Both the position numbers and the translations under genes were made by a program. This document shows positions 1 through 33,882 of a DNA stretch of 33,882 nucleotides, one piece after another. This DNA comes from a virus. Below the pieces are notes generated by a model. It ran no database searches. It saw only the letters and a list, made by a program, of their open reading frames with translations, and was not told the origin of the DNA. Within the stretch, counting starts at the first letter, position 1, and the number at the start of each line of letters is the position of its first letter. The stretch is from positions 1-33,882 of the IMG/VR virus record IMGVR_UViG_3300014720_000099; one strand, written 5' to 3'.

Positions 1-2
1 AA

Positions 3-833
3 GTCAAACTTGCCATTCCCTACCAAATGGCCAAGACGATTGAGACGATACCTGCAGATTATTATCACATCGCCACAGAAGGTCCTGTTGGTTTGTGGGC
101 TAGAGCATATCTTACAAGTCATCGTATTAACTACAATACTAGCTATCATACTCGTTTTCCTGAGGGATTACATAAACTACTAGGCATACCTGAATGGTTG
201 ACTTGGCGTTATATTCGCTGGTTTCACAAGCACAGTGGCAGGTGTTTAACAACTACTAGTACAGTTAAACAGCAGCTTGAACACCACGGTCTTAACAATG
301 TAGTTACCTGGACACGCGGCGTTGATAGAGAGATATTTAACCCGCAACCACAAAAGCACAAACAGTTAAGAACACTGTTATGCGTTAGTCGCGTTAGTCG
401 GGAAAAGTCACTGGAAGATTTCTGTCAGCTGCAAATTCCTGGTACACGTAAGATCTTAGTTGGTGACGGTCCACAGCTTGGTTATCTTAAAGAGCATTAT
501 CAAGATGTTATCTTTGCTGGTTATAAGGTGGGACATGAATTAGCCGAGTACTATCAGCAGGCTGATGTGTTTGTGTTTCCTAGCAGTTGGGATACCTTTG
601 GCATAGTTATGCTGGAGTCAATTGCTTGCGGCACACCTATAGCAGCATATCCAGTACCTGGTCCACAAGATATTGTTGAGCCTGCGATAAACGGTTACTT
701 GGACATGGATTTAAGTGCGGCTGTTGTTCGCGCACTAACACTAGATCGTGACCTGGTTTATACTAGCAGTTTACGCTGGACCTGGCAAAGTTGCTGGGAA
801 ATTTTTCGTGACAACCTAGTGAGGCCTAGATGA
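3..833 (+). CDS. Glycosyltransferase family 4-like protein, 5' end outside window
   Basis: This is probably a GT-B fold glycosyltransferase that moves a sugar from a nucleotide-sugar donor to a cell-envelope, glycan or phage target; the substrate is unknown. The reading frame is open from base 3, and the residues before the first ATG (27) already match the family, leading into the HIATEGP block. The gene therefore starts upstream and ATG 27 is internal. Visible family blocks are HIATEGPVGL, TSYHTRFPE, the acceptor-to-donor linker region, and the C-terminal donor site FPSSWDTFGIVMLES, where the usual E-x7-E reads D-x7-E, as in the MgtA/PimB-like subgroup. The C-terminus is short after the GTPI block. 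Its stop overlaps the terS start by ATGA, so it is co-translated with packaging genes. It could modify host surface glycan (superinfection exclusion) or the virion; that part is inference. Confidence 0.85.
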   Translation, partial: VKLAIPYQMAKTIETIPADYYHIATEGPVGLWARAYLTSHRINYNTSYHTRFPEGLHKLLGIPEWLTWRYIRWFHKHSGRCLTTTSTVKQQLEHHGLNNVVTWTRGVDREIFNPQPQKHKQLRTLLCVSRVSREKSLEDFCQLQIPGTRKILVGDGPQLGYLKEHYQDVIFAGYKVGHELAEYYQQADVFVFPSSWDTFGIVMLESIACGTPIAAYPVPGPQDIVEPAINGYLDMDLSAAVVRALTLDRDLVYTSSLRWTWQSCWEIFRDNLVRPR

Positions 834-1303
834 GCACACACCTGCCAGCAGAAACCATCAAGATAAGTCCAGAGGCACTGGAAATAGCCAACTGCTATCT
901 TCAACTGCAGGATGCCAGACAAGTAGCCGATAACCTAGACCTAGATCCCGAAATTGTAACAACCACACTAGCCAGACGAGAGGTCCGTAATTACATAGCT
1001 CACGTATTCTTTGATACTGGATATAATAACCGCTTTCTTATGCGACGTGCTATGGACGCACTAATAAAACAAAAGTTTGTGGAAATGGAGGAGTCGGGAG
1101 TTGGTAGCTCAAAGGATATTGCTGAACTCTTAGCACTATCGCATAAAATGAGCATGGACTTGTTAGATCGTGAAATACAGCTGGAAAAGGCTCGACAGAC
1201 CAACACTGGACCACAAAAACAGGTTAATGTGCAAATTAACAGCGAGGATGGCAGCAAGTATGGCCAGCTTATACACAAGCTTATTAGTGGAGAAGGCGTT
1301 TAA
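830..1303 (+). CDS. terS: Terminase small subunit-like protein
   Basis: This 157-residue protein most likely recognises phage DNA at packaging initiation and recruits the large terminase. The call rests mainly on position directly before terL, size, and architecture. Residues about 15-55 look like a helix-turn-helix segment (QDARQVADNLDLDPEIVTTTL), followed by a helical oligomerisation region with heptad character (about 65-125) and a polar tail that could bind the large subunit. The start is the ATG in the ATGA overlap with the glycosyltransferase. The stop overlaps the terL ATG as TAATG, so the three genes are probably translationally coupled. The protein is diverged and I cannot assign it to a cos or pac subtype. 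Confidence 0.7.
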   Translation: MSTHLPAETIKISPEALEIANCYLQLQDARQVADNLDLDPEIVTTTLARREVRNYIAHVFFDTGYNNRFLMRRAMDALIKQKFVEMEESGVGSSKDIAELLALSHKMSMDLLDREIQLEKARQTNTGPQKQVNVQINSEDGSKYGQLIHKLISGEGV

Positions 1304-2592
1304 TGTTAACGGTTAGCCGACCAGATGTACAAGTAGATTATATTTGTGAGTTTGATCCAGGCCAGCGGTTTATCAAGCTGCCTATTGACAACTACCTTCG
1401 ACTACTAAACATCTACGATACAATCAATCGTCCACAGATTGCACTAATCAATGCTGTCAATGATCCCAAGTATAGATTTATTTGTGCTGCACTTGCTAGA
1501 CGATTAGGTAAAACTTATATAGCAAATATTATTGGTCAACTAGTTACACTAGTGCCTAATAGCAACGTACTAATAATATCACCAAACTATAACCTGAGCT
1601 CGATCTCGTTTGAACTGCAGCGTAGACTGATCAAGCACTTTGATCTTGAGGTTGAGCGTGATAATCTTAAAGATAAGATTATTGAACTATCGAATGGTAG
1701 TACAATACGTATGGGGTCTATTAGCACCGTGGATAGTACAGTGGGTCGCAGCTATGATCTTATTATATTTGATGAAGCTGCACTATCGGATCGTGGCGAA
1801 GATGCTTTTAATGTTGCACTACGTCCTACACTAGATCGTCCAGGTGCTAAAGCCCTATTTATTAGTACACCGCGTGGTCGTAACAACTGGTTTTCAAAGT
1901 TTTATAGTCGTGGATTTGACCCGGAATTTAAGGAGTGGTGTAGTATACAGGCGGATTATTCGGAGAATACTCGCATGGCTGAGTCAGATGTTGAAGAGGC
2001 ACGCAGATCGATGCCTAAAGCAGAGTTTGAGCAGGAGTATATGGCTAGCTTTACCAGCTACTTGGGACAAATCTATGAAGGTTTTAGGCCGGAGTATGTG
2101 TTAGACGAACTACCAGAATTACGTGGTGAGGCAATTGCTGGTTTAGATCCAGGTTATAAAGACGAAACAGCCTGGGTAAGCATTGTCTACGATTATGCTA
2201 GTGATTGTTTTTATTGCGTTGGCGACTACTTAAAGTCGGAATTGACTACACGTGAGCATGCCGAGAATTTTCATCGTTTTATTAGTGAGCATAGTATAGA
2301 AACGGTATTTATTGATAGTGCAGCTGCACAATTTGCAGCTGATCTTGCCTATAACTACGATATTGCAACTACACGTGCTAAAAAAGATGTGTTACCAGGC
2401 ATTGCCTATGTACAAACCTTAATACAGCAGGGTAGGTTGCGTGTGCACAGAGATTGTCAGCATGTGCTGGCAATGCTAGATCAATATCAGTGGGACAATC
2501 GTGAAGGACTGCAACGTGAACGCCCCAAGCATGATCGTTATAGTCACATGGCTGATGCACTCCGTTATGCACTTTATACTTATACTATATAG
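1303..2592 (+). CDS. terL: Terminase large subunit (packaging ATPase/nuclease)
   Basis: This is the DNA packaging motor, docking on the portal to translocate and cut DNA. The 429-residue protein has an N-terminal ATPase: Walker A at about 65-71 (ARRLGKT, with R in place of the usual first Gly), Walker B at about 153-158 (LIIFDE), and the coupling motif STP at about 188-190. The C-terminal RNase H-like nuclease shows the expected acidic residues: D282 in AGLDPGY, D338 in FIDSA, and D418 in the closing HMADALRYA block. Length is normal for a compact terminase. The start overlaps the terS stop. After the stop a 67-nt gap holds a candidate promoter for the next block. Confidence 0.93.
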   Translation: MLTVSRPDVQVDYICEFDPGQRFIKLPIDNYLRLLNIYDTINRPQIALINAVNDPKYRFICAALARRLGKTYIANIIGQLVTLVPNSNVLIISPNYNLSSISFELQRRLIKHFDLEVERDNLKDKIIELSNGSTIRMGSISTVDSTVGRSYDLIIFDEAALSDRGEDAFNVALRPTLDRPGAKALFISTPRGRNNWFSKFYSRGFDPEFKEWCSIQADYSENTRMAESDVEEARRSMPKAEFEQEYMASFTSYLGQIYEGFRPEYVLDELPELRGEAIAGLDPGYKDETAWVSIVYDYASDCFYCVGDYLKSELTTREHAENFHRFISEHSIETVFIDSAAAQFAADLAYNYDIATTRAKKDVLPGIAYVQTLIQQGRLRVHRDCQHVLAMLDQYQWDNREGLQRERPKHDRYSHMADALRYALYTYTI

Positions 2593-2609
2593 GTAGCTAA
2601 AATTTATGG

Positions 2610-2639
2610 TTGAACTACTATTAGCTTTTCATGTATAAT
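2610..2639 (+). promoter_or_regulatory. Candidate sigma70 promoter before HNH and portal genes
   Basis: TTGAAC (2610-2615), an 18-nt spacer and a perfect TATAAT (2634-2639) lie in the only gap between terL and the next gene. Transcription would start near 2646, shortly before the HNH start at 2660. The -35 box is imperfect and the site lacks the CCCTTGTG block of the two stronger promoters in this window, so confidence is moderate. Confidence 0.5.
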
Positions 2640-2659
2640 TATCAAAATTGTGGAATTTT

Positions 2660-3121
2660 ATGGCAGTAAATACAAATAAACGCATACCAGTAAAGTGGAT
2701 TAGAGACAAAGCTAAAGCAGCTTATGTAAAGCAAGCCAATTGCTATATTTGCAGTAGTCAAACAGACCTAGAGCTTCATCACCTTAACAGTATCACACAC
2801 CTACTTGAGGTGTGGTCGCGCAAGCACAACATTGATATTGGGTCAGATGAAGCTATCTTAGCAGTTCGTGACAGGTTTATTAGTGAGCACCATGTAGAAA
2901 TATATGACCTAGTCTATACACTCTGTAATAGACATCATGTACAGCTGCATGGGATCTATGGCAAATCGCCTAGTCCTAGCTCGGTAACTAAGCAGCAGAA
3001 CTGGATTGAACTACAGCGTAAAAAGTTGATTGGTGGTGGCGATACATTTCGCGGTAGTAGCTATGGCAACTATTTTGCTGAGTTCACAGGGGACTTATAT
3101 GGCGTTACAAAAGATAAGTAA
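2660..3121 (+). CDS. HNH endonuclease
   Basis: This 153-residue protein is an HNH-type nuclease. It has a CxxC zinc knuckle (C28, C31), the paired histidines of the first catalytic strand (LELHHLNS, H40-H41), and a second half LCNRHHVQLH (C89, N90, H92, H93, H97), which supplies further metal ligands and the catalytic Asn/His. HNH proteins beside terminase and portal are common in HK97-like phages, where HK97 gp74 assists cohesive-end cutting; such a role here is inferred. I chose ATG 2660 over the upstream TTG 2648 because GTGGA lies at ribosome-binding distance and the TTG adds only four residues. Its last 23 bases overlap the portal gene in another frame. Confidence 0.85.
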   Translation: MAVNTNKRIPVKWIRDKAKAAYVKQANCYICSSQTDLELHHLNSITHLLEVWSRKHNIDIGSDEAILAVRDRFISEHHVEIYDLVYTLCNRHHVQLHGIYGKSPSPSSVTKQQNWIELQRKKLIGGGDTFRGSSYGNYFAEFTGDLYGVTKDK

Positions 3122-4283
3122 CTGGATTCGCACAAAGTTAAATCCAGCACAGGCTAATATTAGCTACGACGAAGGCACAAATATAGGCAGTGTTAGTAGG
3201 ATCATAAACTACCAACAAGCCTTTAAAAACATAGACAGTGTTAATCGTGCAGTAAACATGGTAGTAAGTGCTTGTAGCAGCTTAGATTATGATATTAGGG
3301 ATAAAGTGCATGAAGGAGTTGTAGTTGGTGTTCGTCAAAAAACATTAAACACACTGCTTAATTTTCGTCCAAATCCTTATCAAAGTGCACAAGAATTTCG
3401 TCGAGAATTGTTCAAGGATTTATTGCTAGAAGGCAATGCATTTATACACTACGATGGTACTTTTATGTACCACTTACCTGCACAGCATGTAGAGATTATT
3501 AGCAGTACGCGCACATTTATTAGTGGATATAAATATAGCGGTGAAGTAACCTTTAACGAGCCTGATGTATTCTACTTTAAAGATATTAGCAGCGAAAGCA
3601 TCTATCGTGGGGCTACTAGACTGCAGGCGTGCTTAGAGAATATTAACATACTCTACAGCATGCAAGAGTTTCAGCAAAAGTTTTTTGATAATGGTACCGT
3701 ATTTGGATTGGTACTTACTAGTGAGAATACGCTATCGCAGGCTGCCAAGGATAAAACTGTGCAGTACTGGCAGCAGCGATATAATACTCGCAGTGGCGGT
3801 AAGCGACCAATTATCTTGGATTCGGGACTTAAACCGCAGCGATTGTCAGAGCAGAATTTTAAAGATCTTGATTTTGATGTAGCTATTCGCACACACAGTG
3901 AGCGCATAATGACAACTATAGGTGTTCCACCTATATTGCTAGCTGGAGGTAATAATGCTAACATTGCCCCTAATCTGCGCCTTTTTTACTTGGAAACAGT
4001 ATTGCCAATTGTTAAGCTGTATATATCCAGCTTGGAGCGATATTTTGGATATGACGTGGAAGCAATAACTAGCAGCGTTAGTGCACTACAGCCAGACGTA
4101 GGTGAAATAGCCAAATATCACAGCACACTAGTAAATGGTGGAATTATCACACCAAATGAGGCTAGACAAGAATTACGGTATCCTAAACTTGATGGTCAGG
4201 ATACTATCAGAGTACCTGCTAATATTGCAGGTTCAGCAGCCAATCCGTCAATAGGCGGTAGGCCACAAGCGGCTAAGGAGTAA
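3099..4283 (+). CDS. Portal protein, HK97 family
   Basis: This protein forms the dodecameric ring at one capsid vertex through which DNA enters and leaves and to which terminase and connector bind. The 394-residue protein shows HK97-type portal blocks: LFKDLLLEGNAFIHYDG near residue 105, the wing and clip region up to about 270, GVPPILLAGGNNANI near 275-290 with the following long helix, and a C-terminal NGGIITPNEARQEL block that is typical of the family end. The reading frame extends upstream to 3030, but ATG 3099 is preceded by AGGGGA at ideal spacing and gives the family's usual N-terminus, so I place the start there. This overlaps the HNH gene by 23 nt. The capsid fusion follows after 1 nt. 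Confidence 0.92.
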   Translation: MALQKISNWIRTKLNPAQANISYDEGTNIGSVSRIINYQQAFKNIDSVNRAVNMVVSACSSLDYDIRDKVHEGVVVGVRQKTLNTLLNFRPNPYQSAQEFRRELFKDLLLEGNAFIHYDGTFMYHLPAQHVEIISSTRTFISGYKYSGEVTFNEPDVFYFKDISSESIYRGATRLQACLENINILYSMQEFQQKFFDNGTVFGLVLTSENTLSQAAKDKTVQYWQQRYNTRSGGKRPIILDSGLKPQRLSEQNFKDLDFDVAIRTHSERIMTTIGVPPILLAGGNNANIAPNLRLFYLETVLPIVKLYISSLERYFGYDVEAITSSVSALQPDVGEIAKYHSTLVNGGIITPNEARQELRYPKLDGQDTIRVPANIAGSAANPSIGGRPQAAKE

Positions 4284-4284
4284 T

Positions 4285-6258
4285 ATGGACATTAAAAACA
4301 AGGTTATTTATTTTAATTCCAGGTTTACTACTAAGGCGGCCGATCAGGAAGACGATGCGATAACCATTGAGGGTTATGCATCTACTAATGATGTTGATAG
4401 AGTAGGCGACGTAGTACCTACTAGTGTTTGGGAAAAAGGTTTAAAGAACTACCTTAAGAATCCTATTATCCTAGCATACCACAATCATCAAATGCCTGTA
4501 GGTAAAATGGTTGAACACCGCGTAGATGAGCGGGGACTGTGGATCAAAGCCACTATCTCCGATGCTGCTGACAACGTGTATAAACTAGTTAGAAAAGGTA
4601 TCCTAAGTGCTTTTAGTATCGGGTTTAGGGTCAAGGATGCCGAGTATAACAGCGCCGCAGAAGTATTTTTAATCAAAGACCTAGAATTACATGAGATTAG
4701 TGTAGTTAGTATCCCAGCTAATCAAAATACACTTTTTAGTTTAGCCAAAGCATTTGAAAGTGCAGAGGAATTTGAGTTATTTAAACAGCAATTTGCAGTA
4801 AGTGATCCATCAGCTAAAGAGCTTGAGGATCACGCAGTAGCAAATAGCGCAAACGAGAGGAAATGGAACATGGATCCAAAAGAGTTAGAACTTATGTTAG
4901 CTAAAGCTACAGCAAATGCTGCTGAGCAAGCTGCAAAAGCTGTTATTGAAGCACAAACTAAAGCACAGGCTGAAAAAGCTGCTCAAGATAAGGCCGATGC
5001 AGAGCTACAGGCAAAAATTAGTGCTGCTGTTGCCGCAGTTAAAACAGTTGACACAGGTGCAGAGCGCCTATTAGCTGAAGTTGAAAAGCGTCTTAACGAG
5101 CAAACAGAAGCACATAAGAGCGCACTAGAAGGCCTAGAAATTGCTCTTAAAGAAAAGGCTGCCGAATTGGAAGCTATTCAAAAGAGCCGTATGCAGTTTA
5201 CAGATACTAAAGCTGGTGATCTAAGCTATGAGCAGAAAGAAAAAGCTGTTCTGTTAAGCAAAATCACAGGCAAGGCCATTGAAGATACCAGTTTTGGTCG
5301 TAATATCGTCACCAAGTATAGCAGCGATAACAATGCTACACCTGCTGGTGCTGGCGGTCAGTTTCGTGTATGGGCTGCTACCTGGGAAACAGAAGTTAGC
5401 ACAGCCATGGAAAATGAAGTACGTCGTCGCCTAGTAGTTGCTGGCACAATTCGTAGCGTTCCTATGACTAACCCAATTATGAAAGTGCCACTAAACCCAG
5501 AAGCAGGCTATGCAACTTGGGTTACAAACGCACAGTTTGGTACTAGCAACAGCAGCGGTGCAACAGCTACACATCGCCTAAAAGAGCTAACACTAAACAG
5601 TTTCAAACTAGCAACACGTGAGTACATTGCTTTTGAAGAAGATGAAGATAGCCTAGTAGCTATTCTACCAGTTGTTCGTGATGCAATGATCCGTCGCATG
5701 GCTAAGAGCGTTGATAAAGCAATGCTAATTGGTGCCGGTGCCGGTGCTGACCCAATCACAGGTCTAGCTACTTATGACGCTAGCAGTGCAGTTACTCTTG
5801 ATGTAAGCGATATTGCTGCTGGTACAGCAGGTGCTGGATTAACAGCTGCTAAGATTCAAGCTGCTCGTAAAGATCTAGGATACTGGGGTCTAGAGCCTAG
5901 TGAACTAGTTGTATTTGTAAATACACAAAGCTATTACGAGCTACTAGAAGATGCTAACTTCCTAACAGTTGATAAAGTTGGTGATCGTGCCACATTATTA
6001 ACAGGTCAAATTGGTTCAGTAGGTAATACACCAGTTATCGTTAGTGCTGAATTTGCTGCACCTACAGCAGGTAATGTTGCTGCACTAATTGTTAACCCAC
6101 GTAACTTTATTGCTGGTAACCATCGCGGTATGCGCGTAGATACAGATGACAATGTTGAAACACAGAGTCGTGTTCTTGTAGCTAGTATGCGTATGGCAAT
6201 GGCACAAATTAGCGACACAGACGGCGAAGCAGTTTCTGCTATCCGTTACGTAGAGTAA
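4285..6258 (+). CDS. Prohead protease-scaffold-major capsid fusion protein
   Basis: One 657-residue frame carries what HK97 encodes as two genes. Residues about 5-165 are an S78-type prohead protease: EGYAST near 30, probable catalytic H66 in AYHNH, probable catalytic S111 in FSIGF, and the LHEISVVSIPAN block (135-146). Residues about 195-305 are Ala/Glu/Lys-rich and strongly helical, like the scaffolding delta domain. Residues about 315-657 are an HK97-fold major capsid protein with a TREYIAFEEDED segment and an EPSELVVFVN segment. The protease would cut itself and the delta domain away during maturation. A strong internal start at 4870 may make the capsid part separately. The gene ends in a highly structured 79-nt gap. 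Confidence 0.92.
   Translation: MDIKNKVIYFNSRFTTKAADQEDDAITIEGYASTNDVDRVGDVVPTSVWEKGLKNYLKNPIILAYHNHQMPVGKMVEHRVDERGLWIKATISDAADNVYKLVRKGILSAFSIGFRVKDAEYNSAAEVFLIKDLELHEISVVSIPANQNTLFSLAKAFESAEEFELFKQQFAVSDPSAKELEDHAVANSANERKWNMDPKELELMLAKATANAAEQAAKAVIEAQTKAQAEKAAQDKADAELQAKISAAVAAVKTVDTGAERLLAEVEKRLNEQTEAHKSALEGLEIALKEKAAELEAIQKSRMQFTDTKAGDLSYEQKEKAVLLSKITGKAIEDTSFGRNIVTKYSSDNNATPAGAGGQFRVWAATWETEVSTAMENEVRRRLVVAGTIRSVPMTNPIMKVPLNPEAGYATWVTNAQFGTSNSSGATATHRLKELTLNSFKLATREYIAFEEDEDSLVAILPVVRDAMIRRMAKSVDKAMLIGAGAGADPITGLATYDASSAVTLDVSDIAAGTAGAGLTAAKIQAARKDLGYWGLEPSELVVFVNTQSYYELLEDANFLTVDKVGDRATLLTGQIGSVGNTPVIVSAEFAAPTAGNVAALIVNPRNFIAGNHRGMRVDTDDNVETQSRVLVASMRMAMAQISDTDGEAVSAIRYVE
4870..6258 (+). 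CDS. Possible internally initiated scaffold-capsid product
   Basis: In frame with the protease-capsid fusion, the ATG at 4870 (residue 196) has GAGAGGA (4855-4861) upstream, a good ribosome binding sequence. It sits exactly between the protease and the helical delta-like region. Initiation here would give a 462-residue protein made of delta domain plus capsid core, close in layout to a free-standing HK97-type capsid precursor. It would supply excess capsid subunit over protease, as the nested C/Nu3 arrangement of lambda does for scaffold. The ribosome binding site and frame are seen; the use of this start is inference. An ATG at 4863 is out of frame and is not used for this product. Confidence 0.45.
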   Translation: MDPKELELMLAKATANAAEQAAKAVIEAQTKAQAEKAAQDKADAELQAKISAAVAAVKTVDTGAERLLAEVEKRLNEQTEAHKSALEGLEIALKEKAAELEAIQKSRMQFTDTKAGDLSYEQKEKAVLLSKITGKAIEDTSFGRNIVTKYSSDNNATPAGAGGQFRVWAATWETEVSTAMENEVRRRLVVAGTIRSVPMTNPIMKVPLNPEAGYATWVTNAQFGTSNSSGATATHRLKELTLNSFKLATREYIAFEEDEDSLVAILPVVRDAMIRRMAKSVDKAMLIGAGAGADPITGLATYDASSAVTLDVSDIAAGTAGAGLTAAKIQAARKDLGYWGLEPSELVVFVNTQSYYELLEDANFLTVDKVGDRATLLTGQIGSVGNTPVIVSAEFAAPTAGNVAALIVNPRNFIAGNHRGMRVDTDDNVETQSRVLVASMRMAMAQISDTDGEAVSAIRYVE

Positions 6259-6271
6259 TTTTTAAACTAGG

Positions 6272-6325
6272 CAGGGTTCTTACGAGCCCTGTCTCTAAAG
6301 GCTAACGTGTTGGCTTTTAGAGACA
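6272..6325 (+). promoter_or_regulatory. Twin hairpins between capsid and connector genes
   Basis: Hairpin 1 pairs CAGGGTTC (6272-6279) with GAGCCCTG (6284-6291) around a TTAC loop, with one G-T pair. Hairpin 2 pairs 6290-6305 with 6310-6325, a 16-bp stem with two G-T pairs around CGTG. The two share bases 6290-6291. No T-run follows; instead the AGGAGGA ribosome binding site (6327-6333) of the connector begins at once. This looks like an mRNA stabiliser or processing site, or a partial attenuator below the highly expressed capsid gene, rather than an intrinsic terminator. Confidence 0.7.
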
Positions 6326-6337
6326 CAGGAGGATTTT

Positions 6338-6901
6338 ATGGCTGAGCTAGTTACTAGAACAGAGTATAAAAATTACTTAGGAATTACTAGTACAAATAAA
6401 GATACTGAAATTGATTTATTAATTCCTAAAGTTAGTCAGTTAGTAAAAACTTATTGTCGAAGAAATTTTACTGACTACTATGATGAAGCTAAAACTGAAA
6501 CATTTGATGGTGGATATAGCGAGCTAATATTAAAAGAAACGCCAGTAGTCACAGTACAACAAGTAGCACTTAGTACAAATTATGGCCAAACGTATACTGC
6601 ACTAGTTAAGTTTACAGACTGGGTTCAAGATGGAGATGCTATTCGTAGTATAGCTACTACAGCATTTAAACCATACATAAAAGGTTATCGCGTAACTTAT
6701 ACAGCTGGATACGAAACAGTACCTGAGGATCTTAAACTGGCAGTACTTGATCTAGTAGAATACTATAGCAAAAATAACAGTGCTGTGCATGTTAACAGAG
6801 ATGTTACACCAAACGTAACACAAATACAGTATGTAGCTACTACAAATTTTCCAGCTCATATTAAGCGTGTACTAGATCAGTATGTGGCGGATTATACGTA
6901 A
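6338..6901 (+). CDS. Head-tail connector protein, gp6/gp15-like
   Basis: This 187-residue protein has the layout of the adaptor that extends the portal ring. It starts with a short helix block (TRTEYKNYLGI), then the aspartate-containing DTEIDLLIPKVSQLVKTYCRR helix pair typical of gp6-like connectors. A beta-rich middle (about 50-120) and a closing helical segment, DLKLAVLDLVEYYSKNN, follow. Position right after the capsid gene agrees. Its start has a near-perfect AGGAGGA site just downstream of a long hairpin. Its stop overlaps the next start as TAATG. Confidence 0.8.
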   Translation: MAELVTRTEYKNYLGITSTNKDTEIDLLIPKVSQLVKTYCRRNFTDYYDEAKTETFDGGYSELILKETPVVTVQQVALSTNYGQTYTALVKFTDWVQDGDAIRSIATTAFKPYIKGYRVTYTAGYETVPEDLKLAVLDLVEYYSKNNSAVHVNRDVTPNVTQIQYVATTNFPAHIKRVLDQYVADYT

Positions 6902-8511
6902 TGAAGTATATACAAACAGCTAGTCCAGAAATAGTAAAGAACTTCCCAGAAGAACTACTATCATTAGCTTCAGCTGGAGAAACTGCATTTAAAGTACCTA
7001 GTGCTACTTTACGATCAATTCTTGACGCAGCTTTTCCTAGTATGTTAGTAATCGATTATGCAGATATTAAAACAGAATTAAATCGTTATAGAGACCTAAG
7101 TACAGCTCTAGAGTCTATAGGTATAACTACAGAATCAAAAAAAGAATATATAAAAGAATTTGATAAATTTAAGTTTAGTGATGATGAAATTAAACTTATA
7201 TTAAATATTATTGAAAGTGCCGTAAATTCAGTAAAAACAAAATGCAGGTCTGTTTCTAAAAGAACTATTACTGAGCAACTAAACACTGCGCTAATCGATG
7301 AACAGCTTATAAGAACTGGGGATAAAGCAGAATTAGTATCAACACCTAGAGTTAATGATGTACTAGCAACAGTTCGAACACAGATACTTAATAAACCAGT
7401 ATATATTAGAGATGCTAGTATACCGGGTAAGCGCGAAATATTTGTGTTTAGTAATTATCGAGAAGTGTATAATGAATTATCTAATGCTATAGATTTATAT
7501 GTACGTAGTAATGATCTGCCTAAAAAAGTAGGGTCGATAGGTCAATTTTTAAATTATGGACATATAGCAGTAGGATATAAAGAAGGCGATAGTATAAAAG
7601 TACAAATAAATACTCCTAAAGTAATTAGTATTATTTATGATGTTCTTGAAAATACTACTGGTGGTTCTATAGATACGGCACAACAAACAGCTACTCAATT
7701 TATAACTGATGCTCAGCAGGTAGAATATTTTGTAGAAATAGATAAAGATTTTAGTGAGGGTTTTGTTAAAATGTTCGTCTCAATAGGAGGAAACATTTTA
7801 AAGTTTGAAAACTCTCCTTTTAATCAAATACGCGGTAGCGAATTAGAATCAGGTAATAGACTATCCCAAAAGAAAATATTAAAAACTATTGCTGATAGAT
7901 TACTAACATTCCAGAAAAAGTTAGCTAGTGATATATCTAGAAATATCTATAAATTACTAACTTCTCGGCGTAGTCCAAGTGCTTTTGATTATATATTAAA
8001 TGTAATAGTTGCTACCATTAAAGGCGAAACAGTTAGTAGGTTTAAACAAAATTTTAAGGTGACAAATAAGAAAAAGTTACCTGTTGCAAAACCACAAATC
8101 ACTGGCTTTGCAAAAAATAGTGTAAAAATTAAAAAACCTTCTACAAGACCTCCACTACAACAGTCTACTATTGAAGATACTGAAACTTCATTGGGTACAT
8201 TACAAAATTTATTAAATAGCAATTTAGTACAAACCGTTAAGCAAAATATGGGTAGTGGTAGTCGTCGCGATGTACTTAATCTTCGCAGCGGTAGATTTGC
8301 AGAAAGTGCTAGAATAGAAAGATTGACTCAAAGTAGACAAGGTATGATTACAGCTTATTACAATTATATGCGTAACCCATATGCCACATTTAGTGCAGGT
8401 GGGAAACAAGAATCACCGCGTAGTAGAGACCCTAAACTGCTAATCTCTAAAAGTATACGTGAAATAGCAGCACAGGCCAAGATAACAAGATTAAGGGCCG
8501 TATTAGTATGA
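6901..8511 (+). CDS. Large head-tail junction protein of unknown family
   Basis: I do not recognise this 536-residue protein as a whole. It lies between connector and tail terminator, where small head-closure (gp7/FII-like) and tail-completion (gp10/Z-like) proteins normally sit. The first 430 residues are Lys/Ile/Asn-rich, mixed helix and strand, with no signal peptide or membrane segment. The last 100 residues contain LRSGRFAES, then ITAYYNYMRNPYATFSAGG and RDPKLLISKSIREIA. This order resembles the TGRL-S and Y-A-x-G pattern of HK97 gp10-like tail-completion proteins. A reasonable reading is a fused or enlarged neck protein, with function inferred from place and this weak motif match. It is joined to both neighbours by TAATG and ATGA overlaps. 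Confidence 0.55.
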   Translation: MKYIQTASPEIVKNFPEELLSLASAGETAFKVPSATLRSILDAAFPSMLVIDYADIKTELNRYRDLSTALESIGITTESKKEYIKEFDKFKFSDDEIKLILNIIESAVNSVKTKCRSVSKRTITEQLNTALIDEQLIRTGDKAELVSTPRVNDVLATVRTQILNKPVYIRDASIPGKREIFVFSNYREVYNELSNAIDLYVRSNDLPKKVGSIGQFLNYGHIAVGYKEGDSIKVQINTPKVISIIYDVLENTTGGSIDTAQQTATQFITDAQQVEYFVEIDKDFSEGFVKMFVSIGGNILKFENSPFNQIRGSELESGNRLSQKKILKTIADRLLTFQKKLASDISRNIYKLLTSRRSPSAFDYILNVIVATIKGETVSRFKQNFKVTNKKKLPVAKPQITGFAKNSVKIKKPSTRPPLQQSTIEDTETSLGTLQNLLNSNLVQTVKQNMGSGSRRDVLNLRSGRFAESARIERLTQSRQGMITAYYNYMRNPYATFSAGGKQESPRSRDPKLLISKSIREIAAQAKITRLRAVLV

Positions 8512-8948
8512 GCAGACGAACTAGTATAGTCAAAGCCCTTGCCGAGCGACTTAAAACAATAGATGGCACAGCCCCGTATGTAACTAACCTACAAGACCAG
8601 TGTTTTGCCAAGTTAAAGTTCTGGGATGAAGTTAACGATTTTCCCAGTGTTTACCTAAGTCCTGGCACTGAGGTGCGTGAGTATCATCCAGCAAATTTTG
8701 CCTGGGGCATGCTTGGAGTGTGTGTTAAGGTATACTGTAAAAGTGAAGACAGTGCACAAGAGCAACTAGAACAACTACTAACAGATCTAGAAACTTGTAT
8801 AGATGCCAATAGGCAGCTAGCATATGATCTAGACAATAATTATGAAACAACAGAAATATTAATAGACTCAATAACTACGGACGAGGGCCTCTTAGCTCCC
8901 TATGCAGTTGGCGAGATTAACTTACAGGTTCGCTATCAGATCATGTAA
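8508..8948 (+). CDS. Tail terminator protein, gpU-like
   Basis: This 146-residue protein most likely caps the finished tail tube and makes the head-binding face, as lambda gpU does. It has a family-like layout: an N-terminal helix (RTSIVKALAERLKTI), a PSVYLSPGTE strand, a central beta-sheet with VCVKVYCKSEDSAQEQLEQLLTDLETCID (strand then helix), and a final strand, VGEINLQVRYQIM. It lies directly before the tail tube gene and after the neck protein, starting in an ATGA overlap. Sequence identity to known U proteins cannot be judged by eye, so the call relies on pattern and gene order. Confidence 0.7.
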   Translation: MSRRTSIVKALAERLKTIDGTAPYVTNLQDQCFAKLKFWDEVNDFPSVYLSPGTEVREYHPANFAWGMLGVCVKVYCKSEDSAQEQLEQLLTDLETCIDANRQLAYDLDNNYETTEILIDSITTDEGLLAPYAVGEINLQVRYQIM

Positions 8949-8955
8949 GCAAACC

Positions 8956-9007
8956 GTGTTCCCAAAATCTAGTACAGATAAACATCTAGTAATGATTGCT
9001 GGAACAC
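8956..9007 (+). promoter_or_regulatory. Weak long-loop inverted repeat before tail tube gene
   Basis: GTGTTCC (8956-8962) pairs with GGAACAC (9001-9007) around a 38-nt loop that includes two ATCTAGT copies. A second small stem, CCTC with GAGG, folds the GAGAGGA ribosome binding site of the tail tube gene. It may affect translation; the stem is short and could be chance. Confidence 0.3.
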
Positions 9008-9026
9008 CTCTTGAGAGGATAAAAAG

Positions 9027-10280
9027 ATGAGTTTTAATTTACTTCGTAATAGTAGAGTGTTCTTTACTACTGCAGTAGGAACAAGCGGTTCGGGTTTAGG
9101 AGTTATTGGTGGTAATTCTGTGGCAATTAGTAAAGCTAATACTCGTGAAATTCAAGTATTAGACGGATTTGGCTTTAGTCAAAATACCACTAGTGAAACA
9201 GTTACATTAAATGAAACAGGTGATACACCAGTGCGTGGACAGCGTACATTTAACACACAACTAGATCCTGTTGATTTTAATATGACTACCTATATTCGTC
9301 CAGTAGAGACTAGTGTAGACGGAACAAGTTTAGTAACCGCAGAAGAAGCTCCGCTATGGAATGCACTATTTAGCAGTGTTGCAATGAATATGGCTAGTGC
9401 TAATCCGGTAACTGGTGCTGCTTGGGCAAATGTTGCCGCAGGCTCAAGCCCAGCTACTTGTGTAGCCACAAATAGTAATAAACATCAATTGCTACGATTT
9501 GGCTTAATTATTATCATGGATAGTACTTGCTTTTTAATTGATGATTGTTGTTTAAACACAGCAACAATTGATTTTGGTATTGACGCTATTGCTAGTGTTC
9601 AATGGTCGGGTCAAGCTAAAGCCATTCGCAGAATAAACGCACCTGATATTGATGATGTTAATAAAGATTTTCAGCCAAAAGTTGATGAAACAGATACCGC
9701 AACTACCACATTGTTCCCAGGAACAACAAGTACATTTTTACCAAAAATTACTAGTGCCGTATTCTTAGCTAATAAACTAAGTGTAGTTACGCTAAAGTCA
9801 AATATTAGTGGAGAAAATATTACATCTCCTGCTAGTGCTAGTACAACTTATAATTTACCATTAACTGGCGGCAATTTAACAATCAGTAATAATGTTAGTT
9901 ATTTAACTCCTGCAGTTATTGGAGTAGTTAATCAGCCAGCTACTTATTTTGCTGGAACACGTGCAATTAGTGGTAGTATGACTGCTTACTTACGTACTGG
10001 AACTACAGAAACAGCAGGCTTATTGGGTAGACTATTAAGTAACGCTAGTACAGACGTAGATCCTGCTTTTTACATTAAAGTAGCAATAGGTGGTAGTAGT
10101 GCTACTGATCGTGTAGAAATTGAAATGCCTGCTGTGGTATTAACAATTCCTACAGTTGCTACTGAGCAAGTTGTTAGTACAACTATTAACTTTACTGCTC
10201 AAGGTAAAGCCGGTACTACTGGAGCTGAATACTTCGACCTAACACAAGCTAATGAAATTAATATAAAATACTACGCATAA
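9027..10280 (+). CDS. Major tail protein (tail tube)
   Basis: This 417-residue protein is the tail tube subunit by position (between tail terminator and chaperones) and by pattern. It is Thr/Ser/Ala/Asn-rich, beta-structured and without membrane segments. Recognisable tube-type stretches are REIQVLDGFGFSQNT, the RTFNTQLDPVDFNMTTYIRPV strand pair near residues 75-95, PLWNALFS near 112, and a second beta domain (about 225-410) ending in VVSTTINFTAQGKAG. The start has a GAGAGGA ribosome binding site. The gene is followed by a perfect 10-bp hairpin, a feature it shares with the capsid gene and which suits a very abundant product. Confidence 0.85.
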   Translation: MSFNLLRNSRVFFTTAVGTSGSGLGVIGGNSVAISKANTREIQVLDGFGFSQNTTSETVTLNETGDTPVRGQRTFNTQLDPVDFNMTTYIRPVETSVDGTSLVTAEEAPLWNALFSSVAMNMASANPVTGAAWANVAAGSSPATCVATNSNKHQLLRFGLIIIMDSTCFLIDDCCLNTATIDFGIDAIASVQWSGQAKAIRRINAPDIDDVNKDFQPKVDETDTATTTLFPGTTSTFLPKITSAVFLANKLSVVTLKSNISGENITSPASASTTYNLPLTGGNLTISNNVSYLTPAVIGVVNQPATYFAGTRAISGSMTAYLRTGTTETAGLLGRLLSNASTDVDPAFYIKVAIGGSSATDRVEIEMPAVVLTIPTVATEQVVSTTINFTAQGKAGTTGAEYFDLTQANEINIKYYA

Positions 10281-10292
10281 ATTTTATCAACC

Positions 10293-10315
10293 GAGACCGA
10301 TATTATATCGGTCTC
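10293..10315 (+). promoter_or_regulatory. Perfect 10-bp hairpin after tail tube gene
   Basis: GAGACCGATA (10293-10302) pairs perfectly with TATCGGTCTC (10306-10315) across a TTA loop. No T-run follows, so it is not a classical terminator. It probably shields the 3' end of the tail tube message or trims expression of the chaperones downstream, as the capsid hairpins may do. Confidence 0.7.
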
Positions 10316-10332
10316 ACTAACAAAGTGTAACA

Positions 10333-10764
10333 ATGGCAGACCTTAGTTTAAAATCTTTATTAGTACCTTCAAAAAGTATTGAAGTAGAATATCCTGGCAT
10401 GCCAGGTTTTAAAATTGACTTAGCTTTTTTAAGCCGCGAAACAATTGTAAACATTCGTAAGCGTGCAACAAAAACTAGTTTTAAAAATCGTCAACCACAC
10501 GAAGAATTAAATGACGAATTATTTTTACAGCTATATGTAGAAAATGCAGTAAAAAGCTGGACAGGTTTAAAAATTAAATACCTAGAGCAACTAGCACCAG
10601 TAGATGTAAGCCAACTAGATCCAGAAGATGAATTAAATTACTCTAGTGAGAACGCTCTCTACTTGATGAAAAATTCCAGTGATTTTGATAGTTTTATTAG
10701 CGAGCAGGTTAGTGACTTGGGAAACTTTTCCAAGAGCAGCTTCAAGGAGTCGAAGCGCAACTAA
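10333..10764 (+). CDS. Tail assembly chaperone, G-like
   Basis: This is the unshifted product (143 residues) of the tail chaperone pair, equivalent to lambda gpG. It coats the tape measure during tail assembly and is absent from the mature tail. The N-terminus LKSLLVPSKSIEVEYPGMPGF, with its short beta element, and the following helices with an acidic C-terminal part fit this group, although sequence similarity in it is always low. The firm evidence is architectural. It lies between tail tube and tape measure, and near its end, at codons 129-131, is an in-phase G GGA AAC slippery heptamer. The normal stop is reached 13 codons after the slip site. Confidence 0.85.
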   Translation: MADLSLKSLLVPSKSIEVEYPGMPGFKIDLAFLSRETIVNIRKRATKTSFKNRQPHEELNDELFLQLYVENAVKSWTGLKIKYLEQLAPVDVSQLDPEDELNYSSENALYLMKNSSDFDSFISEQVSDLGNFSKSSFKESKRN

Positions 10765-11105
10765 ATAATTACTTTCAAAATCAACAAGTTGGTATGACAA
10801 AAGAAAGCTACCTAGAAATGTGTGAAATGATGGGTAGCGAACCACTAGCAGCTGAAATACCTGTAGAATATGATGATTTTCCGCTAGACGTACAACAAGC
10901 ATTAAGTGTTTATCGCATGCTTAAAGACGAGTGGGAAGGATTTAATGGCTTATATTTAGGCAAAAGTTTTATAGGTTTAACTGAAGTATTAGATTATATG
11001 GAAGTCGATGCTCCAGATAGAAAACTAATAGTACAGTTAATAAAACTAATTGATAATGTTAGAATAGAATTAATTAATAAACGACAACAAAAGCCCGCCA
11101 GCTAA
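10333..11105 (+). CDS. Frameshifted tail chaperone, GT-like fusion
   Basis: A -1 shift on GGGAAAC (10719-10725) moves ribosomes from the G frame to the frame that is open through 11105. The shifted frame reads CTT TTC CAA from 10725 and joins without a stop to the region beginning at ATG 10794. The fusion is 257 residues: 131 from G and 126 from T. The T part (LEMCEMMGSEP, then YDDFPLDVQQALSVYRMLKDEW) is helical and should bind the tape measure, as the T domain of lambda gpGT does. No ribosome binding site precedes ATG 10794, so T is unlikely to be made alone. The last codons overlap the terminator stem. Confidence 0.87.
10719..10758 (+). promoter_or_regulatory. -1 programmed frameshift signal
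   Basis: The slippery heptamer G GGA AAC (10719-10725) is in the correct phase for X XXY YYZ slippage; lambda uses GGGAAAG at the same place. Thirteen bases later, GCTTC (10739-10743) can pair with GAAGC (10752-10756), with possible extension across a bulged A, giving a modest stimulatory stem. Its loop also carries AGGAG, a sequence that can act as an internal Shine-Dalgarno stimulator in other bacterial systems, although here it lies downstream of the site. Confidence 0.85.
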
Positions 11106-11122
11106 CATTAGCGGGCTTTTTT
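11089..11122 (+). terminator. Intrinsic terminator after the chaperone genes
   Basis: AAAAGCCCGC (11089-11098) pairs with GCGGGCTTTT (11111-11120), followed by a T-run through 11122. The stem begins inside the last codons of the T frame. It ends the head-to-chaperone transcription unit just before the tape measure promoter. Confidence 0.92.
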
Positions 11123-11142
11123 ATTGCACAAAATATTTACTG

Positions 11143-11171
11143 TTGACATTTTACAACCCTTGTGGTATACT
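11143..11171 (+). promoter_or_regulatory. Sigma70-type promoter for tape measure and tail-tip genes
   Basis: A perfect TTGACA (11143-11148), a 17-nt spacer and TATACT (11166-11171) with a TG motif (11163-11164) one base upstream form an extended -10 promoter. Transcription should begin near 11178, 46 nt before the tape measure ATG. The spacer contains CCCTTGTG, identical in sequence and position to the promoter at 30450. Placement directly after a terminator supports it. Confidence 0.88.
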
Positions 11172-11223
11172 TGGTGTAATCTCGTATAAAACATGCAGCT
11201 AGAAAAATTCACCTGGAGCTAAT

Positions 11224-14200
11224 ATGGCAGGTAATCGTATAGATATAAATCTTAGCGTACAAGATCAGAGTAAAACTCTACAAGCTCGTACAAATGATGC
11301 TAAGAAACTCAATGAGCAATTAGAACGCTCAAATAATTTAATGCGCGGTACCAAAACCGGTGCAGGTGCTATGCGCCGCGCAGGTTTAGATCCTATGACT
11401 GGAGCTGAAGTCGTTGATTATAATCGTGCTCGTGGAGCTGCCGGCGCAGGAGGTGCTAGTGCTAGAGATTTCGCAGACCAAGCACGTGGACTTGGTGGTT
11501 TAGTTCGACTATATGCTACCTATGCTGCTAATATATTTGCTGTAACTGCTGCGTTTAGCGCACTGCGCGAAGCAATGCAAACCGATATGATGATTCGTAG
11601 CCTAGACCAGTTGGGAGCAGCTACAGGTACAGCTATGGGCGGTATAGCCAAAGAGTTTGCTGCCGCCAGTGATGGTGCTATTAGTTTACGTGAAGCTGCA
11701 GAATCTACTGCCAAAGCTATGAGCAGTGGTATGACACGTGATCAATTTAAGCAGCTAGGAGAAGTAGCCAAGGGAGCTGCGCAAGCACTAGGCTTAAACA
11801 TGAGCGATGCTGTTAGCCGTCTTACACGAGGTATTACAAAGCTAGAACCAGAACTATTAGACGAATTAGGTTTATTTACTAAAGTAGGTAAAGCTGCTGA
11901 AGATTATGCTCGTAGCGTAGGTAAAACTGAGGCTCAATTAACGGATTTTGAACGTCGCCAAGCTTTTGCTAATGCTGTGCTTAAAGAAGGTCGTGATAAG
12001 TTTGGAGAAATTGCACAAGAGGGCAACCCATACGATAGACTACTAGCGCAACTTAAAAATGTAGCGCAAGATATACTAACAGTTGTAAATAATCTGGTAG
12101 CACCTATAGCTAAATTGCTAGCAGATAATACAGGATTAATAGCTGGAGCTATTGCTCTAGCAGCACTTAAGATTACTAAAACTGCACTACCAGCACTAGG
12201 ACAGTGGCGTGCTGGCCTAGAAGCTGCAGCTAAAGACGCAGCAGAAAAAGCAACTAGTATTAATAGAAGCTTTCAAGAAGCTTTTGCAACCAAGCAGGAA
12301 CGCGCACTAGGAATTCCTGGATTACAGAAAAATCTTGATGAAGCTAAGCGCCAGCTTAAAGCAGCACAGCAAGAATTACTTGGTGCTACTGGTGGAATGG
12401 ATAAACGAGTTGCAGGCAGTAAATGGTTTGGTGCGGCTACTACAGAAGATGTAGCTAATGAAAAGAGCATAAGCAAGCTACAAGAAACTAGTGCTAAATA
12501 TGCTCAAAGCGAATCTATTAATAAACAAAAAATTGCAGCTGCAATGACAAAAGTAGCAGATGCGCAAAAATTAGTACTAGAGCGCAGCCAGGCATTAGCT
12601 AATGTAGATGAAACCTTACAAGAAGGTCTACAAAAACGTGCTACTATTTTAAGTGAGTTATGGCAGCGTGAACAAATTAGAGATCAGGCAGCTGCTAAAG
12701 CTGCTAGACTTCGTATACTAAGTGAAGTTAGTGGTGACGTAGATCGCAAAGGCTTTGCAGGCGGTATTAAAGAATTATATGGAAAAGCACAAGCAGATGA
12801 GGACTTAGGAAGATTAGGTAAATTTGCTACTGTTTTTCAAGGTGTAATGATTGCTAGTGCTAGAGCAGTTGCAATTTTAGGCAGTGCTCTTAATAAAGCA
12901 TTTTTCTATTTAGAAATTATTATTGGTGCATTTCTAGGACTAGACTCATTATTTAGTACAAATGGTAAGTCAGTACGTGAATTTAATAGCACAGTTGATG
13001 TACTAGAAGAAAATACAAAAACTGTAAATCAAACCCTAGAAAAATTCAAGGGCACGCTTAGTTTTGAAAGTATTATGGCCAACATTACTGCTTTTAGTGG
13101 TTTAACTGAGGCAATTAGTAATGTAGCTGAATCTTTTAGAAAAGCCGAACAAGCTAGTAGCAGATGGGATAAAAGTATTGATGCTATTAAAGATTTCTTA
13201 CCTGGTTTAAGTAGTCGCCAAGAGATTGCAGCAGGAAACTTAGGTGAAGCTGTAGCCGCTGCTATTAGAACGATACCAGAGGGAGCCATTAGAGAAGAGC
13301 TACAGGGTAGACTACAAAACATACTAGGAAATGTAGAACTTAGTGCAGAAGGTATAGAAAAAGCTCTTAATAAGCTAGATAAGGAAAGTTTTAGAAGCGT
13401 TTCCAAAATATTAGGCTTAACGTTAAAAGATACTGACGAGGTGCTTAAGAAAAGTCAAACACTTGCAAAAAATGTAGAAGAAGCAGGAAAAGCTGCGCAA
13501 CAATCGTATCAAAATTTAGCAAATAGTGTCAAGGATAATAGTCCGCTTAGTATATTTATACAGAATAATTTAAAGCGTGTACAATCACTAGAAGAAGCAT
13601 TTAAAGATACTACTGCAGCCAGAGCTGCACTAGATAAATTATCAAAAGAAGGCGGAATAGAATTTTTTGGCAGTTTTGCTGTTCAAATAAAAACATTAAC
13701 TAATGAGTTCGACGGTTTAAATAACCTGTCTAAAGAATACTCTAGTAATATATTTGAGCAAGAACAAGAAGTACAGCGTTTGAAAAATGCGATGAAAGGT
13801 TTATATGAAACTGACCCGATTCGTAAACGATTAGAAAAAGAAGTAAAGAGTGCAGTAGATTCAATAGACTATGCTAAGGGTAAATTATCAGAAGTAGAAA
13901 ACAAGATAGCTGATATACAAGGAAAATTAGCTAAAGCTATTCAAGGTGCTGTACTAGAGCAAATTAATAGAATATTTGAGGTATATGATCTAAGACTACA
14001 AAAAATTCGTGTTGAAGCAGAAAAAGCTCGTACAAGTATTGGTACAGGTACTCAAACTAAAGCTAGTATTGATTATAGAGCGCAGTTAGATATTAAAGCT
14101 ATTGATACAGAAAATCAACTAGCTAAAATAAATGAAGACTTAGTAGTAAAAACTGAATTAAACAGAATTGCTCTTGAGAATTTAACGGATCAATTAGAGC

Positions 14201-16329
14201 TAAGTAGGTTAGAAAGTATAAGACAAAGTTCGCCAACTAATTTAAGAAAACTAGAAGAAATAGCCCCCAAAATTACTGCACTAGAACAAAAACGAGAAAC
14301 AGTTACTTCAATGCGTGACGAAGCAACTAGACTAGTACAGGCAGCTCAAGGTGGAGATAGTAAAGCTTTATCGGCATTAAAAGAATTAGTTAAACGTCCT
14401 GGCGGATCTGGATTCTTGCCGCTAGTAGATATGTTGCAGAAAAAATTAGAGCGAGATATAAAAGCAACCTTAGATAAGCAAAACATAGAGGCTAAGCGAA
14501 TCTTTGATAACATCGGACTAAGTTTTGATCTTAGAATCAGAGATTTAAATAACACTCTTACAACAGCTAATCAACAATTACAAGCAGTTAGTGGATTATT
14601 ATCTCCTGGTGGTAATCAACAACTACAAGTGCTTGTACAAGATATTAAAAATGCAGCAGATGTACTTGAAATAGAGAAAAAGATTGCTCAAGAAACTACG
14701 CTGAAAAATATTGCCGTTAGTGCTAGTGAAAAAACAAGTAGACAGGCTTCAATTGATAGGTTAACTGGTGAACGCGAGGTTCTCAAAACTCAGCAGGATC
14801 AAAAACGTCAAGCCGATCTAGCTCTAGCAGTAGAAACGCGCAGACTCGAAGCTCTTAGACATAGTATAGAGTTGCGAGAGATGGAACTGGAAACGTTTCA
14901 AAAAATATTTGAAGCAGATCCAGCAGTTACCGAAAGTTTCAGACGCCAATTATACGAATTAAAAGAATCAGAAGCAAAAGATCTAGCTAATAGTAATATA
15001 TCTAGATTACGAAATGCAATAGCACAACAACAACAAAATTTAGCTAATTTAGGTGAATTAGGTATAAATACTGATAGAAATAAAGCAATAGCTTTTGAAA
15101 TAGAGTTGCTTAAATCGTTAGAAGAACAACTTGATAGAGTTATTGGCAAAGAATCTACAAGACAATTTACCAAAGATCTTGAAGAAGCTAATAGACGTGC
15201 TACTGCTGATCGTGAACAAGAATTGCGTATTGTTGAACAAATAAATACTGCTAATTTAAATAGATTAGATATTGAAACACAATTATTTGAATTAAATCAA
15301 CAAACACAAAGTACACAACGTGACTTTATGCGTGCAAGTTTAGATCTTAGAACTCAAATGGGAGTACTAACACAGGATCAAATAAATAAAGAAAATATAC
15401 GTCTTAAACAGCTAGAAATAGAATCGCAGCTTCAAGAAAAACTTAATAGTTTAAATCTAAAACAAGCACAAATTCAAGCAGATTTAGCTATTCTTGATCC
15501 GCAAGTTGTAGATTCTGACATGGGTGGAACAACAGCTCCTCCAGGCGTTCAACAGCGTATTAAGTATTTAGAGGATCAATTAAAGGTTATTGATAGAGCT
15601 AAACAATTAGCTAATGAATATTCGGCAGTTCAAAATAAGATATTAAGCGAACAAGAAAAATTTGATGATAGAACTCAAAAATACGGTGATTCGTTTAAAC
15701 GCATGTTTGAAGGAATGGCGGATGCTATAGTAGAATTTGCTAAAACAGGTAAGTTTAATTTTAAAGAAGTAATTAATAGTTTTATAGCTGATATTGCTAG
15801 ATATGAATTAAAACTACAAGCAACACAAGCTTATGAAGCCAGCAGGCCTTTTCTAGTAAGACTTTTAGGAAGTATATTCAATAGTTCACCTAATACTGGT
15901 GGTGCTGCTTACAATGCTTATGTTAATGCAGGCGGTAATGCAATGGGTGCAGCATTTAATCGCGGTGTTGAAGCTTATGCGCGCGGTGGAATGTTTACTA
16001 ATAGTATAGTAAATCAACCTACGCTATTTAAAGCAGCCAAGGGTTTAGGCGTAATGGGCGAAGCAGGACCAGAAGCTATTATGCCCCTAAAGCGCGATAG
16101 TCAAGGTAATTTAGGTGTTCGCAGTAATCAAGGTAATGTAGACGTAGTTATAAATAATTATAGTGGTGAAAAAGCTGAAGCCAGAGAAACTACTGATAGT
16201 CGCGGTAATCGTAGAGTTGAAGTAGTAGTAGGCGATATGGTTGCCGATCAAATGGGTAGAAATAATAGTAGCGTACAACAAGCTATGCTTTCTGGATACG
16301 GAATTAGACCAAGAATGGTTAGGAGATAG
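11224..16329 (+). CDS. Tape measure protein
   Basis: This protein sets tail length and is ejected ahead of DNA. At 1701 residues it is the longest helical protein here. Hydrophobic segments occur at about 93-113, 300-325 and 535-580, followed by very long charged coiled-coil stretches (about 580-1560). The C-terminus is diagnostic of lambda gpH-type tape measures: ARGGMFTNSIV, then GVMGEAGPEAIMPLKRDSQG, then a short basic tail. A rough helix rule of 1.5 angstrom per residue would give a tail of about 250 nm, or less if the C-terminal part is removed or is not helical. The start has GGAG at 11214-11217. Its own promoter and the chaperone terminator upstream make it the first gene of a tail operon. 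Confidence 0.93.
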   Translation: MAGNRIDINLSVQDQSKTLQARTNDAKKLNEQLERSNNLMRGTKTGAGAMRRAGLDPMTGAEVVDYNRARGAAGAGGASARDFADQARGLGGLVRLYATYAANIFAVTAAFSALREAMQTDMMIRSLDQLGAATGTAMGGIAKEFAAASDGAISLREAAESTAKAMSSGMTRDQFKQLGEVAKGAAQALGLNMSDAVSRLTRGITKLEPELLDELGLFTKVGKAAEDYARSVGKTEAQLTDFERRQAFANAVLKEGRDKFGEIAQEGNPYDRLLAQLKNVAQDILTVVNNLVAPIAKLLADNTGLIAGAIALAALKITKTALPALGQWRAGLEAAAKDAAEKATSINRSFQEAFATKQERALGIPGLQKNLDEAKRQLKAAQQELLGATGGMDKRVAGSKWFGAATTEDVANEKSISKLQETSAKYAQSESINKQKIAAAMTKVADAQKLVLERSQALANVDETLQEGLQKRATILSELWQREQIRDQAAAKAARLRILSEVSGDVDRKGFAGGIKELYGKAQADEDLGRLGKFATVFQGVMIASARAVAILGSALNKAFFYLEIIIGAFLGLDSLFSTNGKSVREFNSTVDVLEENTKTVNQTLEKFKGTLSFESIMANITAFSGLTEAISNVAESFRKAEQASSRWDKSIDAIKDFLPGLSSRQEIAAGNLGEAVAAAIRTIPEGAIREELQGRLQNILGNVELSAEGIEKALNKLDKESFRSVSKILGLTLKDTDEVLKKSQTLAKNVEEAGKAAQQSYQNLANSVKDNSPLSIFIQNNLKRVQSLEEAFKDTTAARAALDKLSKEGGIEFFGSFAVQIKTLTNEFDGLNNLSKEYSSNIFEQEQEVQRLKNAMKGLYETDPIRKRLEKEVKSAVDSIDYAKGKLSEVENKIADIQGKLAKAIQGAVLEQINRIFEVYDLRLQKIRVEAEKARTSIGTGTQTKASIDYRAQLDIKAIDTENQLAKINEDLVVKTELNRIALENLTDQLELSRLESIRQSSPTNLRKLEEIAPKITALEQKRETVTSMRDEATRLVQAAQGGDSKALSALKELVKRPGGSGFLPLVDMLQKKLERDIKATLDKQNIEAKRIFDNIGLSFDLRIRDLNNTLTTANQQLQAVSGLLSPGGNQQLQVLVQDIKNAADVLEIEKKIAQETTLKNIAVSASEKTSRQASIDRLTGEREVLKTQQDQKRQADLALAVETRRLEALRHSIELREMELETFQKIFEADPAVTESFRRQLYELKESEAKDLANSNISRLRNAIAQQQQNLANLGELGINTDRNKAIAFEIELLKSLEEQLDRVIGKESTRQFTKDLEEANRRATADREQELRIVEQINTANLNRLDIETQLFELNQQTQSTQRDFMRASLDLRTQMGVLTQDQINKENIRLKQLEIESQLQEKLNSLNLKQAQIQADLAILDPQVVDSDMGGTTAPPGVQQRIKYLEDQLKVIDRAKQLANEYSAVQNKILSEQEKFDDRTQKYGDSFKRMFEGMADAIVEFAKTGKFNFKEVINSFIADIARYELKLQATQAYEASRPFLVRLLGSIFNSSPNTGGAAYNAYVNAGGNAMGAAFNRGVEAYARGGMFTNSIVNQPTLFKAAKGLGVMGEAGPEAIMPLKRDSQGNLGVRSNQGNVDVVINNYSGEKAEARETTDSRGNRRVEVVVGDMVADQMGRNNSSVQQAMLSGYGIRPRMVRR

Positions 16330-16331
16330 TT

Positions 16332-16694
16332 ATGGTTGGATTACCTTGGCCATCATATTTGCCACAAAGCCCACAAAAAGATTTTCAAGAAACAATCGGT
16401 ATAAATATAGTTAGAAGTACAATGGATAGTGGGCCTGCTAAACAGCGGGTCCGCAGTAAGCGCCCTAATCAGTTGTCTCTTAGCTTTATTATGACAACGC
16501 AGCAAACTATAGATCTTGAGTCATTTATAGTTACTACGCTTAAAGGTACTAAACGATTTGATTTTACTCATCCACGTACTGGTAGCTCTGTAGAGTGCAG
16601 ACTTGTTCCAATGGGTGAGGGAGAATTTTATACCTTACAATATTTAGCACCAGAATACTATCAAGTTAGTTTAAAGTTTGAAATATTACCATGA
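16332..16694 (+). CDS. Minor tail protein, gpM-like
   Basis: This 120-residue protein follows the tape measure, where lambda has M, and should form part of the distal tail ring. The fold pattern fits gpM-like proteins: a short N-terminal arm, RVRSKRPNQLSLSFIMT (strand with alternating basic residues), the helix TIDLESFIVTTLKGTKRFDF, then HPRTGSSVECRLVP, and a closing strand YYQVSLKFEILP. It begins 2 nt after the tape measure stop, with AGGAG at the end of that gene as its ribosome binding site. It ends in an ATGA overlap with the next gene. Confidence 0.72.
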   Translation: MVGLPWPSYLPQSPQKDFQETIGINIVRSTMDSGPAKQRVRSKRPNQLSLSFIMTTQQTIDLESFIVTTLKGTKRFDFTHPRTGSSVECRLVPMGEGEFYTLQYLAPEYYQVSLKFEILP

Positions 16695-17497
16695 GTAGAT
16701 TAAATAGATTATCGGCAGCAGCTATTAAGGCAATGTTTTCGTCTGAAACAGACGAGCAATTAATAATGCTTATAGAAATTGAAGATCCTGTTCAACAACT
16801 TGTTAGTGAATTTTTTGCAGCAACAGAAGAAATCCAATTAATATCAGCAGCAAACTATAATATAGACGATAATATTATTTTCTCTAACTTAACACAGATA
16901 AGTTCTACTACAGGCTTAGAGAATAATAAAACTTATTATATTGTAAATATAAATTATTCTAACAATAGGATCAAGGTTAGTCAAACTCCACGCGGAACGC
17001 CAGTAAATATAACATTTACTGGCGTTGCTTATGTAGGAGAACAAGTATATAATTATCCAGTTACAGTTAAAAGAGTATTTAGACTTGCAGATTCTTGGAC
17101 TGAGCGTTTAAACTATACCACTGACGAGGAAGTTATATACGGGGTAAAAAGCACTGTAGCCGGGAATAACAGAGAATATATATTTTTACCAATAGAGGTT
17201 CAATTACCTCAAGAAGCTGAAACTGGTGAAGCTAGTTGTACTTTGGTGTTAAATTACGTTACACCAGAGCTAATCGAATTAATAAGAGTTCAACTTACAA
17301 AACCAGCAAATGTTATTATCCAATTAACATTATCTAGCAATACAAACTATATAGAAGCAGAATTTTCTGGATTTTTTATAAGTAATGCATCTTATAGCGC
17401 ATCACAAATATCATTAGAACTAAGTATGATTCCTTATAGTCGCGAACCTTTTCCAGCGTATAACTTTACACCACTTTATTTTCCAGGATTATTTTAA
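16691..17497 (+). CDS. Tail-tip protein in gpL position, DUF1833-like, with inserted domain
   Basis: This 268-residue protein occupies the lambda L position. Its ends match the DUF1833-like tail pattern: N-terminal LSAAAIKAMFSSETDEQLIMLIEIEDP, then REYIFLPIEVQLPQEAETGEASCTLVLNYV, followed by VTPELIELIRVQLTKPANVIIQL. Lambda gpL carries an iron-sulfur cluster, but no Cys cluster is visible here, so it is not a close L homologue. Between residues about 40 and 115 lies an extra beta-rich unit (NIIFSNLTQISSTTGLENNKTYYIVN, then KVSQTPRGTPVNITFTG). That unit resembles the small beta repeats found in many phage structural proteins, so it looks like an insertion. The gene contains a perfect 13-bp inverted repeat at 16996-17026. 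Confidence 0.7.
   Translation: MSRLNRLSAAAIKAMFSSETDEQLIMLIEIEDPVQQLVSEFFAATEEIQLISAANYNIDDNIIFSNLTQISSTTGLENNKTYYIVNINYSNNRIKVSQTPRGTPVNITFTGVAYVGEQVYNYPVTVKRVFRLADSWTERLNYTTDEEVIYGVKSTVAGNNREYIFLPIEVQLPQEAETGEASCTLVLNYVTPELIELIRVQLTKPANVIIQLTLSSNTNYIEAEFSGFFISNASYSASQISLELSMIPYSREPFPAYNFTPLYFPGLF
16996..17026. repeat. Perfect 13-bp intragenic inverted repeat
   Basis: AACGCCAGTAAAT (16996-17008) is the exact reverse complement of ATTTACTGGCGTT (17014-17026), separated by ATAAC. It lies inside the gpL-like gene in the inserted beta domain and is not followed by a T-run. Confidence 0.9.
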
Positions 17498-17499
17498 TT

Positions 17500-20400
17500 A
17501 TGTATGATAAATATATTGGAATACCATATAAAGAATATGGTAGAGATACGGATGGTATAGACTGCTGGGGATTAGCTCGCTTATTTTATAAACAAGAATT
17601 TAATATAGATCTACCTAGTTACAATACTGAAACGGTTCGTATATTCGACCCTAAACTGTCACAAAGTGTTAACGAATTTATTGGCAATTGGACTAAAACT
17701 GCTGCCCCTAAGCTTGGTGATTTATGCTTATTTAACATACTAGGTGAACCCACACATGTAGGCATTTATTTAGAAAACAGTCAATTTTTACATGCGCCCG
17801 AAGGGTACACTAGTGTAATTGAATCGTTTAAAAAACCTACATGGAATAAGCGACTAGAAGGTATCTATACATATACTCCAGTATCTACCGCCATTCAATT
17901 AACTGGTAGCCCACATCCTTTTAAAACAAGCAAAATAGTTGAATTTACACAGCCTGGTACAACTATTAAACAGTGCGTAGAATTTATTAGTGAAAAGTAC
18001 AAATTAAGCGAGCGCTTATTTAAGCAAATAAATGTGGCTATTGATGGAATACCAGTTAGTAAAAACGATTGGTCTACTACAATATTACGTGCTGGACAAC
18101 TAGTTACTTATAATATTATTCCTCAAGGCGGTGGCGGGCGAAGTATATTTAGAATGTTGTTAACGGTTGCATTAACAGTTTTTGTAGCTGTTGTTTTACC
18201 AACATTATTACCGGGTGTAGGTACACTTAAGTTAGCACTTGCTAGCGCAGCAGTTACAATAGCAGGCACCTTATTAATTGATGCGCTAGTACCTATTAGA
18301 CCACCTCCAGGGCCCGAAAATGTTGAAAGCGGCGCTCAATTAAACTTATTTACAGGAACCAGTAATCGCGGCAATCCGTATGGAGCAATACCAGTAGTAC
18401 TTGGTAGGGTTAGAATGACCCCGTATTTGGGATCACAGGCATATATAGATACTCAAACTAGTACTAGTTATATGCATATGCAACTAGTATGGGGGTTCGG
18501 CCCACTACTTGTAAATGATCTATACATAGGTGCTAATAAAATTGATAATTACTATCAGGAAACAACTGGTAGTGTGGTACCACTTCCTGTTACTGTTTCA
18601 GGTTTTACTGACACTAACGGTCAAGAAACAGAAACCGCAGGAATTCAACTATTTAATACGATGTACCCAAATATTGTGGAACAACAGTTTAGAAATGTTG
18701 AACTTGTTAATCAAGTAATAAATGGTACTACTGTTAACAATGAAGAAGTAATAACTTTTGCAGAAACAGCAGCTACAAAAGTAAATGCTGTTATTGGATT
18801 TCCAGAAGGTTGTAGAAAATTAGATAAAGAAACAGGTGGTAGCTCAAATGTTCCCGTTTACTTTACAGCAACTCTAGAACGAATAGTTAATGGCGTAGCA
18901 GAACCAAAGACATCATTTTCAACCAGTAATACTTTTACAGACGTAATTATATCGCCTAGTCAAGATTATCAGGACTATGATTATTCTAATCATAGTCCTG
19001 ATTATATTAGCTTTACAGCTTACTTTTATCAAAAAATTGCTTTTTGCATTACTCCTAATAATGGAATAGTTACTATTAGTGGTACACCTAGCGATAGACG
19101 AGATAATCCTACCTTAACTCAACAAGGTAAATTAACTAGCACAACTTTAGCTATATTATTATCTAGTGTTACAACTAATTTTTCATATGAGCCTATAATA
19201 CCAGTTGGATATAAAGTATTGTATAAAATAGAAGTATATGCTAATCAACTTCTATCTACAGAAAACGTAATACAGAATACTCATAGTTATAGTGGTTGGG
19301 TATTTACAACAACACAGCTAACTACGGCTCAGTCGTATTACGATTCAAATTATGGCGGATATTTTGAAGAAAATGTTCCAGGAAATCGATGGAATGTAAG
19401 TATTACTGCCGGTACTCTTGGTGCAGCGATTTCTGGCTCAGAAGGATATATTCCTACTGATCCTAACGGGGTATTACCTAGTAAATTTAATATATGGTCA
19501 ACGAGGAATTTAACTAATGTAACTACTAAAACCAATAGCGCCTGGGGAACTACTTTTGGTCCATACATGTCTTTTATGAATTCTTATGCGGTATGGAATT
19601 CTACTAATGCTAGCGTATTTGATCAAACAGTAACCGTTCAAACCCCCTATGCCGGAATATACATGATTGAGGCTAGCTTAGCTGGATATAATGGCTTTGT
19701 AGAGATCGGTAGTGGTACTACTAAACTTAGTTTAAACTATTCTGCGTTTGATACAAATGCACCACTTAGACAACCGTTTAGACTAGGTGCTCCTGGAAGC
19801 ACTAGTATAAGAGTTTATGCTAATAATAGTAATCCACCAAGTTCTGGTACAGCTGAATCAGGCATTGCAGTACGAATAACCTATCTTGTAGATAATAGTG
19901 TAAATTTTGTTCCAGGCAGTAACTACTTTATAGTTGGAGATAATGAATTTTACAACTATAAAGATGGATTTAACTATGTACTTAGTTGGAATAATTTAAC
20001 GCCTGGACAATATAGATTAAGAATTAAAAGAACTAGTACTAGTGATCCTGACATTCCTGGTGGAGGTCGCGGATATCAAGCAAGTTTTAAAACTTCGCTA
20101 ATATCTGCATCAGCTTTTAAAACAGGTACAACAATTGTTCCACCTAAAGGTGTTGGCATATGTAGAACAGCCGTTGTTTTAGAAAGCTCAGGTAAAACAA
20201 ATGGCAGCGTAGATGGAGTAAATGGATTAGTGCAATCACTAACCTGGGATTATGTATTAAATCAGCAAACTAACACTAAAGAGTGGATTAAAGGTTTTAC
20301 TTCAAATAATCCTGCTAGTTTATTTTTACACGTATTAACACATCCTGCAAATGCTTATAAAGTTGACTTTAACTCTATAGACATACCAACTATTAGTGAT

Positions 20401-22083
20401 TGGCATACATATTGTGCTACTGCTGGTACAATTAATGATAATGGAACTACCCGTATAAGTAGACCTCCACTAACTTATAATGGTGTAATTACCAATACAA
20501 CTAGTGTACTTAGTGTTTTGCAAGATATATGTGCAGCAGGTATGGCTAGCCCAGTATTTATAGACGGTAAATGGTCTGTGGTAATTGATAGACCTAGACC
20601 TTATGTAATACAGCACTTTACGCCACATAATAGTTGGGGGTTTGAAGCGGTAAAAAGCTTAGCTAAATTACCAGATGCTTTTAGAATCAATTTTCCAGAC
20701 GAGACTAATGCGTATCAACCAACAGAAGTGCTTGTAGCAAACTTTGATAAAACTACAAATAATGCTAATGTAATTGAAGAAATAAATTTACCAGGTATAA
20801 CTAAAATTGAACAGGTAAGATACTTTGCTAGATGGCATTTTGCACAATTACAATATAGACCAGAAACTTTTACAATTAACACAGATTTTGAATATTTAAT
20901 ATGTACTCGCGGAGATCGTGTAAAAGTTACACATGATGTTCCGCAGTGGGGATTAGCTACAGGACGTATTAAATCAATTAATGCTGGAAAAAATATACTA
21001 ACATTAACTGAAAATGTAACACTATTATCAGGCGTTAACTATCAAATTCGTATACGTACGGATAATATTACTGCTAGTGGTGGTGGTAGTATTGAGAGAT
21101 CTTTCACTGTCAATAGTGATGGACTTTATAATACGATTACATTATCAAGTGCCGTTAATAGTACAGTAAAAGTAGATGATTTATTTATGCTTGGAGAATT
21201 AAATAAAGTTACCCAAGATTTATTAGTTCAAAGTGTAGAACCTACAACAAATACGTCCGCTAAGATTACACTAGTAGCTTATAACGAAAGCTTATATAAT
21301 TTTGATTTTAGACCTTTTGAAGATAACAGTCCTTATCTACCTAGTTATACTCCAACCTTTGCAAAAAGAATTGGTAGTCAATTCGTTCAAACTACAATCG
21401 TAGGTTATCCCACTGTAAGTAATGTATTAAGCGGTGATCAGTTAACTGAAGAAATTGCAAGTGGTAATTATCAAAATGTTGTACTAATATCTTGGACAAA
21501 CTCTGCTGATTTGCCACTAACTGCACAAAAAGTAGAATTTCAAATTGTAAAAGGTGGAGAAAGCTTTACTGATACAGCTCAATCTGGTATTAATTTAGCT
21601 AATAAAGACGCCGGAAGCTATACCGTATATGGTTTAAGTAGTAATACTGTATACAAAGTGCGAGCTAGATATAGAAATGCTGAAGGAACTATATCAGGTC
21701 CGTGGAGCTCAGAGTATTTTCACACTGTACAAGGTAAATATATTAACTACTACAATGCAGCAACGTTAGTACTAGATTTACAAAATACGGCTATAATTGC
21801 AAAACCAACACCAGGTCAAGTAATACCAAGTAATTTTAGCCATTATGAATTTAGATTAGTTAAAGATGTTAACAATAATATAACTACTGATTTTTGGGAT
21901 ATTGGAACTACTTTTAAGTTTACTGGTGTTGAACAAGGATCCTATGATTTAAGGCAACTTAGTTTACCGCGTATAAGTAGTGCAGGTATTACCTATAGAG
22001 TAGCCTGTAGAGCAGTAGATAAAACAAATAACTATAGTTCTAGCAGTGTAATTGCATCTATAGTGGTTCAAACAATTAAGTAA
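17500..22083 (+). CDS. Tail-tip fusion: NlpC/P60 peptidase, gpI-like and gpJ-like host specificity protein
   Basis: Three lambda genes (K, I, J) appear as one 1527-residue frame. Residues 1-130 are an NlpC/P60 cysteine peptidase with catalytic C22 in GIDCWGL, H86 in PTHVGIYL and H98 in FLHAPEG, expected to cut peptidoglycan during entry. Residues about 140-210 resemble the ubiquitin-like part of gpI, followed by a hydrophobic hairpin at about 213-265. From about 275 (TGTSNRGNPYGAIPVVLGRVRM) the protein is a gpJ-like central tip, ending with fibronectin III-like modules (about 1320-1410 and 1420-1520). The C-terminus probably contacts the receptor or carries the next fibre. It follows the L-like gene by 2 nt. 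A perfect 16-bp inverted repeat lies at 18968-19002. Confidence 0.9.
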   Translation: MYDKYIGIPYKEYGRDTDGIDCWGLARLFYKQEFNIDLPSYNTETVRIFDPKLSQSVNEFIGNWTKTAAPKLGDLCLFNILGEPTHVGIYLENSQFLHAPEGYTSVIESFKKPTWNKRLEGIYTYTPVSTAIQLTGSPHPFKTSKIVEFTQPGTTIKQCVEFISEKYKLSERLFKQINVAIDGIPVSKNDWSTTILRAGQLVTYNIIPQGGGGRSIFRMLLTVALTVFVAVVLPTLLPGVGTLKLALASAAVTIAGTLLIDALVPIRPPPGPENVESGAQLNLFTGTSNRGNPYGAIPVVLGRVRMTPYLGSQAYIDTQTSTSYMHMQLVWGFGPLLVNDLYIGANKIDNYYQETTGSVVPLPVTVSGFTDTNGQETETAGIQLFNTMYPNIVEQQFRNVELVNQVINGTTVNNEEVITFAETAATKVNAVIGFPEGCRKLDKETGGSSNVPVYFTATLERIVNGVAEPKTSFSTSNTFTDVIISPSQDYQDYDYSNHSPDYISFTAYFYQKIAFCITPNNGIVTISGTPSDRRDNPTLTQQGKLTSTTLAILLSSVTTNFSYEPIIPVGYKVLYKIEVYANQLLSTENVIQNTHSYSGWVFTTTQLTTAQSYYDSNYGGYFEENVPGNRWNVSITAGTLGAAISGSEGYIPTDPNGVLPSKFNIWSTRNLTNVTTKTNSAWGTTFGPYMSFMNSYAVWNSTNASVFDQTVTVQTPYAGIYMIEASLAGYNGFVEIGSGTTKLSLNYSAFDTNAPLRQPFRLGAPGSTSIRVYANNSNPPSSGTAESGIAVRITYLVDNSVNFVPGSNYFIVGDNEFYNYKDGFNYVLSWNNLTPGQYRLRIKRTSTSDPDIPGGGRGYQASFKTSLISASAFKTGTTIVPPKGVGICRTAVVLESSGKTNGSVDGVNGLVQSLTWDYVLNQQTNTKEWIKGFTSNNPASLFLHVLTHPANAYKVDFNSIDIPTISDWHTYCATAGTINDNGTTRISRPPLTYNGVITNTTSVLSVLQDICAAGMASPVFIDGKWSVVIDRPRPYVIQHFTPHNSWGFEAVKSLAKLPDAFRINFPDETNAYQPTEVLVANFDKTTNNANVIEEINLPGITKIEQVRYFARWHFAQLQYRPETFTINTDFEYLICTRGDRVKVTHDVPQWGLATGRIKSINAGKNILTLTENVTLLSGVNYQIRIRTDNITASGGGSIERSFTVNSDGLYNTITLSSAVNSTVKVDDLFMLGELNKVTQDLLVQSVEPTTNTSAKITLVAYNESLYNFDFRPFEDNSPYLPSYTPTFAKRIGSQFVQTTIVGYPTVSNVLSGDQLTEEIASGNYQNVVLISWTNSADLPLTAQKVEFQIVKGGESFTDTAQSGINLANKDAGSYTVYGLSSNTVYKVRARYRNAEGTISGPWSSEYFHTVQGKYINYYNAATLVLDLQNTAIIAKPTPGQVIPSNFSHYEFRLVKDVNNNITTDFWDIGTTFKFTGVEQGSYDLRQLSLPRISSAGITYRVACRAVDKTNNYSSSSVIASIVVQTIK
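18968..19002. repeat. Perfect 16-bp intragenic inverted repeat
   Basis: ATCAGGACTATGATTA (18968-18983) is the exact reverse complement of TAATCATAGTCCTGAT (18987-19002), with a TTC loop. It encodes the Asp/Tyr-rich stretch DYQDYDYSNHSPDY in the gpJ-like part. No T-run follows. Confidence 0.93.
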
Positions 22084-22092
22084 GGGTTGTCC

Positions 22093-25000
22093 ATGGCAGC
22101 GTTTTTATATTCAGGTATAGATTATTTAGTACTATCTATAGATACACCATATGATAATATTAATGATCCTCTAACATTGCGAGATGACTTAGCTAGTGTA
22201 AGAGTTTGGTATAGTACTACTCAGGGATTTAATGCACTAACTGAAGGCACTTTAGTTTTTAATGGGTTAAGCTTAAGCATAACAATAACAGGCTTAATAC
22301 CCAATACCAGATACTATGTTAGATATGCACTAGTTTCAGCCATAGATCCCACCACTTATACTATTAGTGATGAGCTAACTGAAATTACTGATGCCGAACC
22401 GAGTGATGGCAAAACAGTTTCATTAGCACCTACATATAATGCTTTTGTTTATACTGCTGCTGGTACAACTCCAAGTCCATCAAGTAGCACTATTACAGCT
22501 TCTGTGTTTAATTTTACCACTCAAAGTCCTTATTTTGAGTGGTATATTGATGGAGTACTAGTAACAGATAATAACACTAGTACATTAACTTACACTCCAA
22601 AAAGTAGCTACTCTAACATGCCTGATACTATTAGTGTTAAGGCTAGAGACGGCACTAGCACATCTCCGATAGTCGCGGAAGATAGCTTAGTTATGTTTGG
22701 GGTAATACCGGGTAGTAGTGCAATAACTATAGTTAATTATAATCTAGCACATAGTTTATTTACTACTAGTGCTGGAGTTGTAACCTATACTGGTAGTGGT
22801 ACAGCTATACAAGTACTTGAAGGTAGTACATATTTAAATGTTGATAATAGTGCTACGCCAGCTAACGGAACTTTCAAAGTTACAGCTGCCGGCGAAAACA
22901 ACTATATAACTCCTAGTACAACTATAACTACTGTTGGCGGTACAACAGTACAATATGGTGATCATAGTAATATGACACAAAATAGTGCTAGAATTATTTA
23001 TACTATTACTGTAAAAGATAGTGGTGGTACAACAAGGAGTTTTATAAGCTATCAAAATTTTACTAAAAGCATAGAGGGAGCTAGTGCGCAAGTAATTACT
23101 TTAAGTTCTTCAGCTCTTGCTTTTATATTTCCAGATAGTACGTCTATAACGCCTAGTTTTCCACCTGATATTACATTTACTTTAAAAAGACAAAATACTA
23201 CTGAAACCGCAACATTTACTGCAATTGCATACAGTGCATCAGATACTTCACTAGGTTCACTAACTTCTAGCTTAACTGGTACAGGGGATAGTAGAACTAT
23301 ATCCGCCTCTAACTTTAATAGTTTAGGCGGCACTATTACTAGGTATATTAAAGTTACAGCTACAGTTGGAAGTTTAAGCGATACAGTAACTATTGCCAGA
23401 GGTGACAATGGAGGAGATGCAGTTTCTCATCTAATGACTAATGAAAGTCATGTAGTAGCTGCTGATAGTGCAGGAACAGTAGCTAGTTTTAGCGGCGCTT
23501 TAACATATGGAGCTATATTTAAGGGCATAGTTAATGAAACTATGAACTGGACTATTACTAAAACAGATGGTTCTGGTATTACCACAAATATAATTACTCC
23601 TACTTTAATTAGTACTACAGGTACAATCGGAAGTATAACTGGTACTGGTCCCTGGACTGCAACTATTAGTGGTATGAGTAGCACCAGCGGTTTAACGGTT
23701 GGAGATGTAATATCTGCCATAGAAAATAGTACTGGTAGACTATACACTGGTAGCCCTACCAATATTGCTGTAACTAGTATAGTAAATGCAACGTCTATTA
23801 CATATACTGTTACTGGTGGTACTACTCCTGTAGCTGGACCAATTGGTGGATTAGCAAAAGGGAATAATAATTATACACTTACTCCTACATCTTTAACAGC
23901 AGATGCTTCTACAACTACAGTTATTGGTACGAAAAACTCACTGACAAGCACTAAAATATACTCTTTAAGTAAGAGTAAAGCAGGAGCTAAAGGTGATCGA
24001 GGTGATCGAGGTGATCGAGGTGATCGAGGTGATGATGGAAAGGTAGTATATTCAGCAAGAGTTTGGTTACAATCAGCTAGTGCCCCAGCAGCACCTAGTG
24101 GAGGAAATTTTAACGCGTCTACTGGAGTACTAACAGCTCCAAGTGGTTGGTTAACTACTCAACCTGCTACAACAACTACTCCTACTTATGCTTCAGAGTA
24201 TGTGTTTGTAGTTACACAAGGTAGTACTACAAATGCAGGCGGGACTTGGAGTACGCCATTTATTGATGCCGTACGAGGAGCAGACGGTAGCACTCAAGAA
24301 AGAGTAGAGCTATATCTAAGTACTGCAGATGGCAGCACTCCTATCGCACCCAGTAGCGTATTGTATACAATTAGTACAGCTACTTTAGGTACGCAAACAG
24401 GTGGCACATCAGGCTGGTCATTAACTATGCCAGCTATACCAGCATATCCTGGTGCAGTTTTTATGACCACAGCTGTAGCTAGCAGCAGCACACCAGCAAG
24501 TCCAATAACTCTTAACAGCTGGTCAACAGTTGTAATGGTAGCTAGACAAGGCGCATCAGTAACAGGAGCAGAAGGTATACGTAGTCTTGTTGCATATATA
24601 GTACGTAATCAAACCGATGCTGCATTAACTACTGCACCTAGTAATACAATTGGAGCAACTGCGCCGGCAAGCTATAGTTTAACAGCTAGTTCAGTAAGTG
24701 TAGGACAAGTTTTATGGTATACTTTTGGCAGGTATAATCCAAACGCTAGTGCTATAGACGGAATACCTGCTAATACTACAGTATGGAGCGTACCAGTAGC
24801 TGCTAGCGTATTTCAAGATATACGTAGTGATAACTATAATGGGCCAAATCCTCCAACTAGCGCAAATTTTGGAACTCTAGGATACTATTTAAGAAGAAGT
24901 ACGGGAGAAATATTTGCTACTAGTGCATATCTACGTGGTCAATTAGTAACGGGTTCAAGCGGTTCCCAAAGAATCGAAATTAATACTAGTTCTAGTAATA

Positions 25001-27345
25001 AGGTAGAAGTCTATAATAGTAGTAATCAAAGAGTAGCATATTTTGGTGGTTTAGGTGCTACTTTTGATGGTTTATTAAATTTTACTCCAAGCTTTAATAC
25101 TATTGGTAATATGATTAGTTCATATGGTATATATGGTTCTACTCCAACTATTCAGACTACTGCTACAAGACCCTCTGGTATTATAAGTCAGCTTGCGTAT
25201 TTATATTTTGGTACTAATACTACAAGATTAACATTAACGTCTCCATCTTTTGCTAATTCAGTATGGGCTAGTACTTTTTTAAATTATTATACTGGTTTTC
25301 CTGGTAGTGGATCTTTTCTATCTGGAGCAGTACTTGGAGATAGTTCAACAACTGATCCTGTAATATTTGGTGATGGTACTACATATAATAATACAGGTCT
25401 TGTGCTGTGGCCAGGAAATACTGCATATTTTGGATTACTTGGTATGCGAGACGAAAGCCGAGGTTTTAAAGCTGCAGGATTTTTTGCAACAACTGGAGAT
25501 ACACTAAGTGTTACATTAGCAGATGCACCAGCAGGCAGTGGAACTAATGGTGGTTATGCCATTAACGTTCGCAGTGGCCAAATAAGATATGGCAGTGTAG
25601 TAATAGGAACACCTCCTAACGATGCTGCTCAAGTATTAACTGGTAACGGTAGTTGGACCGATAGTCCAAGGTTAGTAAATCCAGCGGCTACTGGTGGATA
25701 TTATGGTGTTGGTGTTAATATTGTTAATGGACAGCCCGTTACAGTTACAACTAAGATACTAGATTATGACCATGCTGCGCCTGCAGCAGTAGTTGGTAGA
25801 GAGATTGGCAGCGGTAGCACAGCAGGTGGCCTAGTTGTTGGTGCAAATATTATTAGACCACTACAATTACGTGGTACAGCAGTTACTGATCTTGGCATTA
25901 CTGGCGGCACTGCTGGTACTGATAATACTTTTAGAAACTTTGGCTGGGGCGGATATAACATTAGTCCGCCGCCTGGCACAACTACTACATACTTACGTGG
26001 TGATGGTACTTGGTCTACTGTAACTACTGAAAGTGGTGGAACAGTATCAAGTGTAGGTATTAGCAGCACAACCTTAACTATTGCAGGTACTAATCCGGTT
26101 ACAAGTACAGGAACTATAACAGTAAACTTAACAAATACAGCAGTTACAGCTGGCAGTTATACAAATGCTAGTATAACAGTAGATGCTCAAGGCAGAATTA
26201 CTGCTGCTAGTAGTGGATCCGCCGGAGGCGTTACAAGTATTAGTGGTACTAGTAACCAAATTTCCGCTAGTGCAAGTACCGGAGCAGTTACACTTAGCCT
26301 ACCACAAAATATACACACTAGTGCAACACCACAATTTGGCCAATTAAGTTTAAATGGTAGTATTATTGGTGGTAGCCAATTAAGCGTTACCAGTAGTACT
26401 AGTAGCGGAATCGTACTAAAGAAAACAAGTTATGCCAGTTCCAGCATTACAGCATGGGATGATAGTACATTCTATGGTAATAATGTATATTTAAACGCTG
26501 GTACATGGACTTTTAGTGCAAAAGCCGGAAGTACTTATTGCTCAATTATAGATCAATTTGGTACTAGTGCAGCAGCCGGCGTAAACTGGTATTGTAGTAG
26601 CAATAGTGGTAGTAGCTGGAACTTATCAAATGGTGTATTGTTGTGGGACGAAGCCGGCCGTTGGCGTGCTAAAGTATTTAGTGGCATTGTATTTAGTAGC
26701 AGCGGACTAGGTGATACGGGATCAGTAACATGGGATAATAGTGCTGGTAGATTAATAAGTTACAATACATTAGGAGCTGCTGCAGCCGGTCAAATAATGT
26801 ATATTGGAACTACTGCAGTAGCTATTAATAGAGGTACAGGAGCATTATCACTAACTGGAGTAAATATTGATGGTAGTGCTGGCAGTGCTAGTAGTGCTAC
26901 TACTGCTACTACAGCAACTAACTTAAGTGGAGGAACTGTAAACGCAACTACTGGTAGTTTTAGTGGTGCAGTTAGTACAGGAGCTCTAACAGTAACAGGT
27001 GCAATAACTGCTACTGGTAATATTACTGCTTATTATTCTGACGATAGGCTAAAGAATAAGTTAGGTAATATACAAAATGCTGTAGAAAAAATCACAAAAT
27101 TAAATGGATTTTATTATACGGCAAATAGCACCGCACAAGCTCTAGGATATGATATTCGCGTTGAAGTGGGTGTTAGTGCACAAGAAGTAGAAAGTATACT
27201 TCCAGAAATAGTTGTACCAGCTCCAATTGATTCTAAATATAAAACAATACATTATGAAAGATTAATACCTTTATTAATAGAAGCAATTAAAGAACAGCAG
27301 TTACAAATAGATAAACTTACTAAACTTGTAAATGAGAGATCGTAA
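22093..27345 (+). CDS. Long tail fibre with collagen-like repeat and S74 chaperone domain
   Basis: This is a 1750-residue trimeric-type fibre. Residues about 1-110 include a fibronectin-like unit (NTRYYVRYALVS). Further beta modules follow, then a collagen-like Gly-X-Y stretch at about 630-650 made of GDR repeats, more beta repeats typical of phage fibres (GTVSSVGI, ISGTSNQISAS, LPQNIHTSATPQFGQL), and a C-terminal S74 intramolecular chaperone (about 1645-1750). That domain starts at YYSDDRLKN, where self-cleavage before the Ser normally releases it after trimer folding, and ends in a coiled coil. I use ATG 22093, which has AAGGG at 6 nt, rather than TTG 22087, which would touch that site. The stop overlaps the next start as TAATG. 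Confidence 0.9.
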   Translation: MAAFLYSGIDYLVLSIDTPYDNINDPLTLRDDLASVRVWYSTTQGFNALTEGTLVFNGLSLSITITGLIPNTRYYVRYALVSAIDPTTYTISDELTEITDAEPSDGKTVSLAPTYNAFVYTAAGTTPSPSSSTITASVFNFTTQSPYFEWYIDGVLVTDNNTSTLTYTPKSSYSNMPDTISVKARDGTSTSPIVAEDSLVMFGVIPGSSAITIVNYNLAHSLFTTSAGVVTYTGSGTAIQVLEGSTYLNVDNSATPANGTFKVTAAGENNYITPSTTITTVGGTTVQYGDHSNMTQNSARIIYTITVKDSGGTTRSFISYQNFTKSIEGASAQVITLSSSALAFIFPDSTSITPSFPPDITFTLKRQNTTETATFTAIAYSASDTSLGSLTSSLTGTGDSRTISASNFNSLGGTITRYIKVTATVGSLSDTVTIARGDNGGDAVSHLMTNESHVVAADSAGTVASFSGALTYGAIFKGIVNETMNWTITKTDGSGITTNIITPTLISTTGTIGSITGTGPWTATISGMSSTSGLTVGDVISAIENSTGRLYTGSPTNIAVTSIVNATSITYTVTGGTTPVAGPIGGLAKGNNNYTLTPTSLTADASTTTVIGTKNSLTSTKIYSLSKSKAGAKGDRGDRGDRGDRGDDGKVVYSARVWLQSASAPAAPSGGNFNASTGVLTAPSGWLTTQPATTTTPTYASEYVFVVTQGSTTNAGGTWSTPFIDAVRGADGSTQERVELYLSTADGSTPIAPSSVLYTISTATLGTQTGGTSGWSLTMPAIPAYPGAVFMTTAVASSSTPASPITLNSWSTVVMVARQGASVTGAEGIRSLVAYIVRNQTDAALTTAPSNTIGATAPASYSLTASSVSVGQVLWYTFGRYNPNASAIDGIPANTTVWSVPVAASVFQDIRSDNYNGPNPPTSANFGTLGYYLRRSTGEIFATSAYLRGQLVTGSSGSQRIEINTSSSNKVEVYNSSNQRVAYFGGLGATFDGLLNFTPSFNTIGNMISSYGIYGSTPTIQTTATRPSGIISQLAYLYFGTNTTRLTLTSPSFANSVWASTFLNYYTGFPGSGSFLSGAVLGDSSTTDPVIFGDGTTYNNTGLVLWPGNTAYFGLLGMRDESRGFKAAGFFATTGDTLSVTLADAPAGSGTNGGYAINVRSGQIRYGSVVIGTPPNDAAQVLTGNGSWTDSPRLVNPAATGGYYGVGVNIVNGQPVTVTTKILDYDHAAPAAVVGREIGSGSTAGGLVVGANIIRPLQLRGTAVTDLGITGGTAGTDNTFRNFGWGGYNISPPPGTTTTYLRGDGTWSTVTTESGGTVSSVGISSTTLTIAGTNPVTSTGTITVNLTNTAVTAGSYTNASITVDAQGRITAASSGSAGGVTSISGTSNQISASASTGAVTLSLPQNIHTSATPQFGQLSLNGSIIGGSQLSVTSSTSSGIVLKKTSYASSSITAWDDSTFYGNNVYLNAGTWTFSAKAGSTYCSIIDQFGTSAAAGVNWYCSSNSGSSWNLSNGVLLWDEAGRWRAKVFSGIVFSSSGLGDTGSVTWDNSAGRLISYNTLGAAAAGQIMYIGTTAVAINRGTGALSLTGVNIDGSAGSASSATTATTATNLSGGTVNATTGSFSGAVSTGALTVTGAITATGNITAYYSDDRLKNKLGNIQNAVEKITKLNGFYYTANSTAQALGYDIRVEVGVSAQEVESILPEIVVPAPIDSKYKTIHYERLIPLLIEAIKEQQLQIDKLTKLVNERS
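22515..22544. repeat. 11-bp intragenic inverted repeat
   Basis: TACCACTCAAA (22515-22525) pairs perfectly with TTTGAGTGGTA (22534-22544) across an 8-nt loop inside the long fibre gene. No T-run follows. Confidence 0.8.
23992..24036 (+). repeat. 9-bp tandem repeat encoding collagen-like GDR units
   Basis: Four exact copies of GGTGATCGA (23992-24027) are followed by a fifth that ends GAT instead of CGA (24028-24036). They encode four GDR triplets and GDD. Copy changes by slippage would keep the frame and alter fibre length. Confidence 0.95.
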
Positions 27346-29957
27346 TGACTACACCATCAGGTACTATAACATTAGATAATGTTCAAACAGAATTTGGTGG
27401 TACTAATCCAATTGGTATTAATGAATATTATGCGGGCGGAATATATGTATCCGCCTTTGTATCAGGAGTACCTACTAGTAGCACTATAGATATGAATAGT
27501 CTACGAAATAAGACTAAGATTAGTATATCTAATGATAAATCTAGCGTTAATGAGGGCGATAGTGTTACTTTTACTGTTACTACTGCTACAGTTACTAATG
27601 GTACTGTTTTTTATTGGGCGGCAGTTAGTAGTACAGGAACAACGGCTGCTGATGCAGTGGGAGACAGTCCACTAGGCAGCATTACTATAAATAGTAATGC
27701 TGCTACTATCTCTCTTACTATGAAGCTAGATACTGATACACCAGAAACTGGAGAAGATTTTGCAATTCGCTTTTACTATACACAGGCCGATAGGGACGCA
27801 TTTAATAATAACTACTTTGCCCAATCTAATACAGTTTCTATAAATAATGCAACTTATTCAATTGCACCAGCAGCTAGTAATGTAAATGAGGGTGGTAATT
27901 TAACTATAAATGTTACAACTACTAATATAACTAATGGTACTACATTTTATTGGACAATTAATCACAGCACAACCTCAACTAGTGATTTTAGTACAAATAG
28001 CGGTAGCTTTACAATTACAACAAATGCTGGAAGTTTTACTGTAGGACCGGTAGCAGATCAAGTTACAGAAGGTGCAGAAAGTTTTACAGTTAGTATGCGA
28101 CCATATAGTACTAGCGGTGTAGTACTAGCAACAACTAGTAGTATTACTATTAATGACACAAGTATAACTTCACCGACAGCAACTTTATCTGCGAGTCCTA
28201 GCAGTATTACAACCGGAACCAGTAGTACTCTTAGTTGGACTACTACAAACGCAACAAGTGCTAATATTAATCAAGGTATAGGAAATGTAAGTGTTGGTAG
28301 TGGCAGTACTACTGTATCTCCAACTACAACTACTACTTATACAATTACTCCTTATAATAGTGTTGGCACTGCAGGTACTACAGCTAGTGCAACAGTTACA
28401 GTTCATCCGGCAGCAAGTAGTACACTATCTGCAAGTCCTGGCAATATTACTAGTGGTGGTAGTAGTACACTAAGCTGGACAATGACAAATAGTAGTTTAG
28501 TATTTGGAGGTAAAATTAATCCAGGAAATATTAGTGTAAGCGGCAGCAGCGGAACTGTTAGCGTTAGCCCAACTAGTACTACTACTTATACTATTACTCC
28601 ATATAACGCAATAAATGTGGCAGGTACTACAGCTAGTACAACAGTTACGGTTTACGCCGTGGCAAGTAGTACCCTATCTGCAAGTCCTAGTTCAATATAT
28701 ACTGGCGACAGTAGTACACTAAGTTGGACAATGACTAATGCTGATGGAGGATACGGAATAATTAATCCTGGAAATATGGACGTTTATGGTACCAGTGGAA
28801 CAGAAAGCGTTAGTCCCAGTAGTACAACTACTTATACCATTACACCATATAATGCACTTAATTCGGCAGGAAACGCAGCTAGTGCAACTGTTACAGTAAC
28901 TGCACCTCCTACATATTATTCAGTACCACAAATAAATAGTATTACTTGGAGTCCTGCAAGTGTTGATGAAGGCAATGGAATTACATTTACACTTAGTGTT
29001 ACAGATAATGCATATAGTGGAGCTCCTAGAAATTTTTATTATGCATCTATTGGTGGATATAATACAACTGCAGCTGATTTTACTGATGTTGGATACGGTA
29101 CTTTAACTAGCATAGATGGAACTACAACCAGAACATTTACTGTTTATTTTGCTGCTGATCAAATAACCGAAGGAACAGAAACATTTTCTATTGGTATATA
29201 TAGTGCCGGACCATATCAAGGTAGTCCTTATTATCAAACGAGCTTCATTAATATTAATGATACTAGTACAACTCCTAGCTTAACATTAACATCTATAGGT
29301 TTTTCTCCAAACCCAGCGTATAATGGTCAAGGTTATACAATTACTGTAAATCAAAGCGGTACAAGTGGAAGCAATAATAATATTACACTAATACTAGACC
29401 AAAAAGCTCCTAATAATTTCTATGAAAGTTTTGGACCAGAAACAGAAAATCAATTAATTACTGTAAATGCAGGCAGTACTAGTGGCAGTTCTAGTAGTAC
29501 ACTTAGTGGGGCATCTTTAAGACATAATGCACAATTAACAGCTAGTGGTTCTATTACTAGTGGAGGGTCAGTAAGTACCTGGGCCATATTAGGTGGTAAT
29601 AGTAGTTATATGAGCTATATTAGTTTTAATGTTACCAATACTAATAGTGCCTTACAAAATACAGTAGATACAGTTGTATTTTTGCGTAGTGGACAAACAC
29701 TACATTTTGGTACTAATAATGGAACTGCATTAAGTGGTACGTCATATAGTGGAGATACATATATAAGATTATATAGTCAAAGCTCCGGAACACAAGTTGA
29801 TCAGACTGCGGGTTCTGGTTACAGCGATGACAATGGCGGCGGTCTTGGTAGTTATTTAACATGGACTAATAATTTGGGTGATGGTAACTATATACTAAAA
29901 ATAGGGGCTTTTAATACTGGTGCTGCCAGTGGAACTGCTGCTTATTATTTTTCATAA
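27345..29957 (+). CDS. Ig-like/Calx-beta tail surface protein (adhesin-like)
   Basis: This 870-residue extracellular-type beta protein, almost free of Cys, is probably a virion decoration or receptor/glycan-binding tail protein. The first 50 residues (PSGTITLDNVQTEFGGTNPIGINEYYAGG) form an anchor seen on other phage tail proteins. Calx-beta-like units follow (VNEGDSVTFTV near 60, VNEGGNLTINV near 175, VDEGNGITFTL near 530), each ending in an acidic loop that could bind calcium. Three tandem Ig-like units (about 275-525), marked by LSASPSSI, SSTLSW and TTTYTITPYN, lie between them. A C-terminal beta domain (LGDGNYILKIGAFNTG) resembles PPC-like modules. The binding target is unknown. It overlaps the fibre stop and so is translated with it. 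Confidence 0.8.
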   Translation: MTTPSGTITLDNVQTEFGGTNPIGINEYYAGGIYVSAFVSGVPTSSTIDMNSLRNKTKISISNDKSSVNEGDSVTFTVTTATVTNGTVFYWAAVSSTGTTAADAVGDSPLGSITINSNAATISLTMKLDTDTPETGEDFAIRFYYTQADRDAFNNNYFAQSNTVSINNATYSIAPAASNVNEGGNLTINVTTTNITNGTTFYWTINHSTTSTSDFSTNSGSFTITTNAGSFTVGPVADQVTEGAESFTVSMRPYSTSGVVLATTSSITINDTSITSPTATLSASPSSITTGTSSTLSWTTTNATSANINQGIGNVSVGSGSTTVSPTTTTTYTITPYNSVGTAGTTASATVTVHPAASSTLSASPGNITSGGSSTLSWTMTNSSLVFGGKINPGNISVSGSSGTVSVSPTSTTTYTITPYNAINVAGTTASTTVTVYAVASSTLSASPSSIYTGDSSTLSWTMTNADGGYGIINPGNMDVYGTSGTESVSPSSTTTYTITPYNALNSAGNAASATVTVTAPPTYYSVPQINSITWSPASVDEGNGITFTLSVTDNAYSGAPRNFYYASIGGYNTTAADFTDVGYGTLTSIDGTTTRTFTVYFAADQITEGTETFSIGIYSAGPYQGSPYYQTSFININDTSTTPSLTLTSIGFSPNPAYNGQGYTITVNQSGTSGSNNNITLILDQKAPNNFYESFGPETENQLITVNAGSTSGSSSSTLSGASLRHNAQLTASGSITSGGSVSTWAILGGNSSYMSYISFNVTNTNSALQNTVDTVVFLRSGQTLHFGTNNGTALSGTSYSGDTYIRLYSQSSGTQVDQTAGSGYSDDNGGGLGSYLTWTNNLGDGNYILKIGAFNTGAASGTAAYYFS
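28179..28910 (+). repeat. Three tandem Ig-like coding repeats
   Basis: The units start near 28179, 28413 and 28662, so they are about 234-249 nt long. Each begins with a stretch coding (S)TLSASP and then SSTLSW, and each ends with TTTYTITPYN. The second and third copies share long near-identical DNA blocks, for example GCAAGTAGTAC-CTATCTGC at 28413 and 28662. Confidence 0.85.
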
Positions 29958-29972
29958 TTGGATAATTATAAA

Positions 29973-30311
29973 ATGTGGCAAATTACAAAATTAGAAGTTG
30001 TACCTAGTGTTGACGATTTAAATAATGTAGTTATAAAGGTTCATTGGAAGTTAACACTAGCATATCAAGGATTAACTGATAACATAGAAGGTGTATATCC
30101 GTTAGATGCGCCAAAACAAGATGATTTTATTGACTATAATAGTTTAACTGAAGAGCAGGTATTTAATTGGATGTTTAATGCACCTCCAGTTAAAGATAGG
30201 CTTAAATATTCTATACCTAAAGAGGATGTTGAACAATTGCTGCTTAATAGATTAAAACAAAAATATGAAGAACAAAACCAGTCACAGTTTATGTCGGTTC
30301 CTTGGAATTGA
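29973..30311 (+). CDS. Small conserved-looking phage protein, function unknown
   Basis: This is a 112-residue soluble protein. It begins MWQITKLEVVPSVDDLNNVV, then has a beta strand pair (VVIKVHWKLTLAYQG), an acidic middle (YPLDAPKQDDFIDYNSLTEEQVFNWMF) and a basic, Gln-rich C-terminal helix. Proteins starting MW-x-IT with this layout are common among small genes near phage fibre regions, but I know no role. I start at ATG 29973, because TTG 29958 lies directly on the previous stop and adds only five residues. It is the last gene of the transcription unit that ends at the 30408-30445 terminator. It could be a fibre chaperone or minor tail protein; both are guesses. Confidence 0.7.
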   Translation: MWQITKLEVVPSVDDLNNVVIKVHWKLTLAYQGLTDNIEGVYPLDAPKQDDFIDYNSLTEEQVFNWMFNAPPVKDRLKYSIPKEDVEQLLLNRLKQKYEEQNQSQFMSVPWN

Positions 30312-30407
30312 TTAGATCGACTAGTCTACCCCGACCTGGCGACTGAGCTGACTAAACCAACTTGGAAACCACAGGTCGGCAGGCAAAGAACTTAAAAAGT
30401 TCCGCTC
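30312..30407 (+). other. Non-coding structured stretch after the adhesin block
   Basis: No gene is visible. CCGACCTG (30331-30338) pairs perfectly with CAGGTCGG (30372-30379) around a 33-nt loop, and GAACTT (30388-30393) pairs with AAGTTC (30397-30402) around AAA. Together with the terminator that follows, this gives a folded 3' end of about 130 nt. It could be an mRNA stabiliser or a small RNA released from the transcript. Confidence 0.5.
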
Positions 30408-30445
30408 AATGCCCTGCTCAATAACGATTGAGCAGGGCATTTTTT
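30408..30445 (+). terminator. Strong intrinsic terminator, 15-bp stem
   Basis: AATGCCCTGCTCAAT (30408-30422) pairs perfectly with ATTGAGCAGGGCATT (30427-30441) across an AACG loop. The T-run continues to 30445. It closes the tail-tip and adhesin transcription unit. Confidence 0.95.
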
Positions 30446-30449
30446 ATAG

Positions 30450-30478
30450 TTGACAAGTCTTTGCCCTTGTGATATAAT
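30450..30478 (+). promoter_or_regulatory. Consensus sigma70 promoter for the second fibre block
   Basis: A perfect TTGACA (30450-30455), a 17-nt spacer and a perfect TATAAT (30473-30478), with TG one base before the -10, lie only 4 nt after the terminator. The spacer carries CCCTTGTG in the same place as the promoter at 11143. Transcription should start near 30485, leaving a leader of about 115 nt before the gene at 30601. Confidence 0.93.
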
Positions 30479-30484
30479 ATACAA

Positions 30485-30600
30485 GAGTCAGAAAAGGTTT
30501 AAATATTTTTACTTGACAACAGCGAAGCCACTAAAATTAGTTGGCAGACTAGCTACAATTAAACCTGTAAGTTAACCACTGCTAACAATGAGGAGCTGCA
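30485..30600 (+). other. 5' leader without a gene
   Basis: This leader of about 115 nt runs from the predicted transcription start to ATG 30601. It holds only an AGGAG ribosome binding site (30591-30595), a second TTGACA (30513-30518) without a good -10, and small inverted repeats such as GTTA with TAAC. I recognise no riboswitch. Confidence 0.5.
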
Positions 30601-30945
30601 ATGGAAGCTGTAGAAAATCACAGCCTGATACAAACTATTAGTGTAGCAGGAATGGCATTACTTGCCCTAGGCGTAGGTATCCAAAAATTAGTAAAAGAGT
30701 GGCGTAGTACTGATGCAGAAACCAGCGTAATTAAAATGATGCACGAGGAGTTGGAGCGTATGGGTACACAAAATGCCAAGCTTACTGAGGAGTTGACTAA
30801 ACTGCAAAATGAAATTGTAGAATTAAACAATCAACTCGTTAAATTTAGTATAGAAAATAACAAACTGCAACAAGATGTTGCGGCTCTTACTACAGAATTA
30901 AATAGTTTTAAAAAATTAGCAGCATTACGAAAGGTAAAGGTGTAA
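30601..30945 (+). CDS. Membrane-anchored coiled-coil protein
   Basis: This 114-residue protein has one hydrophobic segment near the N-terminus (IQTISVAGMALLALGVGIQ, about 10-28). A basic flank follows, and then a long uninterrupted coiled coil (about 45-108: ELERMGTQNAKLTEELTKLQ and on). This layout fits an inner-membrane spanin or a holin-associated protein, but no Rz1-like partner is nested or adjacent. Its place at the head of a fibre operon also allows a structural role. It has an excellent AGGAG ribosome binding site and the strongest promoter in the window. Family unknown. Confidence 0.75.
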   Translation: MEAVENHSLIQTISVAGMALLALGVGIQKLVKEWRSTDAETSVIKMMHEELERMGTQNAKLTEELTKLQNEIVELNNQLVKFSIENNKLQQDVAALTTELNSFKKLAALRKVKV

Positions 30946-30946
30946 T

Positions 30947-31543
30947 ATGCAGCCTGCCAAACTAAATTATAAAATATATCAAGGCAGTACCTTTCAAGAA
31001 ATATACAGGTGGGAAAGTCAAACAAAAGGCTATGCGCAAATTAGTGCTATTACAAAAGCAGCGCCTTGCGTAATTACTACTAGTGCTAACCACTCAATAC
31101 CTGCTGGCTGGCGTGTGCAAGTTACCGGTGCAGGTGGAATGAAAGAAATTAATCAAACTAGTGAAGATCAGTTTTATATTGCTACTGGTGTTACCTCTAA
31201 TACAATAACACTAAATCAAGTAAATAGTAGCCAATATACAGCTTATACTAGTAGCGGAGTTGTAGAGTATAATACGCCAGTACCATTAGATGGCTATACT
31301 GGTCAAATGCAGATTAGAGAAACTATTGACAGTACTACGCCAATAATTGAATTAACTACTGCTAACGGTGGTATAATTATTGATACAAGTGCTAGTACAA
31401 TAATGATTAGAATAACTGCTACACAAACCAGAGCATTTACTTTTGCTACAGCAGTTTATAGCCTAGAGCTAACAGATAGCAGCGGAACAGTAACATCATT
31501 TTTAGCAGGAAACCTTACACTAGTGCCGGAGGTTACACGATGA
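30947..31543 (+). CDS. Tail fibre-associated beta protein, BppU N-terminus-like
   Basis: This 198-residue, beta-rich protein has two parts. Residues about 40-110 hold a small beta repeat (ITTSANHSIPAGWRVQVTGA and TSNTITLNQVNSSQYTAYTSSG). Residues about 112-198 match the pattern of baseplate-upper or fibre attachment domains (GYTGQMQIRETIDSTTPIIEL, then YSLELTDSSGTVTSFLAGNLTL, ending PEVTR). It probably attaches the fibre set to the tail. It starts 1 nt after the coiled-coil gene and ends in ATGA overlap with the next. Confidence 0.72.
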   Translation: MQPAKLNYKIYQGSTFQEIYRWESQTKGYAQISAITKAAPCVITTSANHSIPAGWRVQVTGAGGMKEINQTSEDQFYIATGVTSNTITLNQVNSSQYTAYTSSGVVEYNTPVPLDGYTGQMQIRETIDSTTPIIELTTANGGIIIDTSASTIMIRITATQTRAFTFATAVYSLELTDSSGTVTSFLAGNLTLVPEVTR

Positions 31544-31806
31544 CCACAGAAACTATTGTAACGGAAAAGAATAACACAGTAATCAGTGAAAAATTACAAA
31601 CACAAGTAGTTGTAAGAGTAGAGCAACCACAGGTAATTGTAACAGGTATGATGGGGCCTGGAGGCGTAAGTAATTTACAGGGCTTACAGGATGTAGATCT
31701 AACCAATCTTATTAATGGTGCATTATTAGTTTATAATATAAACAATCAGAAATGGACTGCCACTAACCTGCTAGAGCAGCAAGTAGTAGAGTCTGGTCAA
31801 TATTAA
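31540..31806 (+). CDS. Small fibre-region protein, unknown function
   Basis: This 88-residue protein has a polar N-terminal half rich in Thr, Val, Glu and Gln (about 1-35), a Gly-rich turn (MMGPGGVSN), and a C-terminal block, LQGLQDVDLTNLINGALLVYNINNQKWTATNLLEQ, cut here into its parts LQDVDL, GALLVYN and KWTATNLL. That block is a common motif next to phage fibres. It may be a linker between fibre and baseplate-like attachment protein. It is coupled to the previous gene by ATGA, and the next gene follows after 11 nt. Confidence 0.68.
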   Translation: MTTETIVTEKNNTVISEKLQTQVVVRVEQPQVIVTGMMGPGGVSNLQGLQDVDLTNLINGALLVYNINNQKWTATNLLEQQVVESGQY

Positions 31807-31817
31807 AGGAATAAATC

Positions 31818-33155
31818 ATGGCTTCTATTTTACGTATTAAACGTAGTGAGGTAAGTGGTAATCCAGCAGTACTAGGAGCAGGTGAGTTAGCCTATAGTGG
31901 CTTAGCAGACAATGGCTCTAATGGTGGTGATCGCTTATACATCGGTATGGGCACCGAAACTGCAGGTAATGCAGTTAATCATGTTATCATTGGTGGTAAA
32001 CGCTATACTGATTTAGTAGACGCTGCAACGAATGCAAATACAGCTTCTACAATCGTTAAGCGTGATGCTAGTGGTAACTTTGCCGCAACAATGATTACCA
32101 GTAATCTTACTGGTAATGTTACCGGTAATGCTAGCACTGCAACTGCTTGGCAAAATGCTCGTAGCCTAAGTTTAACAGGTGACGCAACAGCTACACTAAG
32201 TGGTATTGATGGTACTGCAAATGTAAGCGCAGCATTAACACTATCTACTACTGGTGTAACAGCAGGCAGCTATGGCAGTACTACAGCAATTCCTACTTTT
32301 ACAGTAGATGCAAAAGGTAGATTAACTGCTGCAGGTACTGTTAACGTAGCTACCTCACTTAGTATTGCTGGTAATACAGGTACTGATACAGTTGATTTAT
32401 TAAGTGATACATTAACCTTTACTGGTACAAGTGGTATAACAGCTGCGGTAACCAACAATACAATTACCTTTAGTATAGGGCAAAGTGTTGGTACTACTGA
32501 TAATGTTACATTTAATAATGTTACAGTAAATGGTACACTAAGTAGTGATGATATTACCGCCGCAAATATTAGTGTAGCTGGTAATGCAACAATTACCGGT
32601 AATTTAACTGTACAAGGTACAACTACCACAGTTAACTCAACCTCCGTATCTATAGCCGATATAAATATTACTCTAGCAAAAGATGCTGCTAATGCCGCTG
32701 AGGCCAATGGTGCAGGATTAACAGTAGCTGGAGCAGATGCTACACTAACATATACAAGCGCAAATGATCGCTGGAATTTTAACAAAGATCTAGTAGTTGC
32801 TAATGTTTATGCTGAATTAGTAGGCAATGCTGCAACAGCCACAAAGTGGGCTACTGCACGCGACCTTAGCTTAACTGGAGACGGTACAGCTACACTAACT
32901 GCTGTAGATGGTACAGCAAATGTTAGTGCAGCGCTTACACTAGCTACAGTAAACAGTAATGTTGGCAGTTTTGGTAGCAGTACTAGTGTAGCTACTTTTA
33001 CAGTAAATGCAAAAGGTTTAATTACCGCAGCCGGAACCTCTGCAATACCAACAGCTACAACTAGCGTAAACGGTTTAGCTAGTTTTACAAATACACAATT
33101 TACAGTTACTAGTGGATTAGTTTCTATCAATCAAATTGATGGTGGCACCTACTAA
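31818..33155 (+). CDS. Tail fibre protein
   Basis: This 445-residue fibre starts with an attachment motif, ILRIKRSEVSGNPAVLGAG then ELAYSGLAD, followed by RLYIGMG, which is shared in outline with the next gene. The shaft is made of beta repeats. Two homologous units (SLSLTGDATATLSGIDGTAN near 115-175 and DLSLTGDGTATLTAVDGTAN near 350-405) flank a central section with VTVNGTLSSDDI and VSIADINITLAKDA. The end (TSVNGLASFTNTQFTV) is typical of phage fibres and has no enzyme motif. The start has AAGGA at good distance. It probably forms a trimeric side fibre. Confidence 0.85.
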   Translation: MASILRIKRSEVSGNPAVLGAGELAYSGLADNGSNGGDRLYIGMGTETAGNAVNHVIIGGKRYTDLVDAATNANTASTIVKRDASGNFAATMITSNLTGNVTGNASTATAWQNARSLSLTGDATATLSGIDGTANVSAALTLSTTGVTAGSYGSTTAIPTFTVDAKGRLTAAGTVNVATSLSIAGNTGTDTVDLLSDTLTFTGTSGITAAVTNNTITFSIGQSVGTTDNVTFNNVTVNGTLSSDDITAANISVAGNATITGNLTVQGTTTTVNSTSVSIADINITLAKDAANAAEANGAGLTVAGADATLTYTSANDRWNFNKDLVVANVYAELVGNAATATKWATARDLSLTGDGTATLTAVDGTANVSAALTLATVNSNVGSFGSSTSVATFTVNAKGLITAAGTSAIPTATTSVNGLASFTNTQFTVTSGLVSINQIDGGTY

Positions 33156-33200
33156 ATAAAGATTATTGGGCGTCGCAAGACCTGACCCGCCGGGCGATCA

Positions 33201-33234
33201 CTAGATCCTGACCCTAAACCTTATTAGGACCTAG
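33201..33234 (+). promoter_or_regulatory. Hairpin covering the ribosome binding site of the last fibre gene
   Basis: CTAGATCCT (33201-33209) pairs with AGGACCTAG (33226-33234) with one A-C mismatch around a 16-nt loop. The AGGA ribosome binding site (33226-33229) lies in the stem, 6 nt before ATG 33236, so the fold could limit translation. Confidence 0.5.
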
Positions 33235-33235
33235 C

Positions 33236-33882
33236 ATGTCAACAAAGATTATATTAAAACGTAGTAGCGATGTTACTAGTAGTGGTATACCTAATATTGC
33301 GAGTTTAGATTATGGAGAATTAGCACTAAATTATGGTACTGGTACTCTGTATTTTAAACGTAGCGATAATACTCTAGGAACAATTAGTGGTGGTGGTGGG
33401 GCAGGAACAGTAACAGGTGTTACAGCTACTAGTCCTGTAGCATCTAGTGGAGGTGTTGCGCCTGTTATAAGCCTTAGTGATGGTTATGGCGATACAAAAA
33501 ATCCTTATGCTAGTAAAACAGCTAACCATGTATTAGCAGCTCCTAATGGTAGCAATGGAGTTCCTACTTTTAGAGCACTAGTAGCCAGTGACATACCAAC
33601 ATTAAATCAAAATACTACTGGTAGTGCAGCTAGCTTATCTGCTACACTAGCTGTAGCTAGTGGTGGTACTGGAGTTACTACAGCACAAGCAGCTATGAAT
33701 GCATTTGCTGGTGCTACAACTAGTGGTCAATACTTACGTGGCGATGGTACTAATGTAGTAATGAGTAGTATACAAGCTGCTGATATACCAACATTAAATC
33801 AAAATACTACTGGTAGTGCAGCTAGCTTATCTGCTACACTAGCTGTAGCTAGTGGCGGTACTGGACAAACTACTTATACAGA
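33236..33882 (+). CDS. Tail fibre protein, 3' end outside window
   Basis: The frame is open from ATG 33236 to the window edge, at least 215 residues. The N-terminus STKIILKRSSDVTSSG then LDYGELALNYGTGTLYFKRSD follows the same scheme as the fibre at 31818 (KRS, Pro, GELA, LY), suggesting a common docking domain. After a Gly-rich linker come fibre repeats with ALVASDIPTLNQNTTGSAA and LAVASGGTG, present twice and probably continuing beyond the edge. This sequence type is typical of side fibres of many phages. The ribosome binding site lies in a hairpin. Confidence 0.82.
   Translation, partial: MSTKIILKRSSDVTSSGIPNIASLDYGELALNYGTGTLYFKRSDNTLGTISGGGGAGTVTGVTATSPVASSGGVAPVISLSDGYGDTKNPYASKTANHVLAAPNGSNGVPTFRALVASDIPTLNQNTTGSAASLSATLAVASGGTGVTTAQAAMNAFAGATTSGQYLRGDGTNVVMSSIQAADIPTLNQNTTGSAASLSATLAVASGGTGQTTYT
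33593..33865 (+). repeat. 81-bp direct repeat, 192-bp period
   Basis: Bases 33593-33673 recur at 33785-33865 with one visible difference (GGTGGT versus GGCGGT). The 192-bp period equals 64 codons, so loss or gain of a unit keeps the fibre in frame. Confidence 0.93.

Follow-up and report, generated by a model that had tools for sequence, protein, structure and literature searches.

We analysed a window of 33,882 bases, an IMG/VR virus record, in which a freshwater phage carries an S78 prohead protease, a delta-like scaffold and an HK97-type major capsid protein in a single gene. The preliminary description had placed all three in one frame, which is confirmed by a 657-residue translation that is stop-free throughout and by its Pfam domains. 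The protease part scores 73.9 bits against PF04586 (cut-off 21) and 83.9 bits against TIGR01543 (NCBIfam proheadase_HK97; curated cut-off 59), and the capsid part scores 32.5 bits against PF05065 (Phage_capsid; E = 7e-8, cut-off 24.2). The candidate catalytic residues His66, His68 and Ser111 of the protease are invariant across 24 relatives, and its ELHEISVVS segment is mostly invariant in the same set.

The region between the two domains, read here as delta-like, aligns with the N-terminal region of a T5-type capsid precursor. Residues 200–634 of the fused gene align with the T5-type capsid precursor 8ho3 (458 aa) from its residue 20 onwards (E = 3e-44), and residues 361–630 align with the 299-aa T5 capsid chain 5tjt, residue 361 corresponding to 5tjt residue 9. 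Judging from where this second alignment starts, the mature capsid N terminus would lie near residue 353; the delta-like region is presumably cleaved off the capsid. An AlphaFold model of the full fusion places long helices at residues 198–251 and 259–302 of the delta-like region with low confidence (mean pLDDT 44), and we draw no fold claims from it.

The Shine–Dalgarno sequence of the full-length fusion overlaps the end of the portal protein gene, and the portal stop codon TAA (4281–4283) is followed by a single base and then the fusion ATG, an arrangement that is the same in relatives. Because the portal stop sits between this Shine–Dalgarno sequence and the ATG, translation from the fusion start is probably coupled to that of the portal gene. 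Elsewhere in the genome, a group 1 glycosyltransferase gene (27–833) lies directly upstream of the gene that precedes a large terminase-like gene, a 1,527-aa gene (17500–22083) is another fusion, of an NlpC/P60 peptidase domain with a Phage-tail_3 (tail tip) protein, and a fibre-like protein of 1,752 aa (22087–27345) ends in an S74 endosialidase chaperone domain.

Within the fused gene, the sequence GAGAGGA is separated by 8 nt from an in-frame ATG, Met196, and both lie on the domain border exactly where the preliminary description had put them. Taken from the window sequence alone, this pairing is weak evidence for an internal start: an equally strong Shine–Dalgarno sequence precedes 8 of the 109 in-frame internal ATGs in the structural genes of the window and 26 of its 580 plus-strand ATGs. 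An out-of-frame ATG at 4863, between the Shine–Dalgarno sequence and Met196 (AAATGGAACATG), is the start of a 13-codon frame and a possible competitor for initiation.

Table 1 Features of the fused gene and its surroundings (window coordinates)
Feature	Position	Strand	Length or residues	Basis
Portal protein gene	3102–4283	+		Phage_portal PF04860, E = 2e-52
Shine–Dalgarno sequence TAAGGAG of the full-length fusion	4274–4280	+		Tight spacing (3, as aligned by the model)
Fused gene: S78 prohead protease, delta-like scaffold, HK97-type major capsid protein	4285–6258	+	657 aa	
S78 prohead protease domain	4327–4740	+	residues 15–152	PF04586, E = 2e-20; TIGR01543
Fewest synonymous changes in the whole gene	4771–4881	+	residues 163–199	42 disjoint pairs
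Predicted hairpin around TCAGCTAAAGAGCTTGA	4802–4833	+		Inner stem nearly invariant in relatives
Internal Shine–Dalgarno sequence GAGAGGA	4855–4861	+		Sequence; AGG conserved in relatives
Internal in-frame start ATG (Met196)	4870–4872	+		Sequence; ATG conserved in relatives
Predicted second product, capsid precursor (delta-like region and capsid)	4870–6258	+	462 aa	T5-like sizes; 8ho3 alignment
Delta-like scaffold region	4873–5340	+	residues ~197–352	Alignment to T5 structures; end presumptive
HK97-type capsid domain	5389–6204	+	residues 369–640	PF05065, above gathering score

Conservation and predicted strength of the internal start

Scans of IMG/VR yielded 227 loci of the window gene's family, of which 214 cover the border and 153 are non-redundant; a scan of genome contigs returned no relatives. 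The border frame is unbroken in 214 of 214 loci. All 153 non-redundant fused relatives keep the border ATG together with an AGG within positions −16 to −5, in a sample partly conditioned on the border peptide, because some search patterns included it; many relatives deviate from the exact peptides at variable residues.

The residues encoded over the Shine–Dalgarno sequence vary between clades (EE, KE, RK, RE and others) and the AGG persists. Since these residues change while AGG and ATG stay, constraint on the protein alone is insufficient to account for the signal. Across 84 sequences, AGG occupies codons 192–193, just before Trp194, in 98.8%, compared with at most 15.5% (median 0) at 22 other adjacent pairs of Glu, Lys, Arg or Gln codons. 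Glu and Lys codons at residue 192 have G as third base in 99% of cases, ranking first of 58 such columns (median 0.24). Lys is written AAG and Glu GAG at this site, against an A-ending preference, and Arg is written AGG, the codon of only 49 of ~1,800 Arg residues. Trp194 and the MDPK that begins at the internal start are nearly invariant in 24 relatives; one clade has Met at the Trp194 position, with the Shine–Dalgarno sequence still present. By these sequence comparisons, the internal start signal is conserved well beyond chance.

The RNA around the internal start is predicted to be open. Its Shine–Dalgarno region and AUG have unpaired probabilities of 0.77 and 0.88; the corresponding values are 0.47 and 0.43 for 1,041 other in-frame Met codons, and 0.52 and 0.49 for the fusion start. 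We combined Shine–Dalgarno pairing, spacing and local folding in an initiation-energy model, a rough approximation of our own to the Salis type. In the window, Met196 scores 1.7 kcal/mol, ranks first of 146 in-frame internal ATG, GTG and TTG codons in long genes, and is better than the majority of listed gene starts, whose median is 4.3 kcal/mol. Family means are 1.0 kcal/mol for the internal start, 4.3 for the fusion start and 14.4 for other in-frame Met codons, none of which (0 of 444) matches the internal-start mean.

Shuffling synonymous codons and scoring the Shine–Dalgarno sequence only gave no significant result gene by gene (P = 0.06 for the window gene) or for 25 named fusions combined (P = 0.85), an outcome that follows from the preference of the linker residues themselves for purine-rich codons. 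We therefore rely on conservation across relatives, the codon-pair controls and the folding-inclusive model. Under the last of these, synonymous shuffles seldom yielded any codon that equalled the actual top site in strength (0.03 for the window gene), and most, not all, of the other fused genes behaved in the same way.

The model bears on the earlier suggestion that the locus makes few fusion molecules and many capsid subunits. The internal start is predicted to be stronger than the fusion start in 71 of 85 family members, with a median ratio of 3.7 in this crude model, which makes an excess of capsid over fusion plausible; in the window gene, however, the two starts are nearly equal (1.2 kcal/mol for the fusion and 1.7 for Met196), so the excess is not predicted from the window sequence alone.

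Split relatives and other fused families

The closest named relatives of the fused gene are T5-like phages such as DT57C and Ceto, which have the same order, domains and matching sizes in two genes, with an intervening stop and without a fusion product. At 195 and 462 aa, the two would-be products correspond in size to their separate proteases (202–210 aa in Ceto and DT57C, 191 aa in D233) and capsid precursors (458–465 aa). The capsid Met of Ceto and DT57C aligns no more than 2 columns from Met196; the offset is 13 columns in Vibrio phage D233 and 22 in Mcat14.

A comparison of fused with split relatives, which the preliminary description had put forward as a check, was run in a second family, unrelated to that of the window, whose member PAJU2 ORF003 is annotated as a protease–capsid fusion. 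Its IMG/VR members are 69 fused loci and 10 split ones. Most of the fused loci have a Shine–Dalgarno sequence and an ATG near residue 197, and the border ATG has the best Shine–Dalgarno sequence among all in-frame ATGs in 44 of 53. The split capsid genes (L283, L288, L290, L303, L309, L312, L313, L324, L325 and L327) begin at the counterpart of Met197, with N termini such as MKTYAEQI, MNLAEQI and MKTFAEQV and, in L288, a TTG start codon. One in-frame stop alone divides the protease and capsid frames in L288, L313, L324 and L325.

We then asked where the strongest start falls in 26 named fused genes from ~9 families, irrespective of any chosen border position. The end of the protease is defined in 21 of these genes, and in 17 of the 21 the strongest such in-frame start lies within 130 codons after it, compared with 4.6 expected (P = 8e-9, uncorrected for relatedness). 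A separate ranking of border codons used codons picked partly by their Shine–Dalgarno sequences, so the position-blind test is the one to trust. In most of the actinobacteriophage, PAJU2 and MD8 fusions examined, a strong in-frame start lies on the border or close to it. MD8 gp5 (L417, 1872–3953), a ClpP-type protease–capsid fusion, has its strongest in-frame internal start at residue 220, just past the protease.

In a large AU-like fused family, a second Shine–Dalgarno sequence and start lie at the scaffold–capsid junction, within the motif QEG...M[STP]RN[VL]F. By motif search it is present in 52 of 80 sequences, 48 of them with ATG; examples are residues 306 in L155, 308 in L163, 329 in L164, 241 in L165, 239 in L168 and 256 in L169. 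As read from the sequence, this junction start may give a capsid form that lacks the scaffold.

With some reserve, we favour the view that internal initiation at the border is a general and repeatedly evolved rule for the fused protease–capsid genes of tailed phages, so that these fusions would be two-product genes in which the initiation ratio sets the protease per head, and the AU-like junction start may add a further product.

Proposed mechanism and its alternatives

Nucleotide conservation, RNA accessibility, the initiation model and the fused-versus-split comparison in the PAJU2 family together give strong support to the functional internal start that had been suggested earlier. The window gene is very probably a two-product gene, yielding the fusion and, from an internal start that is real and used, a free capsid precursor. 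Ribosomes starting at 4285, coupled to translation of the portal gene, would make the 657-aa protease–delta–capsid fusion, and those starting at 4870 would make the nested, in-frame 462-aa delta–capsid precursor that forms the bulk of the procapsid. Fusion molecules would co-assemble through their own delta–capsid part and so carry the protease inside the procapsid, in an amount set by the ratio of the two start sites; the packaged protease would then cut away the delta regions and itself. The sequences show the single frame, its domains and the conserved start signal; we infer both products in this scheme, and likewise their relative yield, co-assembly and cleavage.

It is unlikely that the fusion is the only product, with each capsid subunit bearing its own protease and excising it before or during maturation. 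The frame open in every locus covering the border indicates that the fusion is produced, or at any rate kept, and a conserved SAKxL[DE] ahead of the border could be a cleavage site. Yet production of the fusion alone leaves unexplained the retention of AGG and ATG in the DNA where the encoded residues vary, the local openness of the RNA and the same-place capsid starts of the split PAJU2 relatives. It would also load every subunit with a protease, in contrast to HK97 and D3, which pack ~60 proteases per 415 capsid proteins and ~90 per prohead, respectively (PMC12749128); phages with separate genes thus pack far less protease than capsid.

Similarly doubtful is that capsid comes mainly from a separate transcript, driven by an internal promoter in the 3′ end of the protease region, with Met196 as the start of that transcript's product. 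The low synonymous variation at residues 163–199 would then mark a promoter or RNA element, and this constraint does extend ~100 nt upstream of the start: in 7-codon windows the synonymous-change z score is −5.9 to −7.5, in a stretch that reaches the internal start and continues past it. The plus strand from 4470 to 5968, however, yielded no sigma-70-like sites. Nor does the hairpin ~45 bases upstream of the internal start favour an RNA element. Its hairpin-forming sequence, TCAGCTAAAxxGCTxGA, is nearly invariant in relatives and 92% of cells are paired, but the relatives have neither covariation nor an excess of pairing over shuffles, so we do not claim the structure; Rfam has no matches in the window. 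Such a promoter would in any case be compatible with two products.

Least probable is that the border is kept for protein reasons, serving as a linker or as a cleavage motif with W[ND]MDPK at its end, and that the Shine–Dalgarno sequence is a by-product of Glu, Lys and Arg codons: the near-invariance of Trp194 and MDPK and the frequency with which purine-rich linkers yield such sequences by chance in shuffles speak for it, but the clade-by-clade change of residues under a constant AGG, the codon choice against the A-ending preference and the clade that replaced Trp and retained the signal speak against it.

Comparison with known systems

Hundreds of phage records annotate fused protease–scaffold–capsid genes as encoding a single fusion protein, which leaves unexplained how one protease per subunit is avoided. 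Should these genes have two products, many major capsid proteins would need re-annotation, N termini from mass spectrometry and cryo-EM would become correctly readable, and heterologous capsid expression would begin at the right codon. They would also offer a testable case of one stretch of DNA under selection in two roles, protein linker and ribosome-binding site, for which the PAJU2 family supplies fused and split variants.

Protease–scaffold–HK97-type-capsid fusions have been described in actinobacteriophages (AM, AU, AN, AX, FE, EE, EL, CW, DM and RRH1; PMC5513430, PMC7302621), and protease–capsid fusions in MD8 (PMC8508860) and thaumarchaeal proviruses (PMC6563490). The actinobacteriophage, PAJU2 and MD8 fusions, like the window gene, combine protease, scaffold and HK97-type capsid within a single gene; unlike in our two-start reading, they are annotated as single products. 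The portions of the open-licence literature available to us contain no mention of an internal start in fused protease–capsid genes, and earlier reports may exist elsewhere.

In lambda C/Nu3, a protease gene has an in-frame internal start with its own Shine–Dalgarno sequence and yields a shorter assembly protein. Nested in-frame scaffold starts are also known in the protease genes of Mu and Mu-like phages, for example Val177 in PaMx73, with the Shine–Dalgarno sequence ACGAGGA (PMC4378225). The window gene shares with lambda C/Nu3 and Mu I/Z a conserved in-frame internal start with a Shine–Dalgarno sequence inside a protease gene. In lambda and Mu, however, only scaffold is made from the nested start and a separate gene encodes the capsid protein, whereas the nested frame of the window gene spans the capsid domain to 6258 and would encode the whole delta–capsid precursor. 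Fusions and nested scaffold starts are thus known; what would be new here is nested in-frame initiation with a whole capsid precursor as the inner product. By analogy only, the proposed logic resembles that of retroviral Gag and Gag-Pol, in which a minority fusion uses a shared structural domain to bring its enzyme into the particle; here the enzyme is N-terminal, and internal initiation, rather than frameshifting or readthrough, would determine the ratio.
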